From Burkholderiales bacterium (GTDB taxonomy: Bacteria > Pseudomonadota > Gammaproteobacteria > Burkholderiales > Casimicrobiaceae): a DNA stretch of 64,000 nucleotides. Position numbers and translations under genes: made by a program. The notes beneath the pieces were generated by a model. It saw only the letters and a program-made list of their open reading frames with translations. It was not told the origin of the DNA and searched no databases. How positions within the stretch are numbered: the stretch's first letter is position 1; the number at the start of each line of letters is the position of its first letter. The DNA is taken from assembly GCA_020853025.1 (NCBI GenBank), contig JADYZP010000045.1:62001-126000 (forward strand). Reading direction: 5' to 3'. Shown piece after piece: positions 1 to 64,000 of the stretch.

Positions 1-854
1 CCGATCTCGAACGTCGCTACGTCGTCTGGAACGTGTTCGCGGCGCCGGAATTCTCGCTGACGCCGCGCGAATGGTGCTTTCCGATCGCCGGCTGCGTCAG
101 CTACCGCGGCTACTTCAGCGAGGTCGCTGCGCGCGACGAGGCGGCTCGCCTCGCCGCGCAGGGAGACGACGTGTGGGTGGGCGGCGTGCCTGCCTACTCG
201 ACGCTCGGCTATTTCGACGATCCGGTGCTGTCGACCTTCGTGCGCTGGCCGGAGTCGGAGGTTGCGCGCATGGTGTTCCACGAACTCGCGCATCAGGTCG
301 TCTACGTGAAGGACGACACGCAGTTCAACGAGTCCTTCGCCGCAGCGGTCGAGGAAGTCGGCGTGCGGCGGTGGCTCGACGCGCAAGGCGACGCGCAGCA
401 GGCTGCGCACCACGCGCGCGCGCAGCGCCTGCGCGACCGGTTCCGGGTGCTCGTCGCCGATGCGCGTGAGCGCCTGGCCGCCGCCTACGCCAGCGACGCG
501 CCCGATCCGGTCAAGCGGGAGCGGAAGGCCGCGGCGTTCGCCGCGATGCGCGCCGGCTACGACGAAGCGAAGGTCGGGCTGCCCGGGCTCGCCGGCTACG
601 AGCGCTGGTTCGCGGGCGACGACGGACGCGGACCCAATAACGCCAGCATGGTGTCGGTCGCGCTGTATGTGGGCGAAGTCCCCGCCTTTCGCGCGATGCT
701 GGCCGAGGAAGGCGGCGACCTGCCGCGGTTCTATGCGCGCGTAAAGGCGCTGGCGGCATTGCCCAAGTCCGAACGTGACGCGGCGCTGGCACGGGCCGCC
801 GACGGCGGCGAACGCCTGGCGCCGCCGTCGGCAACAACGGCGAGAACTCGCTAA
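1..854 (+). CDS. Predicted zinc aminopeptidase, 5' end outside window
   Basis: The reading frame is already open at the window edge (codons from base 3), so the N-terminus, which normally carries the lipoprotein or signal segment in this family, is missing. About 283 residues are visible. The zinc-binding motif HELAH is encoded at 279-293, followed by FNESFA, whose Glu is the expected third ligand. This pattern and the lead-in VVWNVFAAPEFSL fit the predicted aminopeptidase family COG4324/DUF2265. The family is thought to be secreted or envelope-bound; its substrate is unknown. A GTG at base 33 could be mistaken for a start, but homology-like sequence continues upstream of it. It ends with TAA, 72 bases before the ribosomal promoter, and is unlikely to be co-transcribed with rpsF. 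Confidence 0.8.
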   Translation, partial: DLERRYVVWNVFAAPEFSLTPREWCFPIAGCVSYRGYFSEVAARDEAARLAAQGDDVWVGGVPAYSTLGYFDDPVLSTFVRWPESEVARMVFHELAHQVVYVKDDTQFNESFAAAVEEVGVRRWLDAQGDAQQAAHHARAQRLRDRFRVLVADARERLAAAYASDAPDPVKRERKAAAFAAMRAGYDEAKVGLPGLAGYERWFAGDDGRGPNNASMVSVALYVGEVPAFRAMLAEEGGDLPRFYARVKALAALPKSERDAALARAADGGERLAPPSATTARTR

Positions 855-926
855 GCCACTGAATTTGTATGCGATTTATCACCGGCACCGGTCGCGGGCG
901 AAGGCGGCGGTTGGGTCGCTAACTCC

Positions 927-955
927 TTGAACGGGAAAGCGAATTCGAATATAAT
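927..955 (+). promoter_or_regulatory. Sigma-70 promoter of the rpsF operon
   Basis: A -35 box TTGAAC (927-932) and a perfect -10 box TATAAT (950-955) are separated by 17 bases, the optimal spacing. Transcription should start near 962, leaving a leader of about 137 bases before rpsF. This is the strongest promoter-like sequence I see in the window, as expected for a ribosomal protein operon. Confidence 0.8.
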
Positions 956-1098
956 CCGCGATTCCCTTGCCTCACCCGCTGCAGACGGGGAGGCCGCCGA
1001 CGGTAAGGCGCCCAGCGCGTCGAATCCTGCGCGAGCTAAGGCGACTTAGGCGCGCACGACCGGCCGTCATTCATCCGACCGAAAGGAGTGTTCTGCGT

Positions 1099-1536
1099 AT
1101 GCGTCATTACGAAGTGGTATTCATCGTGCACCCCGACCAGAGCGAGCAGGTGCCCGCGATGGTCGAGCGGTATCGTACGATGATCACCGGCCGCAAGGGC
1201 CTGATCCATCGCCTAGAGGACTGGGGCCGGCGCCAGCTCGCCTACTCGATCCAGAAAGTGCACAAGGCGCACTACCTGCTGATGAACATCGAGTGCGACA
1301 AGGAGACGCTGGCCGAACTCGAGCACGCGTTCAAGTTCAACGACGCGGTGCTGCGCCACCTGATCGTTTCGACGACGGAGGCGAATGTCGCGCCATCGCC
1401 GATGATGAAGGATGAGAAGTCGCGGTCGCTGACCCACCGCGACGCCGCGCGCGAAGGCGAAGCACCCCGTACGGCGGAAGCGCCGGCACCAGCGGAAGCG
1501 CCGGCACCAGCGGCTGCTGCGGAACCCGCGGCCTGA
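1099..1536 (+). CDS. rpsF: 30S ribosomal protein S6
   Basis: S6 binds S18 on the platform of the 30S subunit. The ATG at 1099 is preceded by a clear ribosome-binding site GAAAGGAG (1081-1088), and the protein opens with [14 protein letters not shown], the standard S6 start. An open frame continues upstream to 967, but that part is leader RNA downstream of the promoter and has no S6 character. The protein is 145 residues. The folded domain ends near residue 110, and the rest is a charged then Ala/Pro/Glu-rich tail longer than in typical S6. The tail contains an 18-base tandem duplication. First gene of rpsF-priB-rpsR-rplI. Confidence 0.97.
1474..1509 (+). repeat. 18-bp tandem duplication in the rpsF tail
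   Basis: Two identical 18-base units (1474-1491 and 1492-1509, beginning GCGGAAGCGCC) encode two copies of the Ala-Glu-Ala-Pro-Ala-Pro module in the disordered tail of S6. The unit length keeps frame, so slippage would change the tail by six residues at a time. Confidence 0.9.
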
Positions 1537-1571
1537 GGCGCTTCAGGACCCCTCAGGACAACACGGCCGAC

Positions 1572-1865
1572 GTGTCGGGCAGCAACCGGTTCACGCTCGA
1601 CGCCACGCTGACGCAACGCGGCGACCTTCGCCACACGCCCGCCGGAATTCCGGCGATCGACTGCACGCTGACCCACCGGTCGGTGCAGGCCGAGGCTGGC
1701 GGCGAACGCAAGGTCGAATGCGAGGTGTTTGCGGTGGCGTTCGATGACGTGGCCAGGCGCCTTGCCCGGATGCCCGTCGGTGGCGAACTGCGCTGCGAGG
1801 GATTCCTCGCGCGCCGCTACCGGACCGGTGTGACCGTCGCGCTGCACATCACGCACCTAGGCTGA
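1572..1865 (+). CDS. priB: Primosomal replication protein N (PriB)
   Basis: PriB is a small OB-fold single-strand DNA binding protein of the replication-restart primosome, acting with PriA and DnaT. The product is 97 residues, normal for the family, and starts at GTG 1572 with the recognisable openings NRFTLDATLTQRG and DCTLTHRS. The position between rpsF and rpsR is the classic beta/gammaproteobacterial arrangement and confirms the identification. The 35-base gap after rpsF shows no separate promoter, so it should be translated from the S6 operon message. Confidence 0.93.
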   Translation: MSGSNRFTLDATLTQRGDLRHTPAGIPAIDCTLTHRSVQAEAGGERKVECEVFAVAFDDVARRLARMPVGGELRCEGFLARRYRTGVTVALHITHLG

Positions 1866-1898
1866 CACTTCGCGAGTACTGCCAACGAAAGGAACATC

Positions 1899-2186
1899 AT
1901 GCCCCGCCCGATGGGAAGAGGTAAAGGTAAAGGCAAGAAGGATCTGAAAAAACGCGATCGCGGCAACGCGCTGTTCAAGCGCCGCAAGTTCTGCCGCTTC
2001 ACCGCGGAAAAGGTCACGCAGATCGACTACAAGGATATCGACGTCCTCAAGGACTTCGTGCAGGAAAACGGCAAGATCATGCCGGCGCGCGTGACGGGCA
2101 CCAAGGCTCGCTACCAGCGCCAGCTGTCGACGGCGATCAAGCGCGCGCAGTTCCTCGCGCTGCTGCCGTTCACCGACCGGCACTAG
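1899..2186 (+). CDS. rpsR: 30S ribosomal protein S18
   Basis: S18 partners S6 on the 30S platform. The 95-residue product contains the diagnostic RRKFCRFT and the C-terminal [17 protein letters not shown]. It carries a very basic N-terminal extension ([17 protein letters not shown]) before the core. The ATG at 1899 follows GAAAGGA (1887-1893). Third gene of the operon, 33 bases after priB. Confidence 0.97.
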
Positions 2187-2198
2187 GGAGAGCCGACC

Positions 2199-2657
2199 AT
2201 GCAGATCATCCTGCTCGAAAAAATCACCAACGTCGGCAATCTCGGCGACGTCGTCAAGGTGAAGAACGGATTTGCGCGCAACTACCTGATTCCCCAGGGC
2301 AAGGCCAAGCGTGCCAATCCCGAGAACCTGAAGCTGATCGAGCAACAACGCTCGGAACTCGAGGCCGCTGCGGGCGCCAAGATCGCGGCCGCGCAGGCGC
2401 TGGCCGAGAAGATCGAAGGGCTGGCACTCGCGATCACGCAAAAGGCGGGCGTCGACGGCCGCCTGTTCGGGTCGGTCACCAGCGCCGACATCGTCGCCGT
2501 GCTCAAAGGCCACGGTGTGGAGATCGAAAAGACGATGGTTCGCTTGCCCGATGGACCACTGAAGCACATCGGCGAATTCCCGCTGACGATCTCGCCGCAC
2601 ACCGATGTGGTGGCGCATATCAACGTGACGGTGGTCGGCGATACCGGGCAGGTCTGA
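2199..2657 (+). CDS. rplI: 50S ribosomal protein L9
   Basis: L9 is a two-domain 23S rRNA-binding protein joined by a long helix. The 152-residue product starts MQIILLEKITNVGNLGDVV, the conserved N-domain, with the connecting helix around residues 45-75 and the C-domain ending in INVTVVGDTG. The length matches the family. It starts 12 bases after rpsR and is the last gene of the ribosomal cluster; a strong hairpin follows. Confidence 0.97.
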   Translation: MQIILLEKITNVGNLGDVVKVKNGFARNYLIPQGKAKRANPENLKLIEQQRSELEAAAGAKIAAAQALAEKIEGLALAITQKAGVDGRLFGSVTSADIVAVLKGHGVEIEKTMVRLPDGPLKHIGEFPLTISPHTDVVAHINVTVVGDTGQV

Positions 2658-2693
2658 TACACGCCTCTTGGCCGGTCGGCAGTACAGTATCAA

Positions 2694-2719
2694 GGGCCGC
2701 ACCGGCGACGGTGCGGCCC
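2694..2719 (+). terminator. Hairpin ending the rpsF-rplI operon
   Basis: A perfect 11-bp stem (2694-2704 with 2709-2719) closes a GCGA tetraloop of the GNRA type. It lies 36 bases after the rplI stop. It lacks a convincing T tract, so it may act as a Rho-assisted terminator or a 3'-end stabiliser rather than a strong intrinsic terminator. Confidence 0.5.
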
Positions 2720-2792
2720 GTGGCATTCCTGCGCCCCGACCGCGACTGCCGACAATCGACGGATCCGGTCGAAGGCAAGGATGCGGGGGCAA

Positions 2793-2821
2793 TTGTTAAG
2801 TGCGGGCACGAACCGTACAAT
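2793..2821 (+). promoter_or_regulatory. Promoter of the anchor-D repeat protein gene
   Basis: TTGTTA (2793-2798), a 17-base spacer and TACAAT (2816-2821) make a good sigma-70 promoter 66 bases before the ATG at 2887. Together with the hairpin at 2694-2719 it suggests the downstream gene is transcribed independently of the ribosomal operon. Confidence 0.6.
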
Positions 2822-2886
2822 CGGCGAATATCCGGGCGCGTGCCGACGCACGTCATCCTGCATCCACTTAATCCCGACCAAACCCG

Positions 2887-5115
2887 ATGCTGACCTCCAC
2901 GATTCGAGTTGGCCTGCGCTTGCTTGCGATCGCCATATTGCTGGGCATCGGCAGCGTTTCCGCAGCTGCGGCAGACTACTACATCCGCATATCCGGCAGT
3001 CCGAGCACGATCACCTGCACGAACACCGGCTTCACCTTCGGTTCGGGCGCCCAGTTGCAGTGGGGCCTCGCCAGCGCGTCGTCGCTGGTCGACGGCAGCA
3101 TGTACATCAACGGCGCGCTGATCGGCAGCCAGACGAGCTCGCCGGGCGCTTTGAGCGGCACGCCGTCCGGGTCGATCGATTTGTCGCTGGTGTTCACCGG
3201 CGGCGCGCCCTACGCGTCGACGCCGTTTCCCTATACGCTGAACTACGTGTTGCAGCCGCAGGAGGCGAATACCGACGGTGGATCGTTTTCCTTCACCTGT
3301 ACGGCGTCGGGGGGGACGAGCTTCCAGACGACGGTCATACCCGCGCGGGCGGCGGTGCTCTCGGCGACTCCGTCTTCGGTCGGCTTCGCCACGACCGACC
3401 CCGGCGTCACGTCGGCGTCGACCGATGTGACGATCACCAATTCCGGTACCGCCGATGCCGAAGGCGTGGCGGTGTCGCTCACCAACACCGCCGATTTCGG
3501 GATCACTGCCAATAGCTGCGGTGCGACGATCCCGCAGGGTGCATCGTGCAGCCTGAGCCTCGTTTTCCACCCGTCCGCGTCAGGCTACCTCTCGGGCAAG
3601 GTCAACGTCGACACGACCACCGGTGCACGCCTATCGGTGTCGGTCAACGGCACCGGCTACGCGCAGCTTTCGATCGTGCCTGCCGTGAGCTTCGGGGTGG
3701 TGAACGTAGGGACGACCAGTACCCCCAAAATCGTGACGGTGACCAACTCCAGCGCGACCCCAGTCGTCGTATCGGGTGTGACCAGCGGCAACCCAGCGGA
3801 ATTTCCGACGACGACCACCTGCGCCACCATCGGCCCCGGCGCCACGTGCACGATCACGATCAGCTTCGCACCCGCCGCTGCCGGCACCCGGAGTTCCACG
3901 GTGACGGTCGTCAGCGACGGTATCGGCAGTCCGCAGTCAATCGCCGTCAGCGGTATCGGCTCGGCCGTGGCGGGGAGCGGCCAGCTGTCGCTGCCCGCGT
4001 CGGTCGTGTTTGGAGCGCAGACGGTCGGGACCACCAGCGCGACGAGCAGCGTGCTGGTCACCAACATCGGCTCAGCGGCGGTCACGATCTCCGGCATCGC
4101 CAGCAGTGCTCCGGCGGAATTCGTGGTGTCCGCACCCGGCTGCACGACACTCGCGGCCGGCGCCAGCTGCACGATTGGCGTGACCTTCGCACCGACGGCG
4201 GCAGGTGCGCGCAGCGCGACGATCACCGTTACCAGCAGCGGCACCGGCAGCCCGCAGACCATTGCCGCGAGCGGCGTGGGATCCGCGGCACCCACACCCG
4301 GCCGGCTGGAGATCGTCGGAGCCGTCGATGCGGGAAGCGTGCAGGTGGGCACCACCGGCCTGCCGAATAGCGTGGCCATCGCCAACACCGGCGGCATGCC
4401 CGTGACGGTGGCGAGCGTAGGCAGCAGCAATCCGGGCGAATTCACGATCACCGCATCGAACTGCGGCAGGCTGGAACCCGCCGCTGCCTGTTCGTTCAGC
4501 TTCACGTTCAGCCCGGCTGCGACCGGCACTCGCGGCGCCGAATTCACGATCACCAGTGACGCCGCAGGCAGTCCGCAGATGGTGCTCGTCACCGGCACCG
4601 GGACATCGATGCCGCCGCCACCGCCGGTGACCATCGACGTGATCGAGTACTACCACGCCGAATGGGACCACTATTTCATGACCGGCATCGCCGACGAAAT
4701 CGCCAAGCTCGATGCCGGCGTTTTCAAGGGCTGGACGCGCACCGGCTACCAATTCAAGGCGTATGCGCCGAACACCGCGGGCAGCGCCAATGTCTGCCGG
4801 TTCTTCAGCACGTCCTTCGGCGAGCGCAGTTCGCATTTCTACACGCCTTTCGTCGGCGAATGCGCGAAGGTCAAGGTCAATCCGGACTGGATGCTCGAGA
4901 GCGAGCAGGTGTTCGCCATCCCGATCCCGGATGCGGACGGCGTGTGCCCGGCGGAAACGACGGCCGTCTATCGTTACTACAACGACGGCCAGGGCGGCGC
5001 GCCGAATCATCGCTATACGATCGAGACCTCGCTGCGCGACGACATGATCACGGTCCGCGGCTGGACCCCGGAAGGTTACGGGCCGCTGGGCGTGATCATG
5101 TGCGCGCCGATCTGA
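2887..5115 (+). CDS. Secreted protein with four choice-of-anchor-D repeats and DUF5648-like C-domain
   Basis: A 742-residue exported protein of unknown function. A signal peptide covers about residues 1-29 (hydrophobic LLAIAILLGIG, then SAAAA before DYY). Residues 30-155 form an unassigned beta-rich domain. Four tandem Ig-like repeats of about 105 residues follow (about 156-260, 261-364, 365-472 and 473-573). Each has an FG..VGTTS-like start, an N...C/C pair and a closing SG.GS, as in ASH/HYDIN-like choice-of-anchor-D modules. A Pro-rich linker PPPPP (about 576-580) leads to a C-domain (583-742) with EYYHAEWDHYFMTG and FYTPFVGEC, resembling DUF5648, which is often attached to secreted bacterial proteins. 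It probably acts on the cell surface or in the periplasm. It is set between rplI and dnaB and has its own promoter. Confidence 0.8.
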   Translation: MLTSTIRVGLRLLAIAILLGIGSVSAAAADYYIRISGSPSTITCTNTGFTFGSGAQLQWGLASASSLVDGSMYINGALIGSQTSSPGALSGTPSGSIDLSLVFTGGAPYASTPFPYTLNYVLQPQEANTDGGSFSFTCTASGGTSFQTTVIPARAAVLSATPSSVGFATTDPGVTSASTDVTITNSGTADAEGVAVSLTNTADFGITANSCGATIPQGASCSLSLVFHPSASGYLSGKVNVDTTTGARLSVSVNGTGYAQLSIVPAVSFGVVNVGTTSTPKIVTVTNSSATPVVVSGVTSGNPAEFPTTTTCATIGPGATCTITISFAPAAAGTRSSTVTVVSDGIGSPQSIAVSGIGSAVAGSGQLSLPASVVFGAQTVGTTSATSSVLVTNIGSAAVTISGIASSAPAEFVVSAPGCTTLAAGASCTIGVTFAPTAAGARSATITVTSSGTGSPQTIAASGVGSAAPTPGRLEIVGAVDAGSVQVGTTGLPNSVAIANTGGMPVTVASVGSSNPGEFTITASNCGRLEPAAACSFSFTFSPAATGTRGAEFTITSDAAGSPQMVLVTGTGTSMPPPPPVTIDVIEYYHAEWDHYFMTGIADEIAKLDAGVFKGWTRTGYQFKAYAPNTAGSANVCRFFSTSFGERSSHFYTPFVGECAKVKVNPDWMLESEQVFAIPIPDADGVCPAETTAVYRYYNDGQGGAPNHRYTIETSLRDDMITVRGWTPEGYGPLGVIMCAPI

Positions 5116-6494
5116 GAGCTGCGACCCTGCCCGACGACCCGCAACTCGATGCGCTGAAGCTGCCGCCCCATTCGCTGGAAGCGGAACAGTCGATCCTCGG
5201 CGGGCTGCTGCTCGACAACGAGGCTGCCGATCGCATCGGCGACGTCGTCACCGAGGACGACTTCTACAGCGACGCGCATCGCGTGATCTACCGGCATATC
5301 GCGACGCTCGGCAGCGAGGGCAGGGCCGCCGACGTGGTCACGCTGTCCGAGGCGCTGGCATCGGTGCAGAAGCTCGATTACGTCGGCGGACTCGCCTACC
5401 TGGGCGCGCTGGTGCAGAACGTGCCGACGTCGGCCAACATCCGGCACTACGCGGATATCGTGCGCGAGCGCTCGATCCTGCGTCAGCTGGCCGCCACCGC
5501 CGGAGAGATCGCCAACGCCGCCTACCATCCGCTGGGCCGCAATGCGAAGAGCGTGCTCGACGAGGCCGAGGCGAAGGTGCTGCACATCGCCGAGCAGGGT
5601 CAGCGCGGGCAGCGCAGCTTCGCGTTGCTGCGCGACCTGCTGGTCGACGTCGTCGAGCGCATCGAGACGCTCTATAACCGCGACGACCCTTCCGACGTCA
5701 CCGGCATCGCCACCGGCTATGCCGACCTCGACCGCATCACCTCGGGACTGCAGCCGGGCGACCTCGTGATCGTTGCTGGACGACCGTCGATGGGCAAGAG
5801 CTCGCTGGCCATCAATATCGGCGAGCACGTGGCGCTGGAGTTGAAGAAGCCGGTGGTCGTATTCTCGATGGAAATGGGCGCGTCGCAGCTCGCGATGCGG
5901 ATGATCGGATCGGTCGGCCGCCTCGACCAGACCAAGCTGCGTACCGGCCGCCTCGGCCCCGACGACTGGGAACGACTGTCGAGCGCACTCGGCCGGCTGT
6001 CCGAGGCACCGATCCTGATCGACGAGACGCCGTCGCTCAACGCCATCGAAGTCCGCTCGCGCGCGCGCCGGCTGCAAAAGCAGTACGGCCAGCTGGGACT
6101 GGTGATCGTCGACTACCTGCAATTGATGCAGGCGCAATCGCAAGGCGAGAACCGCGCGACCGAAATATCGGAGATCTCGCGGTCGATGAAATCGCTGGCG
6201 AAGGAGCTGAAGGTGCCGGTGATGGCGCTGTCGCAGCTCAATCGCTCGCTCGAGCAGAGGCCGAACAAGCGCCCGGTGATGTCGGACCTGCGCGAGTCCG
6301 GCGCCATCGAACAGGACGCGGACGTCATCCTCTTCATCTACCGCGACGAGGTCTACAACCCGGACACCTCGGACAAGGGAACGGCCGAGATCATCGTCGC
6401 CAAGCAGCGCAACGGCCCGATCGGTACGGTGCGATTGACCTTCCTCGGCGAGCATACGCGCTTCGAGAATTTCGCCGCACCCGGCAGCTACTGA
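5100..6494 (+). CDS. dnaB: Replicative DNA helicase DnaB
   Basis: DnaB is the hexameric helicase that unwinds the replication fork. The N-terminal domain begins LPPHSLEAEQSILGGLLLDN. The RecA-like domain has Walker A GRPSMGKSS, then MEMGASQLAMRM and Walker B VIVDYLQLM, and ends with SDLRESGAIEQDADVI. The start must be GTG 5100: no ATG, GTG or TTG occurs in frame between there and the conserved domain. That gives 464 residues, the usual length. The start lies inside the preceding secreted-protein gene (16-base overlap), so translation is probably coupled to it. Confidence 0.95.
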   Translation: MRADLRAATLPDDPQLDALKLPPHSLEAEQSILGGLLLDNEAADRIGDVVTEDDFYSDAHRVIYRHIATLGSEGRAADVVTLSEALASVQKLDYVGGLAYLGALVQNVPTSANIRHYADIVRERSILRQLAATAGEIANAAYHPLGRNAKSVLDEAEAKVLHIAEQGQRGQRSFALLRDLLVDVVERIETLYNRDDPSDVTGIATGYADLDRITSGLQPGDLVIVAGRPSMGKSSLAINIGEHVALELKKPVVVFSMEMGASQLAMRMIGSVGRLDQTKLRTGRLGPDDWERLSSALGRLSEAPILIDETPSLNAIEVRSRARRLQKQYGQLGLVIVDYLQLMQAQSQGENRATEISEISRSMKSLAKELKVPVMALSQLNRSLEQRPNKRPVMSDLRESGAIEQDADVILFIYRDEVYNPDTSDKGTAEIIVAKQRNGPIGTVRLTFLGEHTRFENFAAPGSY

Positions 6495-8508
<2,014 letters not shown>

Positions 8509-8527
8509 CCCTGACCGCACCGCATCG

Positions 8528-8541
8528 CGCGGGCACCCGCG
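8528..8541. terminator. Hairpin in the rmd/phoH convergent gap
   Basis: CGCGG (8528-8532), loop GCAC and CCGCG (8537-8541) form a short palindrome in the 46-base gap between two convergent genes. It could serve both strands, but neither side has a clear T tract. Confidence 0.3.
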
Positions 8542-8554
8542 GTTGTCGCGTCGG

Positions 8555-10033
8555 CTACAGTACTTCCGCAGCGTGGTCGGCGAGCCGTGAGCGCTCGCCT
8601 CGCTGCAGCGTGACATGACCGGAGTGCGACCAGCCCTTGAAGCGGTCGACGACGTAGGTGAGTCCCGAACTGCCTTCGGTCAGATAGGGCGTGTCGATCT
8701 GCGCGATGTTGCCGAGGCAGACGACCTTGGTGCCCGGACCCGCACGCGTGATCAGTGTCTTCATCTGCTTCGGCGTCAGGTTCTGCGCCTCGTCGATGAT
8801 CAGGAACTTGTTGATGAACGTGCGGCCGCGCATGAAGTTCAGGCTTTTGACCTTGATCCGTGACCGGATCAGGTCGCGCGTCGCCGCGCGTCCCCATTCT
8901 CCTGCCTCGTCGTCGGTCTTGTTGAGCACGTCGAGATTGTCCTCGAGCGCACCCATCCACGGGTTCATCTTCTCCTCCTCGGTACCCGGCAGGAACCCGA
9001 TGTCCTCGCCGACGGGGACCGTCACGCGGGTCATGATGATCTCGGTGTAGACCTTGAATTCGAGCGTCAGCATGAGGCCGGCGGCCAGCGTCAGCAGCGT
9101 CTTGCCGGTGCCCGCCTGCCCGAGCAGCGTCACGAAGTCGATCTCCGGATTCATCAGCAGGTTGAGCGCGAAGTTCTGTTCGCGGTTGCGCGCGGTGATG
9201 CCCCAAACGTTGTTCTTCTGGTGCGTGTAGTCCTTCAGCGTCGATAACAGCGCCGTCTTGCCCTCGATCTCCTTGACGACCGCGTAGAACGGAGTCTCGT
9301 CCTTCTTCTCCTGGTAGACGAATTCGTTCTGCAGCAGCGACGGGATCAGCGGACCCGCCAGCCGGTAATAGGTGTGGCCGCCCTGCTGCCAAGACTCCAT
9401 GTTCTTGCCGTGCTTGTCCCAGAAGTCCACCGGCAGTTCGCGGGTCCCCGAATACAGGAGGTCGGTGTCTTCGAGCACCTTGTCGTTGAAATAGTCCTCG
9501 GCGGCCATGCCGAGCGCGCGCGCCTTGATCCGCATGTTGATGTCCTTCGACACCAGGATCACGTTGCGCTTCGGCTGCTGCCGGGCGAGGTGCATGACGA
9601 CGGCGATGATCTGGTTGTCCGCCTTGCCGCCGGCGAGCGAAGGCGGGAGCACCGTCGCGATGTTCTCGGTCTGCAGGAACAGTCTGCCGGTCGCAGCACC
9701 GCTCGACTTCGTGTCCAGCGGAATGCCCAGCGCGATGCTGTCGCCGGTCTCTCCGTGTGCCGTCACCAGGTCGTCGAGGAAGCGGCTCACCTGTCGCGCG
9801 TTGCGGGCGACTTCGGTCATTCCCTTCTTGTTGCTGTCGAGCTCCTCGAGCGTCAGGATCGGCAGGTAGATGTCGTGCTCCTCGAACCGGAACAGGCTCG
9901 TCGGATCGTGCATCAGGACGTTGGTGTCGAGGACGAAGAGTTTCGTCGCGGCCGCGCTGCCGGTCTTGGAGGGTTTGCGCGAAGGAAGAAGGTGCAGCGT
10001 GGATGGTGCAGGGCGCAGCTTGCGTTCGACCAT
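8555..10033 (-). CDS. PhoH-family ATPase with N-terminal PIN domain
   Basis: A 492-residue PIN-PhoH protein (PhoH2 type). The PIN nuclease domain spans about residues 30-170, starting FVLDTNVLMHDP, with acidic residues around LEELDSNKKG and VSKDINMRIKA. The PhoH ATPase/helicase domain has Walker A GQAGTGKT and Walker B FLIIDEAQNLTP, and ends with DRFKGWSHSGH. The family links sequence-specific RNA cleavage to RNA unwinding and has been tied to stress and RNA quality control. The first 30 residues are basic and low in complexity. It converges on rmd, lies downstream of arnD on the same strand, and has its own promoter candidate. Confidence 0.93.
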   Translation of the reverse strand: MVERKLRPAPSTLHLLPSRKPSKTGSAAATKLFVLDTNVLMHDPTSLFRFEEHDIYLPILTLEELDSNKKGMTEVARNARQVSRFLDDLVTAHGETGDSIALGIPLDTKSSGAATGRLFLQTENIATVLPPSLAGGKADNQIIAVVMHLARQQPKRNVILVSKDINMRIKARALGMAAEDYFNDKVLEDTDLLYSGTRELPVDFWDKHGKNMESWQQGGHTYYRLAGPLIPSLLQNEFVYQEKKDETPFYAVVKEIEGKTALLSTLKDYTHQKNNVWGITARNREQNFALNLLMNPEIDFVTLLGQAGTGKTLLTLAAGLMLTLEFKVYTEIIMTRVTVPVGEDIGFLPGTEEEKMNPWMGALEDNLDVLNKTDDEAGEWGRAATRDLIRSRIKVKSLNFMRGRTFINKFLIIDEAQNLTPKQMKTLITRAGPGTKVVCLGNIAQIDTPYLTEGSSGLTYVVDRFKGWSHSGHVTLQRGERSRLADHAAEVL

Positions 10034-10079
10034 GGGTCCCCGGGGTCAGGACGGCCGCGGCACACGGCCTTTGCCGAAA

Positions 10080-10107
10080 ATACTACCTGTTCTGGACGCG
10101 GGCACAA
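10080..10107 (-). promoter_or_regulatory. Promoter candidate for phoH
   Basis: Read on the minus strand, TTGTGC (10107-10102), a 16-base spacer and TAGTAT (10085-10080) resemble a sigma-70 promoter about 47 bases before the phoH ATG. The 160-base gap after arnD supports a separate start for phoH. Confidence 0.4.
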
Positions 10108-10193
10108 GGGGTTGTGGTCGCAACCTCGAATCGGCAGAAGATATTGTGGTGGAAAGGGGACATGCGTCCCGCGTCGGTCGCGGTCGTCGGTGT

Positions 10194-11123
10194 TCAGGCC
10201 GCGCGCGCGCGATCGACGTCGGCGAGGAACTCCGGCCCCTGGACGAGCACGGTCCCCGTGCGCCCGGGTACGGTGCCCGGGCCGGTCGTGCAGCGTGGCA
10301 GCGCCATCGGCTCGAGCGCATCGAAGAGCGTGCGCATCGCCCCGAGCGTCCAACCCTGCGCCTTCCAGCCGAGCAGCAGCTGTTCGAAGACCGGCGCCAG
10401 ACGCATGCCTTCGAGCTCGGCGTGCAGCGTGTAGACCTGCGGCAGCAAAGGCTTCGACGTGCGCTCGAGCAGATGTGCGGCGACGTTGTCCTCGGTGACG
10501 TCGCCGGTACCGACCAGTTCGTCGAGCGTGGGCAGCGTCGTCGGAAACTGCGGGCAGCGAATCGGCTCTGCGTTCCATATCGGCAGGTAGGGATGCGTGC
10601 CGCGCCCGTCGGAGCAGTAGTCGAAGCCCAGGCGCGGCGTCAGGCGCAACGCATGCCGGTTCATCTGCCAGCCGGCGGCGCCGTGCGTGCGCGGCGCTTC
10701 CCCGAAAATATCGGTGTAGCGATCGCAGGCCAGCCGCATCTCCTCGTAGGTCCAGCGCTCGTCGGCGCGCGCCACGCCATCCTGCCAGCGGATGTGGTCC
10801 CAGCAATGGATACCGGTCTCGTGGCCGGCGTCGCGAACGGCGCGCATGACGTCCGCCGCTCGGCGGCCGATATCGGGGCCCGGCAGCAGCGTTCCGTAGA
10901 GCAGCGTCCGCACGCCGTAGTGCCTGACCACCGACGTGCGCCGCACCTTGCCGATGAAGCCCGGGCGAAACACCCGCTTGATCGCGCGGCCCGTGTGATC
11001 GGGACCGAGCGAGAACAGGAAGGTCGCGCGGAGGTCATGCCTGCGCAGCAGTTCGACGAGCGTCGGCACGCCTTCGCGCGTGCCGCGCAGCGTGTCGACG
11101 TCGATTTTCAGCGCCAGGTGCAA
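10194..11123 (-). CDS. arnD: 4-deoxy-4-formamido-L-arabinose-phosphoundecaprenol deformylase ArnD
   Basis: Removes the formyl group from undecaprenyl-phosphate-L-Ara4FN, the committing step before transfer to lipid A. The 309-residue protein is a NodB-like polysaccharide deacetylase. The metal-binding Asp lies in LKIDVDTLRGT, the His pair in GHETGIHCWDH, and substrate-pocket sequence in HGAAGWQMNRHAL. The active site must face the membrane-bound substrate. Start ATG 11123, 11 bases after the stop of the decarboxylase gene. It is the last arn gene of the minus-strand operon. Confidence 0.92.
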   Translation of the reverse strand: MHLALKIDVDTLRGTREGVPTLVELLRRHDLRATFLFSLGPDHTGRAIKRVFRPGFIGKVRRTSVVRHYGVRTLLYGTLLPGPDIGRRAADVMRAVRDAGHETGIHCWDHIRWQDGVARADERWTYEEMRLACDRYTDIFGEAPRTHGAAGWQMNRHALRLTPRLGFDYCSDGRGTHPYLPIWNAEPIRCPQFPTTLPTLDELVGTGDVTEDNVAAHLLERTSKPLLPQVYTLHAELEGMRLAPVFEQLLLGWKAQGWTLGAMRTLFDALEPMALPRCTTGPGTVPGRTGTVLVQGPEFLADVDRARAA

Positions 11124-11134
11124 GGGTGTCGAGA

Positions 11135-12178
11135 TCAGTCGACCAAGCGCCGCGCCTCGGCCACCTGTCCGCGATAGGCGTCGAAGATGCGGACCAAAGC
11201 ATCCTCCATCGTCACCTCGGGCTTCCAGTCGAGGTCTGCACAGGTGTTGGTGATCTTCGGGACCCGGTTGCGAACATCCTGGTATCCGAGGCCGTAGTAG
11301 TCTGCGGCGGTGGTCTCGACCAGCGTCACGCGTGCGGCGTTGTCGGCGTACTCCGGATAGCGCGCGGCGAGTTCCAGCATCTTGGTCGCGAGCTCGCGCA
11401 CCGACCAGTTGTTCGCCGGGTTGCCGATGTTGTAGATCTTGCCGGAGGCGATGCCGTTGCGGTTGTCGATGATCTTGAGCAGCGCGGCGATGCCGTCATC
11501 GATGTAGGTGAAGGCACGCTTTTGCGTACCACCGTCGACCAGCTTGATCGCTTCGCCGCGCACGATGTGGCCGAGGAACTGCGTGACCACGCGCGAGCTG
11601 CCTTCCTTCGGAGTGTTGATTGAATCGAGCCCGGCGCCGATCCAGTTGAAGGGCCGGAACAGCGTGTAGTCGAGCCCTTCCTGCTGGCCATAGGCATGGA
11701 TGACGCGGTCCATCAGCTGCTTGGCGCAGGCGTAGATCCAGCGCGGCTTGTTGATCGGCCCCAGCACGAGCTCAGACGCCTCCGGGTCGAACTCGGCATC
11801 GCGCGACATGCCGTAGACCTCGGAGGTCGACGGAAAGACGATGCGCTTGCCGTAGCGCACGCAGGCGCGGACGATCGGCAGGTTCGCCTCGAAGTCGAGC
11901 TCGAAGACGCGCAGCGGCTCGCGCACGTAGGTCGCCGGCGTGGCGATCGCGACCAGTGGCAGCACGACGTCGCATTTCTTGACGTGGTATTCGATCCACT
12001 CGCGATTGATCGTGATGTCGCCTTCGAAGAAATGAAACCGCGGCTCGGACAGCAGATCGCCGATGCGGTCGGCCTGCATGTCCATGCCGTGGATTTCCCA
12101 GTCGGTCGAGGCGACAATCGCCTGCGACAGATGGTGGCCGATGAAGCCGTTGACGCCGAGGATGAGTACGCGTTTCAT
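11135..12178 (-). CDS. arnA: UDP-glucuronate decarboxylase, ArnA C-terminal half as a separate gene
   Basis: Oxidatively decarboxylates UDP-glucuronic acid to UDP-4-keto-pentose, the first dedicated step of L-Ara4N synthesis. The 347-residue SDR starts MKRVLILGVNGFIGHHL and carries active-site STSEVYG, the Tyr/Lys pair in WIYACAKQLMDR, and the conserved Arg of KRAFTYIDDGI. In E. coli this is residues ~315-660 of bifunctional ArnA; here it is free-standing. The other half lies upstream in the same order, separated by a 153-base spacer holding REP-like repeats. UDP-glucose dehydrogenase, which makes its substrate, is not in the window. Confidence 0.93.
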   Translation of the reverse strand: MKRVLILGVNGFIGHHLSQAIVASTDWEIHGMDMQADRIGDLLSEPRFHFFEGDITINREWIEYHVKKCDVVLPLVAIATPATYVREPLRVFELDFEANLPIVRACVRYGKRIVFPSTSEVYGMSRDAEFDPEASELVLGPINKPRWIYACAKQLMDRVIHAYGQQEGLDYTLFRPFNWIGAGLDSINTPKEGSSRVVTQFLGHIVRGEAIKLVDGGTQKRAFTYIDDGIAALLKIIDNRNGIASGKIYNIGNPANNWSVRELATKMLELAARYPEYADNAARVTLVETTAADYYGLGYQDVRNRVPKITNTCADLDWKPEVTMEDALVRIFDAYRGQVAEARRLVD

Positions 12179-12230
12179 GAAAGGGTCGGAAGCGAGGGCC
12201 TGAGGATTCTACCGTGCGGACTCCACGATC

Positions 12231-12337
12231 GCTGCAGGCCAGGCTTCAGCCTGACGGTTATGGCGATTCTGCAGAGCGTCCGGCCGAAGCCGGACTCACA
12301 AAAGTCGCGCGCGCCAGGCGAAACACCGGACCTACAA
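12231..12337. repeat. Triplet of REP-like palindromic repeats
   Basis: Three related copies of a unit with consensus TGTAGGYCMGGCTTCAGCC lie within about 105 bases. The plus-strand copy begins TGCAGGCCAGGCTTCAGCC at 12233. Minus-strand copies run from 12300 (TGTGAGTCCGGCTTCGGCC) and from 12337 (TGTAGGTCCGGTGTTTCGCC). Each can fold as a hairpin; the middle copy is a perfect 7-bp stem (12278-12284 with 12289-12295), with a UUCG tetraloop when read on the minus strand. The last copy supplies the TAG stop codon of the formyltransferase gene. The form is that of REP/BIME elements mobilised by RAYT transposases; no such transposase is in the window. Confidence 0.7.
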
Positions 12338-13243
12338 TGCGATGTCCGCCGGCATGGCGGCGAAGGCTTCGGGCAGGACGATCCTGCCGTCGAGTTCCAG
12401 CTCGAGGACCGCAAGCGAGCCACCGCCGCCGCAGTGCACGACAAAGCGGCCGCGCTCGACGCGCAGCGTGGGAGCACGGGCCGGGCCGGTGGCGTCGATC
12501 ACGCGGGTGCGCAGGATTCGCGCCTGCCGTCCGGCGACTCGGGTGATCGCCCCGGGGTAGGGGGGTGCTACCGCGCGCACCAGGTTGTGGATGCTCACCG
12601 CGTCGCACGACCAGTCGATACGACCATCCTCGGGCCTGCGTCCTCCGTAGTACGAGCCCGCGGCGAGATCGAGCGCGATGCGCGGCGCCGTGCCGGCCAG
12701 AAGCCTGGGTAACGCGCTGTCGAGCGTCATCTCGGCGGCGACGGTGACCTTGTCGAAAACCTCGCGCGCGGTATCGTCGGGCAGGATCGGCACCGCGACC
12801 TGCGCCACCATGTCGCCGGCGTCGGGCTTTGCGACCATGTAATGCAGCGTCGCGCCCGTCTCCCGCTCGCCGTTCAACACCGCCCAGTTCACCGGTGCGC
12901 GTCCCCGATACCTGGGCAACAGCGAGCCATGCACGTTGAGTGCGCCGCGCGAGGGCAGCGCGAGCAGCGGCGCGCGCAGCATTCGCCGGTAGTAGAAACC
13001 GAACAGGAAATCGGGTGCGTGTGCTTCGATGCGGGCGACAATCGCCGGTTCGTTGGCGTCGGCTGGCGCGATCGACGGCAGTCCGTAGTCGGCAGCGACG
13101 TCGGCGACCCGTTCGAACCAGATCGACTCCGCGGGATCGTCGTCGTGCGTCACCACCAGCGGCACTTCCACGCCATGCGCGAGCAGCACACGCAGGCAAC
13201 GGGCGCCGACGTTGTGATAGGCAAAGACGACGGCAGTGGTCAT
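12332..13243 (-). CDS. arnA: UDP-L-Ara4N formyltransferase, ArnA N-terminal half as a separate gene
   Basis: Transfers a formyl group from 10-formyltetrahydrofolate to UDP-L-Ara4N. The 303-residue protein has the formyltransferase signature LNVHGSLLPRYRGRAP with catalytic Asn/His, and the catalytic Asp in KPDAGDM. Its length equals the N-terminal domain of E. coli ArnA (~304 residues), so it is complete. An open frame runs further upstream to 13840, but ATG 13243 overlaps the arnC stop as ATGA and begins the homologous sequence (MTTAVVFAYHNVGARC). The stop codon lies inside a REP-like repeat. Confidence 0.9.
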   Translation of the reverse strand: MTTAVVFAYHNVGARCLRVLLAHGVEVPLVVTHDDDPAESIWFERVADVAADYGLPSIAPADANEPAIVARIEAHAPDFLFGFYYRRMLRAPLLALPSRGALNVHGSLLPRYRGRAPVNWAVLNGERETGATLHYMVAKPDAGDMVAQVAVPILPDDTAREVFDKVTVAAEMTLDSALPRLLAGTAPRIALDLAAGSYYGGRRPEDGRIDWSCDAVSIHNLVRAVAPPYPGAITRVAGRQARILRTRVIDATGPARAPTLRVERGRFVVHCGGGGSLAVLELELDGRIVLPEAFAAMPADIAL

Positions 13244-14250
13244 TCCGGCTTTGCGTTCATCGCGTCCGCTGCGATCTCCACCGTGGTGGCGTCGCGCTCG
13301 AGCACCGCGCGGACCACGTAGCGCGGCCGGTCGCGCACCTGCTGGTAGATGCGTCCGACGTATTCGCCGACCAGCCCGACGCCGAAGAGCACGACACCGA
13401 TCAGGAAGAACTGCAGGATGTCGCGGTCCCACAGCGCCTTCAGGCCACCGATGTAGTCTCCGGCGAGCACGCGCTGCACGGCGACGATCGCGTAGAGCAG
13501 CACGCTTCCCGCCGCGACGAGCATGCCGATCAGCGAGAAGGCCTGCAACGGCACCAGCGAAAAGCCGGTGACGAGGTCGAAGTTGAGCCGGATCAGCCGG
13601 TAGAGCGAGTACTTCGATTCGCCGGCCGCGCGCTCCTCGTGCGCGACCTCGACCTCGGTGGGGTTGTGCGCGAAGGTGTAGGCGAGCGCCGGGATATACG
13701 TGCTTACCTCGCGGCTCGCCGCGACCGCGTCGACGATGTCGCGGCTGTAGGCGCGCAGCATGCAGCCCTGGTCGGTCATCCTGATCCGTGTGATTCGCTC
13801 GCGCAGCCGGTTCATCGCGCGCGAAGCCAGGCGCCGCCACCAGACATCCGCGCGCGTGCGGCGTACCCCGCCGACGTAGTCGTGGCCGGCGTCCATCTGC
13901 GTGAGCAGGCGCGCGATCTCCTCCGGCGGATTCTGCAGATCGGCGTCGAGCGTGACCACCCGTTCGCCGCGCACGCGCTCGAAACCCGCGATGATCGCCG
14001 TGTGCTGGCCGTAGTTGGCGTTGAACAGCACGACCCGGGTGACGTCGGGGCGCGCGAGAAACTGGTCTTTCAGCAGTGCCGCCGAACGGTCGCGGCTGCC
14101 ATCGTCGACGAAGATCACCTCGTAGGGCGTCGCCAGCGCGTCGAGCGCCGGATACAGGCGCAGGAAGAGCGCGGGCAGGCCCGCTTCCTCGTTGTAGACG
14201 GGGACGACGACGGAGAGCCGCGGGATACTCATCGATGCGCCGCCGGTCAT
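13240..14250 (-). CDS. arnC: Undecaprenyl-phosphate L-Ara4FN transferase ArnC
   Basis: A GT2 glycosyltransferase that moves L-Ara4FN from UDP to undecaprenyl phosphate on the inner membrane. The 336-residue protein starts its GT2 domain with LSVVVPVYNEEAGLP, has VDDGSRDRS and DADLQNPPEE (DxD), and ends with two transmembrane helices (about residues 230-255 and 270-295). ATG 14250 overlaps the arnB stop as ATGA; ATG 14232 (MSIPRL) is an alternative. The architecture matches ArnC and the similar DPM1-like polyprenyl transferases; the operon decides the function. Confidence 0.9.
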   Translation of the reverse strand: MTGGASMSIPRLSVVVPVYNEEAGLPALFLRLYPALDALATPYEVIFVDDGSRDRSAALLKDQFLARPDVTRVVLFNANYGQHTAIIAGFERVRGERVVTLDADLQNPPEEIARLLTQMDAGHDYVGGVRRTRADVWWRRLASRAMNRLRERITRIRMTDQGCMLRAYSRDIVDAVAASREVSTYIPALAYTFAHNPTEVEVAHEERAAGESKYSLYRLIRLNFDLVTGFSLVPLQAFSLIGMLVAAGSVLLYAIVAVQRVLAGDYIGGLKALWDRDILQFFLIGVVLFGVGLVGEYVGRIYQQVRDRPRYVVRAVLERDATTVEIAADAMNAKPE

Positions 14251-15392
14251 CGGCGATGCGCGGCCAGCACTTCGGTGCAGGCGGCGCACACGCGGTCGAC
14301 GTCGGCGTCAGTCATGGTCGGAAACAGCGGCAGCGTCACGGTCGAATCGGCGATCCGCTCGGTGTTCGGCAGGTCGCCGCGATGATAGCCGAAGCGCCGA
14401 TACGCGGACGTCAGATGCGCGGCCTCGTAGGACATGCCGGTGCCGATGCCGCGCTGCTCGAACGCGGCGCGAAAATCGCGGCGGGAGATCGCAAGCTCGG
14501 GCAACGGCAGCAGCGGTGCGTAGAGGTTCCAGCTGTGGCCGGCCTCTTCTCCCGCATATCCAGGATGCGGAAGTTCCAATGGAGGGTCGGTCCGCAGCCG
14601 CGCGCTGTACCGTGCGGCCAGCGCGCGGCGACGGGCGTTGAATTCCGGAAGCCGGGCAAGCTGGCGCAGCCCGACCACTGCGTTGACGTCGGGCAGGTTG
14701 AACTTGCCGCCGGCCACCGTGACATCGCGCGTGCCGTCGGGCAGTCGCGCGATGCCGTGAAAGCGCAGCGTTTCGACTTCCGCCGCCTCGCGCGCGTCGT
14801 TGACGACCCGCGCGCCACCTTCGATGCTGGTGAGGTTCTTGTTCGGATGGAAGCTGAAGACGCATAGGTCGCCGAAGCTGCCGATCGGCTCGCCTTTCCA
14901 CGACGAGCCGATCGCGAGTGCGGCGTCCTCGATCACGCGCAGCCCGTGCTGCCTCGCCAGTTCGTAGAGCGCGTCCATGTCGCACGGCAGGCCGCCGAAA
15001 TGCGTCGGCATGATCGCCCGGGTGCGCGGACCGATGCGCTGCGCGGTCGCCGCAAGATCGAGATTGCGGGTCGTCGCCTCGACGTCGACGAATATCGGTG
15101 TGGCGCCGGAGCGCACGATCATGTTCGGCGCGGCGAAGAAGGTCATCGCCGGCGTGATCACCTCGTCGCCTGAGCGTACACCGGCCAATTGCAGCGCGAT
15201 TTCCAGCGCGGCGGTGGCCGACGAGACGACGCGCACCGGGCGGCCCCCCACGGTCGCCGACAGCGCCGCTTCGAAGGCCTTCACCTTCGGACCGCTGGTG
15301 ATCCAGCCGGAACGCAGGACCGCAGCGACGTCGGCCGCTGTGGCGTCATCGAGCGTCGGCCGCGCGAAGGGCAGATACGGTGGCGCGCTCAT
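14247..15392 (-). CDS. arnB: UDP-L-Ara4O aminotransferase ArnB
   Basis: A PLP-dependent DegT/DnrJ/EryC1 aminotransferase that converts UDP-4-keto-pentose to UDP-L-Ara4N with glutamate as donor. The 381-residue product opens LPFARPTLDD, has the cofactor-contact region VIEDAALAIGSSWKG, and the PLP lysine in FSFHPNKNLTSIEGG. The length fits the family (~380). It follows the small transporter gene by 30 bases and is coupled to arnC by a 4-base overlap. Confidence 0.92.
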   Translation of the reverse strand: MSAPPYLPFARPTLDDATAADVAAVLRSGWITSGPKVKAFEAALSATVGGRPVRVVSSATAALEIALQLAGVRSGDEVITPAMTFFAAPNMIVRSGATPIFVDVEATTRNLDLAATAQRIGPRTRAIMPTHFGGLPCDMDALYELARQHGLRVIEDAALAIGSSWKGEPIGSFGDLCVFSFHPNKNLTSIEGGARVVNDAREAAEVETLRFHGIARLPDGTRDVTVAGGKFNLPDVNAVVGLRQLARLPEFNARRRALAARYSARLRTDPPLELPHPGYAGEEAGHSWNLYAPLLPLPELAISRRDFRAAFEQRGIGTGMSYEAAHLTSAYRRFGYHRGDLPNTERIADSTVTLPLFPTMTDADVDRVCAACTEVLAAHRR

Positions 15393-15422
15393 GTTGCGGC
15401 GGCGTCGGGTGCGCGCATGATC

Positions 15423-15794
15423 TTAGCTCCGCGCAACCAGCCAGACGCCGAGCACGATGAAGCCGATGCCGATCCAGCGCGTCGCCGTGACCGCTTCGCC
15501 GAACAGATAATGTGCGGCCACCGCATTGATCACGTAGCCCAGCGACAGCATCGGGTAGGCGATCGACACCGGCACCCGCGACAGGCCCATGATCCAGACG
15601 ACGAGGCTCACCACGTAACAGGCGACTCCGACGACGAAATAGCCCTGCGTTCCCATGCGCCAGAACGTCTCGAACCAGTTGCTGCGGGTCAGCGTGATGA
15701 CACCGAGGACGTTGGTGCCCGCCTTCAGCAACAGCTGCGCGCAGGCATTGAGCATCACGCCGGTGATGATGAAGGCGAAGGCGGATCCGGTCAT
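15423..15794 (-). CDS. Small EamA/SMR-type membrane protein, ArnE/ArnF-like
   Basis: A 123-residue protein with four predicted transmembrane helices. It starts MTGSAFAFIITGVMLNACAQ and includes KAGTNVLG and SIAYPMLSLGYVINA, typical of the SMR/EamA fold. In enterobacteria, ArnE and ArnF are thought to form a pair that flips undecaprenyl-phosphate-L-Ara4N across the inner membrane. Here only one such gene is present, so it may act as a homodimer, or the partner is elsewhere. ATG 15794 overlaps the arnT stop as ATGA. Confidence 0.82.
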   Translation of the reverse strand: MTGSAFAFIITGVMLNACAQLLLKAGTNVLGVITLTRSNWFETFWRMGTQGYFVVGVACYVVSLVVWIMGLSRVPVSIAYPMLSLGYVINAVAAHYLFGEAVTATRWIGIGFIVLGVWLVARS

Positions 15795-17494
15795 GGCGTG
15801 CGCCGCGTCGTCGCCCGCCGCGCGACGAACACGCGGCGCGGATCCCTCGCCAGGATGCGCAAGTCCACCCCGCGCGCGGCGAGCTCGTCCGCCATCGCGG
15901 GCGACATCAGCGCGAAGGCCTGTGGCGCAGCATTCCAGACGTCGATCCACGCTGCCAGCGTGTGCCCCTTTTGCGGTTCGGCGTCGAGACCCAGTCCCAT
16001 CTCGTCGCGGTAGTCGACCAGCGGCGTCGGACGTCCGAGATAAAACGGCAGCGTCTGGTCGTAGCTGCCGACCTGAAAGACCGGTAGCGCCGGATCGAGC
16101 ACCCGCGCGTCGGCGGTCTTTGCGTCCTGCAGGATGTACCAGGCGGAGCGGACCCGCGCGAACGCGTCGTAGCCGACCAGCGCCAGCTGCATGCCGATGA
16201 GCGCCGACAGCGAGAGCGCAGCGATACCCCAGGTCTTCGCTGCAGCCGAGCCGTTGCGAAACAGCGCGAACGCCGCGATGCCGCCGGCCGCGAAGCTCGC
16301 CAGCGTCGCGTTCAGCCACGCGCCGAAGTCCATGTAGACCGATGCGGGCGTGACGGGGCTGGCCAACGAGGCCACCAATTGCTCGTAACCAAGCAGTTTC
16401 GCCACCAGCAGCGAGGGCGCGCCGACTGCCAGCGGCAAGGCGATCCACGCCAGCACGCGCGGTGACAGGCGGGTCAACTCGTATCCGAGCACCAGCGCCA
16501 GCGCCGGGAACAGCGGCAGGATGTACGACGGCAGCTTCGAACCCGACAGACTGAAGAACACGAACACGAAGGCAGCCCACACGACGCAGAAGCGTTCCCA
16601 TGCGAAGCCGTTGGCGGCGACCTCGGCATCGCGCCAGCTGCGCGGCAACGTCCACGCCCAGATCAGCAGCCAGGGCATGATGCCGAGAACAAACCAGCGC
16701 ACGAAGTAGTACCACTCGCCGCTGCGGTTGTGCGCTTCGGTAAGGAAGCGCTGGTAGTGCTCGTGCACGAAAAAGAACTGCGCAAATTCCGGGTTCGCGC
16801 GCGACACCAGGATGAACCAGGGCGCTGTCAGCGCCAGGTAGACGAGCGTGCCGGCGACCGCGTGCAGCCGCCGCCACGGTCCGGTGTCGCGCGTAACCAG
16901 CGTGTACAGGATGAGCGTCGCGCCCGGAATCGCCAGCGCGACCAGGCCCTTGGTCAGCGTTGCGGCGGCCGCGGCGATGTACGCGGCGAGCATCCAGTTG
17001 CGCTGCGCCGCGGCGGACAGCGCCGGCCGCTGCGCGAGCAGGAATGCGCACAATGCGGCGGCGAGCCCCAGCGACAGCAGCGAGTCGAGCGTCAGCAATT
17101 GCGACATGCCCAGGTGCCATACGCTGCCGGCGAGCACCAGCGCAGCGTAGGCTCCGGCGTCGGGTCCTGCCAGTCGCGCCGCCGTGAAGCCGACCGCGAT
17201 CACCGCGAGAAATCCGGCGACCGCCGACGGCAGCCGTGCCGTCCATTCGTTGACACCGAAAGCGTTGAATACGGCGGCACCCACCCAATACTGCAGCGGC
17301 GGCTTCTCGAAATACTTGAGATCGTTCAACCGCGGCGTCACCCAGTCGCCGCCAGCCGCCATTTCCCGGGCGATCTCGCCGTAACGGCCCTCGTCCGGAT
17401 GCTGCAGTCGCCGGACGTCGAGGCTGCCGAACCACGCGAGCGCAACGACGAGCGCAAGCAGCCACCAGGTGCGGTGGGGAAGGGAGGCGAGCAT
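15791..17494 (-). CDS. arnT: Lipid A L-Ara4N transferase ArnT
   Basis: A GT83 inner-membrane glycosyltransferase that attaches L-Ara4N to lipid A phosphates, giving resistance to cationic peptides and polymyxin. The 567-residue product has many hydrophobic helices (first at about residues 8-24). It carries the conserved first periplasmic loop HPDEGRYGEIAREM and WVTPRLNDLKYFEKPPLQYW, with the catalytic acidic residues, and SGSKLPSYILPLFP near the middle. It is the first gene of the minus-strand arn operon. It is divergent from cysS across 288 bases. Confidence 0.9.
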   Translation of the reverse strand: MLASLPHRTWWLLALVVALAWFGSLDVRRLQHPDEGRYGEIAREMAAGGDWVTPRLNDLKYFEKPPLQYWVGAAVFNAFGVNEWTARLPSAVAGFLAVIAVGFTAARLAGPDAGAYAALVLAGSVWHLGMSQLLTLDSLLSLGLAAALCAFLLAQRPALSAAAQRNWMLAAYIAAAAATLTKGLVALAIPGATLILYTLVTRDTGPWRRLHAVAGTLVYLALTAPWFILVSRANPEFAQFFFVHEHYQRFLTEAHNRSGEWYYFVRWFVLGIMPWLLIWAWTLPRSWRDAEVAANGFAWERFCVVWAAFVFVFFSLSGSKLPSYILPLFPALALVLGYELTRLSPRVLAWIALPLAVGAPSLLVAKLLGYEQLVASLASPVTPASVYMDFGAWLNATLASFAAGGIAAFALFRNGSAAAKTWGIAALSLSALIGMQLALVGYDAFARVRSAWYILQDAKTADARVLDPALPVFQVGSYDQTLPFYLGRPTPLVDYRDEMGLGLDAEPQKGHTLAAWIDVWNAAPQAFALMSPAMADELAARGVDLRILARDPRRVFVARRATTRRTP

Positions 17495-17593
17495 CGGTTT
17501 CGGCGGGTCTGGAGGTGGCGCGGCGGAGCGTCGTGCATTCTACCGCGACGCCTGCGGCGTTTCTTCCGGCCGACGCGCGAGCCGCGTCGCGCC

Positions 17594-17621
17594 TTGCGCG
17601 AAGCACCGGTTTGCGCATAAC
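17594..17621 (+). promoter_or_regulatory. Promoter candidate for the cysS leader
   Basis: TTGCGC (17594-17599), a 16-base spacer and CATAAC (17616-17621) would start transcription near 17628. That is only a few bases before the leader-peptide ATG at 17631, so the leader peptide could be translated from a leaderless or near-leaderless message. Confidence 0.4.
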
Positions 17622-17630
17622 ATCGACCGC

Positions 17631-17708
17631 ATGTCGACCACCACCGCGCGTTTACTGTCCTGTTGCCGGTCCGTCGCGCCAAGGCGGCGTCCGCGTTCGC
17701 GGGCCTGA
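17631..17708 (+). CDS. Candidate 25-residue leader peptide with tandem Cys codons
   Basis: A short open frame, ATG 17631 to TGA 17706-17708, lies between a promoter candidate and a terminator upstream of cysS. It encodes MSTTTARLLSCCRSVAP followed by an Arg-rich end. Two adjacent Cys codons, TGT TGC (17661-17666), sit at positions 11-12, in the region where a stalled ribosome would govern folding of the RNA downstream. This is the layout of a ribosome-mediated attenuator sensing charged tRNA-Cys. Translation is unproven and no ribosome-binding site is visible. Confidence 0.5.
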   Translation: MSTTTARLLSCCRSVAPRRRPRSRA

Positions 17709-17730
17709 CGGTCGCAATCGATCGCTCGAA

Positions 17731-17759
17731 AAGCCGCTGGCCACTCCGGCGGCTTTTTT
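17731..17759 (+). terminator. Intrinsic terminator in the cysS leader (attenuator candidate)
   Basis: AAGCCGCTGG (17731-17740) pairs with CCGGCGGCTT (17746-17755) around a five-base loop, followed by a T run (17754-17759). This is a textbook intrinsic terminator, yet it ends only 23 bases before the cysS ATG, so unconditional termination would silence cysS. The 5' arm (17733-17738) is complementary to GGCGGC at 17683-17688 inside the leader-peptide frame, giving a possible antiterminator pairing. It could alternatively terminate a short transcript from further upstream. Confidence 0.75.
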
Positions 17760-17782
17760 CATGATGATCCACGGATGCACCG

Positions 17783-19171
17783 ATGACCGCAGCACTCACC
17801 CTCTACGACAACTACACGCGCACGCAGCGGCGCTTCGAGCCACTCTCGCCGGCCGGCCCGGTGCGGCTCTACACCTGCGGGCCGACCGTCTACGACTACC
17901 AGCACATCGGCAATTTCCGCACCTTTCTGTTCGAGGACGTGTTGAAGCGCGTGCTGCGCTGGAACGGATATACGGTCATGCACGTGATGAACATCACCGA
18001 CGTCGGCCATCTGACGTCGGACGCCGACACCGGTGAGGACAAGATGGAGAAGGGAGCGCGGCGCACCGGCAAGACGGCCTGGGAGATCGCGCAGCTCTAC
18101 ACTGACGATTTTGTCGAGAACCTGGCCCGGCTCAACATCGAGGATGCGGACATCCTCTGCCGCGCGACCGACCACATCGCCGAGCAGATCGCGTTCATCG
18201 CCGACATCGAGCGCAATGGCTTCGCGTACGTGACCAGCGATGGCGTCTATTTCGACACCGCGAAACAGCCGGACTACGGCCACCTCGCGCGACTCGACAT
18301 CCGCGGACTCGAGGCCGGCAAGCGCATCGAACAGGGCGAAAAGCGGTCGCCGACAGATTTCGCATTATGGAAATTCTCGCCGCCCGGCGAGCGCCGGCAG
18401 ATGGAATGGGACAGTCCCTGGGGCCGCGGCTTTCCGGGCTGGCACATCGAGTGCTCGGCGATGGCGCAGAAGTACCTGGGCGATTATTTCGACATTCACT
18501 GCGGCGGCGAGGACCACATTCCGGTTCACCACACCAACGAGATCGCGCAAACCGAGGCGCGAGTGGGAACGCGGCTCGCGAACTTCTGGATGCACGGCTA
18601 CTTCCTGCTGCTCGACGATGCGAAGATGGCAAAGTCGGCCGGCGAGTTCCTACGCGTGCAGTCGCTGATCGACCGTGGCTACGACCCGCTGGTCTATCGC
18701 TACCTGTGCCTGACCGCGCACTATCGGACGCAGATGAGCTTTTCGTGGGAGGCGATGGACGCGGCGGTGACCGCGCTCGACCGCATGCGCCGTGGCGTGC
18801 ACGCGCTCGAAGAGGCGGCGCAGGTACCACCCGATGCCGCGTACATCGAGCGCTTTACCGACCAGGTGAACGACGATCTCAACGTGCCGCGCGCGCTCGC
18901 CGTGGCGTGGGAGGTGCTGCGCGGCGAAGCGCCGTCCGCGGTCAAGCGCGCGACGCTGTTGCGGTTCGACGAAGTCCTCGGACTGGGCCTTGCGGACTGG
19001 TCGCCGCGGCAGGACGCCGTCCCGCCTGAAGTCCAGGCGCTGGCCGACGCGCGCGCCGCCGCCCGCGGTGCGAAGCAGTGGGCGGAGGCCGACCGGCTGC
19101 GCGCGGAGCTGGCGGCCACCGGCTGGGAGGTGGAAGACCAGTCCGGCGGCTATCGGCTGAAAAGGCGCTGA
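17783..19171 (+). CDS. cysS: Cysteinyl-tRNA synthetase
   Basis: Charges tRNA-Cys in the cytoplasm. The 462-residue class I synthetase has the N-terminal zinc/cysteine pocket [15 protein letters not shown], including the HIGH-type HIGN. Zinc ligands also appear in WHIECSAMA and HTNEIAQTE, and the KMSKS loop appears as KMAKSAGEF. The C-terminal DALR-like domain ends with [20 protein letters not shown]. Length is normal. Start ATG 17783. Its leader holds a Cys-rich peptide frame and an intrinsic terminator, suggesting control by tRNA-Cys charging. Confidence 0.96.
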
Positions 19172-19227
19172 ATCGACCGTTCGCGCGGCCGCGTGAAGCC
19201 GAACCCCGGCGCTGCTGTAGCGTCCGA

Positions 19228-19941
19228 TCAGTAGAAGCGCTCGACCTTGCCCGAGTAGAGCACCGGACCCTGCGGCGCTCCGGTAGGCGAACCGCCGGCC
19301 TGCTCGAGGCTCACGACCAGCGTCGGGACTCGGGCAAACGCAAACTCCGGCGGCACCGGCAGGCCGATGCGACCGACACCGACGGCCGGAATCACGCCGA
19401 GCGACCGCGGTGGCGCGTCTTCAGGCAGCATCCACAGCTCCAGCGATTTGTCCGCAGGCACCGGCGCCGCGTCGACGACCTTGACCGTCATGATGCGGCC
19501 GCCGCGGGTCAGCGTCGCAATCAGCGCGGGCCTGGCGTCGGCCCCCGACATCACGACGACGATCGGCGGGCCGGTGACGTCCCTTCGTGGTGACAGCAAC
19601 ACCACGGCCAGCGCCAGAACGGCGATAAAGGCGACGAGCGCCAGCACGCGCCAGAACGCAAGCAGCTTCCACCACGGCACCCGGGTGTGCGGCCGCTCGG
19701 GTGCGAGCCCCAGCCGCAGCGCGATGAGGCGCCACAGCTGTGGCGGTGGCACGATCGGCGGCCCGGCTTCCGACAGCGGCGACAGCCGCTGCTCCCATTC
19801 GCGAATGGTCGCGGCGACGACGATATCGGTCTGCGCGACGCGTGCCAGGCGCAGCCGTGCGCGTGCCGGCAGCGTCCCGAGCGCGTAGGCTGCGGCAAGC
19901 GCATCGAGCCGGTGCAACCGGTCAGGGCGCGACAGGTTCAT
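19228..19941 (-). CDS. RskA-type anti-sigma factor
   Basis: A 237-residue inner-membrane anti-sigma factor. The cytoplasmic N-terminal part (about residues 1-90, with RLDALAAAYALGTLPARAR and the WEQRLSPL motif) should bind the sigma factor encoded just upstream. One transmembrane helix follows (about 95-118), then a periplasmic RskA domain containing KSLELWMLPEDAPPRSLGVI and ending GPVLYSGKVERFY. ATG 19941 overlaps the sigma stop codon as ATGA, the usual coupling for a sigma/anti-sigma pair. Release probably needs proteolysis by proteases not in the window. Confidence 0.88.
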   Translation of the reverse strand: MNLSRPDRLHRLDALAAAYALGTLPARARLRLARVAQTDIVVAATIREWEQRLSPLSEAGPPIVPPPQLWRLIALRLGLAPERPHTRVPWWKLLAFWRVLALVAFIAVLALAVVLLSPRRDVTGPPIVVVMSGADARPALIATLTRGGRIMTVKVVDAAPVPADKSLELWMLPEDAPPRSLGVIPAVGVGRIGLPVPPEFAFARVPTLVVSLEQAGGSPTGAPQGPVLYSGKVERFY

Positions 19942-20537
19942 CGGTTCCGCGTGCAGCTGGCATGGTCGAGACAATGCTTGAGCTTTGCAAGACCACGCCG
20001 CACTTTCGACTTGACCGTGCCCAGCGGCTCGCGCAATTGCGCGGCCAGCTCGGCGTGCGTCAAGCCCTGATACAAAGCGAGCGCAACGGCCTGCCTGGTG
20101 CCGGCGTCGAGCGCCTCGACGCAGTCGCGCGCCGACTGCGCGTCTGCACCGGCCAGCAGCATCTCGGCAGCGGTCATGGCATCGGGTGGGGGCTCGTAGG
20201 ACGGTGCGTCGTCGTCATCGGGAGGCGCGATTAGCGCAACGAGCTCCCGCCGCCGCAGCGTATCGAGACAGCGATTGCGTACGATCGACGTGAGCCAGGT
20301 CAGCGGCTGGCTTTTCGCGACCTCGTAGGCTCCCGCGTGATGCCAGATGTTGACGTATGCCTCCTGCAGGATTTCCTCAGCGGCGGCAAAACTCCTCAGG
20401 ATGCGCAGCGCGACACCATACAGATGCGGCGATGTGACGGCGTAGAACTCCCCGAACGCCGCCTGGTCGCCAAGCGCGATGCGCGCCAGCAATGCCGACA
20501 GCTGCGCGCTCCTGTCGGAGGTGACCGGTCCGGGCAC
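19938..20537 (-). CDS. ECF-type RNA polymerase sigma factor (SigK-like)
   Basis: A 199-residue group 4 sigma factor. Region 2 lies around residues 25-95 (FGEFYAVTSPHLYGVALRIL, EEILQEAYVNIW, WLTSIVRNRCLD). Region 4 lies around 135-190 (ALYQGLTHAELAAQL, LGTVKSKVRRGLAKL). An acidic linker rich in Asp and Pro separates them. Pairing with an RskA-type anti-sigma places it in the SigK-like group. It starts three bases after the adenosyltransferase stop, so it is probably read from that gene's message. Target promoters are unknown. Confidence 0.9.
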   Translation of the reverse strand: MPGPVTSDRSAQLSALLARIALGDQAAFGEFYAVTSPHLYGVALRILRSFAAAEEILQEAYVNIWHHAGAYEVAKSQPLTWLTSIVRNRCLDTLRRRELVALIAPPDDDDAPSYEPPPDAMTAAEMLLAGADAQSARDCVEALDAGTRQAVALALYQGLTHAELAAQLREPLGTVKSKVRRGLAKLKHCLDHASCTRNR

Positions 20538-20540
20538 CGA

Positions 20541-21089
20541 TCAGCCGCGGTCTCTGCGCCAGAGCACGTCTGGGCGGTCCCCCGCCCGGTTCAACGCGCG
20601 TGCGATCACGAACAGCAGGTCCGACAGCCGGTTGACATAGACGCGCACAAGTTCGCCGATGGTGTCGGACGATGCCGCAGATACGAGTGAGCGCTCGGCA
20701 CGGCGGCAGACGGTGCGTGCGACGTGCGCCAGCGCCGCTGCACGCGTGCCGCCCGGCAGGACGAATTCCTTGAGCCGCGGCAGATCGACGTTGAAGCGCT
20801 CGACTTCGGCTTCGAGTCCGGCGATATGCGCATCGGTGATCGCGTGGTGGCCGGGAATCGACAACTCGCCGCCCAGGTCGAATAGATCGTGCTGCACGGT
20901 AGTCAGGCAGGTCACGACCGCGTCCGGCAGCGCTTCGGTGAGCAGCAGGCCGATCGTCGAGTTCAACTCGTCGACGTTGCCGATGGCGACGATTCGCGGC
21001 GAATCCTTGGCAACCCGCGAGCCGTCGCCCAGGCCGGTGGTGCCGGAGTCTCCGGTACGCGTGACGATCTTGGACAGGCGATGACCCAT
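20541..21089 (-). CDS. PduO-type ATP:cob(I)alamin adenosyltransferase
   Basis: Makes adenosylcobalamin from cob(I)alamin and ATP. The 182-residue product has the ATP-binding N-terminus KIVTRTGDSGTTGLGDGSRV, the GNVDELNSTIGL helix, and CRRAERSL with the conserved Arg/Glu. An open frame extends upstream to 21221, but ATG 21089 gives the family length and begins at conserved sequence. It is transcribed divergently from the acyl-CoA synthetase and heads a tight cluster with the ECF sigma and anti-sigma genes. Confidence 0.92.
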   Translation of the reverse strand: MGHRLSKIVTRTGDSGTTGLGDGSRVAKDSPRIVAIGNVDELNSTIGLLLTEALPDAVVTCLTTVQHDLFDLGGELSIPGHHAITDAHIAGLEAEVERFNVDLPRLKEFVLPGGTRAAALAHVARTVCRRAERSLVSAASSDTIGELVRVYVNRLSDLLFVIARALNRAGDRPDVLWRRDRG

Positions 21090-21170
21090 GGGTTCGGCGC
21101 TTTCATCAAATGCGGGATTTGCAGCAAGCCTAACCAAATCGGCAGGCACCGGCAAGCTGCAACTTCGATT

Positions 21171-21179
21171 TGCTACGAT
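21171..21179 (+). promoter_or_regulatory. Extended -10 element before the acyl-CoA synthetase gene
   Basis: TGCTACGAT has the extended -10 form TGnTAnnnT, 41 bases before the ATG at 21220. No good -35 box is visible, so this is a weak promoter call; it fits the divergent gap between the adenosyltransferase and this gene. Confidence 0.3.
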
Positions 21180-21219
21180 GCGCGAGACAACGCAGCGTAG
21201 TTCAGGGCAAGGAGTCGAC

Positions 21220-22851
21220 ATGAACGCCTATACGCAGGATCTCGATCGAAACGAAGCCAACTACGCGATGTTGACGCCGGTGTCGTTCTTGTCGCGTACC
21301 GCCTACACCTGGCCGCAACGTACGTCGGTGATCCATGGCAGTCGCCGCTACACGTGGCGGCAGACCTACGATCGTTCGCGCCGCCTCGCGTCGGCGCTGG
21401 TCCGGCGCGGCGTTCGCAGCGGCGACACGGTGGCGGTCATGCTCGCCAACACCCCCGAAATGATCGAGGCGAATTTCGGTGTGCCGATGACAGGAGCGGT
21501 TCTCAACGCGCTGAATACCCGGCTCGATGCGCAGGCAATCGCGTTCATGCTCGAGCACGGCGAGGCGAAGGTGCTGCTGACCGATACCGAATTCGCGCCG
21601 ACGATCCGCGACGCGCTGTCGCGATTGAAACGGCGGCCCTGGTTGATCGATATCGCCGACCTGGAGGGGCCGGGCGGCGAACTGCTGGGCGAGATCGACT
21701 ACGAGGCGCTGCTCGCCGAGGGCGACCCGGATTTCGAGTGGCAGCCTCCGGCCGACGAGTGGCAGGCGATTTCGCTCAATTACACGTCGGGCACGACAGG
21801 CAATCCCAAGGGTGTCGTCTACCACCATCGCGGCGCGTACCTGAACGCGCTGTCCAACATCATCGACTGGGGCATGCCGCGCCACAGCGTGTACCTGTGG
21901 ACGCTGCCGCTGTTCCATTGCAATGGCTGGTGCTTCGCATGGACAATGGCCGCCAACGCCGGCGTCAATGTCTGCCTGCGCCGTGTCGAGGCGAAGGCGA
22001 TCTTCGACGCCATCCGCGACCATCGCGTCACGCACTACTGCGGTGCACCGATCGTCCATTCGCTGCTGATCAACGCGCCGGAGGAGATGAAACGGGGCAT
22101 CACGCACAAGGTGTCGGCGCTGGTCGCCGCTGCAGCACCTCCGGCCGCGACGATCGAGGGCATGGAACGGATCGGCTTCGACATCACCCACGTCTATGGC
22201 CTCACTGAAACCTACGGGCCCGCGGCGATCTGCGCCAAACACGATGAGTGGGCGGCGCTGTCCATCGGCGAGCGCACCGAGCGCAACGGGCGGCAGGGCG
22301 TTCGCTACACGGCAGAGGAAGCGATGACGGTGATGGATCCGGTGACGATGCGCGAGGTGCCGTGGGACGGACAGACGATGGGCGAGGTCATGTTTCGCGG
22401 CAATATCACCATGAAAGGCTACCTCAAGAACCCCACGGCGACCGCCGAGGCTTTCGCCGGCGGCTGGTACCACACCGGTGATCTCGCCGTCATGCAGTCG
22501 GACGGCTACGTGAAAATCCGCGACCGGAGCAAGGATGTCATCATTTCCGGCGGCGAAAACGTGAGCTCGCTCGAGGTCGAAGACGCGCTGTACCGCCATC
22601 CGGCGGTCGCCGCAGCGGCGGTGGTCGCGCAGCCCGATCCCAAGTGGGGCGAGACGCCTTGCGCCTTCGTCGAGTTGAAGCCGGGTGCTGCCGCCACCGA
22701 GGCTGAGTTGATCGCGCATTGCCAGCAACTGCTTGCGCGCTTCAAGACACCGAAAAAAGTGATCTTCGGTGATATTCCGAAGACGTCGACCGGCAAGATC
22801 CAGAAATTCCTGCTGCGCGAGAAGGTGAAGTCCGTGGCGGCGATCGAGTGA
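21220..22851 (+). CDS. AMP-forming acyl-CoA synthetase
   Basis: Activates a carboxylic acid to its CoA thioester through an acyl-adenylate. The 543-residue ANL-family enzyme has the P-loop YTSGTTGNPKGVVYHH (about residues 189-204), VYGLTETYGP, the hinge GDLAVMQSDGYVKIRDRSKD and the catalytic Lys of KTSTGKIQKF. Length and motifs resemble medium-chain and methylmercaptopropionate (DmdB-like) ligases, but the substrate cannot be read from sequence. ATG 21220 has a good ribosome-binding site (AAGGAG, 21209-21214). The downstream crotonase and Liv importer suggest uptake and CoA activation of a shared substrate. Confidence 0.9.
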   Translation: MNAYTQDLDRNEANYAMLTPVSFLSRTAYTWPQRTSVIHGSRRYTWRQTYDRSRRLASALVRRGVRSGDTVAVMLANTPEMIEANFGVPMTGAVLNALNTRLDAQAIAFMLEHGEAKVLLTDTEFAPTIRDALSRLKRRPWLIDIADLEGPGGELLGEIDYEALLAEGDPDFEWQPPADEWQAISLNYTSGTTGNPKGVVYHHRGAYLNALSNIIDWGMPRHSVYLWTLPLFHCNGWCFAWTMAANAGVNVCLRRVEAKAIFDAIRDHRVTHYCGAPIVHSLLINAPEEMKRGITHKVSALVAAAAPPAATIEGMERIGFDITHVYGLTETYGPAAICAKHDEWAALSIGERTERNGRQGVRYTAEEAMTVMDPVTMREVPWDGQTMGEVMFRGNITMKGYLKNPTATAEAFAGGWYHTGDLAVMQSDGYVKIRDRSKDVIISGGENVSSLEVEDALYRHPAVAAAAVVAQPDPKWGETPCAFVELKPGAAATEAELIAHCQQLLARFKTPKKVIFGDIPKTSTGKIQKFLLREKVKSVAAIE

Positions 22852-22949
22852 AGCGGGGCCCGCGCAAAAGGCATACTGGCGTAGTATGAATGCATTCGCT
22901 GCATCCATGCCACGAGTCGGCAATGTAATCACGTTTCGGGGAGTCCGCA

Positions 22950-23738
22950 ATGAACACCGCCCACGACGCCATGCCGCCTTCGGTCCTGCGCGAGGATAAG
23001 GACGGCATCGCCACGCTCACCTTGAACCGGCCGGCGCAGTTCAATGCGATCAACAGCGCGGTCCTGTCCGGGATGCAGGAGGCGCTCGGGGCGATTGCCG
23101 GCGACGCCTCGGTACGGGTCGTCGTCGTCGCCGGCGCCGGGCGCGTGTTCTGCCCCGGGCACGACCTGAAGGAAATGCTCGCCCATTCCAACGAGGCCTT
23201 CGTCGGCGACCTGTTCCGCCGCTGCTGCGACGTGATGCTGACGCTGCGGCGTATTCCGCAGCCGGTGATCGCGAGGGTTCACGGTATCGCGACCGCCGCG
23301 GGCTGCCAGATCGTCGCCGCCAGCGACCTCGCGGTCGCCGAGGACGGGGCGCGCTTCGCGACGTCGGGAATCAATTTCGGGCTGTTCTGCGCCACGCCCG
23401 GTGTGCCGGTGTCGCGCAACATCGCGCCAAAACGCGCGTTCGAGATGCTGCTGACCGGCGACTTCATCGACGCCGCGACGGCACTCGACTGGGGACTGGT
23501 CAACCGCGTCGTGCCGGTGGCGCAGCTCGACGCCGAGGTGTTGGCGCTCGCCGGGCGGATGATGGACAAGCCGCGCGCAGTGATTGCGGCGGGAAAGAAG
23601 TTCTTCTACGACCAGCTCGAACAGCGAATCGAGGACGCTTACGCGGCGGCCAGCGTCGAAATCACGCGCTGCATGATGGCTGCCGAAGCGCAGGAAGGCG
23701 TCCGCGCCTTTGTCGAGAAGCGCAAGCCCCGCTGGTAG
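22950..23738 (+). CDS. Enoyl-CoA hydratase-like protein lacking catalytic glutamates (ECHDC3-like)
   Basis: A 262-residue crotonase-fold protein. CoA-binding and oxyanion-hole features are present (RVFCPGHDLKEM, GIATAAGCQIVAASD). The two glutamates of true hydratases are replaced: Gln in AAGCQ, and Gly in FATSGINFGLFCATPG. The sequence around FATSGINFGLFCATPGV resembles the ECHDC3 subgroup, whose reaction is unclear. It may bind or act on an acyl-CoA, but is unlikely to perform standard hydration. It begins 98 bases after the synthetase, after GGGGAG (22938-22943). Confidence 0.85.
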   Translation: MNTAHDAMPPSVLREDKDGIATLTLNRPAQFNAINSAVLSGMQEALGAIAGDASVRVVVVAGAGRVFCPGHDLKEMLAHSNEAFVGDLFRRCCDVMLTLRRIPQPVIARVHGIATAAGCQIVAASDLAVAEDGARFATSGINFGLFCATPGVPVSRNIAPKRAFEMLLTGDFIDAATALDWGLVNRVVPVAQLDAEVLALAGRMMDKPRAVIAAGKKFFYDQLEQRIEDAYAAASVEITRCMMAAEAQEGVRAFVEKRKPRW

Positions 23739-23752
23739 AGAGGCGCCGGGAG

Positions 23753-23782
23753 TTGTACAAGCCTGCGCCGAAAACGCATAAT
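23753..23782 (+). promoter_or_regulatory. Promoter candidate for the liv operon
   Basis: TTGTAC (23753-23758), an 18-base spacer and CATAAT (23777-23782) lie 53 bases before the livG ATG and just after the crotonase gene. This suggests the importer can be transcribed separately from the acyl-CoA genes. Confidence 0.5.
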
Positions 23783-23834
23783 CGCGGGCGATACGAGGGG
23801 GACGCCGCCGCGACGAACCGCCAGGAAGGCGCGC

Positions 23835-24590
23835 ATGGCCGCTGACAATATTCTCGAAACACGTGGACTGACCAAGGAATTCAAGGGGTTTGTCGCAGTC
23901 CGCGACGTGAGCCTGGTCGTCCGGCGCGGCACCATTCACGCGCTGATCGGCCCCAACGGCGCCGGCAAGACGACCTGCTTCAACCTGCTCACGCACTTCC
24001 TGACGCCGACGCGCGGCCGGATCTTCTTCATGGGGCGCGACATTACCGGATCGCGTCCGGCGGCCATCGCCCGCCTGGGGCTCGTGCGCTCGTTCCAGAT
24101 TTCCGCGGTATTTCCCCACCTGTCAGTTCTTGAAAACGTGCGCATCGCGCTGCAGCGCAAGCGCGGACATTCCTACGACTTCTGGCGCCCGGCTGCGACG
24201 TTGTCGGTGCTCGACGACCGCGCGCGGGAACTGATCGACGCGGTGGGGCTCACCGACTTCACGACCAAGCCGGCGGTGGAATTGCCGTACGGCCGCAAGC
24301 GCGCGCTGGAGATCGCGACGACCCTGGCGCTCGACCCGGAGATGATGCTGCTCGACGAGCCGACCGCGGGGATGGCGCACGACGACGTCCAGCGGATCTC
24401 GGAATTGATCAAGACGGTCGCCTGCAACCGCACGGTGCTGATGGTCGAGCACAACCTGTCGGTGGTGTCGAAGCTGTCCGACCACATCACGGTGCTGGCG
24501 CGCGGCGAAATCCTGGCGCAGGGCGACTACGCCGCGGTGTCGAAGAATCCGGACGTCGTCCAGGCGTACATGGGTGCCGGTCATGGCTGA
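23835..24590 (+). CDS. livG: Branched-chain/carboxylate ABC transporter ATP-binding protein LivG
   Basis: One of two cytoplasmic ATPases of a Liv/HAAT-type importer. The 251-residue protein has Walker A GPNGAGKTT, Q-loop region LVRSFQISAVFPHL and Walker B MMLLDEPTAGMA. The signature is LPYGRKRALEIAT, where LivG proteins usually have LS.GEQR. The 30-residue stretch after the Q-loop is typical of LivG rather than LivF. It overlaps livF by 8 bases. Substrate is not fixed by sequence. Confidence 0.9.
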   Translation: MAADNILETRGLTKEFKGFVAVRDVSLVVRRGTIHALIGPNGAGKTTCFNLLTHFLTPTRGRIFFMGRDITGSRPAAIARLGLVRSFQISAVFPHLSVLENVRIALQRKRGHSYDFWRPAATLSVLDDRARELIDAVGLTDFTTKPAVELPYGRKRALEIATTLALDPEMMLLDEPTAGMAHDDVQRISELIKTVACNRTVLMVEHNLSVVSKLSDHITVLARGEILAQGDYAAVSKNPDVVQAYMGAGHG

Positions 24591-25335
24591 GGCGATCGCA
24601 GAACGCACGGCCGCGGCCGTACCGGGCTCCGACGGCGCGCCACTGCTGGTCGTGCGCGGACTCAACGCGTGGTACGGCGAGTCGCACGTCCTGCACGGTG
24701 TCGATTTCGACGTGATCGGCGGTGAGGTGGTGACGCTGCTTGGCCGCAACGGCGCCGGCAAGACGACGACGCTGCGTTCGATCATGGGCATGGTGCCGCG
24801 GCGCCAGGGGTCCGTGCTGTTCGAGGGCGCGGAAACCATCGGACTCGCGTCGAACCGCATCGCGCAGCGCGGGATCGCGTACTGTCCCGAGGAGCGCGGC
24901 ATCTTCGCGAGTCTGGACGTCGAGGAAAACCTGCTGTTGCCGCCGGTGGTGCGTGATGGCGGGCTGTCGGTCGACGAGATCTACGCGCTGTTTCCCAACC
25001 TGCGGGAGCGCCGCGGCAGCCAGGGCACCAAGCTGTCGGGCGGCGAGCAGCAGATGCTCGCGATCGGCCGCATACTACGCACCGGCGCACGGATGCTGCT
25101 GCTCGACGAGCCGACGGAAGGACTGGCGCCGGTCATCGTCCAGCAGATCGGGCGAACGATTGCCCGGCTGAAGGCGAGTGGATTCACGATCCTGCTGGTC
25201 GAGCAGAATTTCCGGTTCGCGGCCACCGTCGCGGATCGCCACTACGTAATTGAACATGGGCGCGTGGCGGACATGATCCGCAACGACCAACTCGACGCGA
25301 ACATGAACAAGCTGCACGACTACCTGGGCGTGTAG
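24583..25335 (+). CDS. livF: Branched-chain/carboxylate ABC transporter ATP-binding protein LivF
   Basis: The second ATPase of the importer, 250 residues. Motifs: RGLNAWYGESHVLHGV, Walker A LGRNGAGKTT, a canonical signature LSGGEQQML, Walker B LLLDEPTEGLAP, and the LivF-type end LVEQNFRFA. I chose ATG 24583, which overlaps the livG stop; GTG 24574 would add three residues. The two ATPases should pair on the LivH/LivM core. Confidence 0.91.
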   Translation: MAEAIAERTAAAVPGSDGAPLLVVRGLNAWYGESHVLHGVDFDVIGGEVVTLLGRNGAGKTTTLRSIMGMVPRRQGSVLFEGAETIGLASNRIAQRGIAYCPEERGIFASLDVEENLLLPPVVRDGGLSVDEIYALFPNLRERRGSQGTKLSGGEQQMLAIGRILRTGARMLLLDEPTEGLAPVIVQQIGRTIARLKASGFTILLVEQNFRFAATVADRHYVIEHGRVADMIRNDQLDANMNKLHDYLGV

Positions 25336-25368
25336 CACAAGCGCGGTACCCCTATCAAAGGAGGAGTG

Positions 25369-26583
25369 ATGAACGCATTCAAACGCACGACGGTGGGCCT
25401 TGCCGTTGCCGCAGCACTTTCGTTGTCGATGGCGCACGCGCAGGTCTCGGACAATGTGATCAAGATCGGCGTCCTCAACGATATGTCGGGCCTGTACGCC
25501 GACCTGTCGGGTCCGGGCTCGACCCTGGCGGCCAAGATGGCAGTCGAGGACTCGGGTATCGAGAAGCGCGGCTACAAGGTAGAGATTGTTTCGGCCGATC
25601 ACCAGAACAAGGCCGACATCGGCTCGGCGATCGCCCGCCAGTGGTACGACGCGGACAAAGTCGATGTCATCGTCGACGTTCCCAATTCCGGTGTCGCGCT
25701 GGCGATCAATGCGATCACCAAGGAAAAAGGCAAGGCCTTTCTCGGCTCCGGCCCCGCGTCGTCGGACCTGACCGGCAAGGCTTGCTCGCCCAATACCGTG
25801 CATTGGACCTACGACACCTGGATGCTCGCCAATGGCACCGGCAGCGCCGTCGTCAAGACCGGTGGCGACACGTGGTTTTTCATTACTGCCGATTACGCGT
25901 TCGGGCATGCGCTCGAGCGCGATACCGCTGCAGTGGTGACGAAGAGTGGCGGCAAGGTCCTGGGCGACGTCAAGGTGCCACTCAACACCCAGGACTTCAG
26001 CTCCTTCCTGCTGCAGGCGCAGGCGTCGAAGGCCAAGATCGTCGGGCTGGCGAATGCCGGCGGCGACACGATCAATTCGATCAAGGGCGCCGCCGAGTTC
26101 GGCATCGTCAAAGGTGGCCAGAATCTCGCCGGCCTGCTGGTGTTCGTGACCGACGTCAACTCGCTCGGTCTGCCGACCGCCCAAGGACTCGTGTTGACCG
26201 AGACGTTCTATTGGGACTTGAACGACCAGACGCGTGCGTTCGCCAAGCGCTTTGCGCCGCAGTACAAGGGTATCCACCCGACGATGATTCATGCGGGCGT
26301 GTATTCGTCGGTCCTGCACTACCTGAAGGCGGTCGAGGCATTGAAGAGCGACGACGGCACCAAGGTGGTTGCCAAGATGAAAGAGATGCCCACCGACGAT
26401 CCGCTATTCGGCAAGGGCACGATCCGGGCAGATGGGCGAAAGATTCACCCCGCCTATCTGTTCGAAGTGAAGAAGCCTTCCGAATCGAAGGGGCCGTGGG
26501 ACTACTACAAGGTCCGCGCAACCATCCCTGCCGACCAGGCTTTCCGGCCGATGAAGGACGGTGGTTGCCCGCTGGTCAAGTGA
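25369..26583 (+). CDS. Periplasmic substrate-binding protein of the Liv-type importer
   Basis: A 404-residue type I periplasmic binding protein (Peripla_BP_6 group). The signal peptide covers about residues 1-25 (MNAFKRTTVGLAVAAALSLS, then AHAQ). The mature part starts VIKIGVLNDMSGLYADLSGP, with LGSGPASSDLTG and FITADYAFGHALERD forming the ligand cleft. An excellent ribosome-binding site (AAAGGAGG) precedes ATG 25369; GTG 25366 is adjacent. The subgroup covers many ligands, including aromatic and aliphatic acids, so leucine should not be assumed. Confidence 0.9.
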   Translation: MNAFKRTTVGLAVAAALSLSMAHAQVSDNVIKIGVLNDMSGLYADLSGPGSTLAAKMAVEDSGIEKRGYKVEIVSADHQNKADIGSAIARQWYDADKVDVIVDVPNSGVALAINAITKEKGKAFLGSGPASSDLTGKACSPNTVHWTYDTWMLANGTGSAVVKTGGDTWFFITADYAFGHALERDTAAVVTKSGGKVLGDVKVPLNTQDFSSFLLQAQASKAKIVGLANAGGDTINSIKGAAEFGIVKGGQNLAGLLVFVTDVNSLGLPTAQGLVLTETFYWDLNDQTRAFAKRFAPQYKGIHPTMIHAGVYSSVLHYLKAVEALKSDDGTKVVAKMKEMPTDDPLFGKGTIRADGRKIHPAYLFEVKKPSESKGPWDYYKVRATIPADQAFRPMKDGGCPLVK

Positions 26584-26689
26584 TGCACGGGTCCGGGCGC
26601 GGACAGGCGCGTCCGAACCACGCGTGCTAACGCATGTGTCAACCTCGCGAAGTCGGGGATCCGGTGATGGTTGCTGCAAACGGCGCCGG

Positions 26690-26721
26690 GTTCCCGCTTT
26701 CACGGGAACGACGAAAGCGGG
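26690..26721. repeat. Dispersed palindromic repeat of the CCCGCTTTCGCGGGAA type
   Basis: GTTCCCG (26690-26696) pairs with CGGGAAC (26703-26709), and the overlapping CCCGCTTTC (26693-26701) pairs with GAAAGCGGG (26713-26721), so two alternative hairpins are possible. The minus strand reads VVPVKAGT, a decayed form of the VIPAKAGIQ translation typical of a repeat family scattered in many proteobacterial genomes. It ends 16 bases before the livH start. Confidence 0.65.
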
Positions 26722-26736
26722 CATTGGACTAAGCTC

Positions 26737-27624
26737 GTGACCGAGATCTTTGGCGTACCGACGCAGGCGCTGTTCGGCCAGCTGCTGATCGGGCTCATTA
26801 ACGGTGCGTTCTACGCGCTGTTGAGCCTTGGTCTCGCCGTGATCTTTGGCTTGCTCAACATCATCAACTTCGCGCACGGCGCGCAGTACATGATGGGCGC
26901 GTTCTGCGCGTGGCTGCTGCTCGAGTACTGGGGTGTGGGCTACTGGTGGTCGCTGCTGCTGGCGCCGATCGCGGTGGGCGTCACCGGTGTCGTGATCGAG
27001 CGCACGATGCTGTCGCGGCTGTACAAGCTCGACCACTTGTATGGACTGCTGCTGACCTTCGGGATAGCGCTGATCTTCCAGGGCCTGTTCACCCAGCATT
27101 ACGGCAGCTCGGGTCAGCCGTACCGGCTGCCGACAGAATTCTCGGGCGGATACAACCTGGGTTTCATGTTCTTGCCCAAGTACCGCGCGTGGGTAATCGT
27201 CGCGTCGCTGGTCGTTTGCCTTTCCACCTGGTACGTCATCGAGCGAACCAAGCTCGGGTCGTATCTGCGCGCGGCCACCGAGAATCCGTCGCTGGTCCAG
27301 GCTTTCGGCATCAATGTCCCGCGGATGATCACGCTGACCTATGGCTTCGGCGTCGGCCTCGCCGCGCTCGCCGGCGTGATGGCGGCGCCTATCTATCAGG
27401 TGAGTCCACAAATGGGCGCCAACCTGATCATCGTCGTCTTCGCGGTCGTCGTCATCGGCGGCATGGGCTCGATTCTTGGCGCGATACTCACCGGATTCGG
27501 CCTCGGCGTCATCGAAGGACTGACCAAGGTCTTCTATCCGGAAGCCTCGAACACGGTCATTTTCGTCATCATGGTGCTGGTGCTGCTGGTCAAGCCGGCG
27601 GGCATGTTCGGCAGGGAGCGCTGA
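26737..27624 (+). CDS. livH: Liv-type ABC transporter permease LivH
   Basis: An inner-membrane permease of 295 residues with about eight hydrophobic helices. It starts VTEIFGVPTQALFGQLLIGL and has the conserved NIINFAHGAQYMMGAF, RAATENPSLVQAFGIN (ATPase-coupling loop) and VVVIGGMGSILGA. GTG 26737 is the start, because upstream in-frame sequence belongs to the palindromic repeat. The gap after the binding protein is 153 bases, wider than elsewhere in the operon, because of that repeat. Confidence 0.91.
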   Translation: MTEIFGVPTQALFGQLLIGLINGAFYALLSLGLAVIFGLLNIINFAHGAQYMMGAFCAWLLLEYWGVGYWWSLLLAPIAVGVTGVVIERTMLSRLYKLDHLYGLLLTFGIALIFQGLFTQHYGSSGQPYRLPTEFSGGYNLGFMFLPKYRAWVIVASLVVCLSTWYVIERTKLGSYLRAATENPSLVQAFGINVPRMITLTYGFGVGLAALAGVMAAPIYQVSPQMGANLIIVVFAVVVIGGMGSILGAILTGFGLGVIEGLTKVFYPEASNTVIFVIMVLVLLVKPAGMFGRER

Positions 27625-27626
27625 GC

Positions 27627-28571
27627 ATGACGCCTGGTGCTGCTCCGCGCGGCGGCATCTGGGTCGCAACGGGTGTCATGACGGCCGCGCTCGCCATCGC
27701 GCCGTTTGTCGGTGTCTACCCCGTTTTCCTGATGAAAGCGCTGTGCTTTGCGTTGTTCGCATGTGCGTTCAACCTGCTGGTCGGCTTCGGTGGTCTCCTG
27801 TCTTTCGGCCACGCGATGTTTCTCGGCACCGCCGGCTACGTGTGCGCGCACGCTGCCAAGATCTGGGGTTGGCCGCCTGAGTTGGCGATTCTCGCCGGCA
27901 CGCTGGCGGCGACGCTGCTGGGGGTCGTCGCCGGCGCGCTGGCCATCCGCCGGCAGGGCATCTACTTCGCGATGATCACGCTGGCGCTCGCACAAATGAT
28001 GTTCTTCTTCTACGTGCAGGCGCCGTTCACGCACGGCGAAGACGGGATTCAGGCGGTGCCGCGCGGCATGCTCTTCGGCCTGCTGGACCTGTCGGAAACG
28101 CTGATCATGTACTACGTCGTACTGACGATCTTCGTCGCCGCGTTCCTGTTCATTTGCCGCATCGTGAATTCGCCTTTCGGTCAAGTGCTGCAGGCAATTC
28201 GCGAAAACGAGCCGCGCGCGATTTCGCTCGGCTACGACGCGGAACGCTACAAGCTGCTGGCCTTCGTGCTGTCGGCCGCGCTGTCCGGTCTCGCCGGCTC
28301 GACCAAGGCCATCGTGTTCCAACTCGCGTCGCTGACCGACGTGCACTGGACGATGTCCGGAGAGGTCGTCCTGATGGTGCTGCTGGGCGGCATGGGCACG
28401 ATTTTCGGACCGGTGGTCGGTGCGTTCGCGATCATCGGCCTCGAGAACTACCTGTCCGGGTTCGGCCAGTGGGTCACCGTGATCACCGGTGGCATCTTCG
28501 TCGTCTGCGTGCTCGCGTTCCGCCGCGGTATCGTCGGCGAGCTTGGTGCCTGGTGGGCGCAGCGCAAGTGA
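27627..28571 (+). CDS. livM: Liv-type ABC transporter permease LivM
   Basis: The second permease, 314 residues, starting 2 bases after livH. Features: NLLVGFGGLLSFGHAMFLGT (conserved LivM helix), QAIRENEPRAISLGYD (coupling loop) and MVLLGGMGTIFGPVVGAF. It completes the set LivG, LivF, binding protein, LivH and LivM. Confidence 0.91.
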   Translation: MTPGAAPRGGIWVATGVMTAALAIAPFVGVYPVFLMKALCFALFACAFNLLVGFGGLLSFGHAMFLGTAGYVCAHAAKIWGWPPELAILAGTLAATLLGVVAGALAIRRQGIYFAMITLALAQMMFFFYVQAPFTHGEDGIQAVPRGMLFGLLDLSETLIMYYVVLTIFVAAFLFICRIVNSPFGQVLQAIRENEPRAISLGYDAERYKLLAFVLSAALSGLAGSTKAIVFQLASLTDVHWTMSGEVVLMVLLGGMGTIFGPVVGAFAIIGLENYLSGFGQWVTVITGGIFVVCVLAFRRGIVGELGAWWAQRK

Positions 28572-28749
28572 CGCGCGGCGCGTTGACGCTTGGCGCCATC
28601 CTGACGGCAGTGCCTGCGGTTGCCGAAACCGTCGCAACCGGGGGCAGCTGCCTCGAGGCAGCCTGGTGTCGCGCGCGTTCCGGGATATCGCGTCGCCCTC
28701 GATAGGCGTCGTCGCCGCCACTCCGCCGCCTTCCGTCCTCCAAGACACG

Positions 28750-29730
28750 ATGCTCGTCTATGTCATCCGCCGCAGCATGCAGAGCATGGTGGTGCTCTTC
28801 GTCATGTCGCTGCTCGTCTTCGTCGGCGTCTATGCGATCGGCAACCCGATCGACATCCTGATCAATCCGCAGGCGGACCAGATGGATCGCGAACGCGCGA
28901 TCGCGGCACTCGGACTCGACCAGCCGCTGTGGCAGCAGTACTTCGTGTTCGTCAAGGGCGCATTGACCGGAGACCTTGTCCGTTCGGTTGTCCATGCCAC
29001 GTCGGCGCTGGACCTGATCCTCGAGCGGATGCCGGCGACGATGGAACTCGCCATTGCCGCGATGCTCATCGCCGTCGTCTTCGGCCTGCCGCTGGGCCTG
29101 TGGGCAGGACTGAAGCCCGACGGCATCGCCGGGCGCTCGATCATGGCGGGCTCGATTCTCGGCTTCTCGCTGCCGACGTTCTGGGTTGGGCTGATGCTGA
29201 TCATGGTCTTCTCGGTGATGCTGGGTTGGCTACCCTCCAACGGCCGCGGCCCGACGACGCTGCTCTTTGGCCTGATCCCCGTCTCGTTCCTGTCGTGGGA
29301 GGGATTGCGGCACCTCGTCATGCCGGCGACCAATCTCGCGCTGTTCAAGCTCGCACTGCTGATCCGCCTGACCCGCGCCGGCACCCGGGAGTCGCTGCTG
29401 CAGAACTACGTGAAGTTCGCCCGCGCGAAGGGCCTGCGCAACTCTCGGATCATCGGTGTCCACGTGCTGCGCAACATCATGATCCCGATCGTCACCGTGA
29501 TCGGGCTCGAGTTCGGCAGCGTGATCGCCTTTGCGACCGTCACCGAGAGCGTGTTTGCGTGGCCGGGCATGGGCAAGCTGCTGATCGATTCGATCAACCT
29601 GCTCGACCGCCCGGTGATCGTCAGCTACCTGCTGGTCATCGTCACGATCTTCATCCTCATCAATCTCGCCGTCGACGTACTGTATTCGGCGCTTGATCCG
29701 CGCGTGCGGCTGACGGACGCCAGAGGCTAG
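28750..29730 (+). CDS. dppB: Peptide/nickel-type ABC permease (DppB/OppB-like)
   Basis: A 326-residue inner-membrane permease. The N-terminus VYVIRRSMQSMVVLFVMSLL is the standard DppB start. A periplasmic loop follows with GLDQPLWQQYF. The coupling loop is YVKFARAKGLRNSRIIGVHVLRN, followed by ATVTESVFAWPGMGKLL. ATG 28750 was chosen because the frame upstream is non-homologous. A 178-base gap after livM contains no gene; I see only a 16-base palindrome at 28647-28662. No substrate-binding protein accompanies this importer. Confidence 0.9.
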   Translation: MLVYVIRRSMQSMVVLFVMSLLVFVGVYAIGNPIDILINPQADQMDRERAIAALGLDQPLWQQYFVFVKGALTGDLVRSVVHATSALDLILERMPATMELAIAAMLIAVVFGLPLGLWAGLKPDGIAGRSIMAGSILGFSLPTFWVGLMLIMVFSVMLGWLPSNGRGPTTLLFGLIPVSFLSWEGLRHLVMPATNLALFKLALLIRLTRAGTRESLLQNYVKFARAKGLRNSRIIGVHVLRNIMIPIVTVIGLEFGSVIAFATVTESVFAWPGMGKLLIDSINLLDRPVIVSYLLVIVTIFILINLAVDVLYSALDPRVRLTDARG

Positions 29731-29755
29731 TCCGGGTGAATGCGAGGAGGCGCCG

Positions 29756-30676
29756 ATGAGTACCATCGTGCCCGCCGCGGTCGAGGGTGCGACGCCGTAT
29801 GCCATGCAGAGTCCATGGCGGCGTATCGTCTCCGATTTTCTCGCCAACCCGCTGGCGGTGTTCGGACTCGCGTTGCTCGCGCTGATCGTCGCCGCGGCGC
29901 TGCTCGCCCCGGTCATCTCGCCGCAGAATCCCTATGACCTCGCGCAACTCGACGTGACGCACGGCAAGCTGCCGCCCGGCGCGAAAGCGCCCGGTGGCGG
30001 CACCTTCTGGCTGGGTACCGACGACCAGGGCCGCGACATGCTGTCGGCGATCTTCTACGGATTGCGCATTTCGCTGATGGTGGGCGCGGTGAGCACGATA
30101 CTCGCGCTGTGCATCGGACTGGCCGCAGGGGTCACCGCCGCCTACTTCGGCGGCCGCATCGAAACGCTGGTCATGCGCATCGTCGAAATCCAGCTGTCGT
30201 TTCCCGCCATCCTCATCGCGCTGATCCTGATCGCCGTGCTGGGACAGGGGACCGGCAAGGTGATCGCCGCGCTGGTCACGATCCAGTGGGCGTACTACGC
30301 GCGCACGGTTCGCAGTGCGGCGCTGGTCGAGAAACGCAAGGAGTACATGGAGGCGGCGCGCTGCCTCGCGCTGTCGCCGGCGCGCATCGTGTTCCGGCAC
30401 CTGCTGCCCAACTGCCTGCCGCCAATGATCGTCGTCGCCACCGTGCAGCTCGCGGCGGCCATCGCGCTCGAAGCCACATTGTCGTTCCTCGGCCTCGGGC
30501 TGCCGATCACCGAGCCTTCGCTCGGACTGCTGATCGCCAACGGCTACCAGTACCTGCTGTCGGGCAAGTACTGGATCAGTTTTTTTCCGGGTGTCGCGCT
30601 GCTGCTCACCATCGTCAGCATCAACCTCGTCGCCGACCAGTTGCGCGACGTGCTGAACCCGCGCCTGCAGCGCTGA
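29756..30676 (+). CDS. dppC: Peptide/nickel-type ABC permease (DppC/OppC-like)
   Basis: The partner permease, 306 residues. It has an N-terminal helix after the DFLANPLAVFGLALLAL segment, the conserved GTDDQGRDMLS, and the coupling loop EAARCLALSPARIVFRHLLP, ending DQLRDVLNPRLQR. The ATG at 29756 follows GAGGAGG (29744-29750). It is 25 bases after dppB. Confidence 0.9.
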   Translation: MSTIVPAAVEGATPYAMQSPWRRIVSDFLANPLAVFGLALLALIVAAALLAPVISPQNPYDLAQLDVTHGKLPPGAKAPGGGTFWLGTDDQGRDMLSAIFYGLRISLMVGAVSTILALCIGLAAGVTAAYFGGRIETLVMRIVEIQLSFPAILIALILIAVLGQGTGKVIAALVTIQWAYYARTVRSAALVEKRKEYMEAARCLALSPARIVFRHLLPNCLPPMIVVATVQLAAAIALEATLSFLGLGLPITEPSLGLLIANGYQYLLSGKYWISFFPGVALLLTIVSINLVADQLRDVLNPRLQR

Positions 30677-30700
30677 CCCGGGAAGTTGCCCGAGCCTGCC

Positions 30701-31678
30701 GTGAGCGAAGCCATTCTGATTGTCGCAGGATTGCGCACGCATTTTTACACCAGGGCCGGTGTGGTCAAGGCTGTCGACGACGTGTCGTTCAGCGTCGAAC
30801 GCGGCCAGGTGCTGGGGCTGGTCGGTGAGTCGGGCTCGGGCAAGTCGATGACCGGCCATTCGCTGATGGGGCTGATCGATCCGCCCGGCCGCATCGTGGC
30901 CGGCACGATCACGCTCGACGGCCGCGACCTGCCTGCGCTGTCCGCCGAAGAGCAGCGGCAACTGCGCGGCAATCGCATTGCGATGATCTTCCAGGACCCG
31001 ATGATGACGCTGAATCCGCTGCTGCGCATCGATGTCCAGATGATCGAGGCGATCCTTGCGCACGACGACGTCAGCCGTGCGACCGCCAGGGCGCGTGTGC
31101 GCGAGGCGCTGGTCAAGGTCGGCATCGCATCGCCGGACGAGCGACTCACCGCGTATCCGCACCAGTTTTCCGGCGGCATGCGGCAGCGGGTCGCGATCGC
31201 CATCGCGCTGCTCAACAATCCCGACCTCATTGTCTGCGACCAGCCGACGACGGCGCTCGACGTCACCGTCCAGGGCCAGATCCTCTACCAGATGCAGAAG
31301 CTGACGCGCGAGACCGGGACCGCGCTGATCTGGATCACGCACGACCTGTCGGTAATCGCGGGGCTCGCCGATCGCGTGTGCGTGATGTACGCAGGCCGCA
31401 TCGTCGAAGAGGGAAGCTGCGAAGACGTACTGGCGCGGCCGATGCACCCGTACACGCAGGGATTGCTCGACTCGGTGCCCGCGAACAACGAACGCGGAAC
31501 GCGCTTGAAGCAGATTCCCGGCATGACGCCGTCGCTGCTCGGCTTGCCGCCGGGCTGCCCGTTCCGCGAGCGATGCGCCTACACGACCCGCGAGTGCGAG
31601 CAGACGCCGCAGATGCGGGCGATCGGCGGCTCCGGACAGGCGGTCCGCTGCTTCCATCCGCTGATTCCGCTCTACTGA
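30701..31678 (+). CDS. dppD: Peptide/nickel-type ABC ATPase (DppD/OppD-like) with altered Walker B
   Basis: A 325-residue ATPase with Walker A GESGSGKSM, signature FSGGMRQRV and a C-terminal oligopeptide-transporter domain containing CPFRERCAYTTRECEQ, whose Cys cluster resembles that of family members carrying an Fe-S site. Walker B reads LIVCDQPTTALDV: the catalytic Glu after the Asp is Gln (codon CAG, 31241-31243), so this site should hydrolyse ATP poorly. GTG 30701 is my start; TTG 30686 would add five residues. Confidence 0.88.
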   Translation: MSEAILIVAGLRTHFYTRAGVVKAVDDVSFSVERGQVLGLVGESGSGKSMTGHSLMGLIDPPGRIVAGTITLDGRDLPALSAEEQRQLRGNRIAMIFQDPMMTLNPLLRIDVQMIEAILAHDDVSRATARARVREALVKVGIASPDERLTAYPHQFSGGMRQRVAIAIALLNNPDLIVCDQPTTALDVTVQGQILYQMQKLTRETGTALIWITHDLSVIAGLADRVCVMYAGRIVEEGSCEDVLARPMHPYTQGLLDSVPANNERGTRLKQIPGMTPSLLGLPPGCPFRERCAYTTRECEQTPQMRAIGGSGQAVRCFHPLIPLY

Positions 31679-31689
31679 CGACGACGCCT

Positions 31690-32703
31690 ATGGACACGCA
31701 ACCGCCGGATCCCGGGGCGCTGGTCGAGCTCAAGCGCGTGTCGAAGCGCTTCGTGAAGTCGCTCGACGTGGCGGCGCGGATCGGCAACGTCTTCGGCGCG
31801 GGTATGAAGGAAGAGATCGTGCACGCGGTGGATTGCGTCGACCTCGCCGTGGCGCCGGGAGAAGTCGTCGGCCTGGTCGGCGAGTCCGGCTGCGGCAAGT
31901 CCACGCTCGGCAGGCTCGCCGTCGGCCTGCTGCCGCTGTCGGCCGGTGAGCGCTACTGGCGCGGCGTGTCGCTCGCGCACCTTCGCGCTGCCGACGTGCG
32001 CCGACAGCAGCTGCGCATGCAGATGATCTTCCAGGATCCCTATGCATCGCTGAATCCGCGTATGCGCGTCGTCGACATCGTCGGCGAAGCGCCGGTCGCG
32101 CACCACGTGATCGGCCCCAGGCAGCGAACCGAATACGTCGGCCTGATGCTGAACCGCGTCGGCCTCGACCCGACGCTGATGCGCCGGTATCCGCACCAGT
32201 TCTCGGGCGGCCAGCGTACCCGCGTTGGCATCGCCCGCGCGCTCGCCGTCAAGCCCGAGTTCCTGGTCTGCGACGAATCGGTCGCGGCACTCGACGTTTC
32301 GATCCAGGCGCAGGTGCTCAACCTGCTCATCGAGCTGCGCGGCGCGCTCGATCTCACGTATCTGTTCATCAGCCACGACCTGGGCGTGGTCCGCTTCATC
32401 TCCGATCGGGTCGTCGTCATGTATCTGGGGCGCGTCGTCGAGAGCGCGGCGACGGCGGAGCTGTTCGCGCGGCCCAACCATCCCTACACACAGGCGCTGC
32501 TCGCCGAGGCAGGTCGCGTGACGCCGGAGAAGCGTCGTTTCGTGCCGATCAGGGGCGAGAGCCCGTCGCCGCTGGACACGCCGCGCGGCTGCCACTTCCA
32601 TCCGCGCTGCCCGCAGGCGATGCCGCGCTGCCGCGAGTCGGAGCCGCCGCTCGACGAGATCGCGCCGGGCCACCGCTGCGCATGCTTCCTCAACCCGGCA
32701 TGA
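31690..32703 (+). CDS. dppF: Peptide/nickel-type ABC ATPase (DppF/OppF-like)
   Basis: The second ATPase, 337 residues. It has Walker A GESGCGKSTL, signature FSGGQRTRV and Walker B LVCDESVAALDVS with the catalytic Glu kept. The C-domain has CHFHPRCPQAMPRCRE. The insert FGAGMKEEIVHAVDCVD is usual for the OppF branch. ATG 31690 is 11 bases after dppD. With DppD degenerate, this may be the main hydrolytic site of the heterodimer. Confidence 0.9.
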   Translation: MDTQPPDPGALVELKRVSKRFVKSLDVAARIGNVFGAGMKEEIVHAVDCVDLAVAPGEVVGLVGESGCGKSTLGRLAVGLLPLSAGERYWRGVSLAHLRAADVRRQQLRMQMIFQDPYASLNPRMRVVDIVGEAPVAHHVIGPRQRTEYVGLMLNRVGLDPTLMRRYPHQFSGGQRTRVGIARALAVKPEFLVCDESVAALDVSIQAQVLNLLIELRGALDLTYLFISHDLGVVRFISDRVVVMYLGRVVESAATAELFARPNHPYTQALLAEAGRVTPEKRRFVPIRGESPSPLDTPRGCHFHPRCPQAMPRCRESEPPLDEIAPGHRCACFLNPA

Positions 32704-33029
32704 GCGCAGCCTTCGTCCGCCACGACCCGAAGCGCTTGGGGCGTCGCGCCGGGTAAGCCGTCGCAGGACTGTCCCAAGGCGGGTGCCGCATTGAGGGCGA
32801 GGACGCCGCAAGCGTTTTCGGGAGGGGGCGTCCCGGTCCGACGCAATGGCTTTGCGCCGATTGCCAGCACCCTTGGTCCGACCAAAAGCGGATTGACCCG
32901 TCGTGCTGCGGCGCGGTAAAATTCGCGGCTTTGGCAGGGTGTTCACTACCCGCTTTTCGGGTCGGACGCAGCGTTTCGGATACGCGCGCAACCGTGATAG
33001 ACGAACGGTCAGGGACGGTTAGGGACGAT
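32704..33029 (+). other. Intergenic region dppF-tpiA
   Basis: 326 bases without a credible gene. It contains the tpiA promoter (32893-32922) and a short hairpin ACCCG/CGGGT (about 32950-32964) in the leader. Just before tpiA there is a small direct repeat, CAGGGACGGT then TAGGGACGAT. I see no terminator with a T tract after dppF. Confidence 0.6.
32893..32922 (+). promoter_or_regulatory. Promoter of tpiA-secG
   Basis: TTGACC (32893-32898), an 18-base spacer and TAAAAT (32917-32922) closely match the sigma-70 consensus. The predicted start near 32929 leaves about 100 bases of leader before tpiA. Confidence 0.65.
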
Positions 33030-33767
33030 ATGCGGCGCGGCAAGCTCGTCGTTGGCAACTGGAAAATGAACGGCGGGCTCGAGGCGAACGCCAGCCTGCT
33101 GGTCGCGTTGCTGGCCGGCTGGACGCCCAGCGCAGAACGTTCGCTGGCGGTCTGCGCGCCGTTTCCGTACCTCGGGCAGGTCCGCGATGCGTTGACGGGG
33201 TCGAAGCTGGCGTGGGGCGCGCAGGACCTGAGTCCGCACTCCGCCGGCGCGTATACCGGAGACGTCGCGGGCGCGATGATCGCCGAGTTCGGCTGCCGCT
33301 ACGTGCTCGCCGGACATTCGGAACGCCGGCAGTTGCACGGCGAGACCGACGCACTGGTCGCCGCCAAGGCGAAGGCGGCGCTGGCCGCCGGATTGACGCC
33401 GCTCGTGTGCGTCGGGGAGACGCTGGCCGAACGCGACGGGGCGGGCTGGCAGACGGTCGTGGGCCGGCAGTTCGATGCGATCGCTGCAGCGCTTGCGGCG
33501 GACCTGGCGCGGGTGGTGCTGGCCTACGAGCCGGTATGGGCGATCGGAACCGGCCGCACGGCGTCGCCCGCGCAAGCGCAGGAGGTCCACGCGTTCCTGC
33601 GCCAGCGACTGCAGAAGTCCAGTGCGGAAGCAGTGCAGGTGCTCTATGGCGGTAGCGTGAAGGCGGGTAACGCCGGCGCGCTGTTCGCGATGCCCGATGT
33701 CGATGGCGGTCTCGTCGGCGGTGCGTCGCTCGATGCGGTGGAATTTCTGGCGATTGCCGGTGCCTAA
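33030..33767 (+). CDS. tpiA: Triosephosphate isomerase
   Basis: Interconverts dihydroxyacetone phosphate and glyceraldehyde 3-phosphate. The 245-residue TIM barrel has the catalytic Lys in VVGNWKMNG, His in VLAGHSERRQ, Glu in AYEPVWAIGTG, and the phosphate loop in YGGSVKAGN and GGASL. Length is normal. An open frame continues upstream into the promoter, but ATG 33030 begins the family sequence. tpiA-secG-tRNA-Leu-nuo is a familiar betaproteobacterial arrangement. Confidence 0.96.
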   Translation: MRRGKLVVGNWKMNGGLEANASLLVALLAGWTPSAERSLAVCAPFPYLGQVRDALTGSKLAWGAQDLSPHSAGAYTGDVAGAMIAEFGCRYVLAGHSERRQLHGETDALVAAKAKAALAAGLTPLVCVGETLAERDGAGWQTVVGRQFDAIAAALAADLARVVLAYEPVWAIGTGRTASPAQAQEVHAFLRQRLQKSSAEAVQVLYGGSVKAGNAGALFAMPDVDGGLVGGASLDAVEFLAIAGA

Positions 33768-33805
33768 GTTCTTCAAGCACCCGATGCAACGCCGAAGGCA
33801 GCATA

Positions 33806-34252
33806 ATGTCGCTTCTTGAGTCTTTCTTGCTGGTACTCTATCTCGCGGTGGCGGTTACCGTCTGCGGATTGATCCTGCTGCAGCACGGCAAGGGTGCCGA
33901 CATGGGCGCCGCATTCGGCAGCGGTTCGTCGGGCAGCCTATTCGGCGCCGCCGGCTCCGCGAATTTCCTGTCGCGGACGACCGCCGTACTCGCGGCAGTG
34001 TTTTTCGCGACCAGCCTCGGACTGACCTATCTGGGATCGATGCGCGCGGCACCGCAGGACGCCATGCAACAGGGCGTGATGAGCAACGTTCCGGCGCCGC
34101 AAAGTTCGGACGTGCCGACGTTGCCCCCGGCCTCCGCACCGGCGACAGTTCCGGCGCCGACGATGGCACCGACGACGGCGCCCGCGCCGACTCCGGCAAC
34201 GGGCACCGCACCCGCAGGCACGCCTTCGAAAGCGGGAGAGGTACCGAAATAG
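33806..34252 (+). CDS. secG: Preprotein translocase subunit SecG
   Basis: A small SecYEG subunit with two transmembrane helices (about residues 5-25 and 52-72). The conserved cytoplasmic loop LQHGKGADMGAAFGSGSS is followed by GSANFLSRTTA. The 148-residue length exceeds the usual ~110 because of a Pro/Ala/Thr-rich tail from about residue 85, with many APxT-type repeats. The TAG stop (34250-34252) shares its G with the first base of the following tRNA. Confidence 0.95.
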   Translation: MSLLESFLLVLYLAVAVTVCGLILLQHGKGADMGAAFGSGSSGSLFGAAGSANFLSRTTAVLAAVFFATSLGLTYLGSMRAAPQDAMQQGVMSNVPAPQSSDVPTLPPASAPATVPAPTMAPTTAPAPTPATGTAPAGTPSKAGEVPK

Positions 34253-34336
34253 CCGACGTGGTGAAATTGGTAGACACGCTGTCTTGAGGGGGCAGTGGCG
34301 CAAGCCGTGGGAGTTCGAGTCTCCCCGTCGGCACCA
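34252..34336 (+). tRNA. tRNA-Leu (anticodon GAG)
   Basis: An 85-base class II tRNA. The acceptor stem GCCGACG (34252-34258) pairs perfectly with CGTCGGC (34326-34332). The D-loop holds TTGGTAGA. The anticodon loop TTGAGGG between CTGTC and GGCAG gives anticodon GAG, and the long variable arm is TGGCGCAAGCCGT. The T-arm is GGGAG-TTCGAGT-CTCCC. A73 and CCA (34334-34336) are encoded. Base 34252 is also the last base of the secG stop codon. Confidence 0.97.
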
Positions 34337-34469
34337 GAAGAAGGGCGCGATGCCAGCAGCGGAAGGCGCGCGAGCAGCAAGCGCCGCGGCCGCGGCCTGT
34401 TTCACGGTACGGGCGGTCGCGGTGCACGAACGTGTAAGCTAGTCGATGTAGCAGCGAAAGCCGTCAACG

Positions 34470-34826
34470 ATGCTGGAACAGTACTTCCCGATCCTCCTCT
34501 TCATCATCGTCGGCCTCGGGCTGGGGCTCCTGCTTCTCTCGCTCGGTGCGCTGCTCGCACCGCACCGGCCCGATCCCGAGAAGCTCTCGCCCTACGAATG
34601 CGGCTTCGAGGCCTTCGAGGACGCGCGGATGAAGTTCGACGTCCGTTACTACCTGGTGGCGATCCTGTTCATCATCTTCGACCTCGAGATCGCGTTCCTG
34701 TTTCCGTGGGCCATCGTGCTTCCCGAGATCGGTTTTTCGGGGTTTGTCGCGATGATGATCTTTCTCGCTGTCCTGGTCGTGGGCTTCATCTACGAATGGA
34801 AGAAGGGCGCGCTGGAATGGGAATAG
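34470..34826 (+). CDS. nuoA: NADH-quinone oxidoreductase subunit A
   Basis: A small membrane subunit of complex I, 118 residues with three helices. The conserved loop [20 protein letters not shown] between helices 1 and 2 is diagnostic. It starts at ATG 34470. The 133 bases after the tRNA hold no obvious promoter, so nuo may be read from the tpiA transcript and separated by tRNA processing. First of the 14 nuo genes. Confidence 0.96.
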
Positions 34827-34843
34827 CGCAATGGGAACGATGA

Positions 34844-35320
34844 ATGTCCATTGAAGGCATCCTCGAGCGCGGTTTTGTCACGACGTCGCTCGACAGCGTG
34901 ATCAACTGGGCGCGCAACGGTTCGATGTGGCCGATGACCTTCGGGCTCGCGTGCTGCGCCGTGGAGATGATGCACGCGGGTGCGGCGCGCTACGACCTCG
35001 ACCGCTTCGGCATCGTGTTCCGGCCAAGCCCGCGGCAGTCCGACGTGATGATCGTCGCCGGCACGCTATGCAACAAGATGGCGCCGGCGCTGCGCAAGGT
35101 CTACGACCAGATGGCAGAGCCGCGCTGGGTGATCTCGATGGGATCCTGCGCCAACGGCGGCGGCTACTATCACTACTCGTACTCGGTCGTGCGCGGCTGC
35201 GACCGCATCGTCCCCGTCGACATCTACGTGCCGGGCTGCCCGCCGACGTCCGAGGCGCTGATCTACGGCATCCTCCAACTCCAGAACAAGATCTGGCGCA
35301 CGAACACGATCGCCCGCTGA
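34844..35320 (+). CDS. nuoB: NADH-quinone oxidoreductase subunit B
   Basis: Carries cluster N2, the final Fe-S centre that reduces quinone. The 158-residue protein has the ligands in [24 protein letters not shown] and [14 protein letters not shown]. It is peripheral, in contact with NuoD and NuoH. The stop overlaps the nuoC start as TGATG. Confidence 0.97.
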
Positions 35321-35922
35321 TGGCCACGAAACTCGAAACACTGGCCGCGGCACTGTCGGCGGCGCTCGGCGAGGCGCTCGTCCACGTGACGACCGATCGG
35401 GGTGAAGTCACTGCCGTCGTGCGCGCGAAGGGACTGGGCGAGTGCATGCGCGAGCTGCGCGACCGGCCGGAACTGCGCTTCGACATGTTGATCGACGTCT
35501 GCGGCGTCGACTATTCGACTTATGGCGACGGCGCGTGGGACGGCGCGCGCTTCGCAGCCGTCTATCACCTGCTGTCGCTGGCGCACAACTGGCGGCTGCG
35601 CGTGCGTGCCTTCGCCGACGACGATGGCTTTCCGGTGCTCCCGAGCGTCGTCGATGTCTGGCCGTCGGCCAACTGGTTCGAGCGCGAGGCTTTCGATCTC
35701 TACGGCATCGTCTTCGACGGGCATCCCGACCTGCGACGCCTGCTGACCGACTACGGCTTTGTCGGGCACCCGTTCCGCAAGGACTTTCCGCTGTCCGGCC
35801 ATGTCGAAATGCGCTACGACCCGGAGCAGCGCCGAGTCATCTACCAGCCGGTGAGCATCGAGCCGCGCGAGATCACGCCACGGATCATTCGCGAAGAGAA
35901 GTACGGTGATCGTCGTGGCTGA
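35320..35922 (+). CDS. nuoC: NADH-quinone oxidoreductase subunit C
   Basis: The 30-kDa-type subunit of the quinone module, 200 residues. It has [20 protein letters not shown] and the closing [19 protein letters not shown]. It is separate from nuoD, as in betaproteobacteria and mitochondria and unlike the fused E. coli nuoCD. Start ATG 35320. Confidence 0.96.
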
Positions 35923-37168
35923 GATCCGCAACTACACGATGAACTTTGGGCCGCAGCACCCGGCGGCCCACGGCGTGCTGCGGCTGGTGCTGGAGCTCGA
36001 CGGCGAAGTCATCGAACGCGCGGACCCGCATATCGGCCTCCTGCACCGCGCCACCGAGAAACTGGCCGAGAACAAGACCTATCTGCAGTCGCTGCCGTAC
36101 ATGGACCGCCTCGACTACGTGTCGATGATGTGCAACGAGCATGCGTACTGCATGGCGGTCGAACGGCTGCTGGGCATCGACGTTCCGGAACGCGCGCAGT
36201 ACATCCGAGTGATGTTCGACGAGATCACGCGCATTCTGAACCACCTGTTGTGGCTGGGTGCGCACGCGCTCGACGTCGGTGCGATGACCCCTTTCCTGTA
36301 CACGTTCCGCGAGCGCGAGGACCTCTTCGACGTCTACGAGGCGGTGTCCGGCGCCCGCATGCACGCGGCCTACTATCGGCCCGGTGGCGTCTACCGCGAC
36401 CTGCCGGACCGCATGCCGCAGTACCAGCCTTCAAGGCTCCGGAATGCTCGCGCACTCGAGCGGTTGAACGAGAACCGCCAGGGCTCGCTGCTCGATTTCA
36501 TCGACGATTTTTACCGGCGCTTCCCGAAATGCGTCGATGAATACGAGGTGCTGCTCACCGACAACCGCATCTGGAAGCAGCGCACGGTCGGCATCGGCGT
36601 CGTGACGCCGGAGCGCGCGATCGCGCTCGGCTTCACCGGACCGATGCTGCGCGGTTCCGGCGTGCCGTGGGATTTGCGCAAGAAGCAGCCCTACGCCGTC
36701 TACGACCGGATGCGCTTCGACATTCCGGTCGGCGTCACCGGCGACTGCTACGACCGCTACCTGGTGCGGATCGAGGAGATGCGCCAGTCCAATCGCATCG
36801 TCGGCCAATGCGTCGAATGGCTGCGCGCGAATCCGGGCCCCGTGATCGTCGACAACCACAAGATCGCGCCGCCCGACCGCGAGTCGATGAAGACGAACAT
36901 GGAAGAGCTGATCCACCATTTCAAGCTCTTTACCGAGGGCATGCACGTGCCGCTGGGCGAGGCCTACGCCGTCGTCGAGCAGCCGAAGGGCGAGTTCGGC
37001 GTCTACATCATTTCCGACGGCGCGAACAAGCCGTACCGCGTCAAGCTGCGTGCGCCGGACTACGTGCATCTTTCCGCGCTCGACGAGATGTCGCGCGGTC
37101 ATATGATCGCCGACGTCGTCGCGATCATGGGCACGCAGGACGTCGTCTTCGGGTCGATAGACCGATGA
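35915..37168 (+). CDS. nuoD: NADH-quinone oxidoreductase subunit D
   Basis: The 49-kDa-type subunit that forms the quinone pocket with NuoB. The 417-residue product starts [19 protein letters not shown], has [18 protein letters not shown] and [18 protein letters not shown], and ends [14 protein letters not shown] 35915 gives the usual N-terminus and length; GTG 35906 is an alternative. It overlaps nuoC by 8 bases and is followed, with an ATGA overlap, by a non-nuo gene. Confidence 0.96.
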
Positions 37169-37617
37169 GCTTGCGCAGTGCATTGCTCGTCATCGCAGCG
37201 GCGCTGCTGCCGGCATTCGCTGCGGGTGCGTCCGCGCAGGCGATGTCGCCCGACCAGCGGACCGCGCTCGATGCCGCCGAGCGCTGGCTGGTTGCGGTCG
37301 ACGCCGGCCGCTACGCCGACGCGTGGGCGATGGCGTCGGCTCCTTTCAAGTCCGCGGTCGGCCGCGACCAATGGCGCGACGGCATCCGCGACATCCGCAA
37401 GGACTACGGCGGCATCGTCACGCGCAAGGGCGAGAAGATGGCCTACGTCGGCGAGAAGCCGGCCCCTGATTACCCGACCACCGGCCCGAAGGAAGGCATG
37501 CAGATCGGCATTCACTTCGACTCCCGCTTCGCCGGCGATCGGCGGGCGACCGAGGAGGTGACGATGGTGTTCGAGAAGGACGGCCTGTGGCGCGTGGCCG
37601 GCTATTACATCCGATGA
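37165..37617 (+). CDS. Secreted DUF4019 protein inside the nuo operon
   Basis: A 150-residue exported protein not belonging to complex I. The signal peptide covers about residues 1-26 ([20 protein letters not shown]). The mature part has [34 protein letters not shown] and the end [14 protein letters not shown], matching the DUF4019 pattern. This looks like a small alpha/beta domain related to NTF2-like or stress proteins; function unknown. ATG 37165 overlaps the nuoD stop, so it is translated with nuo. Its product should be periplasmic, where no nuo assembly role is known to me. Confidence 0.8.
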
Positions 37618-37629
37618 CGGATCGAGACG

Positions 37630-38160
37630 ATGCTATCGCCTGAAGTGCAGCGCAGGATCGATCGCGAACTCGCGAAGTATCCGGCCGACCAGAGGCGGTC
37701 GGCGGTGATGTCGGCGCTCGCTTTCGCGCAGGACGAGCACGGCTGGCTGTCGACCGACATCATGGACGCGGTGGCGCGCTACATCGGCATGCCGCCGGTG
37801 GCCGTCTACGAGGTGGCGACTTTCTACACCATGTACAACCTGCGGCCGCAGGGCCGCTTCAAGGTCACGATCTGCACGAACCTGCCCTGTGCGCTGTCGG
37901 GCGCCACCGAGGCGGCCGAGCACCTGAAGGCGCGCCTCGGCATCGGTTTCAACGAAACCACGCCGGACGGCAGGTTTACGCTGAAGGAAGGCGAATGCAT
38001 GGGCGCGTGCGGCGACGCGCCGGTGCTGATTGTCAACGACCGTCGGATGTGCAGCTGGATGAAAATCGAGAAACTCGACGCTTTGGTCGACGAGCTTTCG
38101 CAGGCGGCCGCGCGTGGCGAGGGCCGCCCCGGGCACGGCAGCGGAGGTCCGGCCAAATGA
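37630..38160 (+). CDS. nuoE: NADH-quinone oxidoreductase subunit E
   Basis: The 24-kDa-type thioredoxin-like subunit with the [2Fe-2S] cluster N1a. The 176-residue protein has [11 protein letters not shown] and [12 protein letters not shown], supplying the four Cys ligands. The N-terminus [16 protein letters not shown] is the usual helical start. ATG 37630 is 12 bases after the DUF4019 gene. The stop overlaps nuoF. Confidence 0.96.
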
Positions 38161-39461
38161 ACGCGCCTTCGGAATTCCTGAACTACGGGCCCGACGCAAT
38201 CCTGATGGTGGGTCTCAACGGCCGCAACTGGCGGCTCGCCGATTATGTCGCACGCGGCGGCTACGGCGCGCTGAAGAAGATCATCGCCGAAAAGATCCCG
38301 CCCGAGCAGGTGGTCGCCGAAGTGAAGAAATCCGCGCTGCGCGGGCGCGGCGGCGCCGGCTTCCCGACCGGACTGAAGTGGAGCTTCATGCCGAAGAACT
38401 ACGTCGGCGACAAATACATCATCTGCAATTCCGATGAAGGCGAACCGGGAACCTTCAAGGACCGCGACATCCTCCGCTACAACCCGCATATGCTGTTCGA
38501 GGGCATGGCCATCGGCGCCTACGCGATGGGCGCCACCCGCGGCTACAACTACGTCCACGGCGAGATCTGGGCAGAGTACCTGCGCTGCGAGGAAGCAATC
38601 GAGGAGGCTTACGCCGCGGGATTTCTCGGCGCTAACATCCTCGGCTCGGACTTCTCGTTCCACCTGTACAACCACCACGGCTTCGGCGCTTACATCTGCG
38701 GCGAGGAGACCGCGCTGCTCGAGTCGATCGAAGGCAAGAGGGGGATGCCGCGCTTCAAGCCGCCGTTCCCGGCGTCGTACGGCGTCTACGGCAAGCCGAC
38801 GACGATCAACAACACCGAGACCTTCGCCGCGGTGCCGTGGATCATGCGCAATGGCGGCGAGGCGTTCCTTGAACTGGGCAAGCCCAACAACGGCGGCACC
38901 AAGCTGTTCTCGGTATCCGGCGACGTCGAACGCCCGGGCAATTACGAGGTCAACCTCGGCACGCCCTTCACAACCTTGCTCGAGATGGCGGGCGGCATGC
39001 GCGGCGGCCGCAAGCTCAAGGCCTGCATTCCGGGCGGGTCGTCGGCGCCGGTGCTGCCCGGCGACTTGATGATGGCCACCGACCTGGACTACGACTCGAT
39101 TGCCAAGGCGGGATCGATGCTCGGTTCCGGCGCGGTGATCTGCATGGACGAGACGCGCTGCATGGTGCGCTCGCTGCGGCGCCTGTCCTACTTCTATTAC
39201 GAGGAGTCCTGCGGCCAGTGCACGCCCTGCCGCGAAGGCACCGGCTGGATGTGGCGGATGGTCGACCGCATCGAGCGCGGGCAGGGCAGGAACGAGGACC
39301 TCGATACCTTGACCTCGGTTGCCGGCAACATCGCCGGGCGCACGATCTGCGCGCTCGGCGACGCCGCCGCGTTTCCGGTTATCAGTTTCATCCGGCATTT
39401 TCGCGACGAGTTCCAGTACCACATCGACCACAAGCGATGCCTGGTCCCAGCCTATGTCTGA
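38157..39461 (+). CDS. nuoF: NADH-quinone oxidoreductase subunit F
   Basis: Binds NADH and FMN and holds cluster N3. The 434-residue protein has [17 protein letters not shown] and [14 protein letters not shown] (nucleotide and FMN binding), [15 protein letters not shown], and the Fe-S ligands [15 protein letters not shown] with a further Cys at [15 protein letters not shown] 38157 overlaps the nuoE stop by 4 bases; the end overlaps nuoG by 8. Confidence 0.97.
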
Positions 39462-41802
39462 CGCGCGTCCGACGCTGAACATCGAAATCGACGGCAAGCC
39501 GATCGAGGTCGCGCCCGGCAGCACGGTGATCGAGGCCGCGCACGCGCTCGGCATCTACGTGCCGCACTTCTGTTATCACAAGAAGCTGTCGATCGCGGCC
39601 AATTGCCGAATGTGCCTGGTGCAGGTCGAGAAGGCGCCGAAGCCGCTGCCTGCGTGTGCGACGCCGGTCACCGAAGGCATGAAGGTCTGGACCGCGTCGG
39701 AGCTGGCGGTGACCGCGCAGAAGGGCGTGATGGAGTTTCTGCTCATCAACCATCCGCTCGACTGCCCGATCTGCGACCAGGGCGGCGAGTGCCAGTTGCA
39801 GGACCTGGCGGTCGGCTACGGCGCTTCATCGTCGCGCTACGTCGAGGCGAAGCGTGTCGTCTTCCACAAGGATCTGGGGCCGCTGATATCGGCGGAGGAG
39901 ATGCCGCGCTGCATCCATTGCACGCGCTGCATCCGCGTCGGACAGGAAATCGCCGGCATCATGGAACTCGGAATGATCGGGCGCAGCGAGCATTCGCAGA
40001 TCGTCTCCTTCGTCGGCAGGACGGTCGACTCGGAGCTTTCCGGCAACATGATCGACGTCTGCCCGGTAGGCGCGTTGACGTCGAAGCCCTTCCGCTACGC
40101 GGCGCGCACGTGGGAACTCGCGCGGCGCAAGTCGGTGTCGCCGCACGATTCGCTGGGCAGCAACCTGGTCGTCCAGGTCAAGGGCGATCGCGTGCTGCGC
40201 GTGCTGCCGCTCGACAACGAGGCGGTCAACGAGTGCTGGATTTCCGACAAGGACCGTTTTTCGTACGAAGCGCTCAATTCCGGCGAACGCCTGACCGCGC
40301 CGATGATCAAGCAGGGCGGCGAATGGAAGACGGTCGACTGGCAGGCGGCGCTTGAATTCGTTGCTCAGGGGTTGACCGATATCGTTGCCAGGCACGGCCC
40401 GGGCGCGTTCGGCGCGCTGGTGTCGGCGCATGCGACGCTGGAGGAACTAGCGCTTGCCGGTCGGCTGGTGCGCGGCGTCGGCAGCGATAACATCGACTTT
40501 CGGCTGCGGCAGGCCGATTTTCGCGGCAACGGCCACGCGACCGGCATCCCGTGGCTCGGCTTGCCGATTGCGCAGGTCGGCGCGCTCGATCGTGCTCTGG
40601 TCGTCGGCAGCTTCCTGCGCAAGGACCATCCGCTGCTCGCGCAGCGGCTGCGGCAGGCGGTGAAAAAGGGAACGCAGGTGTCGATGCTGCATTCGGTCGA
40701 CGACGACTGGCTGCTCGCCGTTGCACACAAACGTATCGTCGCGCCGTCGCGGATGCCGGCAGCGCTCGCCGGCATCGTCGTCGCCGCGTTGCGCGCTACC
40801 GGCAAGCCGGTACCCGAGGTGCTCGACGGGATCGATCCCGACATGACCGAGAAAGCGATTGCCGAGAGCCTGGCGTCGGGTCGCAGCAAAGCAGTGCTGC
40901 TCGGCAACTATGCGGTCCAGCATCCGGACGCCGCGCAGATCCATGCGCTCGCGCAGATGCTCGCCGAAGCGACGGGCGCCACACTCGGCTTTCTCACCGA
41001 AGCCGCCAACACGGTCGGCGCGCATCTGGCCGGCGCGTTGCCGCAATCGGGTGGCATGAACGCGCAGGCGATGCTCGACGATCCGCGGCGTGCCTACCTA
41101 CTCCTGCACGCCGAGGCGGAATTCGATTTTGCGCGCACGCTTGCCGCACGCACGGCGCTCGAGAACGCGGACCTCGTCGTGGTGATGAGCCCGTTCGCGC
41201 ACGGCATGCCGTATGCGGACGTGCTGCTTCCGGTCTCGCCATTCACGGAAACCGCCGGCGCCTTCGTCAACTGCGAGGGGCGGTTGCAGGATTTCCGTGG
41301 CGTCGTGGCCCCGTTGGGCGAGACGCGCCCGGGCTGGAAGGTGCTGCGCGTGCTGGGCACGATGCTGAGGCTACCGGGATTCGACGCCGACACAGCGGCT
41401 GAGGTGCGCGCGACGATCGCAGCCGACACGGCGGCGATTGCAGCGCGGCTTGGCAACGGTACGCGTGTCGCGGTCGAGGCGCCGACGCCGGCGGTGGCAG
41501 GAGTCGAGCGCGTGGCCGACGTGCCGATCTATTTCGCCGATCCGCTGGTCCGCCGGTCGGCGCCGCTGCAACTTACGGCGGACGCACGGCCGCCGGTGGC
41601 GCGCATGCACCGTTCGCTATTCGACACGCTGGGCCTGGCCAAGGGCGGACAGGTCCGCGTGAAGCAGGGACGTGGCGAGGCGGTTCTCTCCGCCGTCGTC
41701 GACGCTGCCGTTCCGCCGGGTGTCGTGCGCATCGCCGCCGCGCACACGTCGACCTGCGGACTCGACGGCCTCTCGGGCGCGGTCGAACTGGAGCGGGCGT
41801 AG
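39454..41802 (+). CDS. nuoG: NADH-quinone oxidoreductase subunit G
   Basis: The largest peripheral subunit, 782 residues. The N-terminal ferredoxin part carries [20 protein letters not shown] (N1b), [15 protein letters not shown] and [16 protein letters not shown] with [15 protein letters not shown] (N4/N5). The rest is the molybdopterin-oxidoreductase fold without cofactor, ending in a short aspartate-decarboxylase-like domain. ATG 39454 was chosen; an open frame upstream belongs to nuoF in another frame. Confidence 0.95.
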
Positions 41803-42861
41803 ATGGAAGTGCTCGCACCCGTGGCGAACTGGCTCGGCCCGCTCTGGGTCGTCGTGTGGACGCTCGTCAAGATCGTCGCCATCGCGATTCCGCTGATTCT
41901 GACGGTCGCCTACCTGACGCTTGCCGAACGCAAGGTGATCGGCTACATGCAGGTGCGCATCGGGCCCAACCGCGTCGGTCCCTTCGGCCTGCTGCAGCCC
42001 TTCGCCGACGTCGCCAAGCTGCTGTTCAAGGAAATCATCGTTCCCTCCGGCGCCAACCGGTATTTATTCTTCGTGGCGCCGCTGCTGGCGATCGGTCCGG
42101 CGCTGGCGGCGTGGGCGGTGATCCCGTTCACCGACACGCTGGTGCTGTCCAACATCGACGCCGGGTTGCTCTACGTGCTCGCGCTGACCTCGGTCGGCGT
42201 CTACGGAATCATCCTCGCCGGCTGGGCGTCGAACTCGAAATACGCGTTCCTGGGCGCAATGCGCTCTGCCGCGCAGATCATCTCCTACGAGATCGCGATG
42301 GGGTTTGCCCTGGTCGGCGTGCTGATGTGCGCGAGCAGCCTCAACCTGTCCGAGATCGTCCGCGGCCAGGAGGGTGGGGCCGCCTACTGGTACGTGTGGC
42401 CGCTGTTGCCGCTGTTCATCGTCTATTTCGTCGCCGGGCTGGCCGAGACCAACCGCCATCCCTTCGACATGGCGGAAGGCGAGTCCGAGATCGTCGCGGG
42501 CTTCCACGTCGAGTATTCCGGCGTCGCTTTCGCGGTGTTCTTCCTGGCCGAATACATGAACATGATTCTGATCGCGGCGATGACGGCGATCATGTTCCTC
42601 GGCGGCTGGCTGGCGCCGTGGCCGCTGCTCAATGAAGCCCGGGTATTCGGCATCGCGCTCTTCGGCGACGGCTTCCTCTGGATCGCGCTCAAGATGTCGT
42701 TCGTGCTGCTGTGCTTTCTTTGGGTCCGTGCGACCTTCCCGCGCTATCGCTACGACCAGATCATGCGGCTGGGCTGGAAAGTGTTCATTCCGGTCACGCT
42801 GGTCTGGATCGTGTTCCTGGGCGCGATGATGCAGACGCGCTGGGCGTCCTTCTTCCACTGA
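41803..42861 (+). CDS. nuoH: NADH-quinone oxidoreductase subunit H
   Basis: The membrane subunit linking the quinone site to the proton channels, 352 residues with about eight helices. Diagnostic segments: [37 protein letters not shown] and [18 protein letters not shown]. Its ATG directly abuts the nuoG TAG stop. Confidence 0.97.
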
Positions 42862-42865
42862 CGGG

Positions 42866-43372
42866 ATGATTGGCCAATCCATGTTCGCGCGCGTCCGGCA
42901 ACTCGTCGACACCTGGCTCCTGGTCGAGCTGGTGAAGGGGATGGCGCTCACCGGCCGCTACCTTTTCGCACGCAAGGTGACCGTCCAGTTTCCCGAGGAG
43001 AAGACGCCGCAGAGTCCGCGCTTCCGCGGCCTGCACGCGCTGCGCCGGTATCCGAACGGCGAGGAACGCTGCATCGCCTGCAAGCTGTGCGAGGCCGTGT
43101 GTCCGGCGCTGGCGATCACCATCGAGTCGGAGCAGCGCGCCGACGGCACCCGGCGGACGACGCGCTACGACATCGATCTCACCAAGTGCATCTTCTGCGG
43201 GTTCTGCGAGGAAAGCTGTCCCGTCGACTCGATCGTCGAGACCCGCATCCTCGAATACTACGGCGAGAAGCGCGGCGATCTTTATTACACCAAGGAAATG
43301 CTGCTCGCCGTCGGCGACCGCCATGAGGCGCAGATCGCCAAAGATCGCACCGCCGACGCCAAGTTCCGATGA
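42866..43372 (+). CDS. nuoI: NADH-quinone oxidoreductase subunit I
   Basis: Carries clusters N6a and N6b between the N5/N4 chain and N2. The 168-residue protein has two ferredoxin motifs, [16 protein letters not shown] and [16 protein letters not shown], and [14 protein letters not shown] upstream of them. Start ATG 42866; ATG 42881 is possible. Confidence 0.96.
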
Positions 43373-43382
43373 AGGCGATGAC

Positions 43383-43979
43383 GTGAACTTCCAAACCTTC
43401 ATCTTCTACGTCTTTGCCGCGATCCTGATCTTTGCGGCGCTGCGGGTCGTGACGACCCGCAATCCGGTGCACGCCGCGCTGTGGCTGGTGCTGTGCTTTT
43501 TCACGGCGGCGGGCATCTGGTTGCTGCTGCAGGCCGAGTTCCTCGCCATCGTGCTGGTTCTGGTCTACGTGGGCGCGGTGATGGTGCTGTTCCTGTTCGT
43601 CGTCATGATGCTCGACGTCAACTTCGACAGCTTGCGCAGCAAGTTCCGTAGCTACGTCCCGGTCGGAGCGACGGTGGGGGCGCTGGTGCTGCTCGAGATG
43701 GCGCTGGTGGTGATAGGCAGCAGCGTCGCCGGCGACGCCGCCCCGCCGGCGCCCGTGGGCCGCAACACGAAGGCGCTCGGCCGCCTGATCTACGTCGACT
43801 ACGTGTATGCGTTCGAGATCGCCGCCGTGGTGCTGCTGGTGGCGATCATCGCGGCGATCGCACTGACGCATCGCGGGCGCCGCGAATCGAAGTATCAGGA
43901 CCCGGGCCGGCAGGTGAAGGTGCGGCGGCAGGACAGGGTCCGGCTGCTCGACCTGCCGGCCGAGACAAAGGGGGAATGA
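43383..43979 (+). CDS. nuoJ: NADH-quinone oxidoreductase subunit J
   Basis: A membrane subunit of 198 residues with five helices. It has [19 protein letters not shown] and [20 protein letters not shown], the conserved third helix with its pi-bulge. GTG 43383 gives the usual N-terminus [11 protein letters not shown]; upstream in-frame sequence is the end of nuoI in another frame. Confidence 0.95.
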
Positions 43980-43980
43980 C

Positions 43981-44301
43981 GTGTCATTGCTGAGCGCACC
44001 GACGCTGGCGCATTACCTGGTGCTGGGCGCGATCCTGTTCGCGATCAGCATGGCCGGCATCTTCCTGAACCGCAGGAACGTCATTATCGTCCTCATGGCG
44101 ATCGAACTGATGCTGCTCGCCGTCAACCTGAACTTCATCGCGTTTTCGCGCTATCTGGGCGACATGAGCGGCCAGGTCTTCGTGTTCTTCATTCTGACCG
44201 TGGCCGCCGCCGAATCGGCGATCGGCCTCGCGATCCTGGTCCTCCTGTTCCGCAACGCCGGCTCCATCGACGTCGAGGACCTGGGCAAGCTCAAGGGCTG
44301 A
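43981..44301 (+). CDS. nuoK: NADH-quinone oxidoreductase subunit K
   Basis: An MrpC-like membrane subunit, 106 residues and three helices, with the two conserved membrane glutamates in [16 protein letters not shown] and [17 protein letters not shown] start one base after the nuoJ stop. Confidence 0.96.
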
Positions 44302-44312
44302 CGGTTTTCGAC

Positions 44313-46283
44313 ATGACGATGCAGCAACTCTACCTGGTCGTGCCGATGGTCCCGCTGCTGGCGTCGATCGTGGTCGGCCTCTGGGGCGGTGCAATGCCGC
44401 GCGCGGCGGCGCACCGGATCACGATTCTCGCCGTCGCCATCTCGTTTGTCGCGTCGATATTCATCTACCGCGACGTGATGGCGGGCAACAGCTTCAACGG
44501 CGACCTCTACGTCTGGGCGATGACCGGCGGTGTCCGGATGGCCATCGGCTTTCTGATCGATCCGCTGACGGCGATCATGCTGATCGTCGTCACCTTCGTG
44601 TCTTTGATGGTGCACGTCTACACGATCGGCTACATGGCCGACGATGATGGCTACGCAAGGTTTTTTTCCTACATCTGCCTGTTCACTTTTTCGATGCTCA
44701 TGCTGGTCATGAGCAACAACTTCCTGCAGCTCTTCTTCGGCTGGGAGGCAGTGGGTCTCGTGTCCTACCTGCTGATCGGCTTCTGGTTCAAGCGGCCGAC
44801 GGCGATCTACGCCAACCTGAAGGCCTTCCTCGCCAACCGGGTCGGCGACTTCGGGTTCATCCTTGGCATCGGCCTCGTGCTCGCGTACTTCGGATCGATG
44901 GACTACGCGGAGGTGTTCGCCAAGGCGCCTTCGATCGCACCGGCAACGGTCGGCCTTTGGGGCGCCGCGCAGTGGTCGGTGCTGACGGTGACCTGCATCT
45001 GCCTGTTCATCGGCGCGATGGGCAAGAGCGCGCAGGTGCCGCTGCACGTGTGGCTGCCCGACTCGATGGAAGGTCCGACACCGATCTCCGCGCTGATCCA
45101 TGCGGCGACGATGGTCACGGCGGGCATCTTCATGGTTGCGCGGATGAGTCCGCTGTTCGAGTACTCCGACACCGCGCTGTCGATGATCACGATCATCGGC
45201 GCGACGGGGGCGCTGTTCCTCGGCATTCTCGGCATGGTGCAGACCGACATCAAGCGCGTCGTCGCCTACTCCACGCTGTCGCAGCTGGGATACATGACCG
45301 TCGCGCTGGGCGTGTCCGCGTATTCGATGGGGATCTTCCACCTGATGACGCATGCGTTCTTCAAGGCGCTGCTGTTTCTCGGCGCCGGTTCGGTCATCAT
45401 CGCGCTGCACCACGACCAGGACCTGCGCAACATGGGCGGACTGCGCAAGTACATGCCGGTCACCTACTGGACGATGTTGGTCGGATCGCTGGCGCTATGC
45501 GGAATTCCGCCCTTCGCCGGTTTCTTTTCCAAGGATGCGATCCTCGAGGCGACGCACCTGTCCGTGATCCCAGGGCGCGGCTACGCGGCCTTCGCCGTCA
45601 CCGCGGGCGTCTTCGTCACCGCGTTTTACACGTTTCGGATGATGTTCATGGCTTTCCACGGTGCGCCGCGCTTCGGGCATGCTGCGCACGAGCACGGCGA
45701 TCACGATGCGGGTCCGCCGAAGGAGAGTCCGTGGGTGGTGACGGTGCCGCTGGTCCTGCTCGCGATCCCGTCGATCTACACGGGCTGGATGTACATCGAG
45801 CCGATGCTGGTCGGCGATTTCTTCGGCAAGTCGATTTTCGTTCTGCCCGAACATCAAGTGCTCGCCGGCTTCAGGGCGCACTGGCACGGAATCACCGCGT
45901 TCATGCTGCACGGGGTCATGAGCCTGCCTTTCTGGCTGGCGCTCGCCGGCATCGCTTCGGCGTGGTACCTGTACCTCGTCAATCCGGCTTTGCCGGCGCG
46001 GATCGCGGCGATGGCGGGCCCGCTGACCACGGTGCTGCTGAACAACTACTACTTCGACCGCTTCAACGAGTGGTTTTTCGCGGGTGGCTCGCGGCGCATC
46101 GGCAAACTGTTCTCCAACGTCGGCGACGGCAAGATCATCGAAGGCATCGTCAATGGTTCCGCGCACCTGGTCGGCTGGTGGGGGCGGATGCTGCGGCAAT
46201 TGCAGTCGGGCTACGTCTACCACTACGCGTTCACGATGATCATCGGCCTCTTCGCGATGCTGACGTGGTGGGTGATCGTCTGA
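44313..46283 (+). CDS. nuoL: NADH-quinone oxidoreductase subunit L
   Basis: A distal proton-pumping antiporter-like subunit, 656 residues. It has FFGWEAVGLVSYLLIGFW, the channel Lys region in GKSAQVPLHVWLPDSMEGPT, HAATMVTAGIF, and the long lateral helix near the C-terminus. A His-rich loop (HAAHEHGDHD) precedes the later helices. ATG 44313 (ATG 44319 also possible). Confidence 0.97.
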   Translation: MTMQQLYLVVPMVPLLASIVVGLWGGAMPRAAAHRITILAVAISFVASIFIYRDVMAGNSFNGDLYVWAMTGGVRMAIGFLIDPLTAIMLIVVTFVSLMVHVYTIGYMADDDGYARFFSYICLFTFSMLMLVMSNNFLQLFFGWEAVGLVSYLLIGFWFKRPTAIYANLKAFLANRVGDFGFILGIGLVLAYFGSMDYAEVFAKAPSIAPATVGLWGAAQWSVLTVTCICLFIGAMGKSAQVPLHVWLPDSMEGPTPISALIHAATMVTAGIFMVARMSPLFEYSDTALSMITIIGATGALFLGILGMVQTDIKRVVAYSTLSQLGYMTVALGVSAYSMGIFHLMTHAFFKALLFLGAGSVIIALHHDQDLRNMGGLRKYMPVTYWTMLVGSLALCGIPPFAGFFSKDAILEATHLSVIPGRGYAAFAVTAGVFVTAFYTFRMMFMAFHGAPRFGHAAHEHGDHDAGPPKESPWVVTVPLVLLAIPSIYTGWMYIEPMLVGDFFGKSIFVLPEHQVLAGFRAHWHGITAFMLHGVMSLPFWLALAGIASAWYLYLVNPALPARIAAMAGPLTTVLLNNYYFDRFNEWFFAGGSRRIGKLFSNVGDGKIIEGIVNGSAHLVGWWGRMLRQLQSGYVYHYAFTMIIGLFAMLTWWVIV

Positions 46284-46284
46284 G

Positions 46285-47757
46285 ATGGCACCCTACCTCT
46301 CCCTCGCCATCTGGGTGCCGATTCTCGCGGGCGTCGCGGTGCTCGTGCTCGGCCGCGACCGTGATGCGGGGACCGCGCGCTGGATCGCGCTGGCCGGAGC
46401 CCTGGCCGGGTTCCTGGTCACGCTGCCGCTGTACACGCAATTCGACCTGACGACGTCTTCGATGCAATTCGTCGAGCGCTCCGAGTGGATCCCGTACTTC
46501 GATATCTACTATCACCTCGGCGTCGATGGCATCTCCGTGCTGCTCGTGCTGCTGAACAGTTTCACGACGCTGCTGGTCGTGTGGGCCAGCTGGGAGTCGA
46601 TCAAGGTCCGCGTCGCGCAGTACATGGCGGCGTTCCTCGTCATGTCGGGCTTCCTCAACGGCGCCTTCATCGCGCAGGACGCCATTCTCTTCTACGTGTT
46701 CTTCGAGGCGATGCTGATCCCGATGTACCTGATCATCGGCATCTGGGGCGGCGAGAGGCGGGTCTACGCGGCGATCAAGTTTTTCCTGTACACGCTGCTG
46801 GGCTCGCTGCTGATGCTGGTCGCCTTCCTCTACCTGTACCAGAAATCGGGCAGCTTCGCGCTGGCCGACTGGTACGAGCTGCCGCTGTCGCTGCAGACGC
46901 AGGTGTTGATCTTCATCGCCTTCTTCGCCGCCTTCGCGGTCAAGGTGCCGATGTGGCCCGTGCACACCTGGCTGCCCGACGCGCACCCGGAGGCACCGAC
47001 CGGTGGCTCGGTCGTGCTGGCCGCGATCACGCTGAAGATCGGCGCCTATGGATTCGTCCGCTTCGTCCTGCCGATCCTGCCGGACGCCAGCCACTACCTG
47101 TCGGGCTTCATCATCACGCTGTCGCTGATTGCCATCGTCTACATCGGCTTCGTCGCGATCGTGCAGCCGGACATGAAGCGGTTGATCGCGTACTCGTCGA
47201 TCTCGCACATGGGCTTCGTGACGCTGGGTTTTTTCCTGTTCAGCGTCCAGGGCAGCGAGGGCGCGCTCGCCCAGATGCTGTCGCACGGCTTCGTCTCGGC
47301 GGCGATGTTCCTGTGGGTCGGCGTGCTCTACGACCGCATGCACACTCACCTGATCGCGGATTTTGGCGGCGTTGCCAACACGATGCCGAAATTCGCGGCA
47401 TTCGTCATGTTGTTCTCGATGGCCAATGCAGGGCTGCCGGGGACATCGGGATTCGTCGGCGAATTTCTGGTGATCCTGGCGGCGGTCAAGTTCAATTTCT
47501 GGATAGGGCTTGTCGCCGCGATTTCGCTTATCCTCGGCGCCGCGTACACGCTGTGGATGTACAAGCGCGTCCTCTACGGTGAGGTCGCCAACGCGCGCGT
47601 TGCAGCGCTGACCGACTTGAACCGCCGCGAGTTCTGGCTGCTGGCCACGCTTGCAGCGGCGGTCCTCTTCATGGGTATCTGGCCCAAGCCCTTCATCGAC
47701 GTCATGCACGTGTCGGTGGTTGACCTGCTCGCGCATGTCGCGAAAAGCAAACTCTAG
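46285..47757 (+). CDS. nuoM: NADH-quinone oxidoreductase subunit M
   Basis: An antiporter-like proton-pumping subunit, 490 residues and about 14 helices. It has FFEAMLIPMYLIIGIWGGER, KVPMWPVHTWLPDAHPEAPT and YSSISHMGFVTLG. It starts one base after nuoL stops. Confidence 0.97.
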   Translation: MAPYLSLAIWVPILAGVAVLVLGRDRDAGTARWIALAGALAGFLVTLPLYTQFDLTTSSMQFVERSEWIPYFDIYYHLGVDGISVLLVLLNSFTTLLVVWASWESIKVRVAQYMAAFLVMSGFLNGAFIAQDAILFYVFFEAMLIPMYLIIGIWGGERRVYAAIKFFLYTLLGSLLMLVAFLYLYQKSGSFALADWYELPLSLQTQVLIFIAFFAAFAVKVPMWPVHTWLPDAHPEAPTGGSVVLAAITLKIGAYGFVRFVLPILPDASHYLSGFIITLSLIAIVYIGFVAIVQPDMKRLIAYSSISHMGFVTLGFFLFSVQGSEGALAQMLSHGFVSAAMFLWVGVLYDRMHTHLIADFGGVANTMPKFAAFVMLFSMANAGLPGTSGFVGEFLVILAAVKFNFWIGLVAAISLILGAAYTLWMYKRVLYGEVANARVAALTDLNRREFWLLATLAAAVLFMGIWPKPFIDVMHVSVVDLLAHVAKSKL

Positions 47758-47768
47758 GCGCGACGACC

Positions 47769-49211
47769 GTGACCGTGAACCTGTTGCCCATTCTTCCCGA
47801 GATCGTCGTCCTGATCGGCGCCTCGGTAGTGCTGCTGGTCGACCTGTTCCTGGACGACGACCGCCGGCACATCGGTTACTGGCTTGCGCAATCGACGCTG
47901 CTCGTGGCCGCGTGGGCCACGCTGCGCACACTCGACATCGACGTTGTCCGGGTCATGCACGACCTGGTCGTCGACGACCTGGTCGCGGACCTGCTGCGGT
48001 TGTGCAGCTTCGCCGCCGTTTCGCTGGTCCTCTTCTATTCGCGCAGCTACCTGGCGCTGCGTGGCCTGTTTCGCGGCGAGACCTTCGTGCTGATCCTGTT
48101 CGCGCTGCTCGGCATGCAGGTGCTGATCACCGCGAACAGCTTTCTGACGCTCTACCTCGGGCTGGAACTGATGTCGCTTGCACTGTACGCGCTGGTCGCG
48201 ATGCAGCGCGGCGAGCGAGCACCCGCCGAAGCGGCGATGAAATACTTCGTGCTCGGGGCGCTGGCCTCCGGCTTCCTGCTCTATGGCATGTCGATGATCT
48301 ACGGCGCCACCGGCACGCTGGAAATCGATCGCGTCTCGCGAGCGGTGCTCGCGGGAGGCGAGAACGAAATCCTGCTGATCTTCGGGCTCGTTTTCGTCGT
48401 CTCGGCGATTGCCTTCAAGCTGGGCGCCGTGCCGTACCACATGTGGGTGCCCGACGTGTACCACGGCGCGCCGACGGCGATCACCCTGCTGATCGGCACC
48501 GCACCGGAATTCGCCGCCTTTGCGATGCTGTTGCGGCTTCTGGGCGGTGCGCTGGTGGGCGCCGAGGTCGACTGGCAGGGCATGCTGGTCGTGCTGAGCG
48601 TCCTGTCGGTCACGCTCGGCCACGTCGTCGCCATCGCCCAGGTCAACCTGAAGCGCATGCTCGCGTATTCGAACATCGCCAACATGGGATACGTGCTGAT
48701 GGGTTTCCTGGCAGCGGATGTCACCGGCTACTCGGCCGCGATGTTCTACATGGTCGCCTATGTGCTGACCAGCCTCGTCTCCTTCGGCATGATCGTGCTG
48801 CTGTCGCGCCGTGGATTCGAGGCCGACTTGCTCGACGACCTGCGGGGCCTCAACACCCGTTCGCCGTGGTGGGCGTTCGTGATGCTGCTGGCGATGTTCT
48901 CGCTGGCCGGCATGCCGCCGACGATCGGCTTTTACGCGAAGCTCCTGGTGCTGCAGGCGGCGGTGAAGGCAGGCTTCGTCTGGCTGGCGGTCGTCGGTGT
49001 CATCGCGGCGCTGATCGGCGCCTTCTACTACCTGCGCGTCGTCAAGCTCATGTACTTCGACGAGCCCGTGGACCGGTCGCCGATCGAGGCGCGCGCCGAC
49101 ACCCGGGTGCTGCTTTCGGCCAACGCACTGGCGCTGCTGCTGTTCGGCATCCTGCCGCAGCCGCTTATGGGCCTGTGCGCCGTCGTGCTCGTGCAATCGC
49201 AGTTCTTCTGA
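47769..49211 (+). CDS. nuoN: NADH-quinone oxidoreductase subunit N
   Basis: The third antiporter-like subunit, 480 residues. It has YLGLELMSLALYALVAMQR, FKLGAVPYHMWVPDVYHGAP and YSNIANMGYVLMGF. GTG 47769 start. Last nuo gene; 66 bases separate it from lutA with no clear terminator. Confidence 0.96.
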   Translation: MTVNLLPILPEIVVLIGASVVLLVDLFLDDDRRHIGYWLAQSTLLVAAWATLRTLDIDVVRVMHDLVVDDLVADLLRLCSFAAVSLVLFYSRSYLALRGLFRGETFVLILFALLGMQVLITANSFLTLYLGLELMSLALYALVAMQRGERAPAEAAMKYFVLGALASGFLLYGMSMIYGATGTLEIDRVSRAVLAGGENEILLIFGLVFVVSAIAFKLGAVPYHMWVPDVYHGAPTAITLLIGTAPEFAAFAMLLRLLGGALVGAEVDWQGMLVVLSVLSVTLGHVVAIAQVNLKRMLAYSNIANMGYVLMGFLAADVTGYSAAMFYMVAYVLTSLVSFGMIVLLSRRGFEADLLDDLRGLNTRSPWWAFVMLLAMFSLAGMPPTIGFYAKLLVLQAAVKAGFVWLAVVGVIAALIGAFYYLRVVKLMYFDEPVDRSPIEARADTRVLLSANALALLLFGILPQPLMGLCAVVLVQSQFF

Positions 49212-49277
49212 CACCGGGGCGGGCGCCGTCGCGCCCGACTCGCGTGCTAACATGGTTCAAACTTCCCGCGGATCGTC

Positions 49278-50003
49278 ATGCGCGTCGGATTCTTCGTCAC
49301 CTGCCTCGTCGACCTGATGCGGCCGTCGATCGGCTTCGCGGCGCTGAAGCTTCTCGAGGCCGGCGGCGCCGACGTCGTCGTTCCGCAGCGGCAGACCTGC
49401 TGCGGCCAGCCGGCATACAACTCCGGCGACCGCGCCGACACCGTCGCGCTCGCCCGCAAGTTCGTCGAGGAATTCGAGGGCTTCGACTATGTCGTCGTGC
49501 CGTCCGGATCCTGCGGCGGCATGATCCGCACGCACTATCCGGGACTCTTCGCCGACGATCCGGCGATGGCGAAGCGCGCGGCGATGCTGGCCGAGCGCAC
49601 CTTCGAGCTGACCGATTTCCTCGTCAACATCCTGAAGATCGAGCGCGTTCCCGGAAGCTTCAGCGGCAAGCTGACGTACCACGACAGTTGCGCCGGCCTG
49701 CGCGAGCTGGGGATCAAGGGCCAGCCACGGGCGCTGCTGGCGATGGTTCCGGGTGCACAACTGCAGGAGATGGCAGAGTGCGAGACGTGCTGCGGATTCG
49801 GCGGCACGTTCTCGATCAAGTTCGGCGAGATTTCCTCGCGGATGGCCGACAACAAATGCCAGCACATCGCCGATTCGGGCGCCGATGCGGTGGTGCTGGG
49901 CGACCTGGGCTGCATGCTGAACATCGAGGGCCGGCTGCGGCGGCGCGGCGACGCGAAGACGAAGGTGCTGCACATCGCGCAGGTACTGGCCGGTGAGCCG
50001 TGA
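49278..50003 (+). CDS. lutA: Lactate-utilisation Fe-S protein LutA
   Basis: Part of the LutABC complex that oxidises L-lactate to pyruvate. The 241-residue protein has two CCG domains: TCCGQPAYNSGD with a preceding Cys in FVTCLVDL, and CETCCGFGGTFSIKFG with YHDSCAGLRELG. These motifs bind Fe-S clusters, as in glycolate oxidase GlpC/GlcF proteins. ATG 49278. First of four genes lutA-lutB-aminotransferase-lutC. Confidence 0.92.
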   Translation: MRVGFFVTCLVDLMRPSIGFAALKLLEAGGADVVVPQRQTCCGQPAYNSGDRADTVALARKFVEEFEGFDYVVVPSGSCGGMIRTHYPGLFADDPAMAKRAAMLAERTFELTDFLVNILKIERVPGSFSGKLTYHDSCAGLRELGIKGQPRALLAMVPGAQLQEMAECETCCGFGGTFSIKFGEISSRMADNKCQHIADSGADAVVLGDLGCMLNIEGRLRRRGDAKTKVLHIAQVLAGEP

Positions 50004-50102
50004 CGTCACCGCCCGAGCGGAGTGTGAAACGCGCGAGCAAGACAACGGCAGGGAGATGGCACGGATGTTCTTCGTCGTTCGAATCCGATTAGCGGGGAAA
50101 TG

Positions 50103-51530
50103 ATGCAAGTCGCGTCGATGCACTTCAAGGAGCGCGCTCACGTCAAGCTGAACGACGAGGTGCTTCAGGGCAATTTAAGGAAGATCAAGGGCAAGTTCGT
50201 CGCCAAGCGAAAAGCCTCGCTGGTCGAGCTCGACGACTTCGAAGGCACGCGCGACGCCGGTCGCGCAATCCGCCAGCGTGCCCTCGACAACTTGGACGTC
50301 TGGCTCGAGATGTTCGAGCAAAACGCGACCGAGCGCGGCGCCACGGTCCTGTTCGCGCAGAACCCGGCCGAGATCAACAAGCTGGTGCTCGACATCGCCA
50401 CACACCACGGCGCGCGCAAGATCATCAAGTCGAAGTCGATGGTATCGGAGGAGTCGGCACTCGACCACGCGATCGAGGGAGCGGGTCTGAAGGTCGTCGA
50501 GACCGATCTCGGCGAATACATTCTGCAGATCAACGACTACGAGCCGCCTTCGCACATTATTGGCCCCGCACTGCACAAGAGCAAGGAGGAGGTCGCCGAC
50601 CTCTTCCACCGCGTCCACGGAACCCCGCGCAAGGATGGCATCGACGAGCTGTGCGTCGAAGCACGAGGCGTGCTGCGCGATCACTACCTGAACGCCGACA
50701 TGGGCATCACCGGAGGCAATTTCTTCGTCGCCGAGACGGGCTCCGTCGTGCTGGTGACCAACGAGGGCAATGCGACGCTGGCGACCACGCTGCCGAAGGT
50801 CCACGTCGCGATTTCCGGCATCGAGAAGATCGTCCCCACGCTGGAGGACGTCGCCACGTTGATGCGCCTGCTGCCGCGGTCGGCGACCGGCCAGTCGATC
50901 TCGAACTACGTCGACATCCTGACCGGGCCGAAGGGCCGTGGCGAGTACCACGGCGCCGAGCACATGTATTTTATCGTCGTCGATAGCGGGCGCTCGGACG
51001 TGCTCGGCAGCGAGGTCCGCGAGGCGCTGCGCTGCATCCGCTGCGGTGCCTGCATGAACCATTGCCCGGTCTACCAGAATGTCGGCGGCCACGCCTACGG
51101 ATGGGTGTATCCGGGTCCGATCGGCTCGGTCCTGACGCCGATGTACGTCGGGCTCGAGAACGCGCTCGACCTGCCGCAGGCATCGACGCTGTGCGGCCAG
51201 TGCGCGGTCGTCTGCCCGGTCAGGATTCCGCTGCCGGACTTGCTGCGCAAGCTGCGCGAGCGCGAATTTGTCGAGGACCTGCGGCCGTGGAGCGAGCGCA
51301 CCGCGCTGCGGCTGTGGGCGCGCGTCGCGCGGTATCCGGGGCTCTACGCGTGGTCGACGCGACTGGCCGTGCGTTTCCTGCGATCGCGCGCGGGTAGCAA
51401 CGGCATGATCGAGAAACTGCCTCTGGGATCGGGCTGGACCTCCGGCCGTGCGATGCCTGCACCGGCAGGCAGGACATTTCGCGACCTCTACGCGGAGCGC
51501 AAGGCAGCTGCCGGGAAGTCCAGCCCATGA
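50103..51530 (+). CDS. lutB: Lactate-utilisation Fe-S protein LutB
   Basis: A 475-residue protein. The LUD domain covers about residues 60-300 (KSKSMVSEESALDHAIEGAG, GITGGNFFVAETGS). Two ferredoxin motifs follow, CIRCGACMNHCPVYQ and TLCGQCAVVCPVRIP, then a C-terminal tail. ATG 50103 is five bases after GGGG; the adjacent ATG 50100 is possible but too close to it. The stop overlaps the next gene as ATGA. Confidence 0.92.
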   Translation: MQVASMHFKERAHVKLNDEVLQGNLRKIKGKFVAKRKASLVELDDFEGTRDAGRAIRQRALDNLDVWLEMFEQNATERGATVLFAQNPAEINKLVLDIATHHGARKIIKSKSMVSEESALDHAIEGAGLKVVETDLGEYILQINDYEPPSHIIGPALHKSKEEVADLFHRVHGTPRKDGIDELCVEARGVLRDHYLNADMGITGGNFFVAETGSVVLVTNEGNATLATTLPKVHVAISGIEKIVPTLEDVATLMRLLPRSATGQSISNYVDILTGPKGRGEYHGAEHMYFIVVDSGRSDVLGSEVREALRCIRCGACMNHCPVYQNVGGHAYGWVYPGPIGSVLTPMYVGLENALDLPQASTLCGQCAVVCPVRIPLPDLLRKLREREFVEDLRPWSERTALRLWARVARYPGLYAWSTRLAVRFLRSRAGSNGMIEKLPLGSGWTSGRAMPAPAGRTFRDLYAERKAAAGKSSP

Positions 51531-52765
51531 ATTCGCCGCACTCAGGCGCCCACCTCGCGTTGCCGCGGCTGTCGCGCCGCGCCGAGTCGCTCGGCACCGA
51601 GAACGCTTTCGTCGTGTTGGCCGAGGTCAACGCGCTGGTCCGCGAAGGCCGCGACATCGTCTCCTTCTGCATCGGGCAGCCGGACTTTCCGACGCCGGAG
51701 CATGTGCAGGACGCCGCTGTCGCCGCGATCAGGTCCGGCAGGCACGGCTACACGCCGAGCGCCGGCATCGACGAGCTGCGCGCCGCCGCCGCCGCCGACC
51801 TGGGCGCGCGGCGCGGACTCGACATCGGTGCCGACGACGTCGTCGTCGCCGCCGGCGCCAAGCCGTTCATCGCCTACACCATCGCGTCGGTGACCGATCA
51901 TGGTGTCGGCGACGAGGTCATCTACCCGGTCCCCGGCTTTCCGATCTACGAGTCGCAGATCGCCGCCAACGGCGCCGTGCCCGTGCCGATCTTCCTGCGC
52001 GAGTCGCGCAACTTCGCCTTCGACCCGGCCGAACTCGAGGCGAAAATCACTGCCAGGACGCGGCTGCTGATCCTCAACACCCCGCAGAACCCGACCGGCG
52101 GCATCCTCGCGCGCGAGGACCTGGACGCGATCGCGGAAATCCTGCACCGGCATCCGCAGGTGTGGGTGTTCGCCGACGAAATCTATTCGCGGTTGGTTTA
52201 CGACGGCCGCTTCGACACGCTGGCGACACGCCCCGACATGCTCGAGCGCACGATCATCAGCGACGGTGCATCGAAGACGTGGGCGATGACCGGCTGGCGC
52301 ATCGGCTACGCCGCCAACCGCGTGTTGGCGCCGGTGTTCACGCGCTGGATCACCAACACCGAGTCCTGCGCGTCACAGATCTCGCAATGGGCGGCGGTGG
52401 CCGCGATCACCGGGCCGCAGGACGCCGCGGAGCACATGCGCGCGCGCTTTCGCGAACGCCGCAACCTCATCGTCGCTCTGCTGAACGACATACCGGGCAT
52501 CCGCTGCACGGTTCCGGGGGGCGCCTTCTACGCCTGGCCCAACGTGACCGAGGCGTGCAAGCTGACCGGTTGTGCGGATTCCGAGGTGCTGCGCAAGAGG
52601 CTGTTGCACGAGGCCGGCATCGCCGTCCTCGCCGACATCCATTTTGGACGGCGCGTACCTGGCGATGGCCAGCACATCCGTTTCTCCTACGCAACGTCGA
52701 ACGAGGCGATCGAGCGCGGCGTCGGCAGGCTTGCCGACTTCGTGCGCAAGGCTGCGCAGGCATGA
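51527..52765 (+). CDS. Class I/II PLP aminotransferase within the lut operon
   Basis: A 412-residue fold-type I aminotransferase. It has IGQPDFPTPEHV, LNTPQNPTGGIL, FADEIYSRLVYDG and the PLP lysine in SDGASKTWAMTGWRIGYAAN. The subgroup covers aspartate, alanine and aromatic aminotransferases. Its place between lutB and lutC, coupled by a 4-base overlap, suggests pyruvate or lactate-linked amino acid metabolism, but this is inference. It is followed by 76 bases without a gene before lutC. Confidence 0.88.
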   Translation: MNSPHSGAHLALPRLSRRAESLGTENAFVVLAEVNALVREGRDIVSFCIGQPDFPTPEHVQDAAVAAIRSGRHGYTPSAGIDELRAAAAADLGARRGLDIGADDVVVAAGAKPFIAYTIASVTDHGVGDEVIYPVPGFPIYESQIAANGAVPVPIFLRESRNFAFDPAELEAKITARTRLLILNTPQNPTGGILAREDLDAIAEILHRHPQVWVFADEIYSRLVYDGRFDTLATRPDMLERTIISDGASKTWAMTGWRIGYAANRVLAPVFTRWITNTESCASQISQWAAVAAITGPQDAAEHMRARFRERRNLIVALLNDIPGIRCTVPGGAFYAWPNVTEACKLTGCADSEVLRKRLLHEAGIAVLADIHFGRRVPGDGQHIRFSYATSNEAIERGVGRLADFVRKAAQA

Positions 52766-52841
52766 GCGCACGAAGCCTTGCCATCAGGGTACGCCGCGGT
52801 GCACGGCACGCGACTGCGTCCGGCGTGCGCATGGAGCGGCG

Positions 52842-53534
52842 ATGACGACTTCCATCGACGACAACCGCCCCTCGCGCGACGCGTTGCTCGCGCGCGTGCG
52901 TCGGGCGCTGGGGAAGGATGGCGCGGACCCGCGCGCGCGCGCGGACGCGGACGCCTACGTCGCCGCGCGAGCGCAGGGACCGCGGCCGGCGATGCCGGTG
53001 GACCTGGTCGCAAAGTTCCTCACCCGCGCCACCGACATGGCGAGCACGGTGACGCGCATTGCCTCCGCGCAGGCCATACCCGCCGCCGTCTTGGCTTACC
53101 TCGACGCGCTCGAACTGCCGGCGGCGCTCGCCGCACAGAACGCGCACCACGGCGTCTGCTGGCCGGAATTTGCAGCCCTCGACTGGTCGGGGGCGGGACT
53201 CCACATCGAAGTCCGGCCGACGGTCGGCGACGACCGGCTCGGCATCACCGGCTGCTTCTGCGCGATCGCCGAGACGGGCACGCTGGTGTTCCTGTCCGGC
53301 GCCGACACGCCCACCGCGACCACGCTGCTGCCCGACACGCACATCGCCGTCGTGCGCGCCGGCCGTGTCGTCTCCGGCATGGAGGAGGCCTTTGCGCTGA
53401 TCCGCGTCGAATGCGCGACGATGCCGCGCGCCGTCAACATGATCTCGGGTCCTTCGCGCACCGGCGACATCGAGCAGACGATCGTCCTCGGCGCGCACGG
53501 CCCTTACCGGGTCCACATCCTGCTGGTGGACTGA
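52842..53534 (+). CDS. lutC: Lactate-utilisation protein LutC
   Basis: A LUD-domain protein of 230 residues completing LutABC. It has RRALGKDGADPRAR near the N-terminus, GITGCFCAIAETGTLVFLSG and the closing RTGDIEQTIVLGAHGP. ATG 52842 begins the family sequence; the open frame further upstream overlaps the aminotransferase and is not homologous. Unlike LutB it carries no ferredoxin motifs. Confidence 0.9.
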   Translation: MTTSIDDNRPSRDALLARVRRALGKDGADPRARADADAYVAARAQGPRPAMPVDLVAKFLTRATDMASTVTRIASAQAIPAAVLAYLDALELPAALAAQNAHHGVCWPEFAALDWSGAGLHIEVRPTVGDDRLGITGCFCAIAETGTLVFLSGADTPTATTLLPDTHIAVVRAGRVVSGMEEAFALIRVECATMPRAVNMISGPSRTGDIEQTIVLGAHGPYRVHILLVD

Positions 53535-53557
53535 TCGCGGCCTAGAAGCGCTGCCGG

Positions 53558-56350
53558 ATGATCCTGTTCGCGCTCGTCCTGCTGCCTTTCGCCGCCGCGG
53601 CGGCGTGCGCGTGGTTGCCGAACACCGCGCGCAACGCGACAGCCTCGCTTGCCGGCGCCGCTGCGCTCGCCGGTTGCGCGCTGCTGGCGACGACCGCGCC
53701 AGCCGTGTTCGGCGGCGACATCCTGCGTGCGTCGGTGCCGTGGTTTGCCGGCGTCGATTTCGGTTTCCGCCTCGACGGTCTCGCCTGGACCTTCGCGCTG
53801 ATCATCGACGCCATCGGCGCGCTGATCGTGCTCTACGCGCGCTATTACCTCGCTGCGGATGATCCCCCCGCGCGCTTTTTCGCCTATCTGCTTGCGTTCA
53901 TGGGCGCGATGCTGGGCATCGTGCTCGCCGACAACCTGATCCTGATGGTCGTGTTCTGGGAACTGACCAGCCTCACGTCGTTCCTGCTGATCGGATTCTG
54001 GAATCATCGCGCCGATGCACGGCAGGGAGCCAGGATGGCGCTGGCGGTGACCGGAGCCGGAGGCCTTTGCCTGCTCGCGGGCGTGGTGCTGATCGGCCAC
54101 ATCGCCGGCGGATATGCACTCGACGTGGTGCTCGCCGCAGGGCCGCGAATCCGCGCCGACCCGTACTACCCGGTCGCGCTGGTGCTGGTGCTGCTGGGCG
54201 CCTTCACCAAGTCCGCACAGTTTCCGTTCCACTTCTGGCTGCCGCATGCGATGGCGGCGCCGACGCCGGTGTCGGCGTACCTGCACTCGGCGACGATGGT
54301 CAAGGCGGGCGTTTTCCTGTTGGCGCGGCTGTACCCGGCGCTGGGCGGCAGCGATGCCTGGTTCTTCATCGTCACGCTCACCGGGCTCGCGACACTGACG
54401 CTGGGTGCCGCCGCCGCGATCTTCCAGCAGGACCTCAAAGGGCTACTCGCCTATTCGACGATCAGCCACCTGGGCCTGGTCACGCTTCTGTTCGGACTCG
54501 ATTCTCCGCTGGCGGTGGTTGCCGGCCTGTTCCATATCCTCAATCACGCCGCGTTCAAGGCGTCGCTGTTCATGGCCGCCGGGATCATCGACCACGAGAC
54601 CGGCTCGCGCGACATGCGGCAGTTGAACGGCTTGTGGCATTTCATGCCGATCACGGCGACCTTGGCGATGGTCGCGTCGAGCGCGATGGCCGGCGTACCG
54701 CTGCTCAACGGTTTCCTGTCGAAAGAGATGTTCTTCGCGGAAACGCTGGCACTCGATGCGCATCCGCTGATGCGGATCGGCGTACCGCTGGTCGCCACCT
54801 TCGCAGCGGCGCTGGCGGTCGCCTATTCGCTGCGCTTCATTCACGACGTGTTCTTCAACGGCGAGCCGGTGGGCCTGACGAGGACGCCGCACGAGCCGCC
54901 GCGCTGGATGCGAGTCCCGGTCGAGTTCCTGGTCGTCGTCTGCGTCGCGGTTGGCCTGTACCCGAAGTGGACGATCGGTCCGGTGCTTCGCGTCGCCGCG
55001 CAGGGGACGCTGGGCAGTGCGGTTCCCGAGTACAGCCTGGCACTGTGGCACGGCTTCAACCTGCCGGTCGTGATGAGCGCGATCGCGATGGCGGCGGGCG
55101 CCGCGTTCTACTTCGGCCTGCAGCGCACGATCAACCTGCACCTGGTCGCGCACATGCCGGTCATCGGCAAGCATGCCTTTGACGCGGTGGTCGGAGCGCT
55201 GGAGCAAACGGGGCGCAGGCTGCTCGCCTGGTCCCCCGCCGGGAGCCTGCCGCGGTCGCTTGTCTGGATCATGATCGCGGCGATCGCGGCCATGGCGTGG
55301 CCGTTGCTCCGGCTCGGCACCGGTGCTACGCCGGCATCCGCAGCGCCGGTGCTGGGTGCGCCGCCGGTGGTCCTGGGTGGTTTGTTGTGGGCGCTGGCGG
55401 TCGGCGGCGCGATCGCCGCCACGCTTTGCTATCGCCGGCGCTTTCTCGCGCTGCTGCTGCTGGGCGTCGTCGGGCTCGCTGTCAGCATCGGCTTCGTCAT
55501 GCTCTCCGCGCCCGACCTGGCACTCACCCAGTTGCTGATCGAGGTCGCGACCATCGCGCTGATGATGATCGTGCTTCGTTACCTGCCGCAGACTTCGCCG
55601 CCGGAATCGTCACGGTTGCGGATGACGCGTGACGCAGGCATCGCGCTGGTGGCAGGAATCGGCGTTGCGGTGATCGTGCACGCGGTGCTGACACGGCCCT
55701 TCGAATCGATCGCGCCGTACTTTCTCGACAACGCGCTGTCCCGAGGCGGCGGCAGCAACGTGGTCAACGTCATCATCGTCGACTTCCGCGGCTTCGACAC
55801 GCTGGGCGAGATCACGGTGCTCGGCGTCGCCGCTCTGGTCGTGTTCGCGCTGCTGCGTGGATTCCGGGAGCCACGCACGCCGAATATTTTCGTGCCGAAG
55901 GGCGCGTGGAATCCGTTGATCGTGCGTACGGTGACGCGCGCGATGCTGCCGTTGTCGGCGGTCGTCGCCGTGCACCTGTTCCTGCGCGGGCATAACCTTC
56001 CCGGTGGCGGCTTCATCGCCGGACTCGCGTTGGCAAGCGCCTGGCTCGCACTCTATATCGGCGGCGGCGGCCGGCAAATGCACGATCCAGAGCGGCTGCC
56101 GAACCAGCCGTGGATCGGCGCCGGACTGCTGGTGGCCGGCCTGACCGGAATCGGCAGCATCGCGCTCGGCTATCCGTTCCTGACCAGCAGCTTCGTGCAT
56201 CCGGTGCTTCCGCTGCTGGGCGAAGTGCCGATCGCCAGCGCGATGTTCTTCGATCTCGGGGTTTTCATCACCGTGGTCGCAGCGGCGCTGCTCGCGACGC
56301 TGGCGCCCGGACTGCTGCCACGCAGACGCATCGACGGGACACCGCCATGA
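53558..56350 (+). CDS. mrpA: Mrp Na+/H+ antiporter subunit A (MrpA-MrpB fusion)
   Basis: The large membrane subunit, 930 residues. The NuoL-like part (about 1-600) has FWELTSLTSFLLIGFWNHR, KSAQFPFHFWLPHAMAAPT and YSTISHLGLVTL. After more helices (SAPDLALTQLLIEVATIALM), the C-terminal ~140 residues form an MrpB domain with LFLRGHNLPGGGFIAGLA. Fused A/B is the common proteobacterial form. Mrp complexes exchange Na+ (or K+) for H+ and support pH and salt tolerance. Overlaps mrpC by 4 bases. Confidence 0.93.
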   Translation: MILFALVLLPFAAAAACAWLPNTARNATASLAGAAALAGCALLATTAPAVFGGDILRASVPWFAGVDFGFRLDGLAWTFALIIDAIGALIVLYARYYLAADDPPARFFAYLLAFMGAMLGIVLADNLILMVVFWELTSLTSFLLIGFWNHRADARQGARMALAVTGAGGLCLLAGVVLIGHIAGGYALDVVLAAGPRIRADPYYPVALVLVLLGAFTKSAQFPFHFWLPHAMAAPTPVSAYLHSATMVKAGVFLLARLYPALGGSDAWFFIVTLTGLATLTLGAAAAIFQQDLKGLLAYSTISHLGLVTLLFGLDSPLAVVAGLFHILNHAAFKASLFMAAGIIDHETGSRDMRQLNGLWHFMPITATLAMVASSAMAGVPLLNGFLSKEMFFAETLALDAHPLMRIGVPLVATFAAALAVAYSLRFIHDVFFNGEPVGLTRTPHEPPRWMRVPVEFLVVVCVAVGLYPKWTIGPVLRVAAQGTLGSAVPEYSLALWHGFNLPVVMSAIAMAAGAAFYFGLQRTINLHLVAHMPVIGKHAFDAVVGALEQTGRRLLAWSPAGSLPRSLVWIMIAAIAAMAWPLLRLGTGATPASAAPVLGAPPVVLGGLLWALAVGGAIAATLCYRRRFLALLLLGVVGLAVSIGFVMLSAPDLALTQLLIEVATIALMMIVLRYLPQTSPPESSRLRMTRDAGIALVAGIGVAVIVHAVLTRPFESIAPYFLDNALSRGGGSNVVNVIIVDFRGFDTLGEITVLGVAALVVFALLRGFREPRTPNIFVPKGAWNPLIVRTVTRAMLPLSAVVAVHLFLRGHNLPGGGFIAGLALASAWLALYIGGGGRQMHDPERLPNQPWIGAGLLVAGLTGIGSIALGYPFLTSSFVHPVLPLLGEVPIASAMFFDLGVFITVVAAALLATLAPGLLPRRRIDGTPP

Positions 56351-56721
56351 CCGCCTGGCTGGTGGCGTCGGCGATCGGCGTGCTCACCGCCTGCGGCGTC
56401 TGGTTGACGCTGCGACTGCGGACCTTCGACGTCGTGCTCGGACTGACGCTCTTGTCCTACGCCGTCAACGTCTTCATCTTCGTCATGGGCCGGCTCGCTT
56501 TCGGCGCGCCGCCGATCCTGGGCCCCGGCGTCCCGGCCACGCTTGCGCACTACGCTGATCCGCTGCCGCAGGCGCTGGTGCTGACGGCCATCGTGATTTC
56601 CTTCGCGATGACAGCGCTGGTGCTGGTGCTGGCGGGCAAGGCGCGCTTCGTCAACGACAGTGACGCCTGCGACGCGGAAGCGTCCGACGATCGCAGCGCC
56701 GATGCGGAGCCGCCAAGGTGA
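56347..56721 (+). CDS. mrpC: Mrp antiporter subunit C
   Basis: A NuoK-like subunit, 124 residues and three helices. It has LTLLSYAVNVFIFVMG and DPLPQALVLTAIVISFAMTA, the conserved MrpC end. The tail is acidic (SDACDAEASDDRSADAE). ATGA overlap with mrpA and GTGA overlap with mrpD. Confidence 0.93.
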   Translation: MTAWLVASAIGVLTACGVWLTLRLRTFDVVLGLTLLSYAVNVFIFVMGRLAFGAPPILGPGVPATLAHYADPLPQALVLTAIVISFAMTALVLVLAGKARFVNDSDACDAEASDDRSADAEPPR

Positions 56722-58241
56722 CCGGCGACTGGCTGGTCGTTCCTTTCCTGCTGCCGCTGGTCGCCGGCGCACTGCTGCTGATCGTCGAACGCTACCGGCC
56801 GCGATGGCAGGCGCCGTTCGGAGTCGTGGCGACGTTGCTGCTGCTGCTGGTCGCCTGGCGCCTGCTGCAGTTCGCCGACCGCGATGATATCGGCGTCTAC
56901 CTGCTCGGCAACTGGCCGGCCCCTTTCGGCATCGTGCTGGTCGTCGACCGGCTCGCAGCGCTCCTGATTCTGCTCACCTCCGTCGTCGCGCTGGCGAGCC
57001 AGGTGGCGGCACGCGGCATCGCACCGCGCGGCGCGCATTTCCAGGCCTTCTTCCAGTTCCAGCTCGCGGGTCTCAACGGCGCGTTCATGACCGGCGACCT
57101 CTTCAACCTCTTCGTCTGCTTCGAGGTGCTGCTGATCGCATCCTATGCGCTGCTGCTGCACGATGGTGGCGGACGCGCGCTGCGTGCCGGCTTCCACTAC
57201 GTCGTCATCAACCTGGTCGCATCGACGCTGTTCCTGGTTGCCGCGACGCTGCTCTACGGCGTTACGGGAACGCTCAATATGGCCGACCTCGCCGTGCGGC
57301 TCGCCGCACTTCCCGAGGCCAATGCCGGATTGGCGCAGGCGGCTGCGATGCTGCTGCTGGTTGTCTTCGGCATCAAGGCTGCGCTGCTGCCGCTGGGATT
57401 CTGGCTGCCCGCAACCTACAGTGCCGCAAGCGGCCCGGTTGCCGTCCTCTTTTCCGTGATGACCAAGGTCGGCGTCTACGGTGTGCTGCGCGTGTCGATG
57501 CTGCTCTTTGGCGGTGCCGCGGGTCCGATGGAAGGTTGGGGCGCTCCGGCACTGCTCGCGCTCGGCATCGCCACCATTGCTTTCGGGGCCATTGGCACGC
57601 TCGCCGCCGATCGGTTGTCGACGCTGATCGGCGCACTGGTGCTGGTGTCGTCGGGCACGCTGATCGCGGCGATCACGCTCGGCACCGGTGCGCTCGCCGG
57701 TGCGCTGTATTACCTGGTGCACAGCACGTTGGCCGTCGCCTTGCTGTTCCTGCTTGCTGCCGCCATCGGTGCGCAGCGCGGCGTCACCGCCGACAACTTC
57801 GCAACCGCGCCGCCGGTCGCGCAACCGGTGACGCTCGGAGCGCTGTTCGTCGGCGCGGCGGCGGCGGCCGCGGGGATGCCGCCTTTCGCCGGCTTCATCG
57901 GCAAGGTGCTGATGCTCGAAGGATCGCGGGGCGCGGCGCACGCGGCGTGGTTCTGGGCCGCGTTGCTCGCGGGCGGCATCGTCGCGGTGTTCGCGCTCGG
58001 TCGCGCCGGAAGCCGTGTGTTCTGGAAGGTTCGCGGTGCCGCCGTTGGCGCGGCGATGCCGGCGAGTACCGCCGCCGGCGTCGGCATGCTTGCGGCGGCG
58101 TTGCTTGCCTGGATGTTCGCCGCGGGGCCGGCCGTGCGTTACGCGGGGGCCACCGCACGCCAACTCGCGCAACCCGGACTCTATGTCGACGCCGTCGCGC
58201 GCAAGGCGCCGGTGCCCTCGCCCGCAGGTGACCATCGATGA
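56718..58241 (+). CDS. mrpD: Mrp antiporter subunit D
   Basis: An antiporter-like subunit, 507 residues and about 14 helices. It has FFQFQLAGLNGAFMTGDLFN, CFEVLLIASYALLLHDGG and KAALLPLGFWLPATYSAASG. The GTG start (56718) lies inside the mrpC stop. Provides one of the ion paths with MrpA. Confidence 0.93.
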   Translation: MTGDWLVVPFLLPLVAGALLLIVERYRPRWQAPFGVVATLLLLLVAWRLLQFADRDDIGVYLLGNWPAPFGIVLVVDRLAALLILLTSVVALASQVAARGIAPRGAHFQAFFQFQLAGLNGAFMTGDLFNLFVCFEVLLIASYALLLHDGGGRALRAGFHYVVINLVASTLFLVAATLLYGVTGTLNMADLAVRLAALPEANAGLAQAAAMLLLVVFGIKAALLPLGFWLPATYSAASGPVAVLFSVMTKVGVYGVLRVSMLLFGGAAGPMEGWGAPALLALGIATIAFGAIGTLAADRLSTLIGALVLVSSGTLIAAITLGTGALAGALYYLVHSTLAVALLFLLAAAIGAQRGVTADNFATAPPVAQPVTLGALFVGAAAAAAGMPPFAGFIGKVLMLEGSRGAAHAAWFWAALLAGGIVAVFALGRAGSRVFWKVRGAAVGAAMPASTAAGVGMLAAALLAWMFAAGPAVRYAGATARQLAQPGLYVDAVARKAPVPSPAGDHR

Positions 58242-58726
58242 AACGCCTGCTGCCGCATCCGCTGCTGTCGTTGCTGTTGTGTGCGACCTGGCTCGCCCTC
58301 AACGACACGATCGCCCCCGCGCATCTGCTGCTCGGTGCGCTGCTGGGATGGCTTATCCCGCTCGCCGGAGTGGGTCTTGCCGATGGCGACTGGCCTCGGT
58401 TGCGCCGTCCCGGCGTCCTGCTGCGGCTGTCGTTCGTCGTGCTCTACGACATCATCGCTTCCAACATCGAGGTCGCACGCCGTGTCCTGGGTCCGGAGAC
58501 CGCGATCCACCCGCGCTTTGTCGAGGTTCCGCTCGACCTCACAGACGATTGGGCGATCACTGCGCTGGCGCTGATCATCACGATGACACCGGGCACACTG
58601 ACATCCGATGTCGCCGCCGATCGTTCGCACCTGCTGGTGCACGCCTTCCACGTCGACGACGCCGCCGCACTCGTCGCTGCGATCAAGTCGCGCTACGAAG
58701 CCCCGCTGAAGGAGATATTCGGATGA
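58238..58726 (+). CDS. mrpE: Mrp antiporter subunit E
   Basis: A 162-residue membrane protein with PHPLLSLLLCATWLALND at the N-terminus and the conserved ITMTPGTLTSDVAADRSHL segment. Overlaps mrpD and mrpF by 4 bases each. Confidence 0.92.
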   Translation: MKRLLPHPLLSLLLCATWLALNDTIAPAHLLLGALLGWLIPLAGVGLADGDWPRLRRPGVLLRLSFVVLYDIIASNIEVARRVLGPETAIHPRFVEVPLDLTDDWAITALALIITMTPGTLTSDVAADRSHLLVHAFHVDDAAALVAAIKSRYEAPLKEIFG

Positions 58727-58992
58727 CCGCCGCCATTCTTCCCTGGATCATCGCCGTCTTCGCGCTGGCGCTCGTACTCAACGTTTACCGGTTGCTGCGC
58801 GGACCGGCGCTGCCCGATCGCATCCTCGCGCTCGACACGCTGTACGTAAACACGATCGCACTGCTGGTGCTCTTCGGCATCCGCAGCGACACCCCGTACT
58901 ACTTCGAGGCGGCGCTGCTCGTCGCGATGCTGGGATTCATCAGTACGATGGCGCTCGCCAAGTACCTGGTGCGCGGGGAAATCGTCGAATGA
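58723..58992 (+). CDS. mrpF: Mrp antiporter subunit F
   Basis: An 89-residue, three-helix subunit with LNVYRLLRGPALPDRILALD, the family signature. ATG 58723 overlaps the mrpE stop; an open frame upstream in this frame is the antisense-free shadow of mrpD/E. Confidence 0.92.
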   Translation: MTAAILPWIIAVFALALVLNVYRLLRGPALPDRILALDTLYVNTIALLVLFGIRSDTPYYFEAALLVAMLGFISTMALAKYLVRGEIVE

Positions 58993-59345
58993 GCACGCTG
59001 ACCGACCTGCCTCCGCTGGCCGATGCGCTGATCGCGGCGATGCTGATCGTCGGTGCGGCGTTCGCGCTGGTCGGATCGTGGGGGCTGGCCAAGCTCGGTG
59101 ATTTCTACAAGCGCCTGCACGCGCCGACCAAGGCGACCACACTCGGCGTCGGCGGTGTGCTGATCGCATCCGCCATCTATTTCACCGTGCGCGAACCCGG
59201 GATATCCGTGCACCAGTTCGTCATCACCGTCGCGCTGTTCCTGACCGCACCGGTGTCCGCGCACCTGCTGATGAAGGCGACGCTGCGCGCGGCGCAGCGC
59301 GAAGAACCCGCCACTGCGATGATGAAGGACGAGCCGGAACGCTGA
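58989..59345 (+). CDS. mrpG: Mrp antiporter subunit G
   Basis: A 118-residue, three-helix subunit with LAKLGDFYKRLHAPTKATTL, the MrpG signature, and LTAPVSAHLLMKAT. Last gene of mrpACDEFG; every junction in the operon is a 4-base overlap, implying tight translational coupling. Confidence 0.92.
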   Translation: MSTLTDLPPLADALIAAMLIVGAAFALVGSWGLAKLGDFYKRLHAPTKATTLGVGGVLIASAIYFTVREPGISVHQFVITVALFLTAPVSAHLLMKATLRAAQREEPATAMMKDEPER

Positions 59346-59417
59346 TCGGCTCGGGGCGCCGCCGCTTCGGCGTCGGTTTGGCTGCTTTCGATATCACGGT
59401 CGACGCGCAATCACAAG

Positions 59418-59443
59418 TCATCCAAACGGATGAATGCTTTTTT
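59418..59443 (+). terminator. Terminator candidate between mrpG and the RTX gene
   Basis: TCATCC (59418-59423) pairs with GGATGA (59428-59433) around AAAC; a four-base gap and T6 (59438-59443) follow. Probably terminates the mrp transcript. A second hairpin, CTGGCGT/ACGCCAG (59449-59455, 59465-59471), follows; its loop carries another TTCATCC that could compete for GGATGAA. Confidence 0.45.
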
Positions 59444-59599
59444 CCTGCCTGGCGTTCATCCTTGACGCCAGCCTGGCATTCGCAAGGCATCGCGCGGGCT
59501 CCCGACCGCCTCTGCGGCATCGACGCCGCATGCGGTCAAAGCATCTGGCCGTAACAAGGGACGACGTACTCCGACGTGCCACCCTCGAAAGGAGCCGCA

Positions 59600-61549
59600 A
59601 TGGTCAACGACTTCCTCCAGCGAACCGGAAAGAGTGTGCCCATTTCCTACATCACGGCTGTCTGGGCCGGCATGGGCCGTGAGGACATCGCGGCAGGCGT
59701 GCGCAGCGGGTCGATCGTCGCCGTACCCACCTGGTATGCGGATGGGGGCGAACCGGATGGCGCCGCGCTTGGTCGAGACGCTCTCGCTGCCGAGTCGGCC
59801 GACACGACCGTCGTCGATCGTGACCGCGTCCACGACTGGTTTTTTGCGCTCGATCCCGGACTTGCGCCTTCCATATTCGAGTCAATCTGGAGCGGAGCAG
59901 GTGCGGACGACGCTTCGCGCGCCCGGACGTTGACCACTTATCTTGCGCAGACGCTGCTCGGCGTTGCGGCCGATGCGCAGGATTCCACGGCCAGCACGAC
60001 GCAACCGGATTCTCCGGCGATCGCCGCAGCGCTGGATGCTTTTGTCGCGGTCCCTGCGCATCACGCCCGCGTCGTCGACCTGACGCGGATGACCGGCGAG
60101 GAAATCGAGGGCGTGGCGCGCACCGACGTCGGCGTTCGCCATGCGCTCGCCGGAATGCAGCCTTTCGCGCTCACCGGGAACCGGTCGCTTTACGCAATGC
60201 ATAACGTCGACGGCCGGCTCGATCGCTTCGATCCGGACTCCGGAGAAGCGCTGTTGAGCGACGCGTGGCTGGGCGACCGCAGCAAGTTCCTCGCGTGGTC
60301 GAACGCCCGCGCCAGCGGCGCCGACACGACGATCGACGGCTCGCAAAGCTGGAAATTCATCGATCACGGTGCGACAAGTCCCAACGGCGGTCCGGTGATG
60401 CTGGCGCTCGAGGCGCGCACCGGCGACGGCGTCATCAACCAGGTCATCTTCGGCAACGACGCCGCCGAAGTCCTGAAGGGCAGCTCCGGAACCGATCGCA
60501 TCTACGGCGGACGCGGCGACGATGTACTGCGTGGTGGCACCGGCGCCGACCATCTCGAAGGCGGCACCGGCGACGACCTGTTGCTGGGGGGCGCCGGTGC
60601 CGACGAGCTGCTCGGCAACCAGGGTGCTGACGAACTCGACGGCGGCGCCGGCAACGATCGGCTGGTCGGGGGCTCCGGTGACGATGTCCTGGCCGGCGGC
60701 AGCGGCGCCGACCATCTGGACGGTGGGACCGGTCACGACATCTATACCGTCGACGCGGGTGACGACAATGACACGATCGTCGACGCCGACGGAAATGGAG
60801 AGATCGTGCTCGACGGCACCCGGATCGAGGGCACGATGCAGGGTGCCTACGGGGACTGGCGTTCGGCCGACGGACGCCTCGAGTTCGCCTTCACCGGCGA
60901 CCTGCAGCGTGGTGGCAGTCTCACGATACGTGCATTCGAAGCGGGCGCCGACCATCAGGGTTTGCCCGCAAACGTCGTGCAGCTGAACGACTGGAAGAAC
61001 GGCGACCTCGGAATTACGCTGGCCGGAGACGCGGCATCCATCGGCGCGGAGGTTGCGAACGCGACGGCCTACAGCGAAGCCGAACTGATCGAGGCGGCGG
61101 CGCACGCTGTCGCCGGCGCCGCGGATGCCGCTGCAGACAGCACCGTTGCGGCCACCGACGACGGCAATGCCGAGGCCGTGCAAACCCCGAACTCCGACTT
61201 CGATTTCGACGGCGCGTTGTCCGCGTTGCTGGGAGTGCCCCCACCGACGACCGACACGCTCGACCCGTTCCGGTTGCAAAGCGCCATCAACGAGTTTTCA
61301 GGCGTCGCCGCGCCACCGGATATTTCGGCCGCCATGTGGGCGGGCTCGGGGCCATCGACCGTTGGCCTCACGCTCTCGCATCTCGCCGATGCGCTGGCCA
61401 GCGACACGACAGGCGACGACTTCGAGAGCGAGGTTTCGGCGGCTGCGTCGGTGTTGCCGCCGGAATGGCTGTCGACCGATGCGTTCGCCCTGCAGCAGGA
61501 GAAGTTCTCCGGCGTACAGTGGTCGGTGGCTTCCGCGAAGCCGAGGTGA
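59600..61549 (+). CDS. RTX repeat protein, probable type I secretion substrate
   Basis: A 649-residue protein. Residues 285-388 hold about ten Gly/Asp-rich RTX nonapeptides (for example GGRGDDVLR, GGTGADHLE, GGAGNDRLV) that bind calcium outside the cell. It lacks a signal peptide, has no Cys-rich or enzymatic domain I can name, and is not followed by an activating acyltransferase. Three short modules share a WxGxG core at Trp22, Trp97 and Trp580, flanking the RTX block. ATG 59600 has a strong ribosome-binding site, GAAAGGAG (59587-59594). The genes for an HlyD adaptor and ABC exporter follow at once. It may be a surface or matrix protein; no toxin activity is indicated. Confidence 0.85.
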   Translation: MVNDFLQRTGKSVPISYITAVWAGMGREDIAAGVRSGSIVAVPTWYADGGEPDGAALGRDALAAESADTTVVDRDRVHDWFFALDPGLAPSIFESIWSGAGADDASRARTLTTYLAQTLLGVAADAQDSTASTTQPDSPAIAAALDAFVAVPAHHARVVDLTRMTGEEIEGVARTDVGVRHALAGMQPFALTGNRSLYAMHNVDGRLDRFDPDSGEALLSDAWLGDRSKFLAWSNARASGADTTIDGSQSWKFIDHGATSPNGGPVMLALEARTGDGVINQVIFGNDAAEVLKGSSGTDRIYGGRGDDVLRGGTGADHLEGGTGDDLLLGGAGADELLGNQGADELDGGAGNDRLVGGSGDDVLAGGSGADHLDGGTGHDIYTVDAGDDNDTIVDADGNGEIVLDGTRIEGTMQGAYGDWRSADGRLEFAFTGDLQRGGSLTIRAFEAGADHQGLPANVVQLNDWKNGDLGITLAGDAASIGAEVANATAYSEAELIEAAAHAVAGAADAAADSTVAATDDGNAEAVQTPNSDFDFDGALSALLGVPPPTTDTLDPFRLQSAINEFSGVAAPPDISAAMWAGSGPSTVGLTLSHLADALASDTTGDDFESEVSAAASVLPPEWLSTDAFALQQEKFSGVQWSVASAKPR

Positions 61550-61618
61550 GGTGTGCAACGGGCACGCTTCTCGGCAAGTCCGCGATCGTGCTGCCTGCAA
61601 TGACCGGCAACGCACGCC

Positions 61619-62998
61619 GTGTTCGCCTTCATCCGCGAAGCTGCCACACCTGCGCCGACCTTGCCGAGCGGCGGCGAGTTCCTGCCCGGCCCGTTGCGGC
61701 TGGTCGAGTCGCCGCCGTCGCCGCTGCCGCGCCGCGTGCTGTACTGGCTGACCGCGCTATTGGCGCTTGCTGCGCTGTGGCTGTGCGTGGGTCGCCTCGA
61801 TATCGTCGCAGTGGCCGGCGGCAAGCTCACTCCGCGCACCAGCCTCAAGATCGTTCAGCCTGCCGACGCCGGCCGCGTCGCTGAAATCGCCGTCACCGAA
61901 GGCGAGTCGGTACTTGCTGGGCAGTTGCTGCTGCGGCTGGATGCCGACCTGCACGATGCCGAGACGCGGGCGTTGCGCAACGATCTGACGCAGCGATCGC
62001 TGCAGATCCGTCGCATCGATGCCGAGCTTGCCGATGCGGCGTTCCCGCGCCTCCAGGGCGACGCCGACGAAGCATTCGCGCGCGCCGACGCCCAGTATCG
62101 CGCCAATCGCACGGCGTATGCCGATGCGCGCGCGCAGGAGACGTCGGCTATCGCGCGCATCGACGAGGAACTGCGGGCGGCGGTCGCCGTCCGCAGCAAG
62201 CTGCAGCGCACGGTGCCGATCTACCGGACTGCTGCCGAGCGTTACGCAACGCTGCGCGCCGAAGGCTTTGTCAGCGAGCTGTTTGCGCTCGAGCGCCAGC
62301 GCGACCGGATCGAGAAGGAGCACGAGCTCGAGGCGCAGGAGCACGTGGCCGAAGGACTGCGCGCCAACCTCGCGCAGGCGCGAAGGCGGTTGCTGCAGGT
62401 CGAATCGTCGTACCGGCAACAACTGCACGCGGAGCGTGCGCAGCTGTCGAGCCAGCGCAGCCGTCTCGAAGAGGAACTCGCCAAAGAGCTCTATCGCGCA
62501 GCGGGAGTCGAGCTGCGGGCGCCGCAGGCCGGCGTGGTCAAGGATCTGGCCACGCATACGCTGGGAGCCATCGTCTCGCCCGGATCGATCCTGCTCACGC
62601 TCGTTCCGGCGGGCGAGGAGTTGCAGGCGGACGTCCTGGTGCGCAATCTCGACGTCGGCTTCGTGCGCATCGGGCAGCCTGCGAGAGTCAAGGTCGCGAC
62701 CTATCCGTTCCAGAAGTACGGCATCGTCGACGGCGTCGTTGTCCATGTCAGCCCCGACGCGTCGGATGCTCCGCCCGCACCGCGCGATAGCGACGACGAG
62801 TCGCTGCCGCTCGCACCCAACGGCTATCGGGCGCGCATCGCGCTCAGCGGACAAAGTCTGCCCTTCCACGGGCATCCGCTGCCGCTGACTGCCGGCATGC
62901 AGGTCGACGCGGAAATCCGGCTGGGTGAGCGCACGTTGCTCGAATACCTGCTGGCGCCGGTACAGCGGGCGTGGCACGAAGCCGCCCGCGAGCGTTGA
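61619..62998 (+). CDS. HlyD-family type I secretion adaptor
   Basis: A membrane fusion protein of 459 residues linking the ABC exporter to an outer-membrane TolC-like channel. A Pro-rich cytoplasmic N-terminus precedes one transmembrane helix (about residues 40-60). The lipoyl halves lie around IVQPADAGRVAEIAVTEGES and ELRAPQAGVVKDLATHTLGA. A long coiled coil occupies about 120-295 (RQRDRIEKEHELEAQEH). The beta-barrel end carries VRIGQPARVKV. Start GTG 61619, 69 bases after the RTX gene. No TolC homologue is in the window. Confidence 0.9.
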   Translation: MFAFIREAATPAPTLPSGGEFLPGPLRLVESPPSPLPRRVLYWLTALLALAALWLCVGRLDIVAVAGGKLTPRTSLKIVQPADAGRVAEIAVTEGESVLAGQLLLRLDADLHDAETRALRNDLTQRSLQIRRIDAELADAAFPRLQGDADEAFARADAQYRANRTAYADARAQETSAIARIDEELRAAVAVRSKLQRTVPIYRTAAERYATLRAEGFVSELFALERQRDRIEKEHELEAQEHVAEGLRANLAQARRRLLQVESSYRQQLHAERAQLSSQRSRLEEELAKELYRAAGVELRAPQAGVVKDLATHTLGAIVSPGSILLTLVPAGEELQADVLVRNLDVGFVRIGQPARVKVATYPFQKYGIVDGVVVHVSPDASDAPPAPRDSDDESLPLAPNGYRARIALSGQSLPFHGHPLPLTAGMQVDAEIRLGERTLLEYLLAPVQRAWHEAARER

Positions 62999-63007
62999 GG
63001 GGTCACG

Positions 63008-64000
63008 ATGCGACCGGGCCCGTCCGCCATTCCCGAGCTGCCGATCGATGCACGTGATTTTCTGTGGGCGGTGGGCAGCCTGTGCAATCTGCGCCGCCGC
63101 CTTTTCGACGCGACGCTGATCCAGCGCGAGTTTCCCCCGCCGCGCACCGCGGTCACGCTGGTCGAGGCGTTGCGCTCGCTCGACCTCGACGCGCGGTTGC
63201 TGCCGCTGCCCTGCGTTGAGCTATGCAAATGCGCGCTGCCCCGAATGGTGATCATGCGCGCTCCCGCAGATACCCGCACGGCGGCCACCGGCGACGTCGC
63301 CGCGCCTCGTCCCGATGCGCCTGCTGCGTATGCCCCGGCGTTGCTGGTCAGGGTGGAGGAGGGTCGGGTACTGCTGTTTCCCGCGGGCGGCAGCGAGCCC
63401 CGCATCGTCGCCCGCGACGAGTTCATGCAGCAGTACGCGGGCTACGTGCTCGAAGTCGAGATCGCCACCGCACCGTTGCGCGACGACGACGGCATCGCCC
63501 GCGGACGGGTGCGCGCCTTCGGCTTTCGCTGGTTCATCGACGAGCTGTCGCGTCACCGCAGCGTGTGGCGGGACGTGTTGCTGGCATCACTGGTCATCCA
63601 GCTGATCGCGCTCGCGACACCATTGTGCAGCCAGGTGATCATCGACAAGGTCATCGTCCATCAGACGACCAGTACGCTGATGGTCATCGGCTCGGCGCTG
63701 GCGATTTTCGTGATCTTCGGCAGCGCGCTCGGCTGGGTGCGCCAGTATCTGGTCACGCATACGGGGAACCGCGTCGATGCCGTCCTTGGCGCCGCGGTGT
63801 TCCGTCACCTGATGCGCCTGCCGTTGCGCTACTTCGAGCAGCGCCCGACCGGCGTGCTGGCGGCGCGCCTGAATGGCGTCGAAACCATCCGCGATTTTCT
63901 GTCCGGGGCGGCGGTGACGCTGTTGCTCGACCTGCCGTTCTTGTTCCTGTTCTTGGCGCTGATGTTCTTCTATAGCGTTTGGCTGTCGCTGGTGACCGTT
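63008..64000 (+). CDS. Type I secretion ABC exporter (HlyB-like), 3' end outside window
   Basis: An open frame from ATG 63008 runs to the window end; 331 residues are visible. Residues 1-~140 form a C39 peptidase-like domain. Its later part (LLVRVEEGRVLLF, DEFMQQYAGYVLEVE) matches the fold, but no Cys/His pair stands at the catalytic positions, so it should bind rather than cleave substrate, as in HlyB. Transmembrane helices start near residue 188 (RDVLLASLVIQLIALATPL), with NRVDAVLGAAVFRHLMRLP and RYFEQRPTGVLAARLNGVE typical of the family. The ATPase domain is beyond the edge. Ten bases after the adaptor gene. Confidence 0.9.
   Translation, partial: MRPGPSAIPELPIDARDFLWAVGSLCNLRRRLFDATLIQREFPPPRTAVTLVEALRSLDLDARLLPLPCVELCKCALPRMVIMRAPADTRTAATGDVAAPRPDAPAAYAPALLVRVEEGRVLLFPAGGSEPRIVARDEFMQQYAGYVLEVEIATAPLRDDDGIARGRVRAFGFRWFIDELSRHRSVWRDVLLASLVIQLIALATPLCSQVIIDKVIVHQTTSTLMVIGSALAIFVIFGSALGWVRQYLVTHTGNRVDAVLGAAVFRHLMRLPLRYFEQRPTGVLAARLNGVETIRDFLSGAAVTLLLDLPFLFLFLALMFFYSVWLSLVTV

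Follow-up and report, generated by a model that had tools for sequence, protein, structure and literature searches.

A probable cysteine-codon attenuator ahead of a type-2 cysteinyl-tRNA synthetase gene in Burkholderiales

The leader of cysS in the DNA analysed here (64,000 nucleotides from a Burkholderiales bacterium, hereafter the window) is, as far as its sequence allows it to be judged, with high probability a ribosome-mediated transcription attenuator. As a piece of anatomy the attenuator is real, and its function is very likely. Its parts recur among relatives, are present or absent jointly and, across relatives, show stronger pairing between native partners than between permuted ones. 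Cys-codon control of cysS is a known kind of switch, extended here to a new group, the betaproteobacteria, with two additions, namely that the leader peptide is probably translated from a leaderless RNA and that the attenuator is linked to an accessory CysRS.

The gene (17783..19171, on the + strand, as are all leader features described below) encodes a type-2 cysteinyl-tRNA synthetase of 462 aa; no second full CysRS was found in the genome. The product is recognized as a cysteine--tRNA ligase by TIGR00435 (408.5 bits, cut-off 340); its top model is NF011108, at 510 bits, under that model's cut-off of 780. Among the matches listed for the order sample, a few from outside the family are 60–65% identical to it and the others about 37–44%, and ‘type 2’ is our own label for the 60–65% kind.

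The first-pass annotation of this DNA described a 25-codon frame with adjacent TGT TGC codons ahead of cysS and a terminator whose T6 lies 23 bases before the cysS ATG, and a recheck of the coordinates bears out both. The leader ORF (uORF; MSTTTARLLSCCRSVAPRRRPRSRA) occupies 17631..17708, and the presumed regulatory Cys codons are its codons 11–12 (17661..17666). The intrinsic terminator (17729..17759) has arms at 17729–17740 and 17746–17757, a loop at 17741–17745 and T6 at 17754–17759. Counting A–T pairs and one G·U, its stem has 12 pairs, of which the 10 originally reported are the inner ones. It is absent from the list of a simple consensus scanner run over 17200–18000, possibly owing to the overlap of stem and T tract. 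The promoter candidate fared less well. Its boxes are present (–35, TTGCGC, 17594..17599; –10, TAACAT, 17618..17623, 18 nt further 3′ and 7 nt 5′ of the uORF ATG), but they match the consensus at three and four of six positions, and a consensus scan of 17200–18000 listed no sigma-70-like promoter, so that the candidate is weak on its own. Since the upstream gene for an ArnT-like glycosyltransferase is read as divergent from cysS and the 23 nt behind T6 offer little room for an ordinary promoter, transcription of cysS most likely has to pass through the terminator.

Two further structures complete the leader. A candidate 1:2 hairpin (17673..17688), which appears in the minimum-energy fold and to which we assign a presumptive role, pairs 17673–17677 with 17684–17688 directly 3′ of the Cys codons. 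A candidate antiterminator (17678..17741) emerges when the RNA is folded from the edge of a stalled ribosome, before the 3′ terminator arm exists; its best register has nine Watson–Crick pairs (17678–17681 with 17738–17741 and 17684–17688 with 17733–17737) and excludes both the terminator and the small hairpin. The pairing proposed earlier, GGCGGC (17683–17688) with GCCGCT (17733–17738), can form, with five Watson–Crick pairs and one G·U, and the nine-pair register is better.

We infer the following order of events. The RNA would start at or adjacent to the AUG of the leader ORF. With Cys-tRNA charged, the ribosome would clear the Cys codons and run to the stop codon, the terminator would form and transcription would end short of cysS. 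With charged Cys-tRNA in low supply, the ribosome would instead stall at TGT TGC and cover the 5′ side of the small hairpin; the freed segment 17678–17688 could then pair with the terminator 5′ arm (17733–17741), and RNA polymerase would read on into cysS in response to Cys shortage.

Taken by itself, the window gives modest statistics. Among 4000 dinucleotide-shuffled leaders, 59 yield a Cys–Cys run within a short ORF, which by itself is weak evidence. The antiterminator pairing is not above chance against shuffles (P = 0.37 and 0.20 in two tests), and the fold of the whole leader is not better than shuffles (z = –1.19). Both strands of 328 kb of the same genome, the stretch in which other Cys attenuators were sought, hold 15 terminators scoring at least 20, and only the cysS terminator has a Cys–Cys ORF upstream. 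The Cys-codon attenuator model of the first-pass annotation is well supported by comparison among relatives, and we regard the first-pass interpretation as a whole as partly supported.

For the comparison, 214 leaders of related cysS genes were collected, 179 of them distinct in their last 120 bases; one locus, L023, lacks the N-terminus. With terminators counted at a score of at least 17, a short ORF with tandem Cys codons precedes the terminator in 87 of 101 terminator-bearing leaders of type-2 CysRS genes, where 5.6 are expected. The combination is found in 41/42 such leaders of the Burkholderiaceae (f32; 43 leaders in all), 12/12 of f28 (13 in all), 1/1 of f33 and 12/13 of a set of hand-picked Burkholderiales loci (genome_contigs). 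This last set was limited to 13 loci; two more passed the terminator threshold (15 in all), L055 and L096, neither scored as having a Cys–Cys run, and with them the total becomes 87/103. In the window's family the counts are 16/16 for genus f1g3, 2/2 for f1g4, 1/3 for f1g5, 2/6 for the window's genus (f1g1), 0/4 for f1g2 and 0/1 each for f1g6 and f1g7. Among the leaders from Chloroflexi, Gammaproteobacteria and other distant groups there is no case of a tandem-Cys ORF with a terminator.

The geometry of these leaders recurs as well. The ORF is 25 codons long in 52 of the 87, and the distance from the Cys run to the terminator arm is 64–76 nt in Burkholderiaceae and 67 nt in the window; the tandem Cys lies at codon 15 in 39/41 Burkholderiaceae leaders and at codon 11 in the window. 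An in-frame start codon lies 4–9 nt 3′ of a TAnnnT box in 85/87 leaders, a figure that is partly by construction because the start codon was picked with the box in mind. Less affected by that choice are the narrow mode at 7 nt (6–7 nt in 78/85) and the strict pattern TTGAC–TAnnnT–ATG, which fits 64/87 leaders as a raw count. The –35 box picked by the script is TTGACC, TTGACG or TTGACA in 65/85. With this spacing between box and ATG the RNA would start at or next to the AUG, and the leader peptide is therefore probably translated from a leaderless start. Mycobacterial Cys-run leader ORFs are reportedly leaderless, to go by the title of a 2020 study by Canestrari.

The choice of Cys codon is also distinctive. 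TGT accounts for 161 of the 284 Cys codons in the 87 leaders, compared with 26 of 430 in the corresponding cysS genes, and it is present in 86 of the 87 tandems. Either the wobble codon sharpens sensing, or pairing within the hairpin favors TGT.

Two kinds of test were applied to the RNA structures, a shuffle test and, after it, a comparison of each leader's own pairing partners with permuted ones, rerun without overlapping segments; both leave shared ancestry in. Against shuffles, no enrichment in antiterminator energy is seen in the window, in Burkholderiaceae or in f28. It is better than shuffles in members of f1g4 and f1g5 (P = 0.005, 0.005 and 0.035), and P is at most 0.05 for 6 of the 16 f1g3 leaders, or 3 of 16 in a second test. 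The terminator 5′ arm in fact pairs upstream less than in shuffles in Burkholderiaceae f32 (0.33 vs 0.61) and f28 (0.54 vs 0.69), which means that any antiterminator in these groups has to be short, with most of it immediately 5′ of the arm. In the permutation test, the pairing of the antiterminator with its own partner is reached by 0 of 5000 permutations over all leaders (n = 87), in the window's family together with f33 (n = 22) and within f1g3 (n = 16), by 72/5000 in f32 plus genome_contigs (n = 53) and by 111/5000 in f28 (n = 12).

For a hairpin that contains the Cys codons, the own pairing is equaled by 0 of 5000 permutations in f32, f28 and genome_contigs combined (n = 65). A local hairpin around these codons is favored there, with mean z of –1.54 (f32), –1.02 (f28) and –1.17 (genome_contigs), and is not favored in the window's family (0.21, 0.59 and 0.30 for f1g1, f1g3 and f1g4). 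Consensus folds in f1g3 show only the terminator.

Within the window's family, presence and absence of the two parts are linked. A Cys ORF accompanies 24 of 33 leaders with a terminator and 2 of 29 without (Fisher P = 9e-8, uncorrected for ancestry); in the window's genus the ORF is found at promoter spacing in 6/6 leaders with a terminator and in 1/16 without. Relatives that keep the terminator and lack the Cys-containing frame, which the first-pass annotation had named as evidence against its model, do not occur among the genus leaders compared, all six terminator-bearing leaders having at least one Cys codon in the ORF, but the tandem is kept in only two of the six. The genus has 22 distinct leaders, and 16 lack the terminator, among them those of the three most similar CysS proteins (L002–L004, 81–82% identity). 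By eye, a TACCAT box is still recognizable 5′ of cysS in L002 and L003, as would be expected after a deletion that removed ORF and terminator but spared the promoter.

These losses, the four of six remaining genus leaders that have no tandem Cys and the lack of significance of the window antiterminator by itself would fit a relic, that is, an ancestral attenuator decaying in the genus, with a terminator that here only lowers cysS expression constitutively. We consider this unlikely for the window, which retains all parts in typical geometry (25 codons, a TGT-first tandem, 67 nt from Cys run to terminator) with a strong terminator ending in T6 and a nine-pair Watson–Crick antiterminator.

A still less probable explanation is that the Cys-rich ORF works through translational coupling or Rho-dependent control and that the hairpin is incidental. 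Control of this kind has been proposed for actinobacterial Cys-run leaders, described as having no intrinsic terminators (PMC1262725, in excerpt), and several Oxalobacteraceae-type leaders have Cys runs right before the stop codon and no convincing terminator. In the window and 86 other leaders, however, the Cys ORF has a T-run terminator behind it, and ORF and terminator occur or are missing as a pair. Least credible is a small functional Cys-pair protein, with a metal or redox role unrelated to cysS control: the tandem Cys is conserved, and the attenuator leader peptide peTrpL is reported to act in trans (PMC7298713, in excerpt), but it is Cys position and ORF length that recur while the remaining residues vary between families, and the uORF has no NCBIfam match.

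The attenuator goes with the type-2 gene. Type-2 cysS was found in 44 of the 398 f32 genomes sampled, with partial matches in three, in 14 of 61 f28 genomes and in seven plasmid records of Burkholderia and Paraburkholderia. Paraburkholderia phymatum STM815 carries it on NC_010625.1, and in the one plasmid record checked by eye, from B. stagnalis, the gene carries the leader. A canonical CysRS is also present in all 55 type-2 genomes of f32 and f28 tested (41 of the 44 in f32, the three with partial matches being left out, and 14/14 in f28), and two of five other genomes have type 2 only. In nine named two-copy genomes the type-2 leader belongs to the set with Cys ORF and terminator in 9/9, directly or through a leader with identical last 120 bases, and the canonical cysS has a Cys–Cys leader ORF within 260 nt in 0/9. 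The window's family, as far as tested, has type-2 CysRS only: each of four genomes has one full CysRS gene, of type 2, and in a search of 64 genomes of the family 63 have a match, the five with two matches showing partial pieces. It is the contrast of 9/9 with 0/9, together with the type-2-only state of the window's family, that ties the attenuator to the type-2 gene.

The attenuated CysRS type is frequently the second of two copies, and its control therefore predicts a reserve synthetase, induced when charged Cys-tRNA becomes limiting; in two-copy genomes the type-2 enzyme would be such a reserve. More broadly, the Burkholderiales may harbor a portable, starvation-induced reserve CysRS of type 2 that spreads sporadically, also on megaplasmids, with its own leaderless, TGT-tuned attenuator, alongside a housekeeping CysRS that lacks attenuation; the reserve enzyme would have become the sole CysRS in the window's family, many lineages there having since lost the attenuator. 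We consider the case for and against this broader picture about evenly balanced. The leaders offer a clean system for the study of leaderless attenuators, of a rare synonymous codon as a sensor and of regulator loss after an accessory enzyme becomes essential.

Three loci deserve separate mention. Locus L232 (G879:C3:132910-134274) has a type-2 cysS with one in-frame TAG behind a leader with Cys ORF and terminator. Upstream of the canonical cysS of Burkholderia sp. OK233 (L171) lies a stretch of TGC/TGT triplets without a Cys–Cys ORF of its own. The Vibrio coralliilyticus plasmid pOCN014 (L281), typed as mobilizable, carries a cysS two genes from the serine acetyltransferase gene epsC; its product is 52.7% identical to the Achromobacter type-2 CysRS, and no Cys leader is seen upstream by eye.

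Neither the window nor any of 14 related loci matches an Rfam family at gathering score, and a T-box was rejected on this basis. In Firmicutes the T-box controls aminoacyl-tRNA synthetase genes, including second copies such as thrZ. As in the switch proposed for the window, uncharged tRNA turns on a synthetase that is sometimes a reserve copy, but the T-box does so by direct binding of tRNA and without a peptide.

The open-access literature, to which our search was largely confined, yielded neither a cysS attenuator in betaproteobacteria nor a description of a second, attenuated CysRS. Older comparative work on proteobacterial attenuators may touch on betaproteobacterial cysS attenuation. No cysS peptide attenuator from proteobacteria was known to the first-pass annotation, yet one has been published: uORFC-8-2, with 145 examples in Rhodobacterales, the sole description that the search returned (PMC8632094, in excerpt). 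It resembles the present leaders in its cysS target, in a uORF whose two tandem Cys codons usually stand at positions 14–15, in two stems of which the first holds the Cys codons, in a 3′ U run and in the proposed mechanism (PMC8632094). The leaders described here agree with its definition in architecture only, having a uORF before cysS, tandem Cys codons in it (codon 15 in most Burkholderiaceae leaders, codon 11 in the window) and a terminator. They differ in that uORFC-8-2 is reported exclusively in Rhodobacterales and is dominated by UGC, where the betaproteobacterial leaders are enriched in TGT, and in that the excerpted description mentions neither a leaderless start nor an accessory synthetase copy (PMC8632094). 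The upstream region of a Paracoccus plasmid cysS, inspected for comparison with uORFC-8-2, was uninformative. Among other papers, and within the parts available, PMC2965389 has no ‘cysS’ in its main text, PMC11995493 has it in a reference only, and PMC11472039 has it in a context unrelated to attenuation.

More distant parallels exist. Cys-run leader ORFs with proposed Cys-responsive control, as in the window, are described in actinobacteria, without a conserved intrinsic terminator in the 2005 analysis (PMC1262725), and in mycobacteria (PMC4633059); unlike the window, these have cys operons, cysA2 and cbs as targets and place the Cys runs near the stop codon, according to the excerpted text of both papers. 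The trpL leader of Sinorhizobium meliloti is a classical attenuator in which transcription begins at the leader-ORF ATG, as proposed for the window, but it uses Trp codons and controls trpE(G) (PMC7298713, in excerpt).

In leaders of Undibacterium and Oxalobacteraceae-like type-2 cysS genes (L096, L072, L149, L150 and L070) the ORF carries its Cys run at the stop codon or adjacent to it, with no convincing intrinsic terminator downstream, in which they resemble the actinobacterial leaders; L096 has six Cys codons in its ORF, and the terminator called there overlaps that ORF. These leaders possibly represent another mode of control. In the window itself, cysS is flanked on both sides by genes on the – strand: upstream (14247–17494) those for an ArnB-like aminotransferase and the ArnT-like glycosyltransferase, both under the curated cut-offs of the named models, and directly downstream (19228–20537) an ECF sigma factor and anti-sigma factor pair.
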